A stretch of 64,000 bases of DNA, taken from Bacteroidaceae bacterium. GTDB lineage: Bacteria > Bacteroidota > Bacteroidia > Bacteroidales > Bacteroidaceae. Below are positions 1-64,000 of this stretch, piece by piece (position 1 is the first letter of the stretch; each line of letters opens with the position of its first letter). The notes under the pieces are model-generated. The model ran no database searches. It saw only the letters and a program-made list of their open reading frames with translations, and was not told the DNA's origin. A program made the position numbers and the translations under genes. The stretch lies in assembly GCA_024398635.1 (NCBI GenBank), contig JAKSIV010000002.1:1-64000 (forward strand), written 5' to 3'.

Positions 1-18
1 TAATTAACTTACTATACT

Positions 19-73
19 GACGGGTTCCTCTCTTAAAGGCATTGCGCCTTGTGCGGAACCCGTCTTTCTTTTT
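19..73 (+). terminator. Terminator-like hairpin directly before rnpA
   Basis: The arms GACGGGTTCC (19-28) and GGAACCCGTC (55-64) pair perfectly. They enclose a second small hairpin (AAGGC/GCCTT) and are followed by a T-rich tract. The structure ends three bases before the rnpA ATG. It either ends transcription of the gene upstream of the window or acts as a leader that limits rnpA expression. Confidence 0.7.
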
Positions 74-75
74 AC

Positions 76-465
76 ATGGCAGGAGCAAATACATTTTCCA
101 AACAGGAGCGTCTTTGCAGCAGCAAGCTGATAGACAGGCTCTTTACTGAGGGGAACCGGCAGATTTCGGTATTCCCTGTGCGTTTGGTCTGGCTCCTGGC
201 AGATGATATCGAAGGTGTTCAGATTCTTATCAGTGCACCTAAACGTAATTTCCACCACGCTGTAGACCGTAACCGCATTAAACGGCAGATAAGGGAGTTT
301 TACCGCACATCATCGGCTCCGCTTAAGGATTGTGTAGCTGCTCATGGTAAAGGTATGGCCTTGGCGTTTCTCTTCAATGACACCCGCCTTTGGGAAACCG
401 GAAAGCTCTTGCCGCGTCTTGAATCGGCGATGGAAAAATTGATTGAAACCATCTCTGAAAAATGA
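76..465 (+). CDS. rnpA: Ribonuclease P protein component
   Basis: Small basic protein that binds the catalytic RNA of RNase P and helps it mature the 5' ends of tRNAs. About 129 residues, normal for the family. The signature region lies mid-protein, with the basic stretch around [12 protein letters not shown]. The ATG at 76 is preferred over an upstream TTG because [13 protein letters not shown] is a typical RnpA N-terminus. It overlaps yidD by four bases (ATGA), so the two are translationally coupled. The pairing of rnpA with yidD is common across bacteria, which supports the call. A terminator-like hairpin lies immediately upstream, so the promoter is unclear. Confidence 0.93.
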
Positions 466-704
466 GAGATCTGTTGAATATTCTTACCAAATCGTTGGGA
501 TGGTTGCTGATGCTTCCCATACGGTTTTACCGCAAATTCATATCACCCCTTACACCGCCTTCATGCCGCTTCACTCCCACCTGCTCAGAGTATGCCATTG
601 AGGCCATTACCAAGCATGGTCCGTTCAAGGGAACATGGCTGGCGATAAGACGTGTTTTGCGCTGCCGTCCGGGCGGAGGCTCGGGGTATGATCCGGTTCC
701 TTGA
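462..704 (+). CDS. yidD: Membrane protein insertion efficiency factor YidD
   Basis: An 80-residue protein of the YidD (DUF37/haemolytic) family, which associates with the inner membrane and aids insertion of membrane proteins by YidC. The family hallmark is clear: [17 protein letters not shown] near residues 33-49 with its conserved cysteines, and [14 protein letters not shown] at the C-terminus. An amphipathic N-terminal segment precedes it. It overlaps rnpA by four bases. The stop codon runs into a short GAATTGA heptad repeat that spans the junction with tatD. Confidence 0.95.
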
Positions 705-720
705 ATTGAGAATTGAGAAT
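701..720 (+). repeat. GAATTGA heptad repeat at the yidD-tatD junction
   Basis: Two full tandem heptads and a partial third, covering the yidD stop and the presumed TTG start of tatD. The same heptad recurs at the galE-kinase junction and before the GH9 gene. Confidence 0.6.
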
Positions 721-1348
721 CAGGGATATACATACTCATTTATTGCCGGAGGAGCCGGGTAGCGCACTGGTTTGCATCGGTTGCGGACCTGTTCCTGATG
801 GTGCGTTGGAGCAGGGTCATCTGTTCAGTGCGGGACTCCATCCGTGGGACGTTACTGAAAGCTTTGAAAATCAATTGAGTGTGTTGGAAAATATTCTTGC
901 GAATCCCCGGGTTCTGGCGGTTGGCGAGTGCGGCTTCGACGCGTTAAAAGGTCCTTCGCACGAGTTGCAGGAGCAGGCTTTTGTCCGTCAGGTGGAATTA
1001 TCGGAAAAATACGGCAAGCCGATGATACTCCATGTTGTAAGGGATTTTGATAGCGTGATCCGCCTGCGCAAAGAGCTTAAACCCATCCAGCCCTGGCTCA
1101 TCCATGGCTTTCGCGGAGGCCCTGAACAAATGAACCAGCTCTACGCTCAAGGTATCCGGGTCTCGTTCGGCCTCAAGCATAATCCGGAGACAGTCAGACA
1201 GGTTCCGTCGGACCGTCTCTTCCTCGAAACCGACGGAATTTCCTTGATCGGGGATGTGATACAGGCTGCGGCCCTGGCAAGAAATGAATCAGCCGAAACG
1301 ATAGAAAGGTCTATTTTAAGGAATAACAACATTCTTCTTGAGCGATAG
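713..1348 (+). CDS. TatD-family metal-dependent hydrolase
   Basis: Probable metal-dependent DNase/hydrolase of the TatD family (TIM-barrel amidohydrolase fold). Metal-ligand motifs appear in order: DIHTHLL near the N-terminus (two His), VGECGFD (Glu), a His in ILHVVRD, a His in LIHGFRGG, and Asp in LFLETDG. At about 211 residues it is shorter than the usual 250-260, so some barrel loops are missing, but no metal ligand is. The start is probably TTG at 713, since no in-frame ATG precedes the DIHTHL motif; this TTG lies in the heptad repeat. It sits between yidD and tyrS. Its physiological substrate cannot be told from sequence. Confidence 0.85.
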   Translation: MRIRDIHTHLLPEEPGSALVCIGCGPVPDGALEQGHLFSAGLHPWDVTESFENQLSVLENILANPRVLAVGECGFDALKGPSHELQEQAFVRQVELSEKYGKPMILHVVRDFDSVIRLRKELKPIQPWLIHGFRGGPEQMNQLYAQGIRVSFGLKHNPETVRQVPSDRLFLETDGISLIGDVIQAAALARNESAETIERSILRNNNILLER

Positions 1349-1350
1349 TA

Positions 1351-1381
1351 TTGTGACTTTAAACAAAGTATCGTACATTTG
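1351..1381 (+). promoter_or_regulatory. Promoter of tyrS
   Basis: A TTGTG element at 1351 and TACATTTG at 1374-1381 match the Bacteroidetes -33/-7 pattern (TTTG-like, then TAnnTTTG) with close to normal spacing. It lies 33 bases before the tyrS ATG. Confidence 0.65.
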
Positions 1382-1413
1382 CGGGCTTTTGTACAAAATC
1401 TAAGAACATAAAT

Positions 1414-2712
1414 ATGACTAATTTTGTTGAAGAACTGACCTGGAGAGGCATGATTCACCAGATGATGCCCGGTACCGACGAACTCCTGAGCAAGGAACAG
1501 GTTACCGCTTATGTGGGCTTTGATCCCACCGCAGATTCCCTTCATATAGGCCATCTGTGCAGTATCATGATACTCCGCCATTTCCAGCGTTGCGGCCATA
1601 AGCCCCTGGCACTCATTGGCGGCGCTACCGGAATGATAGGTGACCCGAGTGGAAAATCACAGGAGCGTAACCTCCTTAACGAGGAGACTTTGAAGCATAA
1701 TGTGGAGTGTATCCGCAAGCAGCTGGGCAAGTTCCTGGACTTTGACAGCGACGCTCCCAACAAGGCTGAACTTGTAAATAATTATGACTGGCTCAAGGAT
1801 GTGACTTTCCTTGACTTTTCACGTGATATCGGCAAGCACATCACCGTCAATTACATGATGGCAAAGGACTCTGTGAAAAAACGTCTCAACGGTGAGGCTC
1901 GTGACGGACTCTCATTCACCGAGTTCACATATCAGTTGCTTCAGGGTTATGACTTCCTTTACCTGAACGGGCACAAGAACTGCAAACTCCAGATGGGCGG
2001 TGCCGACCAGTGGGGTAATATCACCACAGGTGCAGAGCTCATCCGCCGCATCAACGGAACTGAGTGTTTTGCTCTGACCTGCCCGCTCATAACCAAGTCT
2101 GACGGCACCAAGTTCGGTAAGACTGAAGGCGGTAACGTATGGCTCAACCCCGAGTATACGTCACCTTACAAGTTCTATCAGTTCTGGCTCAACGTAAGCG
2201 ACGAGGACGCCAAGCGCTACATCAAGATCTTCACAAACATCGAAAAGGATGAGTGTGAGGCCCTGATAGCCGAGCACGATGCAGCTCCCCATCTCCGTCT
2301 GGTGCAGAAACGCCTGGCTAAGGATGTAACCTGCATGGTTCACAGTGAGGCTGACTACAAGGCTGCCGCCGAGGCATCTGATATACTTTTCGGCAATACC
2401 GCCAGTGCCGATGACCTCAAGAACATTGACGAGTCAATGCTGCTCTCGGTGTTTGACGGTGTTCCCCAATTCAGGTTCAACCGTGAGGTGCTCAAGCAGG
2501 ATGTCAGGGCCAGTGATTTCCTTACAGACATCTGCCCTGTATTCTTCAGCAAGAGCGAGGCCCGCAAGATGATGCAGGGTGGCGGTGTCAGCATCAACAA
2601 GGAAAAGACCTATGACCATTCCCGCGTTTTCACTGAAGGAGATCTGGTTGACGGCCGCTATATCGTGCTGCAGAGGGGCAGGAAAAACTACTATCTGCTG
2701 ATAGCCGAATAA
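1414..2712 (+). CDS. tyrS: Tyrosyl-tRNA synthetase
   Basis: Class I aminoacyl-tRNA synthetase that charges tRNA-Tyr in the cytoplasm. At 432 residues it has the usual bacterial length. The HIGH signature is at residues 44-47 (DSLHIGHL). The KMSKS-equivalent loop reads KFGKT around residue 232. The stretch [11 protein letters not shown] and MGGADQWGN are typical of TyrRS. The last 65 residues form an S4 RNA-binding domain. It has its own promoter and is followed by tRNA-Gln on the same strand. Confidence 0.97.
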
Positions 2713-2723
2713 GCTAAAAACCC

Positions 2724-2731
2724 TATATTTG
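2724..2731 (+). promoter_or_regulatory. -7 box before tRNA-Gln
   Basis: TATATTTG fits TAnnTTTG and lies 37 bases before the tRNA. No convincing -33 element is visible; tyrS read-through could also supply the tRNA. Confidence 0.45.
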
Positions 2732-2767
2732 CACGCCCTTTGCAACACCAAAAGGGCATAAGGCGAT

Positions 2768-2838
2768 TGTCGTATGGTGTAATGGTAGCACAACAGGTTT
2801 TGGTTCTGTTTGTCCTGGTTCGAATCCGGGTACGACAG
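2768..2838 (+). tRNA. tRNA-Gln (anticodon TTG)
   Basis: The acceptor arms TGTCGTA (2768-2774) and TACGACA (2831-2837) pair, with G as discriminator. The anticodon loop TTTTGGT gives TTG, reading CAA. The T-arm has GGTTCGAATCC. No CCA is encoded. Confidence 0.95.
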
Positions 2839-2884
2839 CTTTTTTAAGATATTTTTTCACAGGTTGGAACAAATCTTAACGTCA

Positions 2885-2923
2885 ATGACACGTTTTCGGT
2901 GGTCTATGCCGGAAACGTGTCAT
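2885..2923 (+). other. Long intergenic hairpin
   Basis: ATGACACGTTTTCGG (2885-2899) pairs with CCGGAAACGTGTCAT (2909-2923): 15 base pairs with one G-T wobble and a nine-base loop. No T tract follows, so it is not a standard terminator. Its last base starts a TATCTTTG box (2923-2930). It could be an operator, a cruciform or part of an RNA. Confidence 0.6.
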
Positions 2924-2937
2924 ATCTTTGTTGCGTA

Positions 2938-3055
2938 AGTTTTCATGCACATATTTGGTTAGTAATTGACTTTCGTGATGTCCTGACTCCGGTCTGAGAA
3001 GATGTGGTTAAGGACTTGAAAAAAGTGGCCGCCGTGACGCGGCCTCTTTTTTTTT
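2938..3055 (+). ncRNA. Candidate small non-coding RNA
   Basis: The gap between tRNA-Gln and the GH43 gene (2839-3162) has no convincing ORF. A -7 box TATCTTTG (2923-2930) would start transcription near 2938, and a strong terminator ends at 3055, giving a transcript of about 115-120 bases. Inside it GTCCT...AGGAC can close a helix around a GAC-TCCG-GTC mini-hairpin. I do not recognise it as a known RNA family. The RNA and both ends are inferred. Confidence 0.35.
3025..3055 (+). terminator. Intrinsic terminator before the GH43 gene
   Basis: GGCCGC (3027-3032) pairs with GCGGCC (3039-3044) and is followed by a long T tract. It ends the proposed small RNA or tRNA transcript and isolates the downstream polysaccharide locus. 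Confidence 0.8.
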
Positions 3056-3087
3056 GTCTTTTTTAAAAAAAAACGGGTAAAAACTGA

Positions 3088-3115
3088 TTTGAAAGCCAAA
3101 AAATCGTTAACTTTG
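3088..3115 (+). promoter_or_regulatory. Promoter of the polysaccharide operon
   Basis: TTTG (3088-3091) and TAACTTTG (3108-3115) resemble the Bacteroidetes -33 and -7 boxes, with a spacer of 16 bases, slightly short. It would drive the GH43 gene at 3163 and probably the FAS1-SusC-SusD run after it. Confidence 0.5.
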
Positions 3116-3162
3116 GCCGCTAACTGAATTTTTAAATAACAATATATTAACCAAAGTAACTT

Positions 3163-4203
3163 ATGAAGAAACGTTATCTTTTCCCTGCGGACTACATGGC
3201 AGACCCCTCTGTACATGTGTTCAACGGCAGAGTTTACATCTATCCTTCACACGACTGGGAATGCGAAAATGTCGAGAATGACAATGGCGACCAGTATGTC
3301 ATGAAAGATTATCACGTCCTTTCCACAGATGACATTATGAACGGCGAGGTCGTTGACCACGGCAAGGTTATAGGCCTGGAAGATATTCCATGGGCTGGCC
3401 GCCAACTTTGGGACTGCGACGTTCAGGAGTATGAAATTGAAGTTCCCACCAACGCAGAGGAACAGGCCCAGGGAATGGGTTACAGCAAGAAAGTCAAGCG
3501 TTACATCATGTACTTCCCCATGAAGGACCGCAACGATGTATTCCATTGGGGTACAGCCATTGCACAGCGTCCCGAGGGACCGTTCATTCCCAATCCCGCT
3601 CCGGTTGCAGGTAGCTACAGCATTGACATGTGCGCTTTCCGCGACGATGCAGACGGTGAGGTTTATGTATACTTCGGCGGTCTGTGGGGCGGACAGCTTC
3701 AGCGCTATAAAGATAACATCCATCTGGAGACTCCCTACCTGCCGGCAGGCAAGGAGGATGCTCTCCCCAGCCGTTGCGTTCGTCTGACCAAGGACGGTCT
3801 CAATTTTGCCGAGGCTCCGCGTCCAATTCTGGTGGTTGACGAAAAGGGCAATCCCCTCAAGGCTGATGATCCGCACCGTTTCTTCGAGGCATCATGGATG
3901 CATAAGTACAAAGGAAAATATTACTTCTCATATTCCACCGGCGACAGCCATTTCCTGTGCTATGCTACCGGTGACAATCCTTACGGTCCTTTCACCTATC
4001 AGGGCGTAATCCTTACTCCCGTCGTAGGCTGGACCACCCATCATTCCATTATAGAGTACAAGGGCAAATGGTATCTTTTCCATCATGACAGTGTGCCTTC
4101 AGGCGGCAAGTCATGGCTCCGCAGCCTTAAGGTGTGCGAGATAGAATATGATGCTCAAGGCCATATCAAGACCATTGAGGGTATTGATATTGATAAGGAG
4201 TGA
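3163..4203 (+). CDS. GH43-family glycosidase, cytoplasmic
   Basis: Glycoside hydrolase family 43 (five-bladed beta-propeller), most likely an alpha-L-arabinofuranosidase or beta-xylosidase. It has 346 residues and no signal peptide, so it should act on imported oligosaccharides in the cytoplasm. The catalytic triad can be placed: Asp14 in ADPSV (general base), Asp155 in SIDMCAF (pKa modulator) and Glu242 in RFFEASW (general acid). The HHSIIEYKGKWYLFHHD stretch near the C-terminus is typical. It starts the locus and is 38 bases before the first FAS1 gene, so probably co-transcribed. Arabinofuranosidase and xylosidase cannot be separated from sequence. Confidence 0.85.
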   Translation: MKKRYLFPADYMADPSVHVFNGRVYIYPSHDWECENVENDNGDQYVMKDYHVLSTDDIMNGEVVDHGKVIGLEDIPWAGRQLWDCDVQEYEIEVPTNAEEQAQGMGYSKKVKRYIMYFPMKDRNDVFHWGTAIAQRPEGPFIPNPAPVAGSYSIDMCAFRDDADGEVYVYFGGLWGGQLQRYKDNIHLETPYLPAGKEDALPSRCVRLTKDGLNFAEAPRPILVVDEKGNPLKADDPHRFFEASWMHKYKGKYYFSYSTGDSHFLCYATGDNPYGPFTYQGVILTPVVGWTTHHSIIEYKGKWYLFHHDSVPSGGKSWLRSLKVCEIEYDAQGHIKTIEGIDIDKE

Positions 4204-4241
4204 TGTTCTGAACGCGATTAATAATATCAAAACAAGCAATA

Positions 4242-7200
4242 ATGAAAAGAATCAAATCTCTTACAAACCGTTCCGGGTTGTTTGGAGTAGTTCTGGCTGT
4301 CATGGCCACGATGTTCGGCATATCTTCATGCCGACCTGATTTTGACCTTGACAAGAGATTCCCCGAATGGCTCGGTACAAGTATCTATGAGACTCTGAAG
4401 GAGGGCTTCAAGAATGACAGCACCGGCCAGGAGTATTCATTCAACACGTTCGTCAGACTTATTGAGGATTTGGATCAGGTAAGTATCCTGGCCAAAACCG
4501 GTAGTAAGACTCTGTTCGTGGCCGATGATGCCGCTTTTGAACGTTTCTTCCAGGATTGTCCGTTCTTTACCGCAAGCGGCGAGAAGGTAACCGGTTATGA
4601 TCAGTTGAGCGATGCTCAGAAGACCATGATCCTTAACGGATCCATGCTCAACAACGTCTATCAGGTGGCTATGCTTTCAAGCAGCCCTGGTAGAGACAAC
4701 GAACCTCCTACACCCGGTACCTGTATGCGTAGGGTTTCGGCTTCGACAGTTCTTGACACCATTCCGGTGGTGGACGCAAGTAATCTTCCCCTCAGGAACA
4801 AGTATTGGGAGCGTCTCCGCAACAAGAATGAAGGCCGTGGCATTGTACTTCTTCAGGATGGAACCAACAAACCTATTATATTCTTTGTTCACAAGTTCCT
4901 CCAGCAGAACAGAATCGACAATGATGACTATGATTTCCTGTTCCGTCTTGGCAGATACAGCAAGATTGGCAAGCCTGCACACAAGCCCGGTGATGCCAGC
5001 GTTAACGGTACTGCCATAGCATGGCCCAACAAGAAGTGCTTCAACGGATTCCTTCACGTGATGGAGGATGTTGTATATCTGTTGCCCAATATGGCTGACT
5101 ACATTGCAACCAACCCCGAGAGCCGTATTTACAGTTCTATCCTTGACAGATTCTCTGTTCCCACATATTCACGTGCCGACAGGGCAGATCGCGATGAGAA
5201 CGTAAGAATGCTGCTCAATGCAGGTCTTGTCAAGAGCGCCAGACTTGAGCAGGCCATGTCTGCAAACGGTGACTCAGTATTTGTAAAGAAATATCTTTCA
5301 GATAGAGCCAGACTGAATCAGAACAACTTTGCTGCCGTTAAGTCAAATCTTGACGGAATTACAGCTCAGAACAATGAGATCCTCAAGTTCGATCCGGGAT
5401 GGAACAGCTATTTCTCATCAGCCAACGCAGCTAATGCCGATGTAGCTCTCCAGGAGGATATGGGTCTTATGCTTGTTCCTCTGGATTCAGCTCTTATGAA
5501 ATGGTGGCTTGACGAGAGCCAGGTCGGTGCCCGACTCAGAGCTACATTCGGTCTCAAGAAGGACATGCCTGCCGAGTCCATGACAAAGGATGATATCATT
5601 GAAGATATGGCCGGTATACCTATGAATGTAATTGTTGAGCTTGTCAACAACAACATGCAGTATTCTCTGGTCAGCTCTGTTCCAAGTAAGTTCATGAGTG
5701 TGCTCAATGATGCTCAGGATCCTTTCTTTGAGGATAAGTCACGTGCTGAGGCCGAGGCTACAATAGATGATGTTGTTATGTGCTGCAACGGTGCTGTATA
5801 CTTTACCTCTACCGTATATGTTCCTACCACATACAGATCTGTAGCTTATCCGGTTATCGTGAACCAGAGACTTAAGATCATTGACTGGGCAATCCGCGAG
5901 GATGAGGAGTTGGCTTACAAGGCCTATCTTAACTCAATGGTTGCAGAGTACAGCTTCTTTGTTCCTCTCACCGACACTATCGGCAGAGATCTTCCTGAAT
6001 TCAAGGACAAGATGGTATGGATTGACCCCGCTTCATTCTATTTCAAGGCACAGGGTCTTGGCAGTATCAAGGCTGTAGCCATGAGATACGGAAAGCTGGA
6101 TCCCACTGATGAAAAGGAGGAGAGCAAGATCATATGTGATGTTTATGATTACGATGAAACTACCGGTCAGTTCACCGATTACGGTCTGCAGATGGTTCCT
6201 GGAATGAAGAAGGATGCTTCAGGAAACGACGTTGAGAATGAAGCCAAACTGTTTGTTCGCAACCGTATGCTTGACATCATGGATTATCATATCATAATAG
6301 GTGATGTGGAATCACCCACTGTAATGGATCCCAATGGTTACTCCTACTTCAGGACCAAGGGACGCGGAACCATCCGTTTCAAGGGTGTTGCCGATCCCGT
6401 AAACGACTACGAGGATATGATTGTCCAGGGTGGCTGGCAGATAGAGAATGAAGGATTGGGAGATGCCATTGAGAGACCCGTCAGGGTCATTCAGCGTGTC
6501 GACCTGTCCAAGAAGACCTCTCTTACCCCCGGTAACGGTCGTACCTATATCATTGACCGTCCTCTGCAGCCTTCCAGAAAGTCTGTATACGACATTCTTT
6601 CAGATGCAACCAACTATCCCGAGTTCTCATCATTCTTCAAACTGATGCAGAGTACCGGAATATTTGCACCGACATCTAATTCAAACTACATAGGTTCACA
6701 ACAGTGTGTTTCAACGTTCAATACGTACCATTACACTGTTTACGTTCCTAAGAACGATGCGATAGACGCCCTTTACAAGAGCAAGGTACTGTTTACTGAT
6801 GCTCAGTTTGATTCAATCGTAAATGAGTATAACCTTAATCTCTATGAGGCTTTGAAGGATGCTTATGAAGATGAGGATGACTACAATGTCCAGAAAGAGG
6901 ACAGCGTCATATCAGCAAGAATGAAGCCCTATCTCTATACATTGTCTGCAGAAATGTTCGGAAAGACGGATAGTGCAGGTGTTGAAAAGGCAACAGCTTT
7001 GCAAGGTAAAACTGAGACAGATGCTGATTACGAAAGCCGTTTCGCTGCAAACTATTTCGTTAACCTGAAACGTGAACAGATGAAGAATTTCGTCAAGTAT
7101 CATATTCAGGATAACTCAGTATATATCGGTGCCGATTTCAATGCCGGTATGGACGAGCGTACCGGTTTGCCGGCCGAGAAGGCTGATTATGAGACCGCTT

Positions 7201-7472
7201 ACCTGAATAATAACCAGCAGTTCGTGAAACTGACTGTAAAGGGCGGTGACAATATCCAGGTTACAGACAAGAAGGGTAATACCCGCGAGGTTCAGCAGAT
7301 CAACAGTACCACCGGTAAACCTTATTATAATATAATGTGCCGTGAGTACGAGATCAAGACCAGCGGAACCGCTACTGAGACAGATTACAACTGTTTCTCA
7401 ATTGAGACTTCATCGTATGCGGTTATCCATCTGATTGATGAGCCGTTGAACAATGGCGAAATGAATTTCTAA
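4242..7472 (+). CDS. Large FAS1 (fasciclin) domain lipoprotein
   Basis: A 1076-residue exported lipoprotein: a hydrophobic N-terminal segment ends in the lipobox GISSC. At least two, probably three, fasciclin-like (FAS1) regions are visible: near residues 45-150 (SKTLFVADDAAF motif), a degenerate one in the middle, and one around 780-1000 (YTVYVPKNDAID ... VKYHIQDNSVY). The family is associated with adhesion and binding; no catalytic motif is seen. It lies 18 bases before a SusC gene, where surface glycan-binding lipoproteins are often encoded, so a surface binding role is inferred. The same FAS1-SusC-SusD order is repeated downstream. Confidence 0.75.
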   Translation: MKRIKSLTNRSGLFGVVLAVMATMFGISSCRPDFDLDKRFPEWLGTSIYETLKEGFKNDSTGQEYSFNTFVRLIEDLDQVSILAKTGSKTLFVADDAAFERFFQDCPFFTASGEKVTGYDQLSDAQKTMILNGSMLNNVYQVAMLSSSPGRDNEPPTPGTCMRRVSASTVLDTIPVVDASNLPLRNKYWERLRNKNEGRGIVLLQDGTNKPIIFFVHKFLQQNRIDNDDYDFLFRLGRYSKIGKPAHKPGDASVNGTAIAWPNKKCFNGFLHVMEDVVYLLPNMADYIATNPESRIYSSILDRFSVPTYSRADRADRDENVRMLLNAGLVKSARLEQAMSANGDSVFVKKYLSDRARLNQNNFAAVKSNLDGITAQNNEILKFDPGWNSYFSSANAANADVALQEDMGLMLVPLDSALMKWWLDESQVGARLRATFGLKKDMPAESMTKDDIIEDMAGIPMNVIVELVNNNMQYSLVSSVPSKFMSVLNDAQDPFFEDKSRAEAEATIDDVVMCCNGAVYFTSTVYVPTTYRSVAYPVIVNQRLKIIDWAIREDEELAYKAYLNSMVAEYSFFVPLTDTIGRDLPEFKDKMVWIDPASFYFKAQGLGSIKAVAMRYGKLDPTDEKEESKIICDVYDYDETTGQFTDYGLQMVPGMKKDASGNDVENEAKLFVRNRMLDIMDYHIIIGDVESPTVMDPNGYSYFRTKGRGTIRFKGVADPVNDYEDMIVQGGWQIENEGLGDAIERPVRVIQRVDLSKKTSLTPGNGRTYIIDRPLQPSRKSVYDILSDATNYPEFSSFFKLMQSTGIFAPTSNSNYIGSQQCVSTFNTYHYTVYVPKNDAIDALYKSKVLFTDAQFDSIVNEYNLNLYEALKDAYEDEDDYNVQKEDSVISARMKPYLYTLSAEMFGKTDSAGVEKATALQGKTETDADYESRFAANYFVNLKREQMKNFVKYHIQDNSVYIGADFNAGMDERTGLPAEKADYETAYLNNNQQFVKLTVKGGDNIQVTDKKGNTREVQQINSTTGKPYYNIMCREYEIKTSGTATETDYNCFSIETSSYAVIHLIDEPLNNGEMNF

Positions 7473-7490
7473 TAAGCAAACGTACAGAAA

Positions 7491-10400
7491 ATGAAATATA
7501 CTGATAGATTATTTAAGGGGGCTTTGGCCATAATTCTGGCCGTAATGCCCGGTTTGCTTCAGGCACAGAAGGCCGGCGATGTCATCAGTGGTGTCATCAA
7601 TGACCAGGAAGGCCCAATGATGATGGTGAACGTGACTGAGAGGGATGCTGCCGATCGTATCGTGGCTCATGCCATCACAGATATGGAAGGTAACTTCTCT
7701 TTCCGTCTGGTCAACCCCAATGACCGCCTTCAGGTAACATACGTAGGTTATGAGACTGTTGATATCCCCATCAACAAGACCTACTTTGAGATTAACATGA
7801 AGGAGCAGGGAGAGCTTCCTACTGTTGAAATTACTGCTGATCGCGTACAGGAGACAACAGGTCTTCCTATTCCTCTGCGTGAGGCATCAAGTGTAGTACA
7901 GACCATCAATATGGAGGATTTTGAAGGCCTTGGTATAACAACTGTCGATGAGGCTCTTCAGGGTCAGGTTGCAGGACTTGATATCGTGTTTGACTCAGGT
8001 GACCTGGGTTCACGTTCCACAATGCGTCTGCGTGGTCAGTCAACCCTGACAGGTGACGGTAACCCGCTGATTGTTATTGACGGTAACATCCTGTCAATTG
8101 ATGAGAATACAAAGAACCAGTTTGCCGATGGCTTGCAGAATTATCTGGATGCAGGTCTGGAGGCACAGTTCGAGCAGGACCGTCTGGCTGAGTTGTTGAG
8201 TATCAACCCGTCGGATATCGCTTCCATATCATTCCTTAAGGATGCCTCCGCTACCGCTATCTGGGGTATGCGTGGTGCCAACGGTGTTATGGAGATCAAG
8301 ACCAAGCGTGGTCGGCGCGGTGCAACACGTGTCAACTACTCATACCGTCTTAACGCCAACTTCCAGCCCGAAGGTTACAGGTATCTTAACGGTGACCAGT
8401 ACACCATGTTCGTCAAGGAGTCTCTGTTCAACCCGCAGTTGGACGATGCTCTGACCAATGACATCTGGGAGATCAACTACGTTAAGACCAAACCCGAATA
8501 TGAAATGTGGAATGACAATACCGATTGGGTAGGTGCAGTAAAGAAGGTAGGTATCTCACATTCACATAACCTTTCAGTATCGGGTGGTGGTGATAAGGCC
8601 AACTTCCGTATTTCGGCCGGTTTCGATGATGAGACAGGTACCGTAGTAGGACAGAAGATGAACCGTTTCACTACGCGTGTAAACTTTGACTACTTTGTAT
8701 CAGAGCGTATCAAGGTTTCAACCAACTTCTCACTGTCATACTCCAACAACCGTCGTAGCGGTAACACCGCTGTAAGCAGTGCTCAGGAGATGATGCCTAA
8801 CCTGGCTATCTACTATGAGGATCCTCTCACAGGAGAGCCTACCGGTGTTTACTACCTTATGCCTGAAACCGCTTCTTCACAGCTTCCCAAGCAGAACAAC
8901 CCGTTGCTTGAGGCTGCCGAGAAGGAGAGTTACAGCATAAACCTGAACGTAAACCCGGACTTCCATCTTACATATAACCTGTTGGGACTTGATAACAACC
9001 AGACCCGTCTCACATATGAGGGTCAGGTTCAGTTCGGTGTGACCAACAGCAGCAGTGAGAACTATACTCCGCAGACTCTGTCACGTAACGGTTGGAAAGA
9101 CCAGAATGCAAACTCCACATCAACGAGTGCCAACAAGAACTCTTCGATCAATACTCAGCATTCACTTACATTCCAGCCGCACCTTAAGAACCGTAACCAC
9201 AGCATCATGGCTATGGCCCGTCTGACGGTTCAGAACAGTAACGGCAAGAGCCTGAATACCGGTGTAGGTGGACTTCCTTCAGGAACATTCAAGTCGCCGG
9301 GTCTGCCTGGACGTATCACCAGCATGAGTACCGGTGCCAGCCGCAGCCGTAGCGTAGGTGTTACAACCCAGATTCACTACTCATACAAGAGTAAGTATTC
9401 GGTCACCTTCACTACCCGTTCAGATGGTACCACCCGTACAGGTAATGCCAAGAAGTGGGGAACCTTCCCTGCAGCATCGGCCCGTTGGAATATATCTGAT
9501 GAGAAGTGGTTTGACGGTATCCGTGACAGCGGTCTGCTTACCATGGCGGGATTCAATGTCAGCTGGGGTTTCACAGGAAACGCCCCGGGCGGTGATGACA
9601 TGTTCCGCAGCCGTTATTCATCAGGCAGTTCATACATGGGTACGACCACCATTTATCCTGCTAATATCCGACTCAGCGATTTCCAGTGGGAGGAGTCAAC
9701 TCAGTGGAACTTCGGTTTGAATCTGGGTATGTTCAAGGATAAGTTGAATGCAAACATCAACTTCTATCATACCACCAATGATAAGCTGATCAACAACAAC
9801 TATCCTATTCCTTCATCTTCAGGTTTCACATCACTTGCAGCAGTTAACGACGGTAAGATGATGAACGAGGGTTGGGATTTGACCGTTTCGGCTAACCGTA
9901 TCTATTCTACCAGAATTGCCGGTAAGGACTTCAGCATCGGCGGTAACATCAACTTTGGTGACAACACCAACCAGGTGCTTGAGATGAATGATGTTATCCT
10001 TAAGAGCTGGCAGCAGGATTTTGATATGAGTAATCCTCATACCAAGTACCTCTCATATGTAGCTCTTAAGAACTCATACGGTTCAATCTACGGATTCAAG
10101 TATAAAGGTATCTATCAGTACACAGACTGGAGTGAGGTAGAGGTTCCCGGCGTAAGCGGTCCTAACGCTCCTGTCGTAAAGGATGCCGACGGTAACGTTA
10201 TCCTTGACTCAAAGGGTAAGACCAAGCCTATGGTATTCGGCTTTGGTGAACTGACCAATGTCTATAAATTCGTAGGTGGTGATGTTATATATGAGGATAT
10301 CAACCATGACGGTAATATCAACGAGCTTGATATCGTTTATCTGGGTAGTTCACTGCCTAAGTTGAACGGTGGTTTCAGCGTTCGTATGTCATGGGGACGT

Positions 10401-10844
10401 CTCTCATGGAACAACAACTTCAACTTCCGTTACGGTAACCGTATCGTGAACGCTTCACGTCTCGGTGCTGAGGCTCCGCGTGAATTGCGTAACGTTATGG
10501 CCGCCATCAACTGGCGCTGGCGTGTTGAAGGTGATGTAACAGAGGTTCCTCGTACCCTCTACAATTGGGGTTACAACGACCTGGGTTCAGACCGTTACGT
10601 TGAGGACGGTTCATTCCTGCGTTGGACATCTACATCTCTCAGCTATTCACTTGATCCCAAGATCACAAAGAAGATTCATCTGAGCGGTGTAAGTTTCAAC
10701 TTCAACCTGAATAACCTTGCAACCTGGACCAAGTATACCGGTCTTGATCCTGAGGTCAGCTCCGGCCGTGGTCAGGTAGCATCAGATAACAGCCGTACTC
10801 CGCGTTCCCGTAGGGTAACATTCGGTGTCAATGTGAATTTCTAA
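7491..10844 (+). CDS. SusC-like TonB-dependent outer-membrane transporter
   Basis: A 1117-residue outer-membrane transporter that imports oligosaccharides using TonB energy. A signal peptide ends near LLQAQ, followed by a carboxypeptidase-regulatory-like domain (about residues 30-105, VGYETVDIPI), a plug domain (about 120-270, with GQVAGLDI, LRGQSTL, PLIVIDGNIL and WGMRGANGVMEIKTKRG), and a 22-strand barrel ending in an aromatic C-terminus (VTFGVNVNF). It should form a complex with the SusD-like lipoprotein 20 bases downstream. Substrate is inferred from the neighbouring enzymes as a plant cell-wall xylan or arabinan type glycan. Confidence 0.93.
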   Translation: MKYTDRLFKGALAIILAVMPGLLQAQKAGDVISGVINDQEGPMMMVNVTERDAADRIVAHAITDMEGNFSFRLVNPNDRLQVTYVGYETVDIPINKTYFEINMKEQGELPTVEITADRVQETTGLPIPLREASSVVQTINMEDFEGLGITTVDEALQGQVAGLDIVFDSGDLGSRSTMRLRGQSTLTGDGNPLIVIDGNILSIDENTKNQFADGLQNYLDAGLEAQFEQDRLAELLSINPSDIASISFLKDASATAIWGMRGANGVMEIKTKRGRRGATRVNYSYRLNANFQPEGYRYLNGDQYTMFVKESLFNPQLDDALTNDIWEINYVKTKPEYEMWNDNTDWVGAVKKVGISHSHNLSVSGGGDKANFRISAGFDDETGTVVGQKMNRFTTRVNFDYFVSERIKVSTNFSLSYSNNRRSGNTAVSSAQEMMPNLAIYYEDPLTGEPTGVYYLMPETASSQLPKQNNPLLEAAEKESYSINLNVNPDFHLTYNLLGLDNNQTRLTYEGQVQFGVTNSSSENYTPQTLSRNGWKDQNANSTSTSANKNSSINTQHSLTFQPHLKNRNHSIMAMARLTVQNSNGKSLNTGVGGLPSGTFKSPGLPGRITSMSTGASRSRSVGVTTQIHYSYKSKYSVTFTTRSDGTTRTGNAKKWGTFPAASARWNISDEKWFDGIRDSGLLTMAGFNVSWGFTGNAPGGDDMFRSRYSSGSSYMGTTTIYPANIRLSDFQWEESTQWNFGLNLGMFKDKLNANINFYHTTNDKLINNNYPIPSSSGFTSLAAVNDGKMMNEGWDLTVSANRIYSTRIAGKDFSIGGNINFGDNTNQVLEMNDVILKSWQQDFDMSNPHTKYLSYVALKNSYGSIYGFKYKGIYQYTDWSEVEVPGVSGPNAPVVKDADGNVILDSKGKTKPMVFGFGELTNVYKFVGGDVIYEDINHDGNINELDIVYLGSSLPKLNGGFSVRMSWGRLSWNNNFNFRYGNRIVNASRLGAEAPRELRNVMAAINWRWRVEGDVTEVPRTLYNWGYNDLGSDRYVEDGSFLRWTSTSLSYSLDPKITKKIHLSGVSFNFNLNNLATWTKYTGLDPEVSSGRGQVASDNSRTPRSRRVTFGVNVNF

Positions 10845-10864
10845 TCCTAAAGACGAATAATGTT

Positions 10865-12598
10865 ATGAAAAATATTAAGTCATTACTTTTAGTAACACTG
10901 TTGGGAGCGTCATTCACATCGTGCAATGATTTCCTTAACCTGGAGCCTCTGAACGATATCGTTCTGGAGAACTTCTGGACAGACAAGTCTGATGTTGAGA
11001 GCGTATTGCTGGGTGCATACAGTGCTTTGGAAAAATCAGACTGCGTAGTACGCATGAATGTCTGGGGCGAGATGCGTTCCGATAATATAGTTGAAGGTAA
11101 TCAGGCAAGCGAGGATATCCGTCATATCCTCCGTGAGAACCTTTTGATAACCAACCAGTACTGCAAGTACAGCGCATTCTATGATGTAATCAACCGTGCC
11201 AATACGGTGCTTTACTTTGCTCCGCAGGTGGCCGCCAAGGACCCCAACTTCCTGGCAGATGAACTTATGGCTCAGGAGGCTGAGGCTATAGCTTTGCGTT
11301 GCCTTTGCTACTGGTATCTTATCCGCAGTTTCCACGATGTACCGTACGTAACGGAGCCTTCTATTGATGATGAGGGCGGTCGTGCCAAGTTCTATGTTCC
11401 GCAGAGTACTTTTGAGACTGTTTTGGATTCAATCATCAATGATCTGGAAAATGTAAAGAGGTACGCCGTAAACAAGTATGCCAGTGAGGATGCCAATACC
11501 GGTCGTATAACCAAGGCTACAATTTGTGCTATGCTTGCCGATATGTATTTGTGGCGTGGCCGTTCTGACGATTGGGACAAATGTATCGCAGCTTGCGAGG
11601 AGGTCAATTCCCTTAAACTTGCCGAGTATGATAAGATCAGGAGCAAGGAGGGTAAACTCTGCACAATTACCACGTTTAACGGTTATCCTCTTATCTCGGA
11701 TTCCGAGACTGAAGAGATTCTGGGAAACTCATATAACGAGATTTACGGAACAGGCAGATCATTTGAAGCTCTGTTTGAACTCCCTTACAGTTATGATGTA
11801 AATAACCCGTTTGTAAGTACATACTACATGAGCGTTCAGTTCAACGTCAATATGGGTCAGCTCAAGGCTTACCAGAAGATGGGTGACGGTTTTACTGCAA
11901 ACGGTGCTACCGAGGTGTTTGAGCAGGCTTTTGATACACGTTATTACCAGAACCTGTACGCGATGGATAATTCATACGCCATCAGCAAATATACCTACAG
12001 TGATCTGAATCTCTCTGTGGCTGGTGGTGCTCTCATTCGCGAGTCTGCTTCCATCTCACAACAGCGTCAGCCCAACTGGATACTGTACAAGTATTCAGAG
12101 GTCCTGTTGTTCGAAGCTGAGGCATATCTTATGAAAGCCAGGGCTGCCGGTGATGGAAGTGCTGATGAGGCCACATATAAGGCAAAGGCATTCAATCTGA
12201 TTGATGCAGTTAACAAGCGTGCTATCGCATACGATAACGATAAGGTCAGGAAGGCAGCTCCCAAGACTCTTGGTGAACTGTACAATAACGGTAATATAAC
12301 TGTTGGAGCCATGGAGGAACTCCTCTTCAAGGAGCGTCGTCGTGAACTCCTGTTCGAAGGCAAGCGCTGGTATGACCTGGTACGTATTGCCCGCCGCGAC
12401 GGAAATCAGGATGCTCTGCTCAGATATGTAGAGAAAAAACATGATTCCTCTACTCTGAGTGCAGTTAAGATCAAGCTTAAGAACCCGTATGCAATGTACT
12501 TCCCCCTGCATAGGGATGAGGTCCGCAACAGCGAGGGATGTCTCCATCAGAATCCTGCTTATAAGGATGATGAAAAGTCGGAGCAGGCTACGCATTGA
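10865..12598 (+). CDS. SusD/RagB-family glycan-binding lipoprotein
   Basis: Surface lipoprotein of 577 residues that caps the SusC transporter and binds the glycan. The signal peptide ends in the lipobox SFTSC, followed by NDFLNLEPLND, a typical SusD start. The C-terminal part has the family marks: LLFKERRRELLFEGKRWYDLVRI and the ending NPYAMYFPLHRDEVRNS. Helical TPR-like repeats lie between. It directly follows its SusC partner and is followed 27 bases later by a second FAS1 lipoprotein. Confidence 0.94.
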   Translation: MKNIKSLLLVTLLGASFTSCNDFLNLEPLNDIVLENFWTDKSDVESVLLGAYSALEKSDCVVRMNVWGEMRSDNIVEGNQASEDIRHILRENLLITNQYCKYSAFYDVINRANTVLYFAPQVAAKDPNFLADELMAQEAEAIALRCLCYWYLIRSFHDVPYVTEPSIDDEGGRAKFYVPQSTFETVLDSIINDLENVKRYAVNKYASEDANTGRITKATICAMLADMYLWRGRSDDWDKCIAACEEVNSLKLAEYDKIRSKEGKLCTITTFNGYPLISDSETEEILGNSYNEIYGTGRSFEALFELPYSYDVNNPFVSTYYMSVQFNVNMGQLKAYQKMGDGFTANGATEVFEQAFDTRYYQNLYAMDNSYAISKYTYSDLNLSVAGGALIRESASISQQRQPNWILYKYSEVLLFEAEAYLMKARAAGDGSADEATYKAKAFNLIDAVNKRAIAYDNDKVRKAAPKTLGELYNNGNITVGAMEELLFKERRRELLFEGKRWYDLVRIARRDGNQDALLRYVEKKHDSSTLSAVKIKLKNPYAMYFPLHRDEVRNSEGCLHQNPAYKDDEKSEQATH

Positions 12599-12625
12599 TA
12601 AGGTTGAATAAAAACAGAAAATGAT

Positions 12626-14347
12626 ATGAAGAAGTATTTCTCTATAATTAAATCCGTTCTGCTGGCCGCTGTTGTGGTTACTTTCGGTTCATGTAAAGAC
12701 GCATGGAACGACCATTATAGCTATAAAGAGACGGAGAGTAAGTATCCGGTTGACAAAATAGCCGGGACACTTAATGGAATCAGCGGTTACAGTAATTTCT
12801 ACGAGGCCCTGCGTACGACCAGGATGTGCGATAAGCATGGTACCCCCATCAACATCACCTATCTGGACCTTCTCAGTGAGGACCAGTTCCTTACGGTATG
12901 GGCTCCTTCCAACAGTGCTGATGTAGACTGGGATCTTTATACTAAAAAGGATAAGACCCCGGCTGAGCACAAGGAGGTTGGAGAGAAGTTCATTGAGAAC
13001 CATATTGCCCGTTTCAAACACTCTGTAGGTGCAGGAACGGACGAGAAGATCTATATGCTCAACGGCAAGCCATATAAATCAAAGGCTGATGCTATTTCGG
13101 GCGCAGGTTATCATGGAGATGACAAAAACATCCGTTGCAGTAACGGTGTTTTGCACTGCATTGAAGGTGCTCTGGGTTTCCTTCCCAACCTGTATGAGTT
13201 CATTACCACAGATCCGCAGTACAAGGAGGTATTCGGTAACTGGTTCAAGAGCTATACGGTTCAGGAACTCGATCCTTCACGCAGCGTTGCTCAGGGTATC
13301 AATGAGAACGGTGAGATGGTTTACGTGGACTCTGTGATGACAGAGTACAGTGTACTGTTAAGTGAATTCGGTTATATCAACTGCGAGGACAGCACCTTTG
13401 CGCTTGTCCTGCCCACTCCCGAGGTTTGGACAGAGACTTACAACCGTATTAAAAAGCACTTTGTCTACAGAGAAGAGGATTTCAATAACGATTCTTTGCA
13501 GCAGTTCTACACATACACCACTATGATGGGTGATATGTTCTTTAACATGAACAGGAAGGTCAATATGTATCTTCCGGACTCGGTATTCTCAACAGAATAC
13601 TATGCATATGAGAACCGCAGGGATGGAAAGCCCTATCATATTTTCAGCAATCCTTACGATAAGGTTAACGGATTGTTCGGCAGTTGCATTGATTCCATAG
13701 AGTGCAGTAACGGTACAATCTATATCATTAACAAGTGGCCTTTCGAGGATGAGCTCACTTATCTGCGTCCTATTATCATGGAGTTTGAGAACTATTCAGG
13801 TAATATAGGCAGATTCACGACCCTGTACCAGACAATAAGATATATTGATGATGTGGAGTTGGAGAATCCTATTCAGGTTATGAGACTCTCCATGAAGGGT
13901 ATGAACAAGTGGGATGCACAGTTCTACATCCGTAATACGCTTAAGGGAAAGTATGAGGTCAAGTTGGTTGCAGTTCCCAATCTTGTGACATCCATAGTGG
14001 ATCCCGAAGATTCCACAAAGACAGTCCATCAGACTTTCCAGATCCATCCTAAGATTGCTTTTGATACGCCGACCACGTATGATTCAATCCTTTTGGATCC
14101 TTTCACGTATGACACCGTCTATACCTCAAGTGGTAAACCCAGACAGGTCAAGAAGGAGCTTATACTTAACAATAATGTCAGAAAGATTGATACCATGCTC
14201 ATAGGAACAATTGAAGTTCCTTATTGCGGATATGCAATGCCTGGTGCGCGTCTTTCAGTAACGTTAAGCAGTAGGGTTGAAAGTACTCTCAAGTACACCA
14301 GTGAGGCATGGCTCGACTGCTTGATTCTGGAACCTGTTGTTGAATAA
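12626..14347 (+). CDS. FAS1 (fasciclin) domain lipoprotein, second module
   Basis: A 573-residue lipoprotein with signal peptide and lipobox VTFGSC, then KDAWNDHY. A FAS1 domain is visible at about residues 50-190: LTVWAPSNSA, FIENHIARF and SNGVLHCIEGALGF are the typical beta-strand and NG-hx-h motifs. The remaining 380 residues are beta-rich with no catalytic motif recognised. It opens the second FAS1-SusC-SusD module and is 15 bases before its SusC gene. Probable surface glycan-binding or adhesion protein, by position. Much shorter than the first FAS1 protein. Confidence 0.75.
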   Translation: MKKYFSIIKSVLLAAVVVTFGSCKDAWNDHYSYKETESKYPVDKIAGTLNGISGYSNFYEALRTTRMCDKHGTPINITYLDLLSEDQFLTVWAPSNSADVDWDLYTKKDKTPAEHKEVGEKFIENHIARFKHSVGAGTDEKIYMLNGKPYKSKADAISGAGYHGDDKNIRCSNGVLHCIEGALGFLPNLYEFITTDPQYKEVFGNWFKSYTVQELDPSRSVAQGINENGEMVYVDSVMTEYSVLLSEFGYINCEDSTFALVLPTPEVWTETYNRIKKHFVYREEDFNNDSLQQFYTYTTMMGDMFFNMNRKVNMYLPDSVFSTEYYAYENRRDGKPYHIFSNPYDKVNGLFGSCIDSIECSNGTIYIINKWPFEDELTYLRPIIMEFENYSGNIGRFTTLYQTIRYIDDVELENPIQVMRLSMKGMNKWDAQFYIRNTLKGKYEVKLVAVPNLVTSIVDPEDSTKTVHQTFQIHPKIAFDTPTTYDSILLDPFTYDTVYTSSGKPRQVKKELILNNNVRKIDTMLIGTIEVPYCGYAMPGARLSVTLSSRVESTLKYTSEAWLDCLILEPVVE

Positions 14348-14362
14348 AAAAAAGTAAGATAT

Positions 14363-17300
14363 ATGAAGATATTTGACAAGAAAAGGTTTTTTGCCTTGGG
14401 GTTGGCAGGTCTGATGCTGCTGTTTGCAGTTCCTGTATCAGCCCAGAACAGTACAGATAATCTGGTCGTGGTTACCGGTTATGTAACTGATGCAGCTCTT
14501 AACACCCCTATGTCCGGTGTCAGGGTTCAGGCTTACAATAACTCGCGTTACTCGGCCATGAGTAAGGCTGACGGCTCGTACACCATCAGGATTCCAGAGT
14601 ATGTAACCTCTCTGACATTCTATCTGGAGGGTTGCAATACCATTGTACAGGCTCTTAAGGGTCGTACTGAGAATGTGAATGTCAAGATGTATGATGACAA
14701 TTTCTCAGAGATATACAGCACCAGTACCAGCGCATTGTCTGTGGCTGAGGCCGGCATATCATCTGTAAGTGCAGACGTGAGCGTGGATGGTCAGATGCAG
14801 CAGTCTTTGCAGGGTAATATCCTTTCAATCATGCGTTCCGGTCAGCTTGGCATAGGTGCGCTTATGCAGATTGACGGTATCAACTCTCTGAACATCAATA
14901 CCCAGCCTCTTATCGTGCTGGATGGTATAATCCTGGATATGGGTTATGATCATGTAACAATGCATGACGGATTCTACAATAACCTGCTGGCCAACATCCC
15001 GGTCGAGGATATAGAGTCTGTTCAGGTTCTCAAGAACGGTTATGGCGTATATGGTTCAAAGGGTTCAAACGGTGTGATTCTTATCAATACCAAGCGACTC
15101 AAGACCATGGCTACCAAGATTGATGTGAACATATCCGGCAGTTATCAGATGGTTCCCGACCTTCCGTATGTAATGAATGAGTCACAGTACCGTTCATATG
15201 CATCAGAGTTGCTGGGTACCACCGGAACAACACTCAGTTCATTCAAGTTCCTGCAGTCTGATAACAATTATCCCTACTACTACTGGTATCACGAGAATGA
15301 GACAGACTGGAGTAAGGTATCCTATCACGATGCATTTGTCCAGAACTATAACGTGAGCGTACAGGGTGGTGATGATGTCGCAAACTACAGCCTTGCTGTG
15401 GGTTATGTAACAGGCGATGCCACACTTGTTGAAAGTGATTTCTCACGCTTCAACCTGCGTCTTAATTCCGACATCCTGCTTGGTGACAAGTTCTCGATGC
15501 GTTTTGATGCTTCTTACAGTGATGTAACCCGTGACCTTCGTGATGACGGTGCCCCCGATGACATTGACAACACTATGATCAATGCCCCCGGATTCCTTGC
15601 ACTTGTAAAGTCACCTTTCCTGTCACCGTATGCACATATGTACGGAGGTGGAATTACCAACTACCTTGCTACCGAGGATGATTACCTTGATGAGGTTCTT
15701 GGTTCTGAGGTATCACTTGCCAACCCGCTTGCCATACTTGTTAACGGTGACGGTATCAACAAGAACTATTTCGGTAGCCGCTTCATCACATTGGCAGTTA
15801 CTCCCAAGTGGGAGATCAAGCGTAACCGCCTGAACATGTACAGCCAGTTTACATATACCCTGGCCAACTCGGACGAGAACTATTACATTCCTCTGAATGG
15901 TACTCCCCGTTTTGAGATTGAGGGAATAGGTATGGTTGACAACAAGGCTGCTGCCATGTCTGCCAAGCAGGACGGTTTCATGAGCAACACCTTCCTGGAG
16001 TATATCCGTAAGCACAATGCCCATGACTTTAACCTGCAGGCTGGTTTCCGCTATATCAACAACTCCAGATTCCAGACATCAATGACAGGTTACAATTCAG
16101 GTAACGATAAGAAGCCTAATATGGATACCTCCCTTAAGTACAGGGAAACCGATGGTGTCGAGTCAGAGGATATTTCCTTTACATGGTGGGGTCAGGCTGC
16201 CTATAACTACAAGGAAAAGTATTATCTGGGCGCCAGTGTAGGCCTTACCGCTTCTTCACGTTTTGGTAGCGGTGTCGATACCGGAATCTCAATGCTTGGT
16301 GTGCCATGGGGTTTGTTCCCGTCAGTATCTGCTGCATGGGTGGCCTCATCAGAGCCTTGGTTCAATCTCGGTTTTGTAAACTACCTCAAGTTCAATGCCG
16401 GATTTGACATAACAGGTAATGACAGCTATGACGCTTCGGCATCCAAGACCTATTTCTATCCTGTCAAGCTGCTTAACAAGACAGGTGTGGCAATGGCGAA
16501 TATCGGAAACGGTGACCTGCGTTGGGAAAGCACCCGTAAGATTACCGCCGGATTGGAGATGATATTGTTGGACAACCGTCTTTCTCTGTCGGCCAACATG
16601 TTCACTTCAACAACTGATAACCTGCTTTCAATAAGCTCACTTTCATACGTATCAGGTCTTCCTGAATCATGGAGCAACGGCGGATCACTCTCCAACAAGG
16701 GCTTTGATGCATCTTTCAACCTGAAGGTTGTCAACTCCAAAGCCCTGAAGTGGGAGATTGGCGCAGGTATAGGTCACTATAAGAACAAGGTGACCCAACT
16801 CCCGTCGGCAGGTTATGATACAGAACTCTACGGAGCAACTGTAAGGACTCAGGTCGGTAGTCCGGTAGGAGTATTCTACGGATATCAGACTGATCCTTCA
16901 GAAACTGTATTCTCCACATCACAGGCTGCTGCTGATGCAGATTTGTATATGATCTCCGATAAGGGTGTAAGAGTTCCCTTTGAGGCTGGTGATGTACACT
17001 TTATAGACAAGAACGGTGACAAGCTGATAGACAAGAACGATATGGTTCAGATTGGTGACCCCAATCCTGATTTCTACGGAAACCTGTCCACCAGACTTGG
17101 AATGGGTAATTTCTCTGTGAGCGCAACATTCACTTACTCCATTGGTGGTGATGTATACAACTACGAGCGTATGCTGCTTGAGAGCGGTTCAAGATTCATG
17201 AACCAGTCTCTTGCCATGATGAACCACTGGATGGTAGAGGGACAACAGACCGATATACCTCGTGTGATATTCGGTGATCCGCATCACAACGCCCGTTTCT

Positions 17301-17554
17301 CGGACCGTTGGATTGAGGACGGTTCATACATGCGCCTCAAGAATATTACCTTGAGTTACAAGATTCCTGTTCACAGCACATATCTGCAGGGTCTTACCGT
17401 ATGGGGTGCTGCCAACAACCTGTTTACCCTGACCAAGTATCTGGGTTCTGATCCTGAGTTTGTTTCGGGTAACAGTGTTTTTCTGCGCGGTATAGACCGT
17501 GGCCTTGCTCCGCAGTCAACCAATTTCTCATTAGGATTGAAGATTAACCTTTAA
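14363..17554 (+). CDS. SusC-like TonB-dependent outer-membrane transporter, second module
   Basis: A 1063-residue SusC homologue. A signal peptide ends at VSAQN, followed by a carboxypeptidase-regulatory-like domain (VTGYVTDAALNTPMSGV, about residues 33-110), a plug (GQLGIGALMQIDGI, PLIVLDGIIL, GVYGSKGSNGVILINTKR) and a long barrel ending NFSLGLKINL. The plug opening is divergent from the first SusC and lacks its usual LRGQ-type motif, so the two probably handle different ligands. It is 11 bases upstream of its SusD partner. Confidence 0.92.
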   Translation: MKIFDKKRFFALGLAGLMLLFAVPVSAQNSTDNLVVVTGYVTDAALNTPMSGVRVQAYNNSRYSAMSKADGSYTIRIPEYVTSLTFYLEGCNTIVQALKGRTENVNVKMYDDNFSEIYSTSTSALSVAEAGISSVSADVSVDGQMQQSLQGNILSIMRSGQLGIGALMQIDGINSLNINTQPLIVLDGIILDMGYDHVTMHDGFYNNLLANIPVEDIESVQVLKNGYGVYGSKGSNGVILINTKRLKTMATKIDVNISGSYQMVPDLPYVMNESQYRSYASELLGTTGTTLSSFKFLQSDNNYPYYYWYHENETDWSKVSYHDAFVQNYNVSVQGGDDVANYSLAVGYVTGDATLVESDFSRFNLRLNSDILLGDKFSMRFDASYSDVTRDLRDDGAPDDIDNTMINAPGFLALVKSPFLSPYAHMYGGGITNYLATEDDYLDEVLGSEVSLANPLAILVNGDGINKNYFGSRFITLAVTPKWEIKRNRLNMYSQFTYTLANSDENYYIPLNGTPRFEIEGIGMVDNKAAAMSAKQDGFMSNTFLEYIRKHNAHDFNLQAGFRYINNSRFQTSMTGYNSGNDKKPNMDTSLKYRETDGVESEDISFTWWGQAAYNYKEKYYLGASVGLTASSRFGSGVDTGISMLGVPWGLFPSVSAAWVASSEPWFNLGFVNYLKFNAGFDITGNDSYDASASKTYFYPVKLLNKTGVAMANIGNGDLRWESTRKITAGLEMILLDNRLSLSANMFTSTTDNLLSISSLSYVSGLPESWSNGGSLSNKGFDASFNLKVVNSKALKWEIGAGIGHYKNKVTQLPSAGYDTELYGATVRTQVGSPVGVFYGYQTDPSETVFSTSQAAADADLYMISDKGVRVPFEAGDVHFIDKNGDKLIDKNDMVQIGDPNPDFYGNLSTRLGMGNFSVSATFTYSIGGDVYNYERMLLESGSRFMNQSLAMMNHWMVEGQQTDIPRVIFGDPHHNARFSDRWIEDGSYMRLKNITLSYKIPVHSTYLQGLTVWGAANNLFTLTKYLGSDPEFVSGNSVFLRGIDRGLAPQSTNFSLGLKINL

Positions 17555-17565
17555 TATAAGGTATT

Positions 17566-19527
17566 ATGAAACTGAAAACGATATTGACAATTGCTCTTGC
17601 CGCATGTGTTGGGGCTGGAGTGACCTCATGCGAGGATATGCTAAGAGTTGATTCCAAGACTGTTATGTATGACTATGAGAACACTCTTGATGATCCTACT
17701 GATTCGGTCTATTCCGTATTGGGTATCATCAAGAAGATGCAGACCATAGCAGACCGTACAGTCATACTGGGTGAGATACGTGGTGACCTTGTAGCCGTAT
17801 CAGATCATGCATCCGAGGATCTGCGTGACCTGTACAACTATGATTTCAAGTCAATCAAGTCAACCAACAAGTATGATCAGGCTCTTGATTACTATGCAAT
17901 AATCAACAACTGCAACTTCTTCCTGAATCAGGTTGATACTACTTTTACCCGTAATCAGCAGCACTCCATCATGAAGGGTGAGTATATTGTGGTTTTATGC
18001 TACAGAGCTTGGGCTTACCTGCAATTGGCTCAGATTTACGGTGAAGTTCCCTATTTTGACAAACCTATTACGGGTGATGTCGCTTCAAGCCTTAATAAGT
18101 TAAACATTAAGGAACTTGCACAGACATTGCTTCTGGATTTCCAAGGTAAGGAGAAGAACTTTATCGAGTACATGGACAAATACGGTCCCAACTATGGTAA
18201 ATTGGGAGGTGAGGACCTTGGCGGCGGTCAGAAAACGACTGAGCATGAATCAAGGGAGTTGTTTGTGCCGATTCGCCTGATCCTGGGTGATCTCTGTCTG
18301 TGGGCCGAGGATTATGCTCACGCAGCTATCTATTATCATGATTTCCTGGCTGGCGACGATCGTGCGCAAACGACCAGTTTGTCTTGTATAACATGGCTGA
18401 CAGATGATTTCCTCTATTTTGGTGATGATACATATGTTAGCAACATATTCGGTAAGTCGGGTTATATCTGCTATATTCCCATGGAAGCCGATGAGTACAG
18501 TGGTACCGTAAGTGACCTGCGTAACATCTACAACTCTACCGAAGATAACTACTATTGGTATCAGTTGACCCGCTCACGTGCCCTGACTGCTACCAGCGTA
18601 CGCCAGAACTACTGCTATCATTCAAAGATTGACGGTAGCCGTTACCAGTTCCCCGCATATATGGAGAACAAGGAAGATGAATCCATCCTGCTTCGTCGCG
18701 GAGACTTGAGATTGCAGTCGGTTTTGGAGACAGATTATATCATTTTTGATGATGAAGATATCAATGCCGGCATGTACGGATCCGAATACCAAACGTTAAA
18801 TAAAATTAATTCAGAAAAAATTTGGTTATATCGTAAGGACGTCGTATATTTGAGGCTTGCAGAGGCATTGAACCGTTGCGGACTGCCACAAACGGCGTTT
18901 GCGATACTTAAGAGCGGTCTTTGCAAGGCGAACATTGACAGTTTGAGTCAGGGTGAAAAGTTAAGGGCAAGGAATATTGACGGTGTTGATATATCTGAAG
19001 TCTACAACTATTCCACCACCAAGTTTGAGAAGGCTCAGCCCACATGGTACAACACCAGTTTCTCATCGGGTACAGGAACTACTACTGCGTATGTGATGGA
19101 GTGGAATACCGGAAATACGTTCGGAATCCATTCACGCGGATGCGGTGATGCCTCTTTCGACACCCTTTATACTATCGGTAACAAGCTTTCAGAGATGTCT
19201 GCAGCCGGTAATTTGCTGGGTAATGCATTGGTTGATTCAATGCGTGCCGTAGAGGAGTACCTGATTGATGAGATGGCTCTGGAGACCTGTTTTGAGGGAT
19301 ACCGTTTTGGTGACCTGATGCGTATTGCACAGCATCGTGGCGCAGATATAGGCGGTGATTTCGAGAATGATTTCCTGGCCCGCCGTGTTGCTACACGTGA
19401 GACAGCTGTTCTTAACGACAAGGTGGATTATTACAGGGATATGGATATGGACCTCTATACCAAGTTGCTTGGTGACGGCAAGAGTCTTAACAAATCCTGG
19501 TTCCTGGTACTTCCTGACGAGAAATGA
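17566..19527 (+). CDS. SusD/RagB-family lipoprotein, second module
   Basis: A 653-residue SusD-like surface lipoprotein with lipobox GVTSC at the end of the signal peptide. Family marks include AYRAWAYLQLAQIYGEVPYF (about residues 145-165) and LIDEMALETCFEGYRFGDLMRI near the C-terminus. It is larger than the first SusD by about 75 residues. It ends the long co-directional run; a hairpin terminator follows within 12 bases of the stop. A stretch around 18790-18830 is unusually AT-rich for the gene, without breaking the frame. Confidence 0.92.
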   Translation: MKLKTILTIALAACVGAGVTSCEDMLRVDSKTVMYDYENTLDDPTDSVYSVLGIIKKMQTIADRTVILGEIRGDLVAVSDHASEDLRDLYNYDFKSIKSTNKYDQALDYYAIINNCNFFLNQVDTTFTRNQQHSIMKGEYIVVLCYRAWAYLQLAQIYGEVPYFDKPITGDVASSLNKLNIKELAQTLLLDFQGKEKNFIEYMDKYGPNYGKLGGEDLGGGQKTTEHESRELFVPIRLILGDLCLWAEDYAHAAIYYHDFLAGDDRAQTTSLSCITWLTDDFLYFGDDTYVSNIFGKSGYICYIPMEADEYSGTVSDLRNIYNSTEDNYYWYQLTRSRALTATSVRQNYCYHSKIDGSRYQFPAYMENKEDESILLRRGDLRLQSVLETDYIIFDDEDINAGMYGSEYQTLNKINSEKIWLYRKDVVYLRLAEALNRCGLPQTAFAILKSGLCKANIDSLSQGEKLRARNIDGVDISEVYNYSTTKFEKAQPTWYNTSFSSGTGTTTAYVMEWNTGNTFGIHSRGCGDASFDTLYTIGNKLSEMSAAGNLLGNALVDSMRAVEEYLIDEMALETCFEGYRFGDLMRIAQHRGADIGGDFENDFLARRVATRETAVLNDKVDYYRDMDMDLYTKLLGDGKSLNKSWFLVLPDEK

Positions 19528-19536
19528 CAATATACC

Positions 19537-19575
19537 TGAACCTGCGGGGAGATTACCCCTGCGGGTGCAGGTTTT
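19537..19575 (+). terminator. Terminator after the second SusD gene
   Basis: AACCTGC and GCAGGTT form the outer stem, with GGGG/CCCC pairing inside, followed by a short T run. It separates the FAS1-SusC-SusD operon from the large secreted protein gene. Confidence 0.65.
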
Positions 19576-19688
19576 GGTGATAGTTTAACTTAATTAATTA
19601 ACCCATTAACAATTAATTAACCTATTAACAAAAAACATTAGAGAGAGAAAAAGAGTTATTTAACCTATTTATTAATTAAACAATTTTT
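19576..19688 (+). other. AT-rich leader with repeated TTAATTAA
   Basis: This gap is very AT-rich and contains several TTAATTAA/ATTAAC repeats and a purine-rich GAGAGAGAAAAAGAG stretch before the start of the large secreted protein gene. No clear -7 box was found. It resembles the AT-rich untranslated leaders of highly expressed Bacteroidetes genes, but this is inference. Confidence 0.35.
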
Positions 19689-22600
19689 ATGAAACAACGA
19701 GACTTTTTATTTGCTGGATTGTTGCTTTTAGCAGCTCCCGCATTTGCACAGGACGGTCCTACGTTTGATCCTACCAAGGATGCCAAGGTGGTATTCGTAC
19801 AGGATTTTGAGAGTGACTGGAAAACCTGGAGCACAACGCCGGTTGATTCTATTACTAAGGTTCAGTATTGGGATCAACAAGGAAATTCAAACAGTGCCAG
19901 CCTGAAACCGTGGGATGAGGGTTGGAAGAAGGTTAGCAAGCTCAGAGATACTACCATGATTCTCTACAACGGTGTTGTTGTAGTTGATGAGGATGAGAAG
20001 TGGGCTGAGGATGACGCTACAGCAGGTACCATTATCCGTGATTCAGGCGCTGAGAAGATTGACCGTAATGCTACAATGGCAAAGTACGGTGAGGCTGATC
20101 AGGGTGGTAAATATTACTTCAAGTTTACAACCGATACAGCTCCTACCGAGTTTGGTCAAAGTGCTTACAGCAATGGTCTGGCTGCCCGTTATCGTCGTAA
20201 CCTTTTCGTTCGTGGTCTTAATGTTGAGGAGAACTCATCTTACAGACTTACATTCTACGTTAAGGGTAACGTTCGTAAAAACGCAATTCCTGCAAATCTG
20301 AATGCCGCTGACATTAACTTGACACTGTATGCTGATGTAATGCGTGGTTATTTCCACAGTGAGAAGCCTTTCTCAATGGGTTACATCAATGACAGCAAGA
20401 CTTATCAGTACACCAACAGCTTTGCTTATACAAAGGATTTCTTCAATGGTGATTGGGAAAAGGTTACTTTCATGACCTATTATACCACAGACTCCATTGC
20501 AGACTACTATGTGTTCGTTGACGGTTACTGGTGGGCGGACGGAGCTTGGACATGGCAGTCAAAAGACACCGTTGGTTCAACCAACCCCAAGAAGTATGAT
20601 CTGAACTACATCGTTCAGCCTGATAAGTACTTTGTACGTCTGGGATTTGCTTCTAACTACTCAGAGTTCTGCATTGATAACATGTCACTGACCAAATCAT
20701 GGATTGGTGGTGTTGAGTATTATCAGGATATGCTGCGTGTAAACTTCGGTTATGAGACCAACCTTAAGGATCTGGCTCGTGAGGCTTACGAGAAGACCAG
20801 AGTCGACGCTGTAGAGGTTCCCGGTAAGTACTTTGAGGTTTGGGGTAAATATCCCGACGGTACCTGGGAGCTTACAGATATAGCTTCTGCAGAGTATCAG
20901 GGTGACGGTTACATGTACATGTTCACCGATACATATATCGATGGTAACGGTGAGGAGAAGCATCTTTCATTCGAGGATTATGACACAGTTCTTGTCACAT
21001 TTACCAACCCTGCAGAGAAGGAGATCCAGTTGAAGTATACCGGTGACCTGTTCCCCAGGGCAAATGATGTTGAGTGGATCAAGGCCGGTAAGCTTGTTCC
21101 TAACTTCTACAATGAGGTAGCCCAGCTTAACCCGTATGCATTCCAGGGCGTTTATTCAATGAGCAACAGACCTCCTGTATGCCAGAGCGAGCAGTATGAG
21201 GACGGTTCATTCGGACTTGACGGTACAATCCGTCAGTTCAAGTTCCAGTTCTCAAGCGAGATGGAGATTGATAATCCTGCCAACGTTGAGACACGTAAGA
21301 AGTGTGTTGTATATGTCGGTGAGGAGATTTGGGATCGTGCTTGGGATAAGAACACCAAGACCCTTACTCTTACTCGTCCGGCAAAGTACACAACTCCTCT
21401 GAAGGGTGATGTCGAGGTTGAGATCAACAACCTTTATATGCCTAACACAGACCGTAAGGGTGATGATGTAATCATGCACTACAACTTCGGAGAAATCAAC
21501 AGAGACCTCTCAACCGTATCATTCGGTGATGCAGTCTGGGATGCTAAGTTCTATGATGAGACAGTTAACCCGAACGATGCCGGTACCGCTACCAAGCCTC
21601 TGTCACCTAACGGTACAGCTATTTGGTGGAATAAGGAAAGCGGTTGGTCTCGTCAACGTACATTCCAGGTTCTGGATGGTACGACTGAGCTTAATGCTGC
21701 CCGTCTGTATCGCTACGCAGATTCAACTCTGACTAACTTGAGAGCTTTGGCAATCTGCCCGCGTAACGACGCTAGCGTTCCTGCAAAGTTCTATCTTGGC
21801 TATAGTGCAGGATTTGATATCAACCTGACTGCAGGTAACTATGTACTTAAGTATAAGGCTCAGCCTATTAACAAGCTGTTCGGCTTCAAAGTTTATGTTT
21901 ATCCTTGGGTAGAGGATCCTCGTACAGTTGGAGACGGCGACAAGCTTCTTGTTGCTGAGCACAACAACTTTGACAGATACTTTGTTGAGGCTCTGATGAA
22001 GAATGCTGATAACAATGTTGATACTATCCTGATAAATGAGTTCAACGATGGCTTCCAGGTTGCGAAGGGAGGCAAGTACCTCATTGAGATTCATGTAAAT
22101 CCTGCTAGCAACGGTGATACCGGATATCCTTCAATGTTGTTCAGCAACTTTGAGCTCTTCAACTCACCTGTAAGCTTTGGTCCTATCGCTGATCTGAACA
22201 ATGCCGTTGCTGCTGCTCAGAAGAAGGCTGCCGAGGTAACTGACGCTAAGTATGCAGGTGCAGCTTTGACAGTTCTGAATACATTGATCGAGAAATATAA
22301 GGTTGACGGTACATTTACCAGCCAGAAACCTTCAGATTGGAAGGCAGGTACCAAGTCTCTTAACGATGCTGTAGGCACAATGCAGCTCCGTAAGGATACA
22401 GTTGACCTGCTTGTCAAGAAGGCAGAAGATGTTGCCAAGAAGCTCACTGATGTAGCTGTTGACAATGCTAACTGGGCAAATCTCATTGATTACAAGGCAC
22501 TGCAGACTTCAAAGACCACATTTGATTCATATCCTTATTCAAGCAAGAGCAATGCTGACATCACCGCATTCATCAAGACAATGGATGACCAGATGAAGGC

Positions 22601-23990
22601 TCTTGACAAGCGTGTTAAGGACACCAAGCAGTTCAATGTCGAGTTGGCAAAGGCTAAGAAGTTGATTGATGCTAAGGAACTCACAAGCATTAAGGAGTAT
22701 GGTGATCTTAAGGATGTTTACGATGACAAGTCTGGTATTGACACTATCGCTGTAACTGATGAGGTTCTTACCGCTGCTCTCAATCTTGTTGCTGAGGCTG
22801 CTACAGCTTACGGCTACGGTGTCGGTATTTACAGCATTGGTACACGTGGAATCAAGGCTCTTGATGCATTGGCAACCAAACTTAATACAGGCATTAAGGA
22901 TTCAGCTGTTGTGAAAGAACGTTTTGATGCTCTGGCAACAGACGATGATTATCTTGCTGCTATTTACAAGGCTGCTATCAAGGCTGCAATCTATGAGAAT
23001 GCTGCTTCAATCACCGAGGAGGATCTGACTCCGTTCATCAAGAACTACTATCTCTATGCTACTCCTATCATCGAAAATCCTGATGGAAATGATGAAAACG
23101 GAAGTAAGGTAAAGGATAGCGGTTATGGTACTAAGGCTATCTCTAATGCAAAACATAACAAGGCTGGTTCAAATGTTTATGTATTTGAGCATGCTTGGAA
23201 CAGCAATAGAGTATATTGCCTGTACAAGGATGGAGCTTATGATAATGTATTCCCGGGTTGGTCCGTTGATCATAACGGCGGAAGCGGAAACCAGTATGTA
23301 GCTCCTGATTCAATCGGCAAGCAGACTAACCTTAAGGATGAGGTTCCTGTATACGATGGTGCTATTTCACTTGACTGGGGTTCACAGGTTTATCTGACAC
23401 AGTATGTAATCGGTCTGCCGGCTGGTGAGTATGAACTTGGTGTTGATGCTAGGAACACTCATAACGCTAGTGAGATGAATAATAGTGGTGAACTTACTTT
23501 GAAGGTTCGTGCCGGTGGTAGAGATGATAAGGAAGTATCAACCAAGTTCGACTTCGGTTATATCTCTCCTAAGGAATTCTATGTTCCTAATGATACAGTT
23601 CCGGGTAAGATTGATACAATTTCCAACACTGCAAACTGCGACAGTACTGCATTCAGAACAATCAAGTTCACATTACCTGAAAGTGTAAATGAGGCAATTA
23701 AGATTACCGCTCAGGCTAAGACTGGTAACGGTAATGGACAGTTGGATAACTTCCAGTTGAAGTTCAAGCCGCTTGCTTCTTACTCAGATTCTCTGATCGC
23801 TGCCGCTAAGGCTGATGTTGCTAGAGTAATCACTGTAGTTGACTTTACAAAGGCTCAGAAGGCTGCCAACGTTGAGTTCTATACTCTGAGTGGCCTGAAG
23901 GTTGATGGTATCAAGCCTGGTCAGATCCTGATCCGCAAGACCACAAATGCCAACGGTAAGGTTGCAGTTGATAAGGTTCTTCTTAAGTAA
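19689..23990 (+). CDS. Very large secreted protein with possible type IX sorting tail
   Basis: A 1433-residue exported protein I do not recognise. The signal peptide ends APAFAQ. The first 800 residues are beta-rich, with aromatic stretches reminiscent of carbohydrate-binding sandwiches. Residues about 830-1120 are Lys/Ala-rich helical repeats resembling FIVAR or spectrin-like bundles. About 1150-1370 looks like another beta-sandwich. The last 45 residues (VEFYTLSGLKVDGIKPGQ onward, ending VDKVLLK) resemble the type IX secretion sorting domain, which would place it on the surface or outside the cell. No catalytic motif is visible. It is flanked by terminators on both sides, so it forms its own unit. 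It may be an adhesin or scaffold for the polysaccharide locus. Confidence 0.6.
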   Translation: MKQRDFLFAGLLLLAAPAFAQDGPTFDPTKDAKVVFVQDFESDWKTWSTTPVDSITKVQYWDQQGNSNSASLKPWDEGWKKVSKLRDTTMILYNGVVVVDEDEKWAEDDATAGTIIRDSGAEKIDRNATMAKYGEADQGGKYYFKFTTDTAPTEFGQSAYSNGLAARYRRNLFVRGLNVEENSSYRLTFYVKGNVRKNAIPANLNAADINLTLYADVMRGYFHSEKPFSMGYINDSKTYQYTNSFAYTKDFFNGDWEKVTFMTYYTTDSIADYYVFVDGYWWADGAWTWQSKDTVGSTNPKKYDLNYIVQPDKYFVRLGFASNYSEFCIDNMSLTKSWIGGVEYYQDMLRVNFGYETNLKDLAREAYEKTRVDAVEVPGKYFEVWGKYPDGTWELTDIASAEYQGDGYMYMFTDTYIDGNGEEKHLSFEDYDTVLVTFTNPAEKEIQLKYTGDLFPRANDVEWIKAGKLVPNFYNEVAQLNPYAFQGVYSMSNRPPVCQSEQYEDGSFGLDGTIRQFKFQFSSEMEIDNPANVETRKKCVVYVGEEIWDRAWDKNTKTLTLTRPAKYTTPLKGDVEVEINNLYMPNTDRKGDDVIMHYNFGEINRDLSTVSFGDAVWDAKFYDETVNPNDAGTATKPLSPNGTAIWWNKESGWSRQRTFQVLDGTTELNAARLYRYADSTLTNLRALAICPRNDASVPAKFYLGYSAGFDINLTAGNYVLKYKAQPINKLFGFKVYVYPWVEDPRTVGDGDKLLVAEHNNFDRYFVEALMKNADNNVDTILINEFNDGFQVAKGGKYLIEIHVNPASNGDTGYPSMLFSNFELFNSPVSFGPIADLNNAVAAAQKKAAEVTDAKYAGAALTVLNTLIEKYKVDGTFTSQKPSDWKAGTKSLNDAVGTMQLRKDTVDLLVKKAEDVAKKLTDVAVDNANWANLIDYKALQTSKTTFDSYPYSSKSNADITAFIKTMDDQMKALDKRVKDTKQFNVELAKAKKLIDAKELTSIKEYGDLKDVYDDKSGIDTIAVTDEVLTAALNLVAEAATAYGYGVGIYSIGTRGIKALDALATKLNTGIKDSAVVKERFDALATDDDYLAAIYKAAIKAAIYENAASITEEDLTPFIKNYYLYATPIIENPDGNDENGSKVKDSGYGTKAISNAKHNKAGSNVYVFEHAWNSNRVYCLYKDGAYDNVFPGWSVDHNGGSGNQYVAPDSIGKQTNLKDEVPVYDGAISLDWGSQVYLTQYVIGLPAGEYELGVDARNTHNASEMNNSGELTLKVRAGGRDDKEVSTKFDFGYISPKEFYVPNDTVPGKIDTISNTANCDSTAFRTIKFTLPESVNEAIKITAQAKTGNGNGQLDNFQLKFKPLASYSDSLIAAAKADVARVITVVDFTKAQKAANVEFYTLSGLKVDGIKPGQILIRKTTNANGKVAVDKVLLK

Positions 23991-24013
23991 TTAAGTAAAC
24001 CCAATCTATAATG

Positions 24014-24055
24014 AATCGGCGGAGAGCATACGGCTCCCCGCCGATTCTCTTTTTA
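24014..24055 (+). terminator. Terminator after the large secreted protein gene
   Basis: AATCGGCGG (24014-24022) pairs with CCGCCGATT (24038-24046) and is followed by a T tract. Confidence 0.85.
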
Positions 24056-24155
24056 TCACTTTTTTGCTCTGTGGGTTATGCGGTTTAATCAAAAGAGGGT
24101 ATCTTTATACTCGCTTACCAAATATGTATATTATTAACCTCATTATAATCAACAG

Positions 24156-25511
24156 ATGAAAGCAAGATTTACAATTCTGGCAGCATTGATGCTGGCCGGC
24201 ATTGCCGCTCAGGCACAGAATCCTATTATCCGCGATCAGTTCTCGGCCGATCCTTCGGCTCTCGTAGTGGGTGACCGCGTCTATGTATTCCCTTCACATG
24301 ATATCAAGGCTCCGGCAGAGTATGCACGTAAAGACTGGTTCTGCATGGCAGACTATCATGTGTTCTCATCGGCCAATCTTACTGATTGGACTGACCATGG
24401 TATGATTGTTGACCAGTGGAGTGCTCCCTGGGTAAACGAGAAGGGTTACTCTATGTGGGCTCCTGACTGTAAGCAGAACCCCACCAACGGCAAGTATTAT
24501 TTCTTCTTCCCGGCAGGTGCCAAACCACAGCCCAGCGCAAACGGACGCCGTGGTATGGGCGGTAACCGTGTAGGTATATGCACTTCAGATTATCCCGAAG
24601 GCCCGTACACACCAGAGGCTACTCCTATTGAGGGCGTAGGTGGTATTGATCCATGTATCTTTGTTGATGATGACGGTCAGGGCTATCTGGTTATGCCTGG
24701 TATCACCATCACAAAACTTGCTCCTGACTGGAAATCAGTTTCAACCGATCCTGCTGACCGTCATCGCGTTGAGGGAGTTCCCACTAAGGGTCTTGTTGAG
24801 GGTCCGTACCTGTACAAGCACGGTGGTAAGTACTATATGACTTTCCCGTGGGCACGTGACGTTGAGGAGGTTCTGGCTTACTGTGTTGCAGACAACATCT
24901 TTGGTCCTTATGAGTTCAAGGGCGTATTCTTTGAGGAGCATGCCAACAAGTGCTGGACCAACCACCATTCAATCATTGAATTCAAGGGTCAGACCTATCT
25001 GTTCTACCATCACAATGAGTACTCACCTGAATTTGACAAGAACCGTTCTGTCTGCGCTGACAGTATCTTCTTTGATGACGAGAAGGGTGAGATCAAGATG
25101 GTTAAGCCCACCCTGCGCGGTATTGGCGTAACCCAGTCAAATACTCAGATTCAGCTTGACCGCTACACCGCACTAAGCGCAAGCGGTGACTCAATTGCTT
25201 ACCTGGAGCCCAGCAACTATTTTGCAGGTTGGAAGACCGTCTTCTATGAGAAGGGCGCATGGGCCAAGTACAACACCGTAGAGTTCAAGAAGGCTCCCAA
25301 GAAGGTTACAGTTAAGGTTGTCGCTCCGTCAGCAGGTAAGCTTGAGATTATGCAGGATGATAAGGTTATCGCAACCGTTGATATTCCCGCAGACCGCCAG
25401 CTTGTAACAGTTGACGCTCCTGTAAAGGGTGCAGCCAAGGGTATCCATCACCTCAAGGTAAGGATGGCTACCGAGGGTAAGATCCAGGTTGACTGGCTTA
25501 CTTTCAATTGA
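24156..25511 (+). CDS. Exported GH43 glycosidase with C-terminal CBM6-like domain
   Basis: A 451-residue GH43 enzyme, probable arabinofuranosidase or xylosidase/arabinanase. A cleavable signal peptide (about residues 1-20, ending AQAQ) sends it to the periplasm or beyond. Catalytic residues can be placed: Asp32 in SADPSAL, Asp165 in GGIDPCIF and Glu215 in VEGPYLY. Residues about 320-451 form a beta-sandwich resembling CBM6, ending GKIQVDWLTFN. It lies 23 bases upstream of a second GH43 gene and probably forms an operon with it. A weak TATCTTTA box lies at 24100-24107. Confidence 0.87.
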   Translation: MKARFTILAALMLAGIAAQAQNPIIRDQFSADPSALVVGDRVYVFPSHDIKAPAEYARKDWFCMADYHVFSSANLTDWTDHGMIVDQWSAPWVNEKGYSMWAPDCKQNPTNGKYYFFFPAGAKPQPSANGRRGMGGNRVGICTSDYPEGPYTPEATPIEGVGGIDPCIFVDDDGQGYLVMPGITITKLAPDWKSVSTDPADRHRVEGVPTKGLVEGPYLYKHGGKYYMTFPWARDVEEVLAYCVADNIFGPYEFKGVFFEEHANKCWTNHHSIIEFKGQTYLFYHHNEYSPEFDKNRSVCADSIFFDDEKGEIKMVKPTLRGIGVTQSNTQIQLDRYTALSASGDSIAYLEPSNYFAGWKTVFYEKGAWAKYNTVEFKKAPKKVTVKVVAPSAGKLEIMQDDKVIATVDIPADRQLVTVDAPVKGAAKGIHHLKVRMATEGKIQVDWLTFN

Positions 25512-25534
25512 TCCTGTAATTACAGATATGTGAC

Positions 25535-27166
25535 ATGAAAGCAAGGACTATATTTGCTATAACACTGACCATGCTCGTAGGGGCATGGTCAGGTTGTTCT
25601 GCTAAGGATAAGACCACTGAGTGTGTGAACCCTCTTACATACACTGATATTCCGGATAATGACTGGATTCGCGTAGGCGATGACTACTATATGGTAAGCA
25701 CTACCATGTATTTCTGCCCGGGTGCTCCTATCATGCACTCCAAGGATCTGGTTCATTGGGAGCTTGTGAGCTACGTGTATGACTATCTTGAGGATGACGA
25801 TGTATATAACCTGCGTAACGGCCGTAACGCATATGGAAAGGGCCAGTGGGCTACGTCACTGCGTTATGTTGACGGTACATTCTATGCTTTGTTTATTGCC
25901 AATGACCAGAACAAGACATACATATACAAGACCAAGGATATCCGCAAGAGTAATTGGGAGCGTTCGGTGATTGACCGCCCGTTCCATGATGCAAGCATGC
26001 TTTTTGAGGGTGGTCATGTGTATGTGGTATGGGGTAACGGTGAACTGCGTATCATTGAGCTTGAGCCGGATGGATCGGCCATTAAAGCCGGTGCCGAGGA
26101 GAAGATTCTGATTGACTCTCCGCGTCAGGGATTCAACCTGCGTGCCGAGGGCGCCCATATCTATCATATAGGTGATTATTACTATATCCTGGAGATTGAC
26201 TGGCCAAGCGGCGGCGTACGTACCGAGACGGCATGGCGTTCAAAGGATCTTTTTGGTCCGTATGAGCGTAAGGTCATACTGAGCGGTGCGTTTGACGGCC
26301 GTGGTGACGGCGTGGCTCAGGGTGGTATCATTGAAACCCAGAACGGCGATTGGTATGCAATCATGTTCCAGGACCATGGTGCAGTGGGACGTATTCCTAC
26401 TCTGCAGCCCATGAAATGGGAGGATGGATGGCCTATACTCGGTGATGAAACCGTTCCTGTAAAGCAGTTTACGGTTAATCTGCCCGAGAGCGGCAAGAAC
26501 CGTACATGGGATAATGATGAGTTCAGCTACAAGAAGAATGAGCTTGACCTGGTATGGCAGTGGAACCATAAGCCTGATAATGCAGCTTGGTCTGTTACCG
26601 AACGCAAGGGCTGGTTGCGTCTTAAGACCGGTCAGGTGGCAACTAACGTAATGAACGCTCGCAATACTCTTACTCAGCGTACGGTAGGCCCCCGCTGTTA
26701 CAGTGAGGTGCTGATGGATGCATCGGGCATGAAGCCTGGCGACAGAGCCGGAATAATTGCCTTCCAGAGCAATTACTGCACCATAGGTGTAGAAGTGGCC
26801 AGTGACGGATCAAAGAGCCTTGTGGCGATGACACACCGCAATATGGGCCGTCGTCGCGGACCGCAGCAGGCGGGAGCCGAACAGCCTAACCCCGATACAG
26901 AGGCATTGCGCATTCCGCTTGCCCGGGATAAGGTCTGGCTCAAGATAAAGTATGTGTTTACTCCGCAACAGGATGGTGAGCGTGCCGACCAGGCGTTCAT
27001 GAGTTACTCGCTTGACGGAAAGAACTGGACAGATGTGGATGCAACTTTGCAGATGTCATTCAGTCTGGATTATTTTACCGGTTACCGCACGGGTCTGTAC
27101 AGTTTCTGTACAGAGCAAGCGGGTGGTTATGCAGACTTTGATTATTTCCATCAGGCAGCGTATTGA
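25535..27166 (+). CDS. GH43 lipoprotein with C-terminal concanavalin-like domain
   Basis: A 543-residue GH43 enzyme, probable beta-xylosidase or arabinofuranosidase. A hydrophobic N-terminus ends in a plausible lipobox (AWSGC, Cys21). The catalytic domain covers about residues 30-320: DIPDNDWIRVGDDYYM holds the presumed base Asp41 (this position is usually PDPS, here PDND), FHDASMLFE the pKa-modulating Asp, and AEGAHIYHIGDYYY the acid Glu. Residues about 340-543 match the beta-xylosidase C-terminal concanavalin-like domain, ending YADFDYFHQ. It directly follows another exported GH43 and precedes the ECF sigma gene by about 50 bases. Confidence 0.87.
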   Translation: MKARTIFAITLTMLVGAWSGCSAKDKTTECVNPLTYTDIPDNDWIRVGDDYYMVSTTMYFCPGAPIMHSKDLVHWELVSYVYDYLEDDDVYNLRNGRNAYGKGQWATSLRYVDGTFYALFIANDQNKTYIYKTKDIRKSNWERSVIDRPFHDASMLFEGGHVYVVWGNGELRIIELEPDGSAIKAGAEEKILIDSPRQGFNLRAEGAHIYHIGDYYYILEIDWPSGGVRTETAWRSKDLFGPYERKVILSGAFDGRGDGVAQGGIIETQNGDWYAIMFQDHGAVGRIPTLQPMKWEDGWPILGDETVPVKQFTVNLPESGKNRTWDNDEFSYKKNELDLVWQWNHKPDNAAWSVTERKGWLRLKTGQVATNVMNARNTLTQRTVGPRCYSEVLMDASGMKPGDRAGIIAFQSNYCTIGVEVASDGSKSLVAMTHRNMGRRRGPQQAGAEQPNPDTEALRIPLARDKVWLKIKYVFTPQQDGERADQAFMSYSLDGKNWTDVDATLQMSFSLDYFTGYRTGLYSFCTEQAGGYADFDYFHQAAY

Positions 27167-27218
27167 TGGTAAAAAATCAATAATAATTTAACTTCGGCAC
27201 TGTATATTTATATTAAGG

Positions 27219-27809
27219 ATGAAACGTGATCAGAGTGACATAGTGAACAACCAGGGATCTCTATCAGTGAGCGATGAATCCATTGCCCGTTTGCTATGTG
27301 ATGACAATCATGTAGAGGAGGCCGTACGCCTCATCATGAAGAAATACGGAGAGCCGTTATACTGGCACATTCGCCGAATGGTGGTGGCCCATGATGATGC
27401 GGAGGACTGTCTTCAGGAGACTATGATAAACGTGTACAAGTACAGGAGCACCTACTCCAACGAGTATCCGCTTTCATCATGGCTCTACAAGATAGCAACC
27501 AATGAGAGTCTCAAACTGCTCAAGAACCGTTCCGGTTTTACCTTGTCGGTTGATGACCTGGGCGATTCACTTAAGGACAGCGTGCGTGAGGAGGCTGCTC
27601 CGGATGCCGATGAGACTCTGATTCTTCTCCAGGAGGCAATTGCACTCCTGCCGGCCAAGCAGAAGATGGTGTTTAACCTGCGTTACTATGATGACAAGAG
27701 TTACGAGGAGATACACCAGATAGTTGGAGACAGCGTAAATACGCTCAAGACCAATTATCATTACGCAGTACAGAAGATAAAGGATTATATATTAGAACAT
27801 CAGTTATGA
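27219..27809 (+). CDS. ECF-type RNA polymerase sigma factor
   Basis: A 196-residue sigma-70 family factor with the two-domain ECF layout. Region 2 is at about residues 55-105 (AEDCLQETMINVYKYR ... SSWLYKIATNESL). Region 4, an HTH, is at about 143-190 (LPAKQKMVFNLRY ... SYEEIHQIVGDSVNTLKTNY). Its stop overlaps the start of the next gene by four bases (ATGA), the usual arrangement of sigma and anti-sigma genes. It is the only clear transcription regulator among the sugar-utilisation genes here, so it may control them, but nothing in the sequence proves this. It could instead be an envelope-stress factor. Confidence 0.93.
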   Translation: MKRDQSDIVNNQGSLSVSDESIARLLCDDNHVEEAVRLIMKKYGEPLYWHIRRMVVAHDDAEDCLQETMINVYKYRSTYSNEYPLSSWLYKIATNESLKLLKNRSGFTLSVDDLGDSLKDSVREEAAPDADETLILLQEAIALLPAKQKMVFNLRYYDDKSYEEIHQIVGDSVNTLKTNYHYAVQKIKDYILEHQL

Positions 27810-28135
27810 AAGATTTTGATCTGGAAGGACTTGGCAGAGAAATGCCGTACAAGATGCCCGAGCATTTCCTGGATGACATGACAGAACGTGTCGTGGCCCA
27901 GATTGCCAAGCAGCAGCACAAGCAGCACAGAGAGCGCAGAATAATCGCTCTGTTTGCAAGTGCGGCAAGCGTTGCAGCAGTTGCTCTGCTGTTCCTGCAC
28001 CCGTTTGGCGGCAGGCTTGACATACCCAGCTACGAGAGCATTTCACAGTGTGCAAGCGTGGATGAGGTTCTGCAGAATATGACTGCCGAGGAACTTGGCG
28101 TCTATTCAATGATGAGTAACTACTACGGCAATTGA
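27806..28135 (+). CDS. Small single-pass membrane protein, probable anti-sigma factor
   Basis: A 109-residue protein with no family I can name. About 45 charged N-terminal residues (MKDFDLEGLGREMPYKMPEHF) precede one membrane segment at about residues 46-65 (IIALFASAASVAAVALLFL). A short acidic tail with MTAEELGVYSMMSNYYGN would lie in the periplasm. Overlap with the sigma gene, size and topology fit an anti-sigma factor, but no zinc-binding HxxxCxxC motif is present. It is followed two bases later by a secreted protein gene. Confidence 0.6.
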   Translation: MKDFDLEGLGREMPYKMPEHFLDDMTERVVAQIAKQQHKQHRERRIIALFASAASVAAVALLFLHPFGGRLDIPSYESISQCASVDEVLQNMTAEELGVYSMMSNYYGN

Positions 28136-28137
28136 TT

Positions 28138-28923
28138 ATGAAGAAACGCTGGACAGCATTGTTGATTCTTGCCGGCTTGTTGCTTTCCCAACCCATTGTG
28201 GCACAGGAGAGGGATGAGCAGATGATCAATGCGTCCCTGCGCTTCATAAAGGAGAATGCCAACCTTACCAAGAAGGAATACGAGAAGTTTGCCAAGATTT
28301 ACATTGAGTACAATGAGCAGTTGGCTAAACTTAACCGTGAACTCAAGCCTGAGTCACGTGACTACATGAAGCGTTGGCAGACCATCAATGATGACTACAT
28401 GCAGAAACTGAACAAGGCTCTGCCGGACTCTACCCGTCAGAAGGTGGGTGTAGCCCAGTGGGAACTTGGTCAGAAGGTTTGGGGACAAAGGTCAGAACAG
28501 AACCGTCATACTGCCGAGCGTCAGTTCCAGATGATGGGTGAGTGGAACCGTATGAATCCCCAGTTCATGATGCAGCCCCATATGTTTGATTTCCAGCGTC
28601 ACCGCCAGCGTGAATTCCTGCAGGCCGATGAACAGCAACAGCAGTGGTGGGAGAACTATTGGCGCAACTGGGGACAGCCTGATACGGCAATGATTCGTCG
28701 TATGCAGGAGAACCGCCAGCGCTATCAGGAGCGTGACAGCATCTGGCAGCAGCGTCGTCAGCAGTTTGCTCCGCAGGGGCAGCAGTTCCCTCAAGGACAG
28801 TTCGGTCCTCAGGGACAGTTCCCACAGCCGGGACAGAATCAGTTTGGCCCCGGATTCGGTAATCCGGGCTTTGGCGGCGGTCCTCAGTACGGACCGGGAT
28901 TCAATCCGCAACGTAATCAATAA
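28138..28923 (+). CDS. Secreted Gln/Gly-rich protein, Spy/CpxP-like N-terminal half
   Basis: About 261 residues; the ATG at 28138 is chosen because an upstream TTG adds only two residues. A signal peptide ends PIVAQ. Residues about 25-125 are helical and charged (LTKKEYEKFAKIYIEYNEQL), loosely like Spy/CpxP or LTxxQ periplasmic proteins. The C-terminal 80 residues are low-complexity Gln/Gly/Pro/Phe-rich with repeats of the type GQFPQ and GPGFG. It is third in the ECF sigma operon and so a candidate sensor or output of that system. Function is unknown. Confidence 0.65.
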   Translation: MKKRWTALLILAGLLLSQPIVAQERDEQMINASLRFIKENANLTKKEYEKFAKIYIEYNEQLAKLNRELKPESRDYMKRWQTINDDYMQKLNKALPDSTRQKVGVAQWELGQKVWGQRSEQNRHTAERQFQMMGEWNRMNPQFMMQPHMFDFQRHRQREFLQADEQQQQWWENYWRNWGQPDTAMIRRMQENRQRYQERDSIWQQRRQQFAPQGQQFPQGQFGPQGQFPQPGQNQFGPGFGNPGFGGGPQYGPGFNPQRNQ

Positions 28924-28944
28924 TCTTTTAAACTGATAAAAAAT

Positions 28945-28976
28945 AATAGGAGCAGATTTCTGCTCCTATTATTTTT
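28945..28976. terminator. Bidirectional terminator between convergent genes
   Basis: AATAGGAGCAG (28945-28955), loop ATTT, CTGCTCCTATT (28960-28970), followed by ATTTTTAT. A-rich sequence on the other side allows use from both strands. It separates the sigma operon from the minus-strand FAS1 gene. Confidence 0.85.
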
Positions 28977-28990
28977 ATCAAGTCAGAGGA

Positions 28991-31138
28991 TTAGTGTCTG
29001 TCCTCGTTATTCTCATAGACGCTCTTGGGAACAACCTCTATGAAGCTGAAGGGGTTAACGCCTGTACCACCGCTGTAGACCTGACGGATACGGATCCAGT
29101 AGTCTGTGCTGGCTCTCATATACTCGTTGGCAATAATCTTGCGGTAGCAGTTCTTATCGGCACGAAGAGCACTGCTTGTGCCGTATGAGTCCATAGCCTT
29201 CATATAACCACGGTTACGCATACCACGGTCATTGATTTCTATCAACTCCTCATCATTGTCAAGGTCACTGTCTGATATCCAACCTATACGACCATCACTT
29301 CCGTCAATTCGCAGGTCAACAGGAATGCCCTCCGGATTCCAAGTCCAGTTACGCCAGTTGAGTGATCTGTCTGCGGGGTCAGTCTGATGGAAGTAGTACT
29401 GCACAATACCACGGTCTGCAACGTTTGTACCCTTCATGGCGTTGTTCCATATACGGATCTCATAGTTACCGTCTGATGGTACAGGAGGCAGCTTGAAGGC
29501 TATGTCATAGCTCTTCATAACTGTCATTTCATCACCATTGAATGTGCCGAATGATGCGTCACGATAGCGTACATAGAACTCAGTCTGCTCATCAACCCAC
29601 TCAAAGTTTGTGCAATAACCCGGAAGGTATTTGTATGTGATACGCTTGTCGACACGCAGACGTCCGCGTCCGCCACTGTTGATGAAATCTGGTGACAGGG
29701 TGCAGGTCATGATTCTCATTCTGCACTGAAGGGCTGTATTACGTGTGAAATCATCGTACAGCAACAGTTTCTCTACATAGTGGTACTCACCGTTCTTGCA
29801 GATTTTGGTGTATCCCTTATACTCGCCCTTCTGTCCGTCAATAATCTTGATACCCGGAGTTACAAGGTTGTTGTTCTTGGTTGTTCCTTTACGGTTGATG
29901 AAGATACCTATGCGGTTCTTCAGCTCATTTCCCTTATAAGGAGAACTGATACGCATTACTGAATGGGGCATCAAGGTCTCAAAGAAGTCCTCGATATCCA
30001 GTGACTGCGGATCCTTGTGGTTCTTAACGATGTCCTCCTGGCTGGTATTGAACTGGTCATATGACAGCCAGCAGGGAAGGATGTGATATGACAGAAGCTT
30101 ATTGAGTGAGCTGTTTCTGTCAACATCGTCCAGATCGGCACCTTCGGGATAAACAGTCTTTGCGTATTCACGGAGTTCAGCCACGTTGTGAATATTGTAA
30201 TCGGCAGCCAATACGGAGTCTGTTACAACGAATACAGTGAACTTGAACTCACGCTTCTCAGGTATCACTTCATAGTCAGTCTCGTATGAGGTGCTGTGTG
30301 TGACTCCCTTTCCTGCGTTAATGGCAGCCATGGTGTACTCGTATGGGATTTCGGGATAGTCGTCATCCCAATATTTGCGGAGAGTATCCCTGAGGTGGGT
30401 CTCAAATAATGCAGCAGTAAAGATACTGATATTGGGGTTCAGAGACATCAGCTCAGGCAAGAAGTCATTGGATGACTGGATAACCCTGTCAATGGTATGT
30501 ACAACACCATTCTGTACGGTATCATCGGCATTTTCGATGACGGACTGCTGGTTCAGCAGATATTTCAGAATGACTGTTGTTGAGTCACTGCCATCGGCTG
30601 CTTTAAGTATCTCTCCATTCTCCATTACTGGGATGGTGTCGGCAAAACATGTATACGACATGTAGCGGTCAAGCATATTGGGATGCTCCAGCACGCCTGA
30701 TCCGAAAAGGTCTGTGGCAAACATCGAATTGTCGAAGATGTGTGTACGGGCTATTGTATCACAGAGCTTGCGGTTCTGAAGTACGGTCTCAAGGCTCTGG
30801 AATACGGCGCGTACGGAGTCTGTGGTAGCGTCTTCACGTCTCTGCTTGAAATAGGCCTCCATGGCTTCATTATCCGGAGCAAAGCAGGTGTAGGTACCGT
30901 AGGTTCTCATCTGTCCCCACAATTCTGCCTTTTGCAGGATAGCGATGAAATAAGAGTAGTCACCATGGCTCTGAACTCTTCCGTCAAGCCAATCAGCTAC
31001 GGTCTCGCCGTTGTTCACATAATAAGTGCCTGGGTGCTGCTCGCTCCAGATATCGGTGCAGGATACTCCAAGTCCGATGAATGCGGCGGCGGCAACGGCC
31101 AGTACTGACTTTCTGAATAGTCTCTTGTTGATTTCCAT
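28991..31138 (-). CDS. FAS1 (fasciclin) domain lipoprotein, third copy
   Basis: A 715-residue lipoprotein with lipobox GLGVSC, then TDIWSEQHPG. A first FAS1 domain lies at about residues 60-220 (YGTYTCFAPDNEAMEAYF, RTHIFDNSMF, NGVVHTIDRVI). A second is at about 230-440 (FKFTVFVVTDSVL ... LNKLLSYHILPCWL). The C-terminal 230 residues are beta-rich and unassigned. Unlike the other two FAS1 genes it has no SusC/SusD neighbour and lies on the opposite strand. It follows the GH8 gene but is separated from it by a terminator, so it probably has its own promoter. Confidence 0.75.
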   Translation of the reverse strand: MEINKRLFRKSVLAVAAAAFIGLGVSCTDIWSEQHPGTYYVNNGETVADWLDGRVQSHGDYSYFIAILQKAELWGQMRTYGTYTCFAPDNEAMEAYFKQRREDATTDSVRAVFQSLETVLQNRKLCDTIARTHIFDNSMFATDLFGSGVLEHPNMLDRYMSYTCFADTIPVMENGEILKAADGSDSTTVILKYLLNQQSVIENADDTVQNGVVHTIDRVIQSSNDFLPELMSLNPNISIFTAALFETHLRDTLRKYWDDDYPEIPYEYTMAAINAGKGVTHSTSYETDYEVIPEKREFKFTVFVVTDSVLAADYNIHNVAELREYAKTVYPEGADLDDVDRNSSLNKLLSYHILPCWLSYDQFNTSQEDIVKNHKDPQSLDIEDFFETLMPHSVMRISSPYKGNELKNRIGIFINRKGTTKNNNLVTPGIKIIDGQKGEYKGYTKICKNGEYHYVEKLLLYDDFTRNTALQCRMRIMTCTLSPDFINSGGRGRLRVDKRITYKYLPGYCTNFEWVDEQTEFYVRYRDASFGTFNGDEMTVMKSYDIAFKLPPVPSDGNYEIRIWNNAMKGTNVADRGIVQYYFHQTDPADRSLNWRNWTWNPEGIPVDLRIDGSDGRIGWISDSDLDNDEELIEINDRGMRNRGYMKAMDSYGTSSALRADKNCYRKIIANEYMRASTDYWIRIRQVYSGGTGVNPFSFIEVVPKSVYENNEDRH

Positions 31139-31272
31139 ATCTTTGGTTATTAATTATTTAGTTCTTATTAGGTTCAATCTGCGCTCCCTCTCGTAGGCAT
31201 ACGCGCGCGATTTAACGCGTAAAGATAAAAAGAATTTCAGAAAGCTCTGCTATATGGAAGAGGAATTTTTAT

Positions 31273-31310
31273 AAAAAAACATCCCGGCCCATTGGATTTG
31301 GGTCGGGATG
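31273..31310 (-). terminator. Terminator after the GH8 gene
   Basis: On the minus strand, CATCCCGACCCA pairs with TGGGCCGGGATG (one G-T pair) and is followed by seven T. It ends the xylB-GH8 transcript. Confidence 0.88.
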
Positions 31311-31332
31311 CTCTGTAAAGGTGTTGTTTTTT

Positions 31333-32625
31333 TTACCAGTTCATGCGGTAGTTGCCGCTCAGGTGGAGCAGAGCGAACAGATAGATCAAACCGTCATAAT
31401 ATACGTCATAGTAGCCGTCCTCATAGGGCTTGTGCTCCAGAGAGAACATATGACGTACCAGTTCCTGATTGTACTCGCTGTCACACATGAGGGCTGTGGT
31501 GGCCATTGTGCCTACAAAGCCTATTGAGTGACGCAGGTTGCCACGCCAGCGGCCTCCGCCCATGAGGAAACGGGGAGCGTCGCCGTTAAGGGCAAACTGA
31601 TCGGGGAACTCGGTGATACCGTAGCGGCCCAGAATGGCATTCTGGAAACGGGTTGCATAGTCTGTCTGCCAATCGGCATCCTTGTGGTACCATGTAAAGT
31701 CCATTGCTATGTTCATAGGCACGCGCCATGAGTCGTAGTGGAACTCGCTGCCGCGGTTGGGAGTACCGTCAAACTGGCTCTGGTCGGGGTTGATACCGGT
31801 AACGGGATCTGTTGCGCGGTGCAGATAAGCACGTGCGCTGTCGGCCAGCTCACGGTAGATTGCCTCGCGGCCATCCTGTGCGGTCTCGGCCCAGATCTCA
31901 TAGAATGCGGGCAGGTGGTATGAAGGATCGGTCCATTCGTTGGAACGGGTGTCGGGGCAGAAGTTGATGAGCTTCTTGTCCATGTTGATGATGTTGGTTA
32001 CACTACCTGTACCGTCCTTTGAGAAGAGGTCGTTGAGGAGCTCCTGTGCCTCGGCCAGGTAGTTGAATTCCTCAAATGTACCCCAGCGGCGTGATGCAAG
32101 CAGCAGGGTTGTTACATAGTAGAGCTCACCGTCACTGGCAGAGCCCTGTGATGTGCGGCGGCCGTCGGTACGGCATGACCATGCAAAGAGGCCGTGTGAG
32201 GGACCATCCTCGTTATGACGCATGTAGTGCTTTGACCAGCGCCAGATACGGTTGAACATCTCGGGTTTGTCCATCTGTACGGCAATCATCATTGCGTATG
32301 ACTGACCTTCGGTACGGACATCGTTATTCTTAACGTCAGAGATGTAACCCATGGGTACCATCTTGCCGTCAACCTCAACGTCTACGTCCTTGTATGCGGC
32401 GCCTTCCTCTTCAAATATGATTGAATAGATGTTGCTGATCTTGGCGTCAATCTCGGCCTGGCTGAATCCCAGTTCCTTGAGATAGTTGCGGTACTTGCCG
32501 GTCTCGGCGTATCCTTTCTTGGCGGGTGCCGGCTTGGATGCACTCTTGGTCGATGAACATGAGGCTAAGCCCAGCAACAGGCAGAGGGCAGCCATGAAGA
32601 TTGTGGTTGTCTTGTTTGTTCTCAT
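31333..32625 (-). CDS. GH8 family lipoprotein, probable xylan-active enzyme
   Basis: Glycoside hydrolase family 8 ((alpha/alpha)6 barrel), 430 residues. The signal peptide ends in lipobox LASC (Cys23), so it is anchored in the outer or inner membrane facing outward. The general acid is Glu106 in RTEGQSYAM, a hallmark of the family. Asp165 in SASDGELYYV matches the conserved substrate-binding Asp. Linked to xylulokinase (gap of 21 bases), so reducing-end exo-oligoxylanase or endo-xylanase activity is more likely than cellulase or chitosanase. Known exo-oligoxylanases are often cytoplasmic, whereas this one is exported. Confidence 0.88.
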   Translation of the reverse strand: MRTNKTTTIFMAALCLLLGLASCSSTKSASKPAPAKKGYAETGKYRNYLKELGFSQAEIDAKISNIYSIIFEEEGAAYKDVDVEVDGKMVPMGYISDVKNNDVRTEGQSYAMMIAVQMDKPEMFNRIWRWSKHYMRHNEDGPSHGLFAWSCRTDGRRTSQGSASDGELYYVTTLLLASRRWGTFEEFNYLAEAQELLNDLFSKDGTGSVTNIINMDKKLINFCPDTRSNEWTDPSYHLPAFYEIWAETAQDGREAIYRELADSARAYLHRATDPVTGINPDQSQFDGTPNRGSEFHYDSWRVPMNIAMDFTWYHKDADWQTDYATRFQNAILGRYGITEFPDQFALNGDAPRFLMGGGRWRGNLRHSIGFVGTMATTALMCDSEYNQELVRHMFSLEHKPYEDGYYDVYYDGLIYLFALLHLSGNYRMNW

Positions 32626-32646
32626 TTTGTTAAGTAATTGGCTATG

Positions 32647-34125
32647 TTATTGTTGTATGTATGATTTCCAGCGCTGGTAGGCCTCGTCATATGCGGGCAT
32701 ATCGGAAGCCTTGGGCTCAATGACGCGGATCTTCTGCAGTGATGCGAATGCCTCGTTGTGGTCATTGTAGATGTGGGCTCCCATACCTGCACCCTTGGCT
32801 GCACCGATTGAGCCGTCAGTATCGTAAAGCTCGATGGTGGCACCGGTAACACCGGCCAGTGTGTCACGGAACAGCGGGCTGAGAAACATGTTGGCGTTGC
32901 CGGCATGGATCTTGTTTACGGGCATACCCATATCCTCCATGATCTCGATACCGTATTTGAATGAGAATACGATACCCTCCTGGGCTGCGCGCAGCAGATG
33001 TGAGCGGTTGTGGATGTTGAAGTTCACGCCGTTGAAGCTGCAGCCGCGCTCCTTGTTTTCAAGTACACGCTCGGCACCGTTTCCGAAAGGCAGAACTGAT
33101 ACGCCGCCTGCACCGATGGGTGCCTGGGCAGCCAGGTCATTCATCTCGGCATAACCGATGCCCTCGGGTACGATGTTGCGCTTCATCCATGCATTAAGGA
33201 TACCTGTGCCGTTGATGCAGAGCAGTATTCCCAGACGGTTGAATCCGGTCTTGTGGTTTACGTGTGCGAATGTGTTGACTCTTGACTTGGGATCGTAGCT
33301 GATCTCTCCGTTTACACCGTATACGACACCTGATGTACCTGCGGTCGATGCAATTTCACCGGGCTCGAATACGTTCAGTGAAAGGGCGTTGTTGGGCTGG
33401 TCACCGGCGCGGTAGGTTACGGGTGTGCCCTCGGCCAGGCCAAGTTCCTTGGCAGCGGCAGCGGTCAGTTTGCCCTGCTCGGCGAAGGTAGGAACGATCT
33501 TGGGTATGAATGAACGCGGAATGCCGTAGTAGTCAAGCAGGAAGCCGGCTACATCGCCTGTCTGGAAATCCCAGAACATACCCTCTGACAGTCCTGAAAT
33601 GGTGGTTGCAATCTCACCGGTCAGACGCATAGCGATATAGTCGCCGGGGAGCATGATCTTGTCGATTTTATCAAATATCTTGGGTTCGTTCTGCTTTACC
33701 CACGACAGCTTTGAAGCGGTAAAGTTACCGGGGGTGTTGAGCAGGTGAGTCAGGCACTGTGAGCGGCCCAGCTCCTGGAATGCGTTCTCACCGATGCCGA
33801 CGGCACGTGAGTCACACCAGATGATTGCGGGACGCAACACCTTCTGGTTCTTGTCTACGCAAACCAGTCCGTGCATCTGATAGGAGATACCGATTGCCTT
33901 GATGTCCTTAACGTCTACCCTGCACTGTGACATTACATCGGCTGTGGCGGCTTTGAGATATGACCACCAGTCATCGGGGTTCTGCTCAGCCCAGCCGGGG
34001 TTGACTGCTTTGATGGGTGCTTCACTCTTTGGGGCGAACGCGGTTGCCACGCAACTGCCGTTCCGGGCATCTACAAGACTGCACTTCACTGAAGAGCTGC
34101 CTATGTCATAACCTAACAGATACAT
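32647..34125 (-). CDS. xylB: Xylulokinase (FGGY family)
   Basis: Cytoplasmic kinase phosphorylating D-xylulose to xylulose 5-phosphate for the pentose phosphate pathway. At 492 residues it has the expected length. The N-terminal ATPase motif GYDIGSSSVKCSLVD, the sugar-binding region HGLVCVD, and the second-domain motif TAGTSGVVYGVNG are visible. Another FGGY kinase specificity is possible, but pairing with a GH8 gene supports xylose. No xylose isomerase is seen in the window. A TAnnTTTG box lies about 50 bases upstream. Confidence 0.9.
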   Translation of the reverse strand: MYLLGYDIGSSSVKCSLVDARNGSCVATAFAPKSEAPIKAVNPGWAEQNPDDWWSYLKAATADVMSQCRVDVKDIKAIGISYQMHGLVCVDKNQKVLRPAIIWCDSRAVGIGENAFQELGRSQCLTHLLNTPGNFTASKLSWVKQNEPKIFDKIDKIMLPGDYIAMRLTGEIATTISGLSEGMFWDFQTGDVAGFLLDYYGIPRSFIPKIVPTFAEQGKLTAAAAKELGLAEGTPVTYRAGDQPNNALSLNVFEPGEIASTAGTSGVVYGVNGEISYDPKSRVNTFAHVNHKTGFNRLGILLCINGTGILNAWMKRNIVPEGIGYAEMNDLAAQAPIGAGGVSVLPFGNGAERVLENKERGCSFNGVNFNIHNRSHLLRAAQEGIVFSFKYGIEIMEDMGMPVNKIHAGNANMFLSPLFRDTLAGVTGATIELYDTDGSIGAAKGAGMGAHIYNDHNEAFASLQKIRVIEPKASDMPAYDEAYQRWKSYIQQ

Positions 34126-34176
34126 ACTTTTTCCTTATAATTGATTGTAATTTTCCTTGTTTACCATTAAGGCTAA

Positions 34177-34184
34177 CAAAGGTA
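34177..34184 (-). promoter_or_regulatory. -7 box of the xylB-GH8 operon
   Basis: On the minus strand this reads TACCTTTG, a match to TAnnTTTG, located 52 bases before the xylB start. A TTG about 22 bases further upstream is a weak -33 candidate and falls in a short CAATTGGGG remnant. Confidence 0.55.
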
Positions 34185-34246
34185 GTGAAAAGTACTGGAA
34201 TGAGCACAATTGGGGCTATTCTTTTTGGGTGTTGCGCGGACGTTTT

Positions 34247-34376
34247 GACATGTTTTCCGCGAGGGAACGTATTCTCGTAGCCCAAGCGTCCAAGAATACG
34301 CCCGTACCTGCGTTAACAGCGGACGCTCCGGCAGGGAACCCGCGTGATAGCGTATTCTCTTGGTCGGAGCGTCCGG
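34247..34376 (+). repeat. 130-bp repeat, left copy of an inverted pair
   Basis: This segment recurs in opposite orientation at 38145-38273, with about 14 differences by hand alignment. It contains its own inverted arms GGACGCTCCG (34321-34330) and CGGAGCGTCC (34365-34374), so it can fold. Small ORFs across it look spurious. The stretch 34126-34471 otherwise holds only promoter boxes and a CAATTGGGG remnant near 34206. Confidence 0.85.
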
Positions 34377-34427
34377 CGGAAAGAGCGTTTTTGTGCAAGA
34401 CATACCGTGAGTTACGCCAAAAATGAG

Positions 34428-34435
34428 TACTTTTG
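34428..34435 (+). promoter_or_regulatory. -7 box of the GH95 gene
   Basis: TACTTTTG fits TAnnTTTG and lies 37 bases before the ATG at 34472. It argues against a TTG start at 34433, which would overlap the promoter. Confidence 0.5.
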
Positions 34436-34471
34436 ACACCTATATTAAATGTTACTTACCAGATTCCGACT

Positions 34472-36847
34472 ATGAAGAAAACTTTGCTTTTTACAGTTGT
34501 GACCCTGATTTCGCTTTCATGTACGTCACAGACCGACACTGACCTTAAACTGTGGTACGATGCTCCCGCACGCCAGTGGACCGATGCCCTCCCGTTGGGA
34601 AACGGCCGTCTTGGTGCGATGATATTCGGCACTCCAGCCCAGGAGCGTATCCAGATAAACGAGGAGACTATCTGGGGCGGAGGTCCCCACAACAACGTCA
34701 ACTACGACGCCAAGGACGGACTTGAGCAGATCCGCACAGCCCTTTGGGAGGGCCGAAGGTCCGATGCACAGGCACTTTGCGATGAGTACATTTCGTCCAA
34801 GAGCGCTCACGGCATGCCTTACCAGACTGCCGGTTCGCTGATGCTGGATTTTGACGGAATCACCGATTTCACCGATTATTACAGGGAACTTGACATAGAG
34901 AAAGCGGTAGCTCTGACACGCTTCAAGGCCAACGGCGTTGAATATATCCGTGAGAGTTTCGTGTCGTTCGCAGACCAACTGATAATAATGCGCATTACCG
35001 CCTCAAAGAAAGGGTCAGTCTCTTTCAAGGCACGCTATGACCTTCCCTATCGTGATGACCGCATACAGGACAGGAGTTCAGGGTTGATGGAAGGCGGCAA
35101 AGCCGGCATAATGTTTTTGACCTGCAAGGGCGATGACCATGAAGGCATAGAGGGAAAGATCCTCTTTACCGACTTCACCCTGATACAGGCAGAGGGTGGT
35201 CTGGTTACATCCGGTGACGGAAACATAGGCGTTGCCGGTGCCGATGCCGTAACCATCTACATCTCCATAGGAACCAACTTCGTCAACTACCAGGACGTAA
35301 GCGGGGATAACATGAAGAAGGCCAGCGAACCCATCGGGAAATACCTTGACAACAGGGACAGCGACAGATATGAAAAGGCGCTTGCCTCACATATAGAGGA
35401 GTATCAGAAGCAGTTCGGCACCGTAACTCTTGATCTGGGTACAAACGATCAGGCCAAACTGCCTACAGATCAGCGTGTAGCCCAGTTTGCATCAACTTTT
35501 GATCCGCAGCTGGTAACACTGTACTTCCAGTTCGGACGTTATCTGCTCATATGCTGCTCGCAGCCGGGCGGACAGGCCGCAAACCTGCAGGGAATATGGA
35601 ACGAGAGCCGTCAGGCCCCCTGGGACGGTAAGTATACCACCAACATCAATGTCGAGATGAACTACTGGCCCGCATTCGTATGCGGCATTGAGCAAACGTT
35701 TGATCCTTTCCTGCAGCTGGTTAAGGATTGTGCCGAGCATGGAGAGGAGACTGCCGCCATGTACGGCTGCCGAGGCTGGACATTACACCATAATACCGAT
35801 ATCTGGCGCTCCACAGGAGCTGTTGACGGGGCATATAACGGCATGTGGCCCACCGGTGCCGCATGGTTCTGCTCACAGATCTGGGACGGCTATCTTTTCA
35901 ATCAGGATCGCAAGTATCTTGAGGAGATTTATCCCATCATGAAGAGCGCCTGCGAGTTCTTCATCGATTTCCTCGTCGAGGAACCCGTATCGGGCAACAA
36001 ATACTTAGTGGTTGCACCCTCATATTCACCTGAGAACGCACCTCATGTACAGGATGTACTGGGCAAGGGCAACATCACAACGGTGTTCGGCGCCACAATG
36101 GACAACCAGATGATGGCCGACCTGTTTGGCAACACCATCGAGGCAGCTGCCCTGATGGGTGAGAAAGGAGCCTTTGTAGATACTCTCAAGAACATAAAGA
36201 GCCGTCTGGCTCCCATGAAGGTAGGCAGCTGGGGACAGCTCCAGGAGTGGTTCGAGGATTGGGATGATCCCAAGGACAACCACCGTCACGTATCACATCT
36301 GTGGGGAATGTATCCCGGACATCAGATTACGGCCGATACTCCCGAACTCTTCCAGGCCGTACGTACCAGTCTTGAGGCACGCGGAGACGAGTCAACCGGC
36401 TGGTCAATGGGCTGGAAGGTGTGCCTGTGGGCACGTCTGCTTGACGGCAACCACGCATACAAACTCATTCAGGACCAGATCAAACCTGCCGGCGGACGCG
36501 GATTCGGCGGACGCGGCGGCACATACAACAACCTGTTCGATGCCCACCCGCCATTCCAGATTGACGGTAACTTTGGCTGCACCGCCGGTATAGCCGAGAT
36601 GCTGGTGCAGAGCCACACCGGTAAGGTTGTGCTCCTGCCTGCTCTGCCCGATGTATGGAAGGACGGCACAGTGAAAGGTCTGCAGTGTCGCGGCGGATTC
36701 GTTTTGGAGGAGTTGACCTGGAAGAACGGCAAGCCCGCAACCGTCAAGGTACGCTCTACAGTAGGAGGAAAGCTGAATATAAGCTGGAACGGCAATGACA
36801 AGAGTATCAAAACCAAGTCCGGCAAGACTTACACGATCAAATTCTGA
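34472..36847 (+). CDS. GH95 family alpha-L-fucosidase or alpha-L-galactosidase, lipoprotein
   Basis: Family 95 inverting glycosidase, about 791 residues. The start at 34472 gives a signal peptide with lipobox LISLSC (Cys17). The N-terminal beta domain starts [19 protein letters not shown], typical of the family. The catalytic barrel shows [12 protein letters not shown] (conserved Asn pair), VAPSYSPEN (general acid Glu) and FQIDGNFG (conserved Asp). Known members cut alpha-1,2-fucose or alpha-L-galactose, for example from xyloglucan side chains. It forms a two-gene unit with the downstream porin, and the unit is bracketed by inverted copies of a 130-bp repeat. Confidence 0.92.
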
Positions 36848-36854
36848 AAAAAGT

Positions 36855-36889
36855 ACAATTGGGGTCTGTCCCCAATTGTATCATTTTTG
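36855..36889 (+). terminator. Palindromic repeat acting as terminator after GH95
   Basis: ACAATTGGGG (36855-36864), TCTGT loop and CCCCAATTGT (36870-36879) form a perfect 10-bp stem, followed by ATCATTTTT. A near copy follows the U32 gene at 40586, so it belongs to a dispersed repeat family. Confidence 0.75.
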
Positions 36890-36910
36890 ACAATACCTAA
36901 ACAATAAACA

Positions 36911-38122
36911 ATGAAAATCAAATCTTTAATGTTGCAGGCCCTCGTAGTCAGCCTGCTTCCGTTGAGCGCAAACGCTCAGAAAAACGTTTCAATCGATTGG
37001 TACGGATTCGTAGCCGCACAGTCATGGATAAACACGCATGAGAGTGCTGCCGGTGCCGAAGGGTTCCTTTATCTCTATCCTACAGACCGCGTCGAGAATG
37101 CGGCCGATCAGCATGACGAGAGAGCAATTGCGCAGGGATCATGGTTCGGAACAATGGCCCGTCTGGGATTTGTCCTGAAAGGCCCTGAAATCTTCGGTGC
37201 AGCTTCACGCGCAAAGGCAGAGCTTGAGTTCTCAGGTCACAGCGCTCCCGGCAGCGTCCTTTACCGTCACGCTTTCATGGCTTTGGATTGGGAAAACAGC
37301 ACTCTCACCCTCGGTCAGACCTGGCACCCCATGAATGACCTCTTCCCCAGCACCGTGGGTATTGCCATCGGCTCACCTTTCAACGCCCTCAACCGCAGCC
37401 CGCAGTTGCGTTATGAATACTTCCTGGGTAACGACAAGAACATCAAGCTGATGGGTGCTGCCATATTCCAGGCTGCTAACGCATCATTCGGCCCTACCGG
37501 CAAATCATACAACTATGCCCGCAAGTCAATGGTACCCATGCTGTATGCCGGAGTTGATTTCACCTTGGGTGACTTCAAGGTAGGCGGCGGACTTGAGTAT
37601 CAGCACATATCTCCCTACGTTGACATTGCAGACAACAACAAGAAATACTATCTGAACGGTCTTTGCGGAATGCTTCAGGCACAGTACGCTCATGAGAAAC
37701 TCTCCGTCAAGGCCAAGACCCTGATAGGCCAGAATATGTCACATCTGGGTATCTGCTCAGGTTACGGTTTGGTTGATCACCTTAACCCCGGCGAGATCCG
37801 CTTCGCACCTCTTGCCGCATCTTCATCATGGGCTCAGGTTCAGTGGGGCGGTGACCTCAAGTTCGGTCTTATGGGTGGTTACATGAGCAACTGGGGTGCC
37901 GGCAAGGACCTTGCAGTAATCTACGTAGCCGAGGGTGGCACGATCGACAACATGTGGCGCATTGCTCCCAACGTCCAGTACAACGTGGGCAATATGAATT
38001 TGGGCGTGGAGTATGAACTCACCACAGTGGCATACGGAACACCCCAGGCCAACGGAACGGTTTCAGACACACACAACGTAAGCAACAACCGCCTGCTCCT
38101 GTCCGTAATGTACGCCTTCTAA
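36911..38122 (+). CDS. Outer-membrane porin-like beta-barrel protein
   Basis: A 403-residue protein with signal peptide (ends SANAQ) and alternating hydrophobic/aromatic beta strands through to a C-terminal Phe (LLLSVMYAF), typical of outer-membrane barrels. The opening VSIDWYGFVAAQSWINTHES and RLGFVLKGPE resemble DcaP-type trimeric porins, but I cannot confirm the subfamily. It follows GH95 by 63 bases, with a terminator-like palindrome between, so it may be expressed separately. It could let small products of GH95 through the outer membrane, by inference. Confidence 0.75.
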   Translation: MKIKSLMLQALVVSLLPLSANAQKNVSIDWYGFVAAQSWINTHESAAGAEGFLYLYPTDRVENAADQHDERAIAQGSWFGTMARLGFVLKGPEIFGAASRAKAELEFSGHSAPGSVLYRHAFMALDWENSTLTLGQTWHPMNDLFPSTVGIAIGSPFNALNRSPQLRYEYFLGNDKNIKLMGAAIFQAANASFGPTGKSYNYARKSMVPMLYAGVDFTLGDFKVGGGLEYQHISPYVDIADNNKKYYLNGLCGMLQAQYAHEKLSVKAKTLIGQNMSHLGICSGYGLVDHLNPGEIRFAPLAASSSWAQVQWGGDLKFGLMGGYMSNWGAGKDLAVIYVAEGGTIDNMWRIAPNVQYNVGNMNLGVEYELTTVAYGTPQANGTVSDTHNVSNNRLLLSVMYAF

Positions 38123-38144
38123 GAGCAGGGACATCCCATATTTG

Positions 38145-38273
38145 CCGGACGCTCCGACATGAGAATACGCTTGTACGCGGGTTCTTGGTCGGAGCGTCCT
38201 CTGTTCACGCAGGTGCGGGCGTATTCTTGGACGCTTGGGCTGAGAGAATACGTTCCCTCGCGGAAAACGTGTC
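38145..38273 (-). repeat. 130-bp repeat, right copy of an inverted pair
   Basis: Reverse complement of the element at 34247-34376, with one single-base gap. On its dus side, a further partial piece (GCAGGTGCGGGCGTATT at 38293-38309) repeats an internal part of the element. It fills most of the gap between the porin and dus genes. No transposase or integrase lies between the copies. Confidence 0.85.
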
Positions 38274-38363
38274 GGAGCGTTCGCGGGCGTGCGCAGGTGC
38301 GGGCGTATTTTTTAAGGCGTGGGGCGGGGGATTCGGGGAGAAAGCTGTATCTTAGCAATTTGT

Positions 38364-39353
38364 ATGAAGATAGGAGAGATAGATTTTGGGGAGAGGCCGG
38401 TGTTTCTGGCTCCGATGGAGGATGTGACTGATCCGGCGTTCCGTCTGCTGTGCAAGCGGTTCGGGGCTGATATGGTCTATACGGAGTTCGTGTCGAGCGA
38501 TGCTCTGATACGCGAGGTGAACCGCACCATGCAGAAACTGACCATCAGTGATGAGGAGCGTCCTGTGGCTATTCAGATTTATGGCAAGGATACCGATGCT
38601 ATGGTGGGTGCGGCCAAGATGGTCGAGGCTGCCGGGCCCGATGTGCTGGACCTGAACTTTGGCTGCCCGGTCAAGAAAGTGGCAGGCAAGGGAGGTGGTG
38701 CAGGTATGCTCCAGAATATCCCCAAGATGCTGGAGATAACCCGTGCGGTGGTTGATGCGGTCAAGATTCCGGTTACGGTAAAGACCCGTCTGGGCTGGAA
38801 AGACGAGAGCAAGATTATCGTTGAACTGGCCGAGCAGTTGCAGGACTGCGGCATCAAGGCACTGACCATTCATGGCCGTACCCGTGCCCAGATGTATACC
38901 GGACAGGCCGACTGGACGCTCATAGGCAAGGTAAAGGAGAATCCCCGCATGAAGATCCCTATCATAGGAAACGGCGATATCACTACTCCTGAGCGTGCCA
39001 AAGAGTGTTTTGACCGATACGGAGTGGATGCCATAATGATTGGACGCGGCAGTTTTGGACGTCCTTGGATTTTTGAGGAGGTCAAGCATTACCTTACCAC
39101 GGGTGAGTTTTGGCAGGATCCCGGCTCCAAGTGGAAGATGGATGTGCTCAAGCAGGAGACTCTGGACAGCATTGCCCGCCTGGATGAGCGCCGTGGTATA
39201 GTGCATATTCGCCGTCATCTTGCCGCGAGTCCGCTGTTCAAGGGGCTGGAGGATTTCCGCCATACCCGTATTGAGATGCTCCGCGCCGAAACGGTGGATG
39301 AATTGTTCGCGATTATGGACCGCATTACAGAAAAATGGTTTGGAAATGAATAG
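38364..39353 (+). CDS. dus: tRNA-dihydrouridine synthase
   Basis: FMN enzyme that reduces uridine to dihydrouridine in tRNA D-loops; about 329 residues. The ATG at 38364 gives the standard Dus start KIGEIDFGERPVFLAPMEDVTDPAFR. The FMN-binding and catalytic region NFGCPVKKVAGKGGGAGML contains the active-site Cys near residue 100. LTIHGRTRAQMYTGQADW and GNGDI follow. The C-terminal helical domain includes HIRRHLAASPLFKGL. It is a DusB-like member. Its end overlaps the next gene by eight bases. Confidence 0.92.
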   Translation: MKIGEIDFGERPVFLAPMEDVTDPAFRLLCKRFGADMVYTEFVSSDALIREVNRTMQKLTISDEERPVAIQIYGKDTDAMVGAAKMVEAAGPDVLDLNFGCPVKKVAGKGGGAGMLQNIPKMLEITRAVVDAVKIPVTVKTRLGWKDESKIIVELAEQLQDCGIKALTIHGRTRAQMYTGQADWTLIGKVKENPRMKIPIIGNGDITTPERAKECFDRYGVDAIMIGRGSFGRPWIFEEVKHYLTTGEFWQDPGSKWKMDVLKQETLDSIARLDERRGIVHIRRHLAASPLFKGLEDFRHTRIEMLRAETVDELFAIMDRITEKWFGNE

Positions 39354-40584
39354 AGAGGATTTTGAGATTATGTCACCGGTGGGCTCTTGGGAGAGCCTGG
39401 CCGCAGCGTTTCAGGCCGGAGCCGGATCGATCTACTTCGGTGTGGAGAAACTGAACATGCGTTCGCGCAGTGCCAGCCATTTTACACTCGATGACCTGCG
39501 TGAGATTGCCAGCCAGTGCGATGTACACGGAGTCAAGAGTTACCTTACCCTGAACACCGTGATGTACGGCGAGGATATTCCGCTGGTGCATGAGATCGTG
39601 GATGCCGCATTGAAGGCGGGGATATCGGCCATAATCGCGTGCGATATCGCCGTGATGACCTACTGCAACAAGGTGGGTATGGAGGTACATCTTTCAACCC
39701 AACTCAATATAAGTAACATTGAGGCTCTCAAATTCTACGCCCAGTTTGCCGATGTCGTGGTGCTGGCGCGTGAACTCAACCTTGACCAGGTGACAGAGAT
39801 CCATAAGCAGATTCTGGAAAAGGATATACGCGGTCCTAAGGGTGAGCTGATTCGTATCGAGATGTTCTGCCATGGAGCACTTTGCATGGCCATAAGCGGT
39901 AAGTGCTACCTGAGTCTGAACGAGATGGGGGCCAGCGCCAACCGTGGTGCATGCATGCAACTGTGCCGCCGTGGATACATTGTGAAGGATCGTGAGACCG
40001 ATATAGAACTGGCCATAGAGAACCAGTACATTATGTCGCCGAAGGACCTCAAGACAATACGCTTTATGGACCGTATGATTGAGGCGGGCGTACAGGTGTT
40101 CAAGATTGAGGGCCGTGCCCGCGGACCTGAATACGTACGCACAGTGACCGAGTGTTACAGCGAGGCAATCCAAGCTGTTTTGGATGGCGATTTCACCGAT
40201 GAAAAGAAGGATAATTGGGATGAGCGTCTGGCTACGGTATTCAACCGCGGATTCTGGGACGGATACTATTTAGGTCAGCGTCTGGGTGAGTGGAACGATG
40301 TGTACGGATCACAGGCCACCGAGACCAAGGTCTATGTGGGCAAGTGTACCGACTGGTTCTCAAAGATCGAGGTTGCCGAGTTCAGCATCGAGGCCGCTCC
40401 CATCAGCGCCGGAGACAAACTGATGGTTACCGGCGCGACAACCGGCTGCATCACGTTCAACTTAGATGATCCGCGCGTGGACCTGAAGACGGTCGAGACA
40501 GTTCCGCAGGGAGTCCGGGTATCGTTCAAGACTCCGGAACGCGTGCGCCGCGGTGACAAACTATTCAAGATAATTCAAAAATAG
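39346..40584 (+). CDS. Peptidase U32 family protein, probable RNA hydroxylase TrhP/RlhA type
   Basis: About 412 residues. U32 proteins are annotated as peptidases, but characterised members (TrhP, RlhA, UbiU/V) carry an iron-sulfur cluster and hydroxylate RNA or ubiquinone precursors. The cluster cysteines are visible in FCHGALCMAISGKC and GACMQLCRRGY at about residues 168-210. The N-terminal domain begins FEIMSPVGSWESLAAAFQAGA. The start at 39346 is chosen because it overlaps the dus stop by eight bases, and sequence before it is dus in another frame. Coupling to a tRNA-modification gene supports a role in tRNA hydroxylation. Confidence 0.85.
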   Translation: MNREDFEIMSPVGSWESLAAAFQAGAGSIYFGVEKLNMRSRSASHFTLDDLREIASQCDVHGVKSYLTLNTVMYGEDIPLVHEIVDAALKAGISAIIACDIAVMTYCNKVGMEVHLSTQLNISNIEALKFYAQFADVVVLARELNLDQVTEIHKQILEKDIRGPKGELIRIEMFCHGALCMAISGKCYLSLNEMGASANRGACMQLCRRGYIVKDRETDIELAIENQYIMSPKDLKTIRFMDRMIEAGVQVFKIEGRARGPEYVRTVTECYSEAIQAVLDGDFTDEKKDNWDERLATVFNRGFWDGYYLGQRLGEWNDVYGSQATETKVYVGKCTDWFSKIEVAEFSIEAAPISAGDKLMVTGATTGCITFNLDDPRVDLKTVETVPQGVRVSFKTPERVRRGDKLFKIIQK

Positions 40585-40585
40585 T

Positions 40586-40618
40586 ACAAAAGGGGTCTGT
40601 CCCCAATTGTATCATTTT
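40586..40618 (+). repeat. GGGGTCTGTCCCC repeat after the U32 gene
   Basis: ACAAAAGGGGTCTGTCCCC followed by AATTGTATCATTTT. It matches the hairpin after GH95 over most of its length; two mismatches weaken the outer stem. It may act as a weak terminator before the GH51 gene. Confidence 0.65.
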
Positions 40619-40631
40619 ATCAAAAATAATT

Positions 40632-43169
40632 ATGAAAAAGTTACTGACCATTGCCTTGTCGCTGCTGGCTGTATCAGTCGGAGCGCAAAACGAGTATGAG
40701 ATTACAGTAGAGAGCAGGCAGCCCAGTGGCATCATTGACGAGATGCTGTACGGACAGCTGTTTGAGCACATCTATTTCAGCGCCAACAACGGTGTCTGGC
40801 AGGAGTTGATTTACGGCCGTTCGTTCGAGCCCGAGCAGTATCCCGGAATTCCGCCGCGTGACGGTTATTTTGACGGCTGGTTCATGGATGATGACATGAT
40901 CCTGCATTCACCCACCCGTTACGAGCAGCCTATCAACATCACTACCATCGAGTCCGATGACTACGAGATTACTATGGATTTGAACTGGCGTTCATACAAA
41001 CTGGCACGCCGTTCGTGGAGCGGCGGACTGATGGATATACGTTTTGCATTCGGTCAAAAGGCCGATGGAAGCGCCTATTTTGCACGCATACACGACCCGT
41101 ATTATGAGGGACGCACATTCACACCCGCACAGACCGAGTCACAGATAGCCGCAGCCAATGAGGCCAATGCCCGTGCCGCATTGCAGCAGCAGAGTTCCAC
41201 CGCCGATTTCTCAATCTGCGCAATGGAGGTTCGTGAATCGCAGGGATTCGGAGGCCGTCCGGGCAGACGGATGAATATGCTTACTGCGTTGGCATCGGCT
41301 CCCGCAACAAAGGATCAGGTTAACGAGAATCAGGATTGGCACAAATTGCGCATAAGCCGCAAGGGTGCCGATGTTACCATGTATTTTGACGACAAGGAGG
41401 TTGTAAGGTACAGCGGTCTTGAACTGACCGGTAAGAACGACCTTGTTTTCTGGGTGAACTATACTGAGGCAACCTATCGTAATATCCTGGTTAAGACAGG
41501 TGAACAGACCGTTTTCAGCGGTACTCCCAAGGATGTGCAGATTCCGGAGGTGGCTCCTGAGTGGACTCCCGTTTGGACTACAGGTAAGGGCAAGTACCGT
41601 CTTGTAAAGGACGATGCCGTGAACATGCGCTACTCACAGGAGATTACGGCTGTAAAAACCGAATCCGGCATTTTGCAGGGACCGCAGAATATTATTGATG
41701 GTGAAAAATATGTTGGCTCCATATATGCTAAGGGCAAGGGTGAACTGATTGTGGGACTCCGTAGCAAAAACGGCGAGTTTGTAGCCCGCCAGTCACTTGG
41801 CAAGATAAAAAGCAAGGAGTGGAAGAAATATGAATTTACCCTGGAACCGCAGGTGAGTTGCGATGGTGACTTTGCAATAATGGTAAAGGGTGGAACGGTA
41901 CAGGTGGATATGGTTACGATGTCTACCAAGACCGGTAAGGATCTGGGCGGTTTCCGTCCCGATATCCTGCAGGCTGTTAAGGAGCTGCATCCCACCTGCC
42001 TGCGCTGGCCGGGCGGCGGATATGTCGCTCAGTATGACTGGCAGTGGGGCATCGGCCCGCAGGAGAACCGTGAGCGCTGGGCACACTGGATGTGGATGGA
42101 CTATGACCAGAACTGCTTTGGTACCGATGAGTTCATAAAGTTCTGCCGTGAGGTGAACTCGGAGCCCGTGATTGTTGTAAGCGTCAAGTTTGAGCGTCCG
42201 GCCGATGAATATGACCAGATTCTGCAGGATGCCCTGCACTGGCTGCGTTACTGCAATGCTCCCGCAACCGACGAGTGGGGCGCAAAGCGTGCCGCCAACG
42301 GACACCCCGAGCCCTACAACGTAAAATATTGGGAGATTGACAATGAGATGTGGGAGATGGGTATTGAGCGTTATGAGAAGTGCGTTCGTGATTTCAGCAC
42401 CGAGATGCGCAAGATTGACCCGTCTATCAAGATAATCGCCTGCGGCGGATTCGGCGAGGACGAGCAGTTCATCAAACGCAGCGGCCAGTACTTTGACTAC
42501 CTGAGCCTGCACCATTACGAGCAGCAGGGTGGTTATGCCACAGGTCCCGCACGTCTGGGTCAGCAGTATGACCGCTATGCCAAGATGATTGCCGAGGGTC
42601 CCAATCCCAATATCAAACTCTTTATCTCAGAGTGGAACCTGAACAGCATTGACTGGCGTACAGGCCTCTTTGCCGGCGGGTTCCTGAATATGTGCGAGGC
42701 CCGTGACGTGGTTGCCATGGGTGCAGCCGCCCTGTTCATACGCCGTACAGATGCTCCTGACTGGAACAACGCATTCATCAACTTTGACTATAAGGACCTG
42801 TTCAAGGCTCCCAACTGTCAGGTGACCGAACTCTGGTACAACCATTTCAGCAAGTACCGTCTGGCATACAGCGGTGAAACCGGCAATGTAAGCGTAAGCA
42901 CAACCATGTCTGAGAACGGAGCCGATGTGATAGTCAAGGTAGTGAATCCAACCGATGAACCCGCTGCCCTGCGTATCAAAGGCGACTGGGACGGCGTATC
43001 ATCGACAGAGTTTGAGTATTACGCTCCCGGCTCGCTCACCGTAGCCAACAGCATGGAGAACAAGAACGCCGTAGCTCTTCAGAAAGCTGCCGGAAAACTC
43101 GATGGAAACGACGTAATTCTATCCGTTCCCGCACTCTCGGCAGGAGTTCTGACCATAACCAAGAAATAA
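40632..43169 (+). CDS. GH51 alpha-L-arabinofuranosidase, exported
   Basis: An 845-residue family 51 retaining arabinofuranosidase with a signal peptide (ends VGAQ). The family start appears at GIIDEMLYGQLFEHIYFSANN. An inserted or appended beta-sandwich (about residues 95-250, KLRISRKGADVTMYFDDKEV) looks like a laminin-G type domain. A second CBM-like stretch runs to about 440. The acid/base Glu lies in WEIDNEMWEMG (about residue 570) and the nucleophile Glu in FISEWNLN (about residue 665). The C-terminal beta domain completes it. It would remove arabinose from arabinoxylan or arabinan. Confidence 0.92.
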   Translation: MKKLLTIALSLLAVSVGAQNEYEITVESRQPSGIIDEMLYGQLFEHIYFSANNGVWQELIYGRSFEPEQYPGIPPRDGYFDGWFMDDDMILHSPTRYEQPINITTIESDDYEITMDLNWRSYKLARRSWSGGLMDIRFAFGQKADGSAYFARIHDPYYEGRTFTPAQTESQIAAANEANARAALQQQSSTADFSICAMEVRESQGFGGRPGRRMNMLTALASAPATKDQVNENQDWHKLRISRKGADVTMYFDDKEVVRYSGLELTGKNDLVFWVNYTEATYRNILVKTGEQTVFSGTPKDVQIPEVAPEWTPVWTTGKGKYRLVKDDAVNMRYSQEITAVKTESGILQGPQNIIDGEKYVGSIYAKGKGELIVGLRSKNGEFVARQSLGKIKSKEWKKYEFTLEPQVSCDGDFAIMVKGGTVQVDMVTMSTKTGKDLGGFRPDILQAVKELHPTCLRWPGGGYVAQYDWQWGIGPQENRERWAHWMWMDYDQNCFGTDEFIKFCREVNSEPVIVVSVKFERPADEYDQILQDALHWLRYCNAPATDEWGAKRAANGHPEPYNVKYWEIDNEMWEMGIERYEKCVRDFSTEMRKIDPSIKIIACGGFGEDEQFIKRSGQYFDYLSLHHYEQQGGYATGPARLGQQYDRYAKMIAEGPNPNIKLFISEWNLNSIDWRTGLFAGGFLNMCEARDVVAMGAAALFIRRTDAPDWNNAFINFDYKDLFKAPNCQVTELWYNHFSKYRLAYSGETGNVSVSTTMSENGADVIVKVVNPTDEPAALRIKGDWDGVSSTEFEYYAPGSLTVANSMENKNAVALQKAAGKLDGNDVILSVPALSAGVLTITKK

Positions 43170-43173
43170 TCGT

Positions 43174-43181
43174 TACATTTG
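43174..43181 (+). promoter_or_regulatory. -7 box before the esterase-galE operon
   Basis: TACATTTG fits TAnnTTTG, five bases after the GH51 stop and 28 bases before the next ATG. It suggests that the five-gene run 43209-47985 has its own start. No good -33 box. Confidence 0.5.
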
Positions 43182-43208
43182 TAATTCGGACTATAAAAAC
43201 TTAGAGAT

Positions 43209-44105
43209 ATGAAGAGAATCTTTTTGATGCTGCTGGGCGCAGCGTTTGTATTGAGCGTAAGTGCTCAGGGTAAAGAGACATATACAAAGAACCGTACCGT
43301 TGAGGATGGCGGCACAGGTCCTTACAAGGCAATCATGGTTGAGGAGCCTACTCTTGAGGCACATACCATTTTCCGTCCGGAAGATCTGAGCAAGTTCGGA
43401 AAGAAGAACCCTCTGCCTATCCTGGTTTGGGGTAACGGAGCCTGCACCAACTCACCCTGGGAGCATCAGAATTTCCTGAGCGAGATAGCATCGCACGGAT
43501 TTCTGGTAGTTGCCATAGGTTACTGGCCTGCCGAAGGTGAGCGCTACCGCGGAGCACAGTCCAAGACTGAACAGCAGATTGAAGGACTTGACTGGGCAAT
43601 CGCTCAGAATGCCGATAAGAACAGCCCTTATTACAATAAGCTGGACGTTAAGAATATCGCTGCAGCAGGTATGTCATGCGGCGGTCTGCAGACTCTGGTC
43701 AATGCAGCTGACGAGCGTCTCAAGTGCATCATGATCTGCAACAGCGGATCGTTCATCGACCCGTCAGGCGCTGTTCCGGGTATGCCGATGCCTGAGAAGG
43801 AGGACCTCAAGAAGATTCATACTCCGGTAATGTATCTGCTGGGAGGCCCCACCGATATAGCATATGAGAACGGAATGGATGATTTCAAGCGTATTGACCA
43901 TGTTCCGGCTGTTGCAGTGAACTATCCCGTAGGTCACGGCGGTACATACGGCCAGCCTCACGGAGGTGAGTTCTCCATTGCAGCTCTGGCTTGGCTTAAG
44001 TGGCAGCTCAAGGGCGATAAGGAGGCAGCAGCTATGCTTAAGGGCAGTCCCTGCGGTTTGGAATCACGTCCCGACTGGACTGTTGAGAAGAAAAAGATCG
44101 ATTGA
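43209..44105 (+). CDS. Exported alpha/beta-hydrolase, probable esterase
   Basis: A 298-residue alpha/beta-hydrolase with signal peptide (ends VSAQG). It resembles the chlorophyllase/PET-hydrolase-like group: PILVWGNGACTNSPW carries the oxyanion region, GMSCGG the nucleophile Ser, LLGGPTD the likely acid Asp, and VGHGGTYG the catalytic His. It probably removes ester groups (acetyl, feruloyl or similar) from plant polysaccharides, judging by the GH51 neighbour, but the substrate is not shown by sequence. Its TGA overlaps the galE ATG by one base, linking a secreted enzyme to cytoplasmic sugar-nucleotide genes. Confidence 0.75.
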   Translation: MKRIFLMLLGAAFVLSVSAQGKETYTKNRTVEDGGTGPYKAIMVEEPTLEAHTIFRPEDLSKFGKKNPLPILVWGNGACTNSPWEHQNFLSEIASHGFLVVAIGYWPAEGERYRGAQSKTEQQIEGLDWAIAQNADKNSPYYNKLDVKNIAAAGMSCGGLQTLVNAADERLKCIMICNSGSFIDPSGAVPGMPMPEKEDLKKIHTPVMYLLGGPTDIAYENGMDDFKRIDHVPAVAVNYPVGHGGTYGQPHGGEFSIAALAWLKWQLKGDKEAAAMLKGSPCGLESRPDWTVEKKKID

Positions 44106-45118
44106 TGAATATACTTGTGACAGGCGGTGCGGGCTTCATAGGCTCACACACCATTATTGAACTTTATAAGGCGGGACATACCGCCGTAGTAGTAGACAAT
44201 CTGAGTAACTCCAACCCGGAGAGCCTGAGGCGTGTCTCAAAGATTCTGGGTGGAGTGGAGATTCCGTTCCATAAGGTCGATATACGCGACCGTAAGGGGC
44301 TGGACAAGGTGCTGGAGCAGTACAAATTTGATGCCTGCATTCACTTTGCCGGACTCAAGGCCGTGGGCGAATCGGTCTCAATGCCTATCGAGTATTATGA
44401 GAACAACATAAGCGGAACTCTTGTGCTGGTACAGGCAATGCGTGAGCATGGTGTAAAGAATATCATTTTCTCATCAAGTGCCACCGTATACGGCAACCCC
44501 GAGATAATCCCCATCACCGAGGAGTGCCCCAAGGGAGTCTGCACCAATCCTTACGGCTGGACCAAGAGTATGCTTGAGCAGGTGCTGACCGATATGCAGT
44601 ACGCCGACAAGGAGTGGAATGTGGTACTGCTGCGTTACTTCAATCCCATAGGTGCGCATCCAAGTGGTCTTATAGGCGAGAACCCCAACGGCATACCCAA
44701 TAACCTGATGCCTTACGTGACTCAGGTAGCAGTTGGAAAACGCGATGAATTGGGCGTTTTCGGCAATGATTACGATACTCCCGACGGTACGGGCGTACGC
44801 GACTACATCCATGTGGTGGATCTGGCCCGCGGTCATGTGTGCGCACTCAAGGCAATAGAGCGCAAGTGCGGTCTGGGACTCTACAATCTGGGTACCGGTC
44901 ACGGCTATTCCGTGCTGGATGTTGTCAAGGCATTTGAGAGAGTGAACGGAGTGAAGGTTCCATACAGCATCAAACCCCGTCGTCCGGGTGATATCGCCAC
45001 CTGCTACAGCGACCCGTCAAAGGCGGAGCGTGAGTTGGGCTGGAAGGCTGAGTTCGGACTTGATGAGATGGTTTGTGACAGCTGGAACTGGCAGAAGAAG
45101 AACCCTGACGGGTTTTGA
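44105..45118 (+). CDS. galE: UDP-glucose 4-epimerase family protein
   Basis: NAD-dependent short-chain dehydrogenase-type epimerase of 337 residues. The Rossmann motif GGAGFIGS is at about residues 7-14, the Ser/Thr region at SSSATVYGNP, and the catalytic Tyr-x-x-x-Lys at YGWTK. RYFNPIGAHPSG and VRDYIHVVDLARGH are typical of GalE. It normally interconverts UDP-glucose and UDP-galactose. In this operon, with a galacturonokinase-like kinase, UDP-uronic acids are also possible substrates. The ATG at 44105 overlaps the esterase stop. Confidence 0.9.
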   Translation: MNILVTGGAGFIGSHTIIELYKAGHTAVVVDNLSNSNPESLRRVSKILGGVEIPFHKVDIRDRKGLDKVLEQYKFDACIHFAGLKAVGESVSMPIEYYENNISGTLVLVQAMREHGVKNIIFSSSATVYGNPEIIPITEECPKGVCTNPYGWTKSMLEQVLTDMQYADKEWNVVLLRYFNPIGAHPSGLIGENPNGIPNNLMPYVTQVAVGKRDELGVFGNDYDTPDGTGVRDYIHVVDLARGHVCALKAIERKCGLGLYNLGTGHGYSVLDVVKAFERVNGVKVPYSIKPRRPGDIATCYSDPSKAERELGWKAEFGLDEMVCDSWNWQKKNPDGF

Positions 45119-45131
45119 AAATTGAGAATTG
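45114..45131 (+). repeat. ATTGAGA heptad repeat at the galE-kinase junction
   Basis: Two adjacent heptad-like units (ATTGAGA, then ATTGATG) bridge the galE stop and the kinase start. Same motif as at 701 and 48605. Confidence 0.45.
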
Positions 45132-46304
45132 ATGAAGTGTGAGGATATTTTCCGTGAGACTTATAAGAAGGACCCTGAGGATGTGGCATTCTGCCCGTAC
45201 AGGATTTGTCCTATAGGCGCTCATGTGGACCATCAGCTGGGACGCATTACCGGTCTGGCAATAGACCGCGGCATCTACTTTGCATACAGTCCCAAACAGA
45301 ACGGCGTGATTGAACTGCAGTCACTTCAGTTTGACAAGCGTGCCCAGTTCCATATCCGTGAGATAGCCGATGTCAAGCAGAACGACTGGGCCGATTATCT
45401 GCGCGGCGTGACCATCGCGCTTGCTCAGCGTTATACCCTTTCCACCGGACTTTGCGGTGTGATTGAAGGTACGTTGCCAATAGGAGGTCTGTCATCATCG
45501 GCCGCCGTCTGTCTGGTGTTCCTGTCGGCTCTCTGTAAGGTCAATCATATTACTCTTACTCCGCTTGAGATGATAATGATCGCCATGTCATCTGAGAACA
45601 ACTACGTAGGAGTAAACAGCGGCAAGCTGGACCAGAGCTGCGAGATGTATTCCAGGAAGGACCATTTGCTCTATCTGGATACCAAAGACGATACATATGA
45701 ACTGATTCCCACAAAACCCACGATGAAACCGTATGAAATCGCGATTTTCTTTAGCGGAGTGGAGCGCACCCTGGCCGGTAGCAAGTTCAATATGAGAGTG
45801 GATGAGTGCCGTAGTGCCGCTTATGCCCTGCTGGCTTATGCAGGCATGGAATACGGTAAGTTTGGCGAGACCTATTTCCGCATGGTTCCGCGTGACGTAT
45901 ACGATACATATAAGGACCGTCTGCCCGACAATTGGCGCAAACGTGCCGAGCACTGGTATACAGAGCAGGAGAGAGTTGTTGCCGGAGCCGAGGCCTGGCG
46001 CAAGGGTGACATTGAGGAGTATGGCCGTCTGAGTTTCCAGTCGGGCAACTCATCAATCTACAACTGGGAGACCGGTTCGCCCGAGCTCAAGACCTTGTAC
46101 GACATCATGACCCATACCGACGGTATCTACGGCGGCCGTTTCAGCGGTGCCGGATTCAAGGGATGCTGTATGGCTCTGATTGATCCGTCATATAGGGAGA
46201 GCATTATCGAAAAAGTTTCGAAAGAGTACCTCAAGTCATTCCCCGCTCTTGCGGGCAAATACATGGCTACCATCTGTCATTCGGCCGACGGACTAAAACT
46301 ATGA
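45132..46304 (+). CDS. GHMP kinase resembling plant galacturonokinase
   Basis: About 390 residues, GHMP superfamily sugar 1-kinase. Bacterial galactokinases carry the form GRVNLIGEHTDY at the substrate site; here it is PYRICPIGAHVDHQ, which I recall as the form in plant galacturonokinase (PYRICPLGAHIDHQ). The ATP loop GGLSSSAAV is intact, and the C-terminal KRAEHW ... FSGAGFKGCCMAL also matches the plant enzyme better than GalK. The likely product is a sugar 1-phosphate, galacturonate 1-phosphate or galactose 1-phosphate. It lies between galE and a nucleotidyltransferase that starts four bases before its end. Annotation pipelines would probably call it galactokinase. Confidence 0.8.
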   Translation: MKCEDIFRETYKKDPEDVAFCPYRICPIGAHVDHQLGRITGLAIDRGIYFAYSPKQNGVIELQSLQFDKRAQFHIREIADVKQNDWADYLRGVTIALAQRYTLSTGLCGVIEGTLPIGGLSSSAAVCLVFLSALCKVNHITLTPLEMIMIAMSSENNYVGVNSGKLDQSCEMYSRKDHLLYLDTKDDTYELIPTKPTMKPYEIAIFFSGVERTLAGSKFNMRVDECRSAAYALLAYAGMEYGKFGETYFRMVPRDVYDTYKDRLPDNWRKRAEHWYTEQERVVAGAEAWRKGDIEEYGRLSFQSGNSSIYNWETGSPELKTLYDIMTHTDGIYGGRFSGAGFKGCCMALIDPSYRESIIEKVSKEYLKSFPALAGKYMATICHSADGLKL

Positions 46305-47038
46305 AGTGCCTGATACTTGCAGCGGGTTATGCAACCAGGTTGTATCCGCTTACCGAGAACTTCCCCAAACCGTTGCTTAAGGTTGGTGACAAGACCATCC
46401 TGGACTGGCTCATAGATGATATCGAGGGTGCCGGATTGGTCGATGAATACGTAGTAATTTCAAATCATAAGTTTGCGCATCACTTTACGGAGTGGGCTGC
46501 GGGCAAGAGCGTTAAGATTACCGTCGTGGATGACGGTACCAGTACGAACGAGACCCGTCTGGGTGCGGTCCGCGACATCCAGTTTGCCATTGACAAGTTG
46601 GGATTGGACGATGATATGCTGGTGATAGCCGGAGACAACGTGCTGGACTTCAGCCTGCAGAAGTTTGTGCTTTATGCCCATTCAAAGCAGACATCGTGCA
46701 TTATGCGTTACTTTGAGCCGGACATGAAACGTCTGGTAAAGTGCGGTATAGTTGAGGTTGCACCCGATGACCGTATTCTGGGTATGGAGGAGAAACCCGC
46801 TCAGCCCAAGTCCAACTGGTGCTGCCCGCCTTTCTATTTCTATACCAAGGCCGATGCCCGACTGGTGCCGGCAGGTATTGCCGCCGGTTGCGGAACCGAT
46901 GCCCCCGGCAGTTATATAGCCTGGCTTTGCACCCAGACTCCTGTCTATGCGATGGAGATGCCCGGCTGCCGTTACGACATAGGCAACCTGGAATCTTACC
47001 ATAAGGTTTGCGCCGAATATAAAGGCATTACAAAATGA
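46301..47038 (+). CDS. Sugar-phosphate nucleotidyltransferase
   Basis: A 245-residue RmlA-like nucleotidyltransferase. The signature reads ILAAGYATRLYPLTENFPKP, a variant (GYATRL) of the usual GGxGTRL. VIAGDNVLDF holds the metal-binding Asp, and VEVAPDDRILGMEEKP follows. It should couple a sugar 1-phosphate to a nucleoside triphosphate. It is translationally coupled to the kinase upstream and the GSCFA gene downstream (ATGA overlaps on both sides). Together with kinase and GalE it could replace the uridylyltransferase step of the Leloir pathway, or activate galacturonate. Nucleotide preference is unknown. Confidence 0.85.
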   Translation: MKCLILAAGYATRLYPLTENFPKPLLKVGDKTILDWLIDDIEGAGLVDEYVVISNHKFAHHFTEWAAGKSVKITVVDDGTSTNETRLGAVRDIQFAIDKLGLDDDMLVIAGDNVLDFSLQKFVLYAHSKQTSCIMRYFEPDMKRLVKCGIVEVAPDDRILGMEEKPAQPKSNWCCPPFYFYTKADARLVPAGIAAGCGTDAPGSYIAWLCTQTPVYAMEMPGCRYDIGNLESYHKVCAEYKGITK

Positions 47039-47985
47039 AACTCAATACACCCGTTGAAATAAAGCCGCTTGACAAGAGACTCACATACAGCGACAGCATC
47101 CTGTTTGTGGGCTCATGCTTTGCCGATGAGATCGGTAACCGCTGTGCGGAGCGTTATTTCGATACACGGGTGAATCCTTTCGGGGTTCTGTTCAACCCCT
47201 GCTCGATTTCTGATTGCTTAGGCCTGCTTGAAGGTTACGGCATCAATGCTGAGCAGTGCAGTTTCATACCGGAAGATGTGATTGAAACTACCGGTGGATT
47301 CTGCTCTTTTCATCATCACGGCAGTATGGCCCGCCCCACTGCGCAGGAGTTTTTAGACAACGCCAATAAGGTACTTGCGGATTCATCGGCCTTCTATTAC
47401 CGCGAGGGATGGGTGGTGGTTACTTTGGGTACGGCATTCATTTATACGGATAAGGAGACGGGCAATGTGGTGGCCAACTGTCATAAACTGCCGGCCGATC
47501 GTTTTGAGCGTACCATGATCAGCGCCGATCAGGTTTATGAGGCGCTGAGTCAGTATGTGGCCGCACGTCCCGGGAGGCAGTGGATATTTACCGTGAGCCC
47601 CGTACGTCATCTTGCAGACGGCCTGCATGCCAACACCCTGAGCAAGGCAACGCTGCATCTGGGCATAGAGAAACTGGTCAACCGTTATCCTAACGCACAC
47701 TATTTCCCGGCATACGAGATTCTGATGGACGAGCTGCGTGATTACCGTTTCTATGCCGACGACATGATGCACCCCACGCAGCAGGCTGCCGATTACATCT
47801 TTGAGCGTTTTATGGATTTTGCTCTGGCTGACAGTGACAGACCGTTGCTGGCGGAGGCTGGAAAGGTGCGCGGCATGATGGAGCATCGCATTCTCAATCC
47901 CGGCACTCCAGAGGCTGCACGCTTTGAGGTCCAGCGTACTAAAGCTTTAGATTCTTTTCTACAGAAGATACATCGTCGGCAATGA
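47035..47985 (+). CDS. GSCFA-family protein, SGNH-hydrolase-like
   Basis: A 316-residue GSCFA family protein, named for the motif seen here as LFVGSCFADEIG (residues about 22-33). Function is unknown. The Ser of GSCFA, an internal FTVSPVRH and the C-terminal DDMMHPTQQAADYIF resemble blocks I and V of SGNH/GDSL esterases (Ser and Asp-x-x-His), suggesting an esterase or acyltransferase fold; this is inference. No signal peptide, so cytoplasmic. It overlaps the nucleotidyltransferase by four bases and, at its 3' end, the opposite-strand phosphatase gene by 47 bases. Confidence 0.82.
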   Translation: MKLNTPVEIKPLDKRLTYSDSILFVGSCFADEIGNRCAERYFDTRVNPFGVLFNPCSISDCLGLLEGYGINAEQCSFIPEDVIETTGGFCSFHHHGSMARPTAQEFLDNANKVLADSSAFYYREGWVVVTLGTAFIYTDKETGNVVANCHKLPADRFERTMISADQVYEALSQYVAARPGRQWIFTVSPVRHLADGLHANTLSKATLHLGIEKLVNRYPNAHYFPAYEILMDELRDYRFYADDMMHPTQQAADYIFERFMDFALADSDRPLLAEAGKVRGMMEHRILNPGTPEAARFEVQRTKALDSFLQKIHRRQ

Positions 47986-48589
47986 AGTCGGCCGATGTAA
48001 GCTCATGACGGGGACGGAATCCCCAGCTTACTGCAATTATGGGTATGCCTGCGTTGCGGGCGGTTTGGATATCGGTCCCTGAATCTCCTACCATGACGGT
48101 GTGGGCGCGGTCGGTTCCGGCTTTCTTCATTATGTATTCCACCAGTGCGGCATCGGGCTTGAGAGGATAGTCAGGACTGTTGCCCATGACTGCAACGAAG
48201 TCTATGCCGGGAAAGAACTTTGCAATGAGTCTTTCGGTGCCTGCCTGAATCTTGTTGGATGCAACTGCTAGCTTGTATCCTTCGGTGAATAGGGTGTTTA
48301 TCAGTTCAGGGATACCGGGATACGGCTTGGTGTAGACGTCTATGTGACGGGCGTAGTATTCGAGAAAACTGGCCAGGGTGGTATCCACAAATGCATCATC
48401 TGAAGCCTTGTCATCGGGTAGGGCACGCATTACGAGTTTGCGCATTCCGTTGCCTGCCATGAGGCGGTACTCATCGAGAGTGTGCTGTGGCAGCCCCAAC
48501 GTCTCAAGCGTGTGGTTGGCCGCGTTACCCAAATCCGCGATGGTGTTGAGCAGTGTGCCGTCCAAATCAAAAATCACCAGTCTCTCCAT
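47939..48589 (-). CDS. HAD-superfamily phosphatase, phosphoglycolate phosphatase-like
   Basis: A 216-residue HAD subfamily I phosphatase. Motif I is FDLDGTLLNT (residues 6-15), motif II VASNK, motif III around the Lys in YPLKPD, and motif IV VMVGDSGTDIQTARNAG. The helical cap fits the Gph/PGP group. The substrate may be phosphoglycolate or another small sugar phosphate. It converges with the GSCFA gene with a 47-base overlap, so there is no room for a terminator between them. The start lies just downstream of an ATTGAGA repeat region. Confidence 0.88.
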   Translation of the reverse strand: MERLVIFDLDGTLLNTIADLGNAANHTLETLGLPQHTLDEYRLMAGNGMRKLVMRALPDDKASDDAFVDTTLASFLEYYARHIDVYTKPYPGIPELINTLFTEGYKLAVASNKIQAGTERLIAKFFPGIDFVAVMGNSPDYPLKPDAALVEYIMKKAGTDRAHTVMVGDSGTDIQTARNAGIPIIAVSWGFRPRHELTSADFIADDVSSVEKNLKL

Positions 48590-48604
48590 ATCGGCCGCAA
48601 AGGT

Positions 48605-48634
48605 AATTGAAAATTGAGAATTGAGAATTGAAAA
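48605..48634 (+). repeat. ATTGAAA/ATTGAGA tandem heptads
   Basis: Four tandem units (ATTGAAA, ATTGAGA, ATTGAGA, ATTGAAA) in the gap between the divergent phosphatase and GH9 genes. Longest of three occurrences in the window. Confidence 0.65.
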
Positions 48635-48692
48635 GAAATGCTTATATTAGCGGACACTAACCTATAGTCAATTACTTTTTAGCCTTACAAAT

Positions 48693-51263
48693 ATGAAAAG
48701 GAACTTACTTCTTTTGGGATTGGCGGCTCTGCTTTTGGCCGCATGTGACAAGGCGCCTAAACAGGCAGCCGATCTTAAGCTGAACGACAAAGAGTATTTT
48801 GAGACGCAGGGTGTGAATGTCCTGGTGTTCAGCAACACTTTCTCAGGCGGATTCAATGACGAGAAGAATTCCGGAATAGAGATTATCCATCACGGTGTAC
48901 GTACCGTTCAGGGCGGTTCGGTCCGTCTTAACAAGACCCCCGAGCAGTGGGATCTGGTGCCGGCATCGCCCAGACGCGTTGTGGACTCGGTCAACCAGTC
49001 CATTGAGGTTGCCATGCGTTATGCCGATTACGACTTTGACTCACGCGTGGTTGTGACCGCAAAGGGTAAGGCCGTGGAGATTGCTGTTTATCTGGACAAG
49101 CCTGTACCCGAATTCCTGGCAGGCAAGGCTGGTTTCAACCTGGAGTTCCTGCCGTCACAGTACTGGGGTAAGACATATCTGATGGATGGCCGCCCCAACA
49201 GGTTCCCGCGCTATGCTGTGAGCCAGACACAGGCCGTATCCAACGATGAAAAGCCCCGTCAGTTCAAGGGATTCCGCACTTATGATGACCGTGGAACCGG
49301 CGAATTCGTCGATCCTCTGCCCCTTGAGACAGGTCATAACATCCTTATTGCTCCCGATGAGCCCGAGCGCATGATCAAGATCTCATCGGACGATGCGACA
49401 CTGGAACTTTATGACGGCCGAATGCTGGCCCAGAACGGCTGGTTCGTATTACGTTCAGTCCTGCCCGCAGGCAAGACCGGCAAGGTGGTGACCTGGACAG
49501 TTGAGCCTCATGCCATACCCGGTTGGATAAGGGAACCTAACATCGGCTTCTCACAGGTGGGATATGTACCTTCACAGCCCAAGGTTGCCGTGATTGAACT
49601 TGACAAGATGGACAAACCTCTCAAGACCGCATCGATCTACAGGATTGAGGACGACGGCAGTGAAAAGCTTGCTTACAAGGGCAACATAGACGTATGGGGC
49701 ATGTACTACAAGTACAACTACGTGAAGTTTGACTTCAGCGAAGTCCGCGAGCCTGGTGTATACTTTATCAAATACGGAAAATACCAGACCGGCAACTTTA
49801 TCATCGACAAGTCTGTCTACAATTGGATAACCGACGCCACCAGCGACGTTTGGATTCCCATACACATGAACCACATGACGGTGAACGAGGGTTATCGTAT
49901 CTGGCACGGAGAGCCGTTCAAGGAGGGTTATCTGCAGGCTCCGCAGAGTGATCACTTTGACCTTCACTCACAGGGCGCTCAGACCAACACCAAGTACAAA
50001 CCCTACGAGCTCATTCCTGGCCTGAACGTGGGTGGTTACTTTGATGCCGGTGACTTTGATATCGAGACCGGATCAAACATCAGCGTGGTACAGAACATGG
50101 TTGCTGCCTGGGAGCTGTTCCATCCTATGCGTGACGAGACATTCGTAAGCGAGGAGCAGCGTTACGTAGATTTGCATCGGCCCGATGGAAAACCCGACCT
50201 GCTTCAGTATATAGAGCATGGTGTTCTGAACCTGCTGGCCCAGGCCGAGAACATAGGCTTCATGTCACAGACACTGTCCAACTCAGTGCTTGACAACTAC
50301 CATCATCTGGGTGATGCAGCTGCCATTACCGATGGCCTGCACTATGATCCCAGTCTGCCCAAGTATGTGAAATCGGCCGATGGAAAGCGCAGCGGTACAC
50401 CTGATGACATGTGGGCTTTCACTAATCGCAACCTGAACAATGACATCAATGCTGCCAATATGTTCGCAGCCGCAAGCCGTGTGCTCAAGGGCTACAATGA
50501 TGACCTTGCGGCACGCTGTCTCAAACAGTCCAAGAGACTTCAGGAAGAGGCTACAAAACTGATGAGCCAACGCGGTGCCGGCGGTATGGGACGCATGGGC
50601 GGTCAGAACTTTGGTGGTGGCAACCGCGGAGGTGGCGGCAATCTTGCCACCAACCTGCAGCTCTATATTGCAACAGGTGAGAAATCATATATTGAGCAGT
50701 TTGAGCAGCAGATATGGCAGGCTCTGGACCGTAACGTGAACAATACCATCCGTACAGCCATGGACGCCATACCTCATATGGACGCCGCTTACAAGGAGCG
50801 TCTGCGCCCGTATGCCGAAAAGTATAAGGAGTATCTGGAGAGCGTGAGCAACAACAATCCTTACGGAGTGCCTATCGGTGAGGGTAACTGGGCCGGCAGC
50901 GGTGCCGTAGTAACCTATGGAACCACCGCAACGTTTGCCAACCTCTACTTCCCGGATATCATTGACAAGAAATATGCGTACAATGCCGCCGCATTCATGT
51001 TCGGTTGCCACCCGTACCACAACTATTCACTTGTGGCAGCTGTGGGTGCCGCACGTCCCAAGCAGGTGTTCTACGGCAACAACCGCGCCGATTTCTCATT
51101 CATACCCGGCAACGTGGCTCCCGGCCTGCTGTTCCGCAAGCCCGACCACTTTGAGAACTATGACGATTGGCCATTCCTGTGGGGTCAGAACGAAGGTACT
51201 ATTGCCGGCAACACCAGCTATTACATCTTTGGCGAGGCCTTCAAGCAGATGGCTGCAAAGTAA
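48693..51263 (+). CDS. GH9 family glycosidase, lipoprotein
   Basis: An 856-residue family 9 enzyme (inverting, usually endo-beta-1,4-glucanase; some cut mixed-linkage glucan or xyloglucan). The signal peptide ends in lipobox LLAAC. Residues about 25-280 are an unassigned beta domain. An Ig-like CelD-N domain follows (IGFSQVGYVPSQPKVAVIE, about 285-380), then the (alpha/alpha)6 barrel. The catalytic base lies in GGYFDAGDFD (about 448-457) and the acid Glu in GQNEGTIAGN (about 832). GCHPYHNYSLVAAVG is typical. A Gly-rich insertion (about 625-650) interrupts the barrel. It is followed by a strong terminator. Confidence 0.87.
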   Translation: MKRNLLLLGLAALLLAACDKAPKQAADLKLNDKEYFETQGVNVLVFSNTFSGGFNDEKNSGIEIIHHGVRTVQGGSVRLNKTPEQWDLVPASPRRVVDSVNQSIEVAMRYADYDFDSRVVVTAKGKAVEIAVYLDKPVPEFLAGKAGFNLEFLPSQYWGKTYLMDGRPNRFPRYAVSQTQAVSNDEKPRQFKGFRTYDDRGTGEFVDPLPLETGHNILIAPDEPERMIKISSDDATLELYDGRMLAQNGWFVLRSVLPAGKTGKVVTWTVEPHAIPGWIREPNIGFSQVGYVPSQPKVAVIELDKMDKPLKTASIYRIEDDGSEKLAYKGNIDVWGMYYKYNYVKFDFSEVREPGVYFIKYGKYQTGNFIIDKSVYNWITDATSDVWIPIHMNHMTVNEGYRIWHGEPFKEGYLQAPQSDHFDLHSQGAQTNTKYKPYELIPGLNVGGYFDAGDFDIETGSNISVVQNMVAAWELFHPMRDETFVSEEQRYVDLHRPDGKPDLLQYIEHGVLNLLAQAENIGFMSQTLSNSVLDNYHHLGDAAAITDGLHYDPSLPKYVKSADGKRSGTPDDMWAFTNRNLNNDINAANMFAAASRVLKGYNDDLAARCLKQSKRLQEEATKLMSQRGAGGMGRMGGQNFGGGNRGGGGNLATNLQLYIATGEKSYIEQFEQQIWQALDRNVNNTIRTAMDAIPHMDAAYKERLRPYAEKYKEYLESVSNNNPYGVPIGEGNWAGSGAVVTYGTTATFANLYFPDIIDKKYAYNAAAFMFGCHPYHNYSLVAAVGAARPKQVFYGNNRADFSFIPGNVAPGLLFRKPDHFENYDDWPFLWGQNEGTIAGNTSYYIFGEAFKQMAAK

Positions 51264-51278
51264 GGCAAATGGCACAAT

Positions 51279-51314
51279 AAAAAGAAAGAGGCGCGTTTGC
51301 GTCTCTTTCTTTTT
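51279..51314. terminator. Bidirectional terminator between GH9 and tRNA-Phe
   Basis: AAAAAGAAAGAG (51279-51290) pairs with CTCTTTCTTTTT (51303-51314). It serves the GH9 gene from the left and the minus-strand tRNA-Phe from the right. Confidence 0.88.
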
Positions 51315-51315
51315 G

Positions 51316-51388
51316 TGGTGCCACCGGGAATCGAACCAGGGACACAAGGATTTTCAGTCCTTTGCTCTACCAACTGAGCTATGACACC
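51316..51388 (-). tRNA. tRNA-Phe (anticodon GAA)
   Basis: On the minus strand the acceptor arms GGTGTCA/TGGCACC pair, with discriminator A. The anticodon arm GGACTGAAAATCC gives GAA. D-arm AGCTCAGTTGGTAGAGC and T-arm GGTTCGATTCC are canonical. Length is 73 bases, no CCA encoded. Confidence 0.97.
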
Positions 51389-51414
51389 AGAAACATTTGT
51401 TTCAAATGCGGGTG

Positions 51415-51444
51415 CAAAGATACGCACTTTTTTAAGTCCGGCAA
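51415..51444 (-). promoter_or_regulatory. Promoter of tRNA-Phe
   Basis: On the minus strand, TTG (51444-51442) is followed after exactly 19 bases by TATCTTTG (51422-51415), an ideal Bacteroidetes -33/-7 promoter, 26 bases before the tRNA. Confidence 0.82.
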
Positions 51445-51485
51445 GTTTTTGAGAACAAAAAAGTGCGCATCAAGAAAAAATCCAT

Positions 51486-51493
51486 TACCTTTG
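51486..51493 (+). promoter_or_regulatory. -7 box of tRNA-Pro
   Basis: TACCTTTG fits TAnnTTTG, 20 bases before the tRNA. The -33 position lacks TTG. It is divergent from the tRNA-Phe promoter. Confidence 0.6.
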
Positions 51494-51513
51494 CACCGCA
51501 ATTACGCAAGGAT

Positions 51514-51586
51514 CGGAATGTAGCGCAGTTGGTAGCGCACTACGTTCGGGACGTAGGGGTCGGGCGTTCGAGTCGCCTCATTCCGA
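51514..51586 (+). tRNA. tRNA-Pro (anticodon CGG)
   Basis: The acceptor arms CGGAATG (51514-51520) and CATTCCG (51579-51585) pair, discriminator A. The anticodon stem CTACG/CGTAG holds loop TTCGGGA, giving CGG (reads CCG). T-arm has CGTTCGAGTCG. Confidence 0.95.
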
Positions 51587-51589
51587 CAG

Positions 51590-51620
51590 AAAATGGGAGC
51601 TTTCCGGCTCCCATTTTTTA
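51590..51620 (+). terminator. Terminator of tRNA-Pro
   Basis: AAAATGGGAGC pairs with GCTCCCATTTT, followed by more T, four bases after the tRNA. Confidence 0.88.
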
Positions 51621-51633
51621 TGCGACGCATTGG

Positions 51634-51674
51634 AAAACGACGCAAAGGGAAACGACCCCTTTGCGTCGTTTTTA
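51634..51674 (+). terminator. Second hairpin terminator before the GH97 remnant
   Basis: AAAACGACGCAAAGGG pairs with CCCTTTGCGTCGTTTT over about 16 base pairs, ending in T. It lies between the tRNA-Pro terminator and the first recognisable residue of the decayed GH97 gene, so the remnant is unlikely to be transcribed from the tRNA side. Confidence 0.8.
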
Positions 51675-51678
51675 CGAG

Positions 51679-52123
51679 ATGGTGGACTACTATCTGGATA
51701 TCCTGGAGGATGCCGCTGCTGCACACAACGCCACGCTGCCCTTTACCCGCAATGTCATAGGTCCCATGGATTACACTCCGTGCACCTTTACCGACAGCCA
51801 AAATCCGCATATCACTACCGATTGCCATGAGCTGGCCCTGCCCATACTCTTTGAGTCAGGCCTGCAGCACATGGCCGACCGCCCCGAGGCATACTGCGCG
51901 CCGTTCCGGTGATACCTGGTACATTGCAGGCATCAACGGCACTGAGGGTGAGATTATTTTTGAGCCGGATTTTTCAAGGATAGGGCAGGATGTAACGCTG
52001 TCAATGCTGATTACCGACAAGGGAGACAAACCCGGCATGGGATTCGATATACGGAAAAATGAAAGAGCCGGTAAACTGACGCTCCCGGCTCGTGGTGGTT
52101 TTGTGGCAATCGTGACAAAATAG
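51679..52123 (+). pseudogene. Decayed 3' remnant of a GH97 glycosidase gene
   Basis: Two reading frames together resemble the C-terminal end of GH97 (SusB-like alpha-glucosidase/galactosidase). The first, to about 51912, gives NATLPFTRNVIGPMDYTP and HELALPILFESGLQHMADRPEAY, both characteristic of the family. After an internal gap of roughly 40 residues and a shift to another frame, GDTWYIAGINGTEGEI and LPARGGFVAIVTK follow up to the stop near 52123. The N-terminal and most catalytic sequence is missing, and there is no start. The rest of the space to 52202 has nothing recognisable. Confidence 0.82.
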
Positions 52124-52202
52124 AATCACTTGCAGACAAGGCGGAGGCATAATCCGCTGGACAGGTTCCTGTTGTCAACAGACTGGTTATGAGAGTCAAA
52201 TA

Positions 52203-53207
52203 TCAGGCAACAACCGGAATTGGATCGGGTCCGTATTGGTTGGGACCTTCGGTTCCTGATTCACAGAACATGACTATCCTGATGATGGTTGAGACCAGAT
52301 AATAGAAAGCCACCAACCCCATTGTCTTGTCTATATCGCCTCCGCTATTGAATGATAAAGTGCTAAGATTAACAATGTTTTCCTTGAGAACGCTGGCAGT
52401 CTGGAATAACAAATCTGGCAATACCAAAAGGATAATGATTAGCCATCCTGCATCATCACGGTCATGCAGTCTGCGTACTGAGACGGCCAGATATGGCAGC
52501 ACAGTCACCAGATATAATATGAGTAGCGCTATCAGTATCATTAGAACTGTCAGTTTGATGGGCGCTGCGTTCTCCAATTGGCTGGGATCGGGTATAAAGG
52601 TTTTTATCAAAGCCAATACCACTACTATGGTAATGCGTATTATAGCTTGGAATAAGACCCAATACCAGTACTCGGAGCGGCGGGCGCGTCCGTTAAAGTT
52701 GCAATAGTTGCTAAAGCAGTTTGCAATAGCTTTCCCGAATGACATTTTTTCTTTCATAACTTTTGCGTTTTTTGTTGATTCTGTCGGCAAAGTTATGGGG
52801 GCAGTTTTCTCTGCGGAATTCTGTGACGTAACACTATCCGAACTGTTACGCTTCTGTTCGGGGAACAGCAGGTCAAACCACTTGTTGGGCAGTTTCTCGC
52901 GCAGACGCAGTTTGCGCATGCGGATGGCATCCTTGGTTACGGTCAGGCACTCGGCTATGGCTACGGTTTCTATGTGCTGGAATGTGAGCGCGCAAAAGAA
53001 CAGGTCCGATTCTGTAAGTGATGGGGCATCGGCCCTTAAGAGTTCAAACACGGGTGCGTACGTGCGCTCGATACTCTTGTTAATTGCAAAGCGCTCATCG
53101 AACGTGAGGCGGTTGTCGCGTGTACGGTATGTCTTGAGGATACGGTACTCCTCGGTCTGACTGAAAGCGGAGTAGCACTCATTGAGCAAAGTAGTGATAT
53201 CTTGCAT
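52203..53207 (-). CDS. Membrane protein with N-terminal HTH-like domain and DUF805
   Basis: A 334-residue fusion. Residues about 1-120 are soluble with an HTH-like segment (TVTKDAIRMRKLRLREKLP) resembling sigma region 4 or other Bacteroidetes HTH domains. A polar linker with Ser/Thr/Asn follows. From about 155 the DUF805 domain appears: NFNGRARRSEYWYW, several membrane segments, VRRLHDRDDAGW and a C-terminal GPNQYGPDP. DUF805 proteins are inner-membrane proteins of unknown function. The fusion suggests a membrane-tethered DNA-binding protein. TGTTACG/TGTTCGG repeats lie upstream of and inside the gene. Confidence 0.8.
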   Translation of the reverse strand: MQDITTLLNECYSAFSQTEEYRILKTYRTRDNRLTFDERFAINKSIERTYAPVFELLRADAPSLTESDLFFCALTFQHIETVAIAECLTVTKDAIRMRKLRLREKLPNKWFDLLFPEQKRNSSDSVTSQNSAEKTAPITLPTESTKNAKVMKEKMSFGKAIANCFSNYCNFNGRARRSEYWYWVLFQAIIRITIVVVLALIKTFIPDPSQLENAAPIKLTVLMILIALLILYLVTVLPYLAVSVRRLHDRDDAGWLIIILLVLPDLLFQTASVLKENIVNLSTLSFNSGGDIDKTMGLVAFYYLVSTIIRIVMFCESGTEGPNQYGPDPIPVVA

Positions 53208-53229
53208 CGGGACATATAATTGTTTACGG

Positions 53230-53237
53230 CAAAAGTA
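53230..53237 (-). promoter_or_regulatory. -7 box of the HTH-DUF805 gene
   Basis: On the minus strand this reads TACTTTTG, 22 bases before the start codon. The -33 region lies in the TGTTCGG repeat array. Confidence 0.5.
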
Positions 53238-53247
53238 GGTGAATTAT

Positions 53248-53288
53248 GCCGAACAGGGCCGAACAAAGCGTAACAAAGGACGTAACAA
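53248..53288 (-). promoter_or_regulatory. Tandem TGTTACG/TGTTCGG sites, possible operator
   Basis: On the minus strand: TGTTACG, TGTTACG, TGTTCGG, TGTTCGG in direct orientation, starting 12, 10 and 10 bases apart, close to one helical turn. They cover the region where the -33 element of the HTH-DUF805 gene should be. The role as an operator is inferred. Confidence 0.5.
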
Positions 53289-53717
53289 TTAGTGCTTTGC
53301 TTTGATCAGGCAGACTATTAATGTGATTATTCCGGCCAGCAGGAGTACCGGCTCGGCGAACATGAACAGCGGGCAGGTGCCCATGGTGAGCGTTACGAGT
53401 GTTGAGCTCAGGACAGTCAGCGTAAGGCACGATGCAAACACGTGGAGTCCGCAAATGCGCAGGCCTTTTTCATCGGGCCTTAATTTGAACATGTTGTTAG
53501 CCAGGGTATAAATACCGTATGTAACCAGGCACAGCATGAGGCTGATAATGGGGTAGTATATCAGCGTTGTCCTGGCCATGGAACCGCTGGCATTGCCTGC
53601 GGGGTCAAAGTGGGCTGGAAGCACATGGGGCAGGGCGCTCCACCTTATCCATATTGCGCACACATTCACAATGATGATGATTACCGGCACCATCCATCCG
53701 TACTTACGCCATTTCAT
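53289..53717 (-). CDS. DUF1648-domain membrane protein
   Basis: About 142 residues with four predicted membrane segments. The ATG at 53717 (MKWRKYGWMVPV) is preferred over an upstream TTG that adds about 40 unlikely residues. The loop ALPHVLPAHFDPAGNASG after the first segment is the DUF1648 signature, also found in SdpI-type immunity proteins. Function is unknown. It lies about 80 bases upstream of the HTH-DUF805 gene on the same strand and diverges from the toxin-antitoxin pair. Confidence 0.72.
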   Translation of the reverse strand: MKWRKYGWMVPVIIIIVNVCAIWIRWSALPHVLPAHFDPAGNASGSMARTTLIYYPIISLMLCLVTYGIYTLANNMFKLRPDEKGLRICGLHVFASCLTLTVLSSTLVTLTMGTCPLFMFAEPVLLLAGIITLIVCLIKAKH

Positions 53718-53795
53718 AGAAGCAATCTTATAGTTCTTTACAAAAGTAATCAATTTTCCATTAATACTGAGATTCAAATTATACAAGCAAAAGTA

Positions 53796-53840
53796 TTGTA
53801 ATTGTAAGTAAATACATATATATTTGCAATATAATTGCAA
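53796..53840 (+). promoter_or_regulatory. Promoter and palindromic operator of the toxin-antitoxin genes
   Basis: TTG (53796-53798), 20 bases, then TATATTTG (53819-53826) forms the promoter. The palindrome TTGCAAT-ATA-ATTGCAA (53824-53840) overlaps the -7 box and ends seven bases before the antitoxin ATG, fitting autorepression by the antitoxin. Confidence 0.6.
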
Positions 53841-53846
53841 TTATTT

Positions 53847-54161
53847 ATGTCACAAACAGCTATTTCATTTAGAGTGGACAATGAGTTGAAACAAGGTTTT
53901 GATTCATTGTGTAATGAGTTTGGGCTCAGTAATTCTGCAGCCCTTACCATCTTTATGAAAACGGTAGTCCGTGAACGCAGGATTCCGTTTGAGATCAGAG
54001 TAGAACCTTTGGATGACACTAGAGACAAAGCCATGAAAGCATTTAAACGCATGAGAGAAGATGCAGCCGCAGCAGGTTTGCATGATTTATCATTAGAAGA
54101 AATCAATGCCATTATTAAAGAAACACGTGATGAAAGAAAAGCAAATACTGGCAGTCATTGA
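53847..54161 (+). CDS. RelB/DinJ-type antitoxin
   Basis: About 104 residues. The N-terminal ribbon-helix-helix (residues about 1-45: TAISFRVDNELKQGFDSLCNEFGLSNSAALTIF, read in parts) is typical of RelB/DinJ antitoxins, which bind DNA as dimers and repress their own operon. The C-terminal half is charged and helical and would wrap the toxin. The start at 53847 is chosen over an upstream TTG because it begins the RHH strand MSQTAISFRV. It overlaps the PIN toxin gene by 32 bases. The pair is more AT-rich than its neighbours, suggesting later acquisition. Confidence 0.85.
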   Translation: MSQTAISFRVDNELKQGFDSLCNEFGLSNSAALTIFMKTVVRERRIPFEIRVEPLDDTRDKAMKAFKRMREDAAAAGLHDLSLEEINAIIKETRDERKANTGSH

Positions 54162-54546
54162 TACTAACGTAATCGTTTCTGCTCTTTTAAACCATGATGG
54201 TGAATCTATTCCTTCAATAGTTCTGACCAATGTTATTTCTGGGAATATAACACCATTGTACAACGAGGATATCATTTCTGAATATAAAGATGTTCTTTCG
54301 AGAGATAACTTTCCTTTCAGACAAGAAGATATAGAGAGTACTATAGATCTGTTTGTTAAGAAAGGAATTCTTATTGACTCAACTGTTCCAATTAAGGAAA
54401 ACTATCCGGATTTGGACGATGTGGTGTTCTATGAAGTTGCCATGAGTATGGATGGCACATATCTGGTAACCGGGAACATCAAACATTTTCCAATCAATTC
54501 TATGGTAGTTACACCGGCTGAAATGGTTGAGATACTGAAAGATTAA
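54130..54546 (+). CDS. PIN-domain toxin (putative ribonuclease)
   Basis: About 138 residues, PIN-domain family annotated as putative toxin component (COG1569 type). Acidic active-site residues: Asp in AVIDTNVIVSALL (about residue 11), Glu in NEDIISEYKDVL, and Asp in DLDDVVFYEVA, followed by YLVTGNIKHFP, characteristic of this subgroup. The start MKEKQILAVIDTN at 54130 lies inside the antitoxin gene (32-base overlap). RelB-type antitoxins more often pair with RelE toxins, so RHH plus PIN is a mixed pairing. A terminator follows. Confidence 0.87.
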   Translation: MKEKQILAVIDTNVIVSALLNHDGESIPSIVLTNVISGNITPLYNEDIISEYKDVLSRDNFPFRQEDIESTIDLFVKKGILIDSTVPIKENYPDLDDVVFYEVAMSMDGTYLVTGNIKHFPINSMVVTPAEMVEILKD

Positions 54547-54572
54547 CCTCAAGTCCTAATAAGAAAGGTTAA

Positions 54573-54597
54573 AATCCTAAGAGTTTAGGACTTTTTC
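54573..54597 (+). terminator. Terminator of the toxin-antitoxin operon
   Basis: TCCTAA, short loop, TTAGGA, then CTTTTTC. TCCTAA/TTAGGA words recur just before and after, making nested alternatives. Confidence 0.65.
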
Positions 54598-54672
54598 TCC
54601 TAAAATGTTAGGATTTGGGAATTCTGGAGTATTTCTTTGCCCAAGAGATTAACCAATTAATGCTCCAATGAT

Positions 54673-56799
54673 ATGATTTACCTTGTTTTATCCGCCGTTT
54701 GCCTGGCCCTTCTCTACGGGGTTTACCGGTTGGCTTTGAGCCGCACTACTTTGCATCGGTTCAACAGGAGCCTGCTGCTCTCAATTATTGGGTTATCGGC
54801 TATACTGCCGGCTATCAGGATTAGTGGAATTGGTGCAATTGGGGATAGGCCCCTTTTGCACGTGCAGAATACAGTTAAAGATGATGCTTTTTCAGGTTCA
54901 AAAGTGGACAGTCCCCAATTGCCTGCTGAGTGGAGCGAGGAGGCTTTTGCTGAATATGCACCGATAGAAGAGATTGAGGCTCCTGCTGAGAGGATCGATG
55001 TCAAGACCAGCGCCACCACGGGCGTAAAGATAGTGGAGATGCTGACCCAGATGGACTGGATCACAATCCTTACCTATTTGTATCTGATGGGTGTGGCCTT
55101 CTTTATGATCAGGCTTCTGATAGGCGTGATCCGCGCCGAGACGCTGTGCCGTCTTGGTGGCCGTAAGCTGATTGACGGCTCCGTGCTGCTGGTGTGCGAC
55201 GGCCAGTTCCAGCCCACCAGCTGGCGCCACACCATAATAATAAGCCGCAGCGATTATGAATCGGACAACTCAAGGATGATAATAGAGCACGAGCAGGCGC
55301 ACATACACTGCCGCCATTCTATAGATGTGCTTCTGGCCCAAATGGTTTGCGCCCTGCAGTGGTTCAACCCCGCCGCGTGGGCCCTGAAACGCAGCCTCCA
55401 GGAGGTACACGAGTATGAGGCCGATGCCGCCGTGCTGGCCGATGGCTTCAACGAGCGTGAATATCAGATCTGCCTTGTCCAGGCGGCACTGAACGCCAAG
55501 ATAGGGTATGTGACCAGCAACTTTGCTGATTGTTCAACCAAAAAACGTATTACAATGATGAAAACGACCAGAACCTCTCCTTGGACACGCTTCAGAGCAT
55601 TGCTTCTGCTCCCCGCCGTGTCGGTCATCATCCTGTTGGCATCGGCCTGCAAACCCAAGGCCGCCCAGGATGCCTCTGCTCAGTCAGAGCCTGCTGTTGA
55701 ATCTGCTCCGGCTCCCGCCGCCCAGCCTGCCGCCCAGTCAGAACCTTTTGATGCTGATGCTTTCCTGAAGAAATACCCCAGGCCTACCAATGTTTATTGG
55801 GCAGATGTATTCGTTCATGTTGAAAAGGATGGCGCCATCTGGATTACGGTTGACGGCAACTGGACTTACTATCCTGCAACCCTTGCCAATTTTGAAAGTG
55901 AGTTTGATCGTATCAGGAAAGCGAGTACGTATGAGAATCCACATCCTGATTTGGTATATATTGATTATGAAAGCCCTGAGCAACTTGAAAAGTGTGCCAA
56001 ACTGGTGGAAATACTCTCCAAGACATATGAATCTGATCATATAGCCGTATTCTCAGACAAAAGGAGCGTTCCACCTCCACCAATGAAATCTCCGGAGTGG
56101 GGCTACAATGTCAATCTTGACAAGGATAAGTACGTTGCGATACAGGTGAATGCCTCCAATCAGATAATGTATACGGCGTATAATGCTACACCCGCCGGTG
56201 AACCAGCCCAGAAAAAGGTCGTACGTACAGTTGATACCGACAGGGAACTGAAAGCCGATTTGGAGAAACTCTATCCTGGTGCCGGATCAAAAGTAAGTTA
56301 TAGTGTAGATTATGACCGTTCCAGTTCCACACGTTTGTGGAGGCAGATGGAGAAATTGGTAACAGATCTGAAGTATACCAGAGCTGATTATAATAAGGGC
56401 CCTGCAAACATGACCCATAAGGATTCAATTGACTACATTATCCTGGGTAAGGACGATGGTGATGGCGGCCGCAAGCGCCACGTCAAGGACATGAAGTGGT
56501 ATAACGACAATAAGGACAAGGAGGAGTTCTTCCGTATGGGATTCATTGACGGACAGCTGTGCGTATGCAAGGGTAATGATCCTTCAAAACTGGCACCTCT
56601 GGCATTTGACGATCTGGTTCCTTACTTCAAGGCCAACTGCCCTGACGGCAATGAGCGCAGCGCAATAGTTCTGCTTGAACTGCCCATGGATGATGAGTCC
56701 GTACCGGTAGAGTTTCTGGATAAACTGCTTACAAAGATGGAGGGTTGGGTAACCACATTCACCCGCCGTCTGTACGTGAGCCCCAAACATATTGAATAA
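54673..56799 (+). CDS. M56-family (BlaR1-like) membrane metallopeptidase
   Basis: A 708-residue protein. Membrane segments lie near residues 1-20, 35-50 and 130-150, followed by a zinc-protease site: IEHEQAHIHCRH (HExxH, about residue 210) with EVHEYEADAAVL as the third-ligand region. A fourth segment (LLLLPAVSVIILLASAC, about 313-330) precedes an Ala/Pro/Gln-rich linker and a 370-residue C-terminal domain I cannot assign. BlaR1/MecR1 proteins sense a signal and cleave the BlaI repressor. Here BlaI follows by five bases, opposite to the usual order. A dispersed repeat pair lies in frame at residues 55-83. Confidence 0.85.
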   Translation: MIYLVLSAVCLALLYGVYRLALSRTTLHRFNRSLLLSIIGLSAILPAIRISGIGAIGDRPLLHVQNTVKDDAFSGSKVDSPQLPAEWSEEAFAEYAPIEEIEAPAERIDVKTSATTGVKIVEMLTQMDWITILTYLYLMGVAFFMIRLLIGVIRAETLCRLGGRKLIDGSVLLVCDGQFQPTSWRHTIIISRSDYESDNSRMIIEHEQAHIHCRHSIDVLLAQMVCALQWFNPAAWALKRSLQEVHEYEADAAVLADGFNEREYQICLVQAALNAKIGYVTSNFADCSTKKRITMMKTTRTSPWTRFRALLLLPAVSVIILLASACKPKAAQDASAQSEPAVESAPAPAAQPAAQSEPFDADAFLKKYPRPTNVYWADVFVHVEKDGAIWITVDGNWTYYPATLANFESEFDRIRKASTYENPHPDLVYIDYESPEQLEKCAKLVEILSKTYESDHIAVFSDKRSVPPPPMKSPEWGYNVNLDKDKYVAIQVNASNQIMYTAYNATPAGEPAQKKVVRTVDTDRELKADLEKLYPGAGSKVSYSVDYDRSSSTRLWRQMEKLVTDLKYTRADYNKGPANMTHKDSIDYIILGKDDGDGGRKRHVKDMKWYNDNKDKEEFFRMGFIDGQLCVCKGNDPSKLAPLAFDDLVPYFKANCPDGNERSAIVLLELPMDDESVPVEFLDKLLTKMEGWVTTFTRRLYVSPKHIE
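54836..54921 (+). repeat. Inverted pair of GGGG...CCCC repeats inside the M56 gene
   Basis: Arms CAATTGGGGATAGGCCCC-TTTTG (54836-54858) and CAAAAGTGGACAGTCCCC-AATTG (54899-54921) are inverted copies (19 of 23 matching by hand). Both match the intergenic repeats at 36855 and 40586. The reading frame stays open through them. Confidence 0.7.
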
Positions 56800-56803
56800 A
56801 GAG

Positions 56804-57163
56804 ATGAAAGCACTGTCAGAAAGAGAACAGGAGGTGATGAACATCATCTGGGAACAGCGCAACTGCTGCGTGGAGGATGTCCTGCAGCGGTTGCCTGAGC
56901 CCCAACCTGCATACAATACGATTCAGACCTTCATGAAGATTCTGGAGGAGAAAGGATTCCTGTCCCACAAGCGTGAGGGCAAGAAGCATATATTCTATCC
57001 GCTTGTGGAAAAGCCGGAGTACAACCGATGGGTCCTCAAACACATGAAGGACAGCCTCTTTGGGGGATCGGCCAAATCCCTTCTGAACACCTTTATCCGC
57101 GACAGCGACCTTACTGAGTCCGATATCACTGACCTGATGGCGCTCCTCAGTGAGCTGAAATGA
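56804..57163 (+). CDS. BlaI/MecI-family transcriptional repressor
   Basis: About 119 residues. The winged-helix domain (residues about 1-75: LSEREQEVMNIIW, NTIQTFMKILEEKGFLSHKREGK) is typical of BlaI/MecI/CopY repressors, with a C-terminal dimerisation helix bundle. These repressors are inactivated by cleavage by the paired M56 sensor. The ATG at 56804, five bases after the M56 stop, is preferred to a TTG overlapping that gene. It probably regulates its own operon; the palindromic operator is not obvious. Confidence 0.92.
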   Translation: MKALSEREQEVMNIIWEQRNCCVEDVLQRLPEPQPAYNTIQTFMKILEEKGFLSHKREGKKHIFYPLVEKPEYNRWVLKHMKDSLFGGSAKSLLNTFIRDSDLTESDITDLMALLSELK

Positions 57164-57171
57164 TACAAAAA

Positions 57172-57190
57172 AGAACCGTCCCCGATGTCA
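57172..57190 (+). repeat. Short GAACCGTCCCC motif, related repeat
   Basis: ACAAAAAAGAACCGTCCCC follows the BlaI stop. It resembles the ACAAAAGGGGTCTGTCCCC repeats in layout and is probably a related dispersed element or its remnant. Confidence 0.35.
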
Positions 57191-57209
57191 CCTTGTTGGT
57201 TTTTTTGAC

Positions 57210-57217
57210 TACCTTTG
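57210..57217 (+). promoter_or_regulatory. -7 box of the inositol phosphate synthase gene
   Basis: TACCTTTG fits TAnnTTTG, 24 bases before the ATG at 57242. It excludes the upstream TTG at 57215 as a start. Confidence 0.6.
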
Positions 57218-57241
57218 CCTTTTACTGGAAAGAAGGTAAAT

Positions 57242-58567
57242 ATGACAGCAAATATAAAACCGGCAAACGGTAAGCTTGGTGTGCTTTGTGTTGGTTTGGG
57301 CGCCGTTTCAACGACCCTTATAACCGGTACTTTGATGGCACGCAAAGGGTTGGCCAATCCCGTGGGATCTTTCACTCAGATAGGAAAGATGCGCGTGGGA
57401 CGCGGCGATAAGAAACAGTACAAGCATGTAGGTGAGATAGTTCCGCTGACCAATCTGAACGATATAGTGTTCGGCGCCTGGGATGTATTCACCGACAACG
57501 CATACGAGAGCGCTCTGTACTGCCAGGTGCTCAAACGTGAGGATATTGAGCCGGTGCGCGACGAGCTGGAGCGCATCAAGCCCATGAAAGCCTGCTTTGA
57601 TCCGGATTATGCCAAGAATCTGGTAGATCCCCAGTTTGGCCGTGTGCCCGATCCGCTGTGGGCCATGCCTACCGATACCCGCTGGAATTACGCCCAGAAC
57701 CTGCGTCGCGACATCCGGAACTTCAAGAAGGAGAACGGCTGCGACCGCGTAATAGTATTCTGGATTGCCAGCACCGAAAAATATACCCCGCGCAACGAGC
57801 TGGTTCACGGAAGCCTGGCCGGATTTGAGGCCGCAATGAAGGCCGATGACCGCGAACACCTGTCGCCCAGCATGATTTATGCATACGCTGCACTGATGGA
57901 GGGCTGCCCGTTCATTATGGGTGCTCCCAATGTGTGCGTTGATATACCTGCATTCTTTGAACTCTCCAAGAAACAGGGCCTGCCCATAGTAGGCAAGGAC
58001 TTCAAGAGCGGCCAGACCATGATGAAGAGCGCCATGGCTCCCATATTCCGCACCCGTCTGCTGGGTGTTGAGGGCTGGTTCTCGACCAACATACTGGGTA
58101 ACCGCGACGGTCAGGTTATTGAGCACCCTGATAACTTTGAGACCAAGCGCATAAGCAAGGCATCATCGATAGAGTGGATACTGGAGCAGGAAGAATACCC
58201 CGAGCTTTATACCGATATATATCATAAGGTAAAGATCAACTACTATCCGCCCCGCAAGGATAACAAGGAGAGTTGGGACAACATTGACATATTCGGCTGG
58301 ATGAACTATCCCATGCAGATTAAGGTCAATTTCCTGTGCCGCGACTCAATCCTGGCAGCACCTATCTGCCTGGATCTGCTCATATTCACTGACCTGGCAC
58401 TCAGGGCAGGCATGAGCGGCGTTCAGGAGTGGCTCTCATTCTACGTCAAGAAGCCCATGACCTACGATGACGAGCGCCCCGTACATGACCTGTTCCAGCA
58501 GTTTGCCATGCTCAAGAACCAGATCCGTCTGTTGGGAGGCTTCGAGGCTGATCAGGAATTGGATTGA
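57242..58567 (+). CDS. ino1: Inositol-3-phosphate synthase
   Basis: Converts glucose 6-phosphate to myo-inositol 3-phosphate using bound NAD; about 441 residues. The Rossmann start LGVLCVGLGAVSTTLITG lies at about residues 9-27. VFWIASTEKYTPRNELVHG, GKDFKSGQTMMKSAMAP and the conserved lysines around LLGVEGWFSTNILGNRDG mark the MIPS family. In gut Bacteroides such an enzyme starts inositol-lipid synthesis, but the other lipid genes are not next to this one. It has its own promoter and terminator and so is a single-gene unit. Confidence 0.93.
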   Translation: MTANIKPANGKLGVLCVGLGAVSTTLITGTLMARKGLANPVGSFTQIGKMRVGRGDKKQYKHVGEIVPLTNLNDIVFGAWDVFTDNAYESALYCQVLKREDIEPVRDELERIKPMKACFDPDYAKNLVDPQFGRVPDPLWAMPTDTRWNYAQNLRRDIRNFKKENGCDRVIVFWIASTEKYTPRNELVHGSLAGFEAAMKADDREHLSPSMIYAYAALMEGCPFIMGAPNVCVDIPAFFELSKKQGLPIVGKDFKSGQTMMKSAMAPIFRTRLLGVEGWFSTNILGNRDGQVIEHPDNFETKRISKASSIEWILEQEEYPELYTDIYHKVKINYYPPRKDNKESWDNIDIFGWMNYPMQIKVNFLCRDSILAAPICLDLLIFTDLALRAGMSGVQEWLSFYVKKPMTYDDERPVHDLFQQFAMLKNQIRLLGGFEADQELD

Positions 58568-58591
58568 CTCGGTATATACATTATACAGTAT

Positions 58592-58627
58592 AAGGAGGCG
58601 GCTCAGACGGTCGCCTCCTTAATTTTT
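58592..58627 (+). terminator. Terminator after ino1
   Basis: AAGGAGGCG (58592-58600) pairs with CGCCTCCTT (58612-58620), followed by AATTTTT. Confidence 0.85.
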
Positions 58628-58659
58628 AAATGATTTTTGCATATTTATTTCCCGCGCAA

Positions 58660-58692
58660 ACGTATAATGAATAATATTTATTCCTAATTTTG
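58660..58692 (+). promoter_or_regulatory. argR promoter with possible ARG box
   Basis: TAATTTTG (58685-58692) fits TAnnTTTG, 27 bases before argR. Just upstream, TGAATAATATTTATTC is an imperfect palindrome similar to ArgR sites, suggesting autoregulation. The operator role is inferred. Confidence 0.5.
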
Positions 58693-58719
58693 CACCCGAA
58701 ACGAGAATAATTATGCATT

Positions 58720-59199
58720 ATGAAGAATAAGAACAATCGTTTGGAGGCCATCCGCCTCATTATATCCGAGCAGGACATCAAGAATCAGGACCAGCTGCTT
58801 CAGGTGTTGAACGCAAGGGGGTATTCAGTTACACAGGCCACATTGTCACGTGACCTCAAAAAGATGAAAATATCCAAGGTTGCCAACACTTATGGAGATT
58901 ATCTCTATGTTTTGCCCAATCATGCTCTCCTGCAGAAAAAGGCCAGCGGGTCATTTGACGAGGTGGTTTCAAACCAGCCCCGTTACGGATTTGTTTCGCT
59001 TAACTTCTCTGGTAACATGGCTGTAATAAAGACCAAGCCCGGTTATGCAAGCAGTCTGGCTTATGATGTTGACAATCACAATCTTCCCGGAGTGCTGGGA
59101 ACTATTGCCGGTGATGATACCCTGCTCATAGTACTGGCCGAAGGCGCCAACCGCATGGAGATAAAACGTTTGCTTGAACCGATCATAATATCACTATAA
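58720..59199 (+). CDS. argR: Arginine repressor ArgR
   Basis: A 159-residue hexameric repressor that senses L-arginine. The N-terminal winged helix (about residues 1-70) includes YSVTQATLSRDLKKMKISKV, a hallmark of the family. The C-terminal arginine-binding and oligomerisation domain has LPGVLGTIAGDDTLLIVL with the conserved Gly-Asp-Asp. It is the first gene of a same-strand run with argG, argC and argD, which it probably controls. Confidence 0.95.
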   Translation: MKNKNNRLEAIRLIISEQDIKNQDQLLQVLNARGYSVTQATLSRDLKKMKISKVANTYGDYLYVLPNHALLQKKASGSFDEVVSNQPRYGFVSLNFSGNMAVIKTKPGYASSLAYDVDNHNLPGVLGTIAGDDTLLIVLAEGANRMEIKRLLEPIIISL

Positions 59200-59228
59200 A
59201 GAACGTAATAAATCATTAACGGTCTAAA

Positions 59229-59828
59229 ATGAAAGACAAAATTGAGGTAGTGGTTGCCGATGAGTCACACGAGAAATACGTGGACACCATCCTGGAAACC
59301 ATATCTGAAGCTGCAAAAGTGCGTGGTACAGGCATAGCCAAGCGTACCCACGAATATTTACTCAACAAGATGCGCGAGGCCAAGGCGGTCATTGCGCTGG
59401 ATGGTGACAGATTTGCCGGTTTCAGTTACATCGAGACCTGGCAGGATAAGAAATACGTGACCACATCGGGTCTGATTGTTCACCCTGATTACCGCGGACG
59501 CGGTCTGGCCAAACGTATCAAGGACATGACATTCACTCTGGCCCGCATACGTTGGCCGCACGCCAAGATATTCTCGCTTACAAGCGGTGCCGCCGTGATG
59601 GCCATGAACACCCAACTGGGTTACAAGCCGGTAACGTTTGCAGACCTGACCCAGGATGAAGCTTTCTGGAAGGGTTGCGAGGGTTGCGTCAACGTGGATA
59701 TCCTGCACCGCACAGGCCGTAAGTACTGCATATGCACAGGTATGCTGTATGACCCTGAGGAGTATCTGCCGGCCAAGATATCGGACGATGTCCTTAAAAG
59801 AATCAAGGAAATAGAAAACAATAAATAA
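59229..59828 (+). CDS. GNAT acyltransferase, candidate N-acylglutamate synthase
   Basis: A 199-residue GNAT-fold acyltransferase. The acyl-CoA-binding motif A is SGLIVHPDYRGRGLAKRIK (about residues 79-97). The C-terminal half has cysteine-containing GCEGCVNVDIL, which does not match ordinary ArgA. It sits between argR and argG, four bases before argG, so a role in arginine synthesis is likely. Bacteroides uses N-succinylated intermediates, so it may make N-succinyl- or N-acetylglutamate. The specific reaction is inferred from position. Confidence 0.75.
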   Translation: MKDKIEVVVADESHEKYVDTILETISEAAKVRGTGIAKRTHEYLLNKMREAKAVIALDGDRFAGFSYIETWQDKKYVTTSGLIVHPDYRGRGLAKRIKDMTFTLARIRWPHAKIFSLTSGAAVMAMNTQLGYKPVTFADLTQDEAFWKGCEGCVNVDILHRTGRKYCICTGMLYDPEEYLPAKISDDVLKRIKEIENNK

Positions 59829-59832
59829 GAAG

Positions 59833-61035
59833 ATGGCAAAGAAGAAAGTTGTAGTTGCTTTTTCGGGTGGATTGGACACAAGTTACAATGTGATGTATCT
59901 GACCCGTGAGATGGGTTATGAGGTTTACGCCGCATGTGCCAATACCGGCGGTTTCAGCCCTGAGCAGCTCAAGAAGAATGGGGAGAACGCCTACAAGCTG
60001 GGCGCCGTGAAATACGTGACACTGGATGTGACTCAGGAGTATTACGAGAAGTCACTCAAATATATGGTTTTCGGCAATGTTTTGCGTAACAATTGCTACC
60101 CCATATCCGTCTCTTCGGAGAGAATATTCCAGGCACTGGCAATTGCCAAGTATGCAAACGAGATCGGGGCCGATGCAATAGCACACGGATCAACCGGTGC
60201 CGGAAACGACCAGATACGTTTTGACATGACATTCCTGGTAAAAGCTCCCGGAGTGGAGATCATAACCCTTACCCGCGACCGTAACCTGAGCCGCAAGGAG
60301 GAGATCGACTACCTGAACGCCAATGGTTTCAGTGCCGATTTCACTAAGCTCAAGTACTCATACAACGTGGGTATCTGGGGCACATCAATCTGCGGCGGTG
60401 AGATTCTGGACAGCAAGCAGGGTCTGCCCGAGAGCGCATATCTGAAGCATCCCACCAAGGATGGTTCGGAGATACTGAGCCTGGGCTTTGAGAAGGGTGA
60501 GCTGGTAGCCGTAAACGGCAAGAAGTTCACAGACCGCATCAAGGCTATCCAGGAGGTTGAGAAGATTGGTGCCGCATATGCCATCGGCCGTGACTGCCAC
60601 GTTGGTGACACCATCATCGGCATCAAGGGTCGTGTGGGCTTTGAGGCTGCAGCCCCGATGCTTATCATCGGCGCACACCGTTTCCTCGAGAAGTACACAC
60701 TGTCCAAGTGGCAGCAGTACTGGAAGGATCAGGTGGCCAACTGGTACGGAATGTTCCTGCACGAGTCACAGTACCTGGAGCCGGTCATGCCCGATATCGA
60801 GGCAATGCTGGCCAGCTCACAGCGTAACGTGAACGGTACAGTTACTCTGGAGCTCCGCCCCTACAGTTTCCAGACCGTAGGGTGCGATACTCCCGATGAC
60901 CTGGTACACAACAAGCTGGGTGAATACGGCGAGGGTGCAAAGGCCTGGACAGCCGATGACGCCAAGGGATTCATCAAGATTACTTCGACTCCGTTGCGCG
61001 CATATTACAGCGTTCATCCGGACGAGGAGAGATAA
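59833..61035 (+). CDS. argG: Argininosuccinate synthase
   Basis: Joins citrulline and aspartate using ATP, the penultimate step of arginine synthesis; 400 residues, as expected. The ATP pyrophosphatase loop AFSGGLDTSYNV is at about residues 9-20. AHGSTGAGNDQIRFD and YSYNVGIWGTSICGGE are family regions. Part of the arg run, with about 50 bases to the PspC gene. Confidence 0.96.
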   Translation: MAKKKVVVAFSGGLDTSYNVMYLTREMGYEVYAACANTGGFSPEQLKKNGENAYKLGAVKYVTLDVTQEYYEKSLKYMVFGNVLRNNCYPISVSSERIFQALAIAKYANEIGADAIAHGSTGAGNDQIRFDMTFLVKAPGVEIITLTRDRNLSRKEEIDYLNANGFSADFTKLKYSYNVGIWGTSICGGEILDSKQGLPESAYLKHPTKDGSEILSLGFEKGELVAVNGKKFTDRIKAIQEVEKIGAAYAIGRDCHVGDTIIGIKGRVGFEAAAPMLIIGAHRFLEKYTLSKWQQYWKDQVANWYGMFLHESQYLEPVMPDIEAMLASSQRNVNGTVTLELRPYSFQTVGCDTPDDLVHNKLGEYGEGAKAWTADDAKGFIKITSTPLRAYYSVHPDEER

Positions 61036-61085
61036 AAATGATTATATTTACCCTTGTTTACTAACAATTTAAAAGATTAGAGATT

Positions 61086-61277
61086 ATGTCAGAAGCAAAG
61101 AAACTTTACAGGTCAAAGACCGACAAGAAGATTTTCGGAGTATGCGGTGGTTTTGCACAGTATTTTGATGTTGATGTAACTGTCATCCGTATTATCTTCC
61201 TCGTTTTGCTGCTAGGTGCAGGATGTGGCCTTTTGGCTTATCTGATCTGCGCATTGGTAATGCCTGAACAGAAATGA
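61086..61277 (+). CDS. PspC-domain membrane protein
   Basis: A 63-residue protein with the PspC domain: [30 protein letters not shown], then one membrane segment ([22 protein letters not shown]). In enteric bacteria PspC is part of the phage-shock response; small stand-alone versions are of unknown role. It overlaps argC by four bases (ATGA), so it is translated with the arginine operon. A weak TATATTTA box at about 61042-61049 could give it a separate start. Confidence 0.9.
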
Positions 61278-62242
61278 TAAAAGTAGGTATTATAGGTGGT
61301 GCCGGTTACACGGCAGGTGAGCTTATCCGTATTCTGCTGGGACATCCCGACGCAGAGATTGTGTTCGTGAACAGTACCAGTAATGCGGGCAACAAACTTA
61401 GTGCCGTGCATGAAGGCCTGATAGGTGAGACCGATATGGTTTTCACTGACCAGTTGCCTCTGGATACCATCGATGTGCTGTTTTTCTGCACCGCTCACGG
61501 CGACACCCGTAAGTTCATGGAAGCCAACACCCTGCCTGAGGGGCTTAAGGTGATAGACCTCTCCATGGATTACCGCTTGGAGGCCGATGACAATCCGTTC
61601 ATCTACGGACTGCCCGAGCTTAACCGTCGTGCCATCTGCAAAAGCCAGTATGTGGCCAATCCGGGTTGCTTTGCAACAGCAATCCAGCTGGCGTTGCTGC
61701 CGCTTGCCCGTAACCTGATGCTCAACGATGACATCTACGTGAATGCCATCACAGGCAGCACCGGTGCAGGTGTAAAGCCGGGTGCAACCACACACTTCAG
61801 CTGGCGCAACAACAACATAAGCATCTACAAACCGTTCACCCACCAGCATCTGCCCGAGATAATACAGTCCATCAGGCACCTGCAGAGCAGTTTCAGCTCC
61901 GATATCAACTTCATACCCTATCGCGGTGACTTTACCCGTGGCATATTCGCCACCGTAATCGTAAAGAACGCCGTTGATATTGAGGAACTCTACAAGATAT
62001 ACCGCGAGTATTATGAGGCCGATTCGTTCGTGCATGTGGTTGAGGAGCAGATTGACCTTAAGCAGGTGATCAACACCAACAAGTGCCTTATCCATCTGGA
62101 GAAGCACGATGACAAGCTGCTTGTGGTGTCATGCATAGATAATTTGCTCAAAGGTGCCAGCGGAACAGCTGTCCACAACATGAATTTGCTTTTCAACCTA
62201 AAAGAGACTACAGGTCTAATCCTTAAGTCTTCCGGTTTCTAA
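61274..62242 (+). CDS. argC: N-acyl-gamma-glutamyl-phosphate reductase
   Basis: NADPH-dependent reductase of the arginine pathway, 322 residues. The N-terminal nucleotide site is [20 protein letters not shown]. The catalytic Cys lies in [16 protein letters not shown] (about residue 133). [21 protein letters not shown] and SFVHVVEEQ are family regions. Annotated as N-acetyl; in Bacteroides-type organisms the substrate may be the N-succinyl form. It is three bases upstream of argD. Confidence 0.95.
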
Positions 62243-62245
62243 ACT

Positions 62246-63370
62246 ATGAATCTTTTTCCAGTATACAGCCTGTTCCCTGTGAATATCGTGAAGGGACAGG
62301 GTCAGAAAGTGTGGGATGACAAAGGTCAGGAGTATCTGGACCTTTACGGCGGTCATGCAGTTATAAGCATCGGCCACGCTCATCCGCATTACGTGGAGGC
62401 AGTGAGCCGTCAGGTTGCCACACTCGGTTTCTATTCCAATTCCGTGATCAACCGTCTGCAGGAGCAGCTGGCTGAGCAGCTGGGCCGCGTATCGGGCTAT
62501 GAGGATTACAGCCTCTTCCTGATAAACAGCGGTGCCGAGGCAAATGAGAACGCCCTCAAGCTGGCGTCGTTCCATACCGGCCGCTCGCGTATCCTGTCAC
62601 TCAAGAAAGCATTCCACGGCCGTACATCACTGGCCGTCGAGGTTACCGATAATCCCAAGATCATTGCTCCCGTCAATGCCTGCGGACACGTGACCTATCT
62701 GCCCTGGGGCGACCTGGAGGCAGCAAAGGCCGAACTTGCCAAAGGCGATGTGGCTGCCCTTATAATTGAAGGCATCCAGGGCGTGGGCGGAATACAGGTT
62801 CCTACCGATGAGTACATGCACGGAATCCGCGAGGCCTGCACCGCGGGTGGTACGGTCCTGATCCTGGATGAGATCCAGAGCGGTTACGGCCGCAGCGGCA
62901 AGTTCTTTGCCCATCAGTATAACGGCATCAAGCCCGATTTGATCAGCGTAGCAAAGGGTATCGCCAACGGACTTCCCTGCGGAGGTCTGCTCATAAGCCC
63001 CATGTTCCAGCCGGTCATCGGCCAACTTGGTACAACATTCGGTGGCAACCATCTGGCTTGCGCCGCCGCTATGGCAGTGCTTGACGTAATGGAGAGCGAG
63101 CATCTGGTAGAGAATGCCGCAACAGTAGGCTCCTACCTGCTGGAGCAGCTCCGTCAGATTCCCGGACCAAAGGAGGTTCGCGGCCGCGGTCTCATGATTG
63201 GAATGGAGTTTGACCAGCCCATCAAGGAGATCCGTCAGCGCCTGCTCTTTGAGGAGCACATCTTTACCGGCGTCAGCGGTACCAATGTAATAAGATTACT
63301 TCCTCCTTTGTGCATAACAAAGCAGGATGCAGACCGCTTCCTTGAAAGCTACAGCAAGGTTCTGACATAA
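62246..63370 (+). CDS. argD: Acetylornithine/succinylornithine aminotransferase
   Basis: PLP-dependent class III aminotransferase, 374 residues. NSGAEANENALKLA and the PLP-Asp motif LILDEIQSGYGRSGKFFAHQ precede the PLP lysine in SVAKGIANGLPCGG (about residue 236). TTFGGNHLACAAAMAVLD follows. It is the last gene of the arginine run; its stop codon abuts the stop codon of nadK on the opposite strand with no intergenic base. Confidence 0.94.
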   Translation: MNLFPVYSLFPVNIVKGQGQKVWDDKGQEYLDLYGGHAVISIGHAHPHYVEAVSRQVATLGFYSNSVINRLQEQLAEQLGRVSGYEDYSLFLINSGAEANENALKLASFHTGRSRILSLKKAFHGRTSLAVEVTDNPKIIAPVNACGHVTYLPWGDLEAAKAELAKGDVAALIIEGIQGVGGIQVPTDEYMHGIREACTAGGTVLILDEIQSGYGRSGKFFAHQYNGIKPDLISVAKGIANGLPCGGLLISPMFQPVIGQLGTTFGGNHLACAAAMAVLDVMESEHLVENAATVGSYLLEQLRQIPGPKEVRGRGLMIGMEFDQPIKEIRQRLLFEEHIFTGVSGTNVIRLLPPLCITKQDADRFLESYSKVLT

Positions 63371-64000
63371 TTATTTGCGGGAGTCAGTTCCCCAAAGCAT
63401 TTTCTCTCGGAGGGTGGCAAAGAAGTCACCCTTCGCTGGTTTTATGACGCTGATGCGGTAGGGGGCGCGGCTAATCTCTATGGCGGTGTGCTCGGGACAG
63501 CTGAAACTGTTGCCGTCTATGGATACCAGGAAGCTGTGGCTGCGGCTCTCTACGTCTAAGCGGATGGTCTCATCGGCGGGGAGCACCAGCGGACGCATGG
63601 TCAGGCTGTGCGGGGCAACAGGAGTGAGGCAGATCACGTTGGTGCCCGGGGCTATGATGGGGCCTCCTACGCTCAGGGAGTAGGCGGTGGAGCCGGTGGG
63701 TGTGGCTACTACCAGACCGTCGGCCTGGTAGGTAATCATATGGGTGCCGCCCACGCTGGTCTCTATCTGGATCATTGATGAGATATCGTGCTTGAGAATG
63801 GCTATGTCGTTGAGGGCGTAGGGGGTGTGGCCTTGGGGCAGACCTTCCATGCTTACCTGCAGCAGGTTGCGCTCCTCAAGTGTATAGTCGCCGTTGTGGA
63901 TGCGGGTTATGGCATCGGTAATGCGGTCAGTGGTGATATCTGCCAGGAAACCCAAGCGGCCGGTGTTGATGCCCACCATTGGGATGCCCTTGCTGCCAAC
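63371..64000 (-). CDS. nadK: NAD kinase, C-terminal part (runs off the window)
   Basis: Makes NADP from NAD and ATP. About 210 C-terminal residues are inside the window; the N-terminal part with the GGDGT motif is beyond the right edge. Visible family motifs are GINTGRLGFLAD, YALNDIAILKHD, ADGLVVATPTGSTAYSLSVGGPI and a C-terminal HSFLVSIDGN. The stop abuts the argD stop, with no terminator between. Confidence 0.93.
   Translation of the reverse strand, partial: VGSKGIPMVGINTGRLGFLADITTDRITDAITRIHNGDYTLEERNLLQVSMEGLPQGHTPYALNDIAILKHDISSMIQIETSVGGTHMITYQADGLVVATPTGSTAYSLSVGGPIIAPGTNVICLTPVAPHSLTMRPLVLPADETIRLDVESRSHSFLVSIDGNSFSCPEHTAIEISRAPYRISVIKPAKGDFFATLREKMLWGTDSRK

Follow-up and report, generated by a model that had tools for sequence, protein, structure and literature searches.

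REP-associated tyrosine transposases (RAYTs) are usually single-copy transposases whose benefit to the host is unclear. In the RAYT/REP systems described by Nunvar et al. (2010, PMC2817692), some genomes have REPs gathered around rayt, and the basic module of a BIME places an inverted unit between direct ones. TnpA_REP proteins of subclass 2.6 have a mean length of 179 aa and carry the tyrosine motif YIH[QN]NP (PMC6006769), and the CGTC-tagged REPs possess stems of 8–9 bp and loops of 4–5 nt and have no associated transposase (PMC3733652). In E. coli, novel junctions were often found in structure-forming REP sequences, in a setting where inversions also occur, and template switching at REPs was proposed in that organism (PMC3161906).

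The locus considered here belongs to a rumen-type Bacteroidaceae bacterium and lies in a window of 64,000 nucleotides (the whole stretch of DNA that was analysed; contig JAKSIV010000002.1, positions 1 to 64,000 of the forward strand), in which a GH95 glycosidase gene and a gene for a porin-like protein are bracketed by two inverted copies of a repeat called E. E is likely to be a REP/BIME-like module of a divergent RAYT, with the inverted pair as its leftovers and with a flipped block in one related genome (G002). The system shares with the RAYT/REP systems (PMC2817692) a Y1/HUH-type gene flanked by palindromic intergenic repeats, repeat arms that vary between RAYT loci, the direct-inverted-direct module and a local accumulation of repeats near rayt. 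Unlike classical REPs, E is present in 1–5 copies per genome at one locus and has no GTAG head: the GTAG (GT[AG]G) sequence usual for REPs precedes the CCCAAGCGTCC arm in only 5 of the 22 aligned E copies and is not conserved. The RAYT-like gene also differs from those of PMC2817692 in that the whole-module copies on its two sides are direct rather than inverted, and in that it encodes a protein of roughly double the length, which carries a C-terminal extension. Subclass 2.6 (PMC6006769) is likewise found in Bacteroidetes hosts with atypical secondary structures near the gene, whereas the proteins of the present family have 310–343 aa and a Y[ICV]L[RK]N motif, and the NP of the known subclasses is missing from most members. 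As with the CGTC-tagged REPs (PMC3733652), E occurs in Bacteroidetes and its arms end in GCGTCC, but its hairpin is long-looped and a RAYT adjoins it in relatives. Rearrangement breakpoints in REP-type sequence are common to G002 and the E. coli junctions (PMC3161906), although the latter mostly involve homologies of 5–32 bp in starved laboratory cells, as against about 130 bp in the genome of a species here. No REP/BIME-mediated operon inversion, Prevotella included, was found in a limited literature search. What appears to emerge is a RAYT/REP-like system in Bacteroidetes whose repeats are confined to one locus, together with a readable record of an inverted operon: one species has reciprocal chimeric junctions, and its relatives have the uninverted form. 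The C-terminal extension, the locus-restricted repeats and the rearranging CAZyme operon make it a tractable case for studying the effects of RAYTs on their neighbourhood.

Structure and distribution of the E module

The segment 34247–34377 aligns with 38273–38144 on the minus strand over 131 columns with 88.55% identity (blastn within the window; 14 mismatches, 1 gap, E 1e-43), in agreement with the initial annotation, which had counted about 14 differences by hand between 130-bp inverted copies. It had also assigned each copy its own inverted arms, and these were recovered: the window contains GGACGCTCCG at just two places (34321 and 38147) and CGGAGCGTCC likewise (34365 and 38190), one in each copy, and the two arms pair in one hairpin on DNA folding. 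Each copy is more stable than its dinucleotide shuffles, since whole-element folding gave z-scores of -2.8 for the left E and -4.2 for the right E. The similarity reaches a few bases further outward, with units starting near 34239 and ending near 38285. Inside each E, three cores follow one another in direct, inverted and direct orientation, with 16, 16 and 22–23 matches out of 24, so that E shows the palindromic units in alternating orientation of a REP/BIME element. An Rfam search of 33900–38600 matched no known RNA family.

Table 1. Features of the GH95–porin locus (positions in the window)
Feature	Position	Strand	Remarks
FGGY carbohydrate kinase (xylK)	32647..34125	-	Pfam FGGY_N 3.8e-56; fixed left flank for reading block orientation
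Left E module (REP/BIME-like)	34239..34378	+	inverted core between hairpin units 1 and 2
Arms of hairpin unit 2, left E	34321..34374	+	GGACGCTCCG / CGGAGCGTCC
GH95 glycosidase	34472..36847	+	first gene of bracketed pair; Pfam PF22124 E 1.2e-171
Porin-like protein, 403 aa	36911..38122	+	second gene of bracketed pair
Right E module	38144..38285	-	inverted relative to left E; ~20 bp past porin stop codon
Arms of hairpin unit 2, right E	38147..38199	-	GGACGCTCCG / CGGAGCGTCC
Degenerate partial third E unit adjoining right E	38292..38323	-	84% over 32 bp
tRNA dihydrouridine synthase (Dus)	38364..39353	+	Pfam PF01207 2.9e-87; fixed right flank for orientation

The two bracketed genes had been read as a pair of glycosidase and porin. 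The glycosidase part holds by its Pfam match to GH95, but the 403-aa product of the second gene gave no Pfam match even at E 10 and no NCBIfam match, and the name porin was guessed from how its sequence looks. The left E lies between divergent genes (xylK and GH95), and the presumed GH95 promoter region, from E to the start codon, is inside the block; a flip should therefore not switch GH95 off, which sets the locus apart from a classic promoter switch. The window locus has no RAYT and one E on each side of the GH95–porin pair.

Exactly two copies of E are present in the whole 2.36-Mb genome, both in the window. Close copies were found in 11 of the 37 genomes of the genus, always at the GH95–porin locus and in each relative on a single contig within about 11 kb, and many relatives are entirely without E; across the family (399 genomes), E was found in one of the 30 sampled genera. 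With two copies in its own genome and 1–5 in relatives, E lacks the high genome-wide copy number usual for classical REPs. More distant relatives of E were found among the 37 genomes at other loci in G001, G010 and G014 and once in G027. The core pattern CCSGCGTGNNNRCGTATT matches once in the genome of the window and singly at a few other places in relatives; isolated cores exist, but there is no abundant dispersed family. A dispersed repeat is ruled out by genome-wide DNA and covariance-model searches. The option of a common dispersed element, considered in the initial annotation, falls with these counts, and the presence at dozens of unrelated sites that it had set against a link to gene gain or inversion was found neither genome-wide nor in relatives.

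The RAYT-like gene of related genomes

An ORF of 310–343 aa lies between two direct E copies, 1.12–1.13 kb apart, in six genomes (G002, G006, G009, G030, G032 and G035), and in close relatives its usual place is directly upstream of GH95. NCBIfam NF047646 (REP-associated tyrosine transposase) matched 18 of 18 aligned homologues at E<=1 (best 5.9e-9), the locus's own member giving 0.02, below the 80-bit cut-off. Pfam Y1_Tnp matched 13 of the 18 (best 7e-4); Pfam gave no useful match for the first RAYT-like member alone, and PDB entry 4er8 (TnpA_REP) was matched weakly (E 0.96). Most of the scores are weak, and wherever curated cut-offs are given they fall short of them, so the proteins are described as a divergent RAYT-like family. 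An HxH motif (H60, H62) and Y117 are invariant in the 18 aligned sequences, and by its position Y117 would be the catalytic tyrosine. An AlphaFold2 model of the RAYT from 6 sequences reached a pLDDT of 41 and was unusable. Beyond about residue 140 (alignment A1), roughly 170 further residues form a C-terminal extension that is conserved across the family.

The RAYT genes are flanked by presumed cognate palindromic repeats, with E on both sides in the six genomes and related repeats around related RAYTs. Other RAYTs of the family sit among 83–95-bp tandem or 142-bp inverted repeats with other arms and a similar core. Tandem arrays of 95-bp palindromic units lie on both sides of the RAYT gene at locus L128 (2500–2774 and 3816–4263), and arrays of 83-bp palindromic units are found around the RAYT genes at L125 (149–412, 1706–2015 and 3117–3600) and on both sides of the gene at L126 (2011–2240 and 3385–3570). 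The array arms at these three loci differ from E (GGACACTA..., ACCTTAGGGA...), and the inner core GCAGGT....GCGTATT, present with its inverse, resembles the E core. The genome of the window itself harbors, at L124 (C23:24000-31000), 142-bp inverted repeats with 86% identity (432–573 and 4009–4150) on either side of a RAYT-like gene, which belongs to the same wider family, and a helicase-like ORF; this 142-bp repeat also occurs in partial form on contigs C32 and C39.

Orientation of the GH95–porin block and its breakpoints

Orientation was read against fixed references, the FGGY-kinase/GH8 side and the dus side, xylK being found in 37 of 37 genus genomes; A denotes the orientation of the window and B the opposite one. 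The GH95–porin pair occupies the same address in nearly all readable members of the genus, which does not support the initial annotation's option that the pair could be a mobile cassette; the mobile part, now or formerly, is the RAYT/E unit. B was found in 9 of the 20 members of one clade (G002, G003, G007, G012, G024, G025, G030, G031 and G036; the other 11 are A) and in no genome outside it, and the outgroup genomes that can be read are all A, orientations being compared between species throughout. The tree of the flank genes needs nine orientation changes (at least seven forced by well-supported branches) and that of GH95 five (at least four forced). Nine independent inversions are thus weakened as a reading, because the GH95 tree needs five and the gene trees conflict; as the trees disagree, alleles of the locus were probably also exchanged between species. 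E presence showed no association with orientation (7 of 11 A genomes, 4 of 9 B genomes).

In G002, the RAYT–GH95–porin block is inverted and has E at both ends. Its left E joins an xylK flank (93–99% to G032 and G035) to a porin end (about 91%), and its right E joins a RAYT-end flank (84–90%) to a dus flank (96% to G006); RAYT and GH95 still have the undisturbed inner E between them. From the matching of these flanks, the two junctions are best explained as a reciprocal pair, produced when the outer-left E exchanged with the right E. Misassembly at the repeat is possible but unlikely, given that the E copies of G002 differ by roughly 20%. The same xylK-E-porin junction is present on the left in G024, with an E-free spacer on the right. 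The suggestion of the initial annotation that the repeats are a site of inversion by recombination is hence borne out for G002, where both breakpoints lie in E and the flanks are reciprocal, but not for the other eight B genomes, which lack E at one or both junctions; at the GH95-dus junction, eight of the nine B genomes have no E and share a homologous E-free spacer of about 98 bp. This lack, together with the exchange of alleles between species, means that E does not explain most of the flips. Additionally, the locus of G031 is composite, with a GH95 5' end of the E type and a dus spacer of the B type. G030 was considered as a second predicted inversion product (by inner-E exchange) and was rejected: it appears to carry a G025-like B allele in which E-RAYT-E was later inserted beside the porin gene.

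In the window, the left E resembles the RAYT-bearing relatives on both sides: its flank towards xylK matches that of the outer-left E of G032 and G035 (89–91%), and its flank towards GH95 that of the inner-left E (77–80%). The left E is thereby suggested to be a solo copy, probably left after loss of the RAYT gene. Both flanks of the right E match those of the right E of G035 and G006 (86–95%).

Origin of the inverted pair and competing readings

The best-supported reading is a locally acting RAYT/REP-like system with occasional recombination between its opposed modules. E is built of palindromic, GC-rich units, two direct ones enclosing an inverted core, and the RAYT would have seeded a few copies of it, solely in the intergenic gaps of this locus, one of them reversed, after the porin gene. 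In the lineage of the window the RAYT would then have been lost, probably via recombination between its two flanking direct E copies, a loss that would leave one E per side of GH95–porin in inverted orientation; such a pair would be a substrate for recombination. In G002, exchange between the outer-left and right E may have flipped the RAYT–GH95–porin block, the crossover presumably being RecA-type homologous recombination (the default) or template switching, and not RAYT action. That the RAYT with its C-terminal extension acts locally and itself drives inversion between opposed E copies, so that the operon would be repeatedly flipped in populations of these rumen-type Bacteroidaceae, seems very improbable. 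Against the best-supported reading stand the orientation polymorphism, most of which is unexplained by E as it now stands, the weak RAYT profile scores, the missing GTAG head and the low copy number.

That the orientation polymorphism stems mainly from an old inversion independent of E, whose A and B alleles were passed between species by homologous recombination with E as a bystander in most genomes, is somewhat more likely than not. This reading would account for the spacer held in common by the E-free B genomes, for the conflict between the two gene trees (nine changes against five, at least four of them forced) and for the composite G031 locus, but it leaves unexplained both G002, with its two breakpoints in E and reciprocal flanks, and the xylK-E-porin left junction of G024. 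It is compatible with the locally acting RAYT/REP-like system, which concerns the repeats themselves and G002.

The inverted repeats around the block and the near-even split of the clade (11 A, 9 B) could also recall a phase-variable invertible segment with a dedicated site-specific recombinase. No such recombinase was found at the locus, where the RAYT-like gene is the sole recombinase-like gene between the repeats and is itself absent from the window; moreover, the repeats are 11% different, a flip keeps the presumed promoter region with GH95, and E-free genomes are inverted too, all of which makes such a segment hard to credit. If E were retained to stabilise mRNA 3' ends or to terminate transcription, roles proposed for REPs, this would fit the strong hairpin of the right E so close behind the porin stop and the presence of another E just past the GH95 stop in G006, G031 and G035, but the left E, with divergent genes on its two sides, is outside any 3' UTR, many relatives have no E, and this role is considered unlikely.

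Further observations concern this locus and its neighbourhood. The xylK-adjoining spacer that E fills elsewhere contains an unrelated insert with CACAATAGGGACGGTTC in G033 (L121) and G007 (L102), palindromic in G033. The GH95 gene of G031 (L064, 7829–10205) is split into two frames (residues 1–563 and 561–791), through either misassembly or a frameshift. In two genomes, G027 (L063) and G024 (L061), the U32-peptidase/GH51 pair next to the block likewise has an inverted orientation relative to dus; the U32-peptidase and GH51 genes of G027 are separated by a degenerate E.
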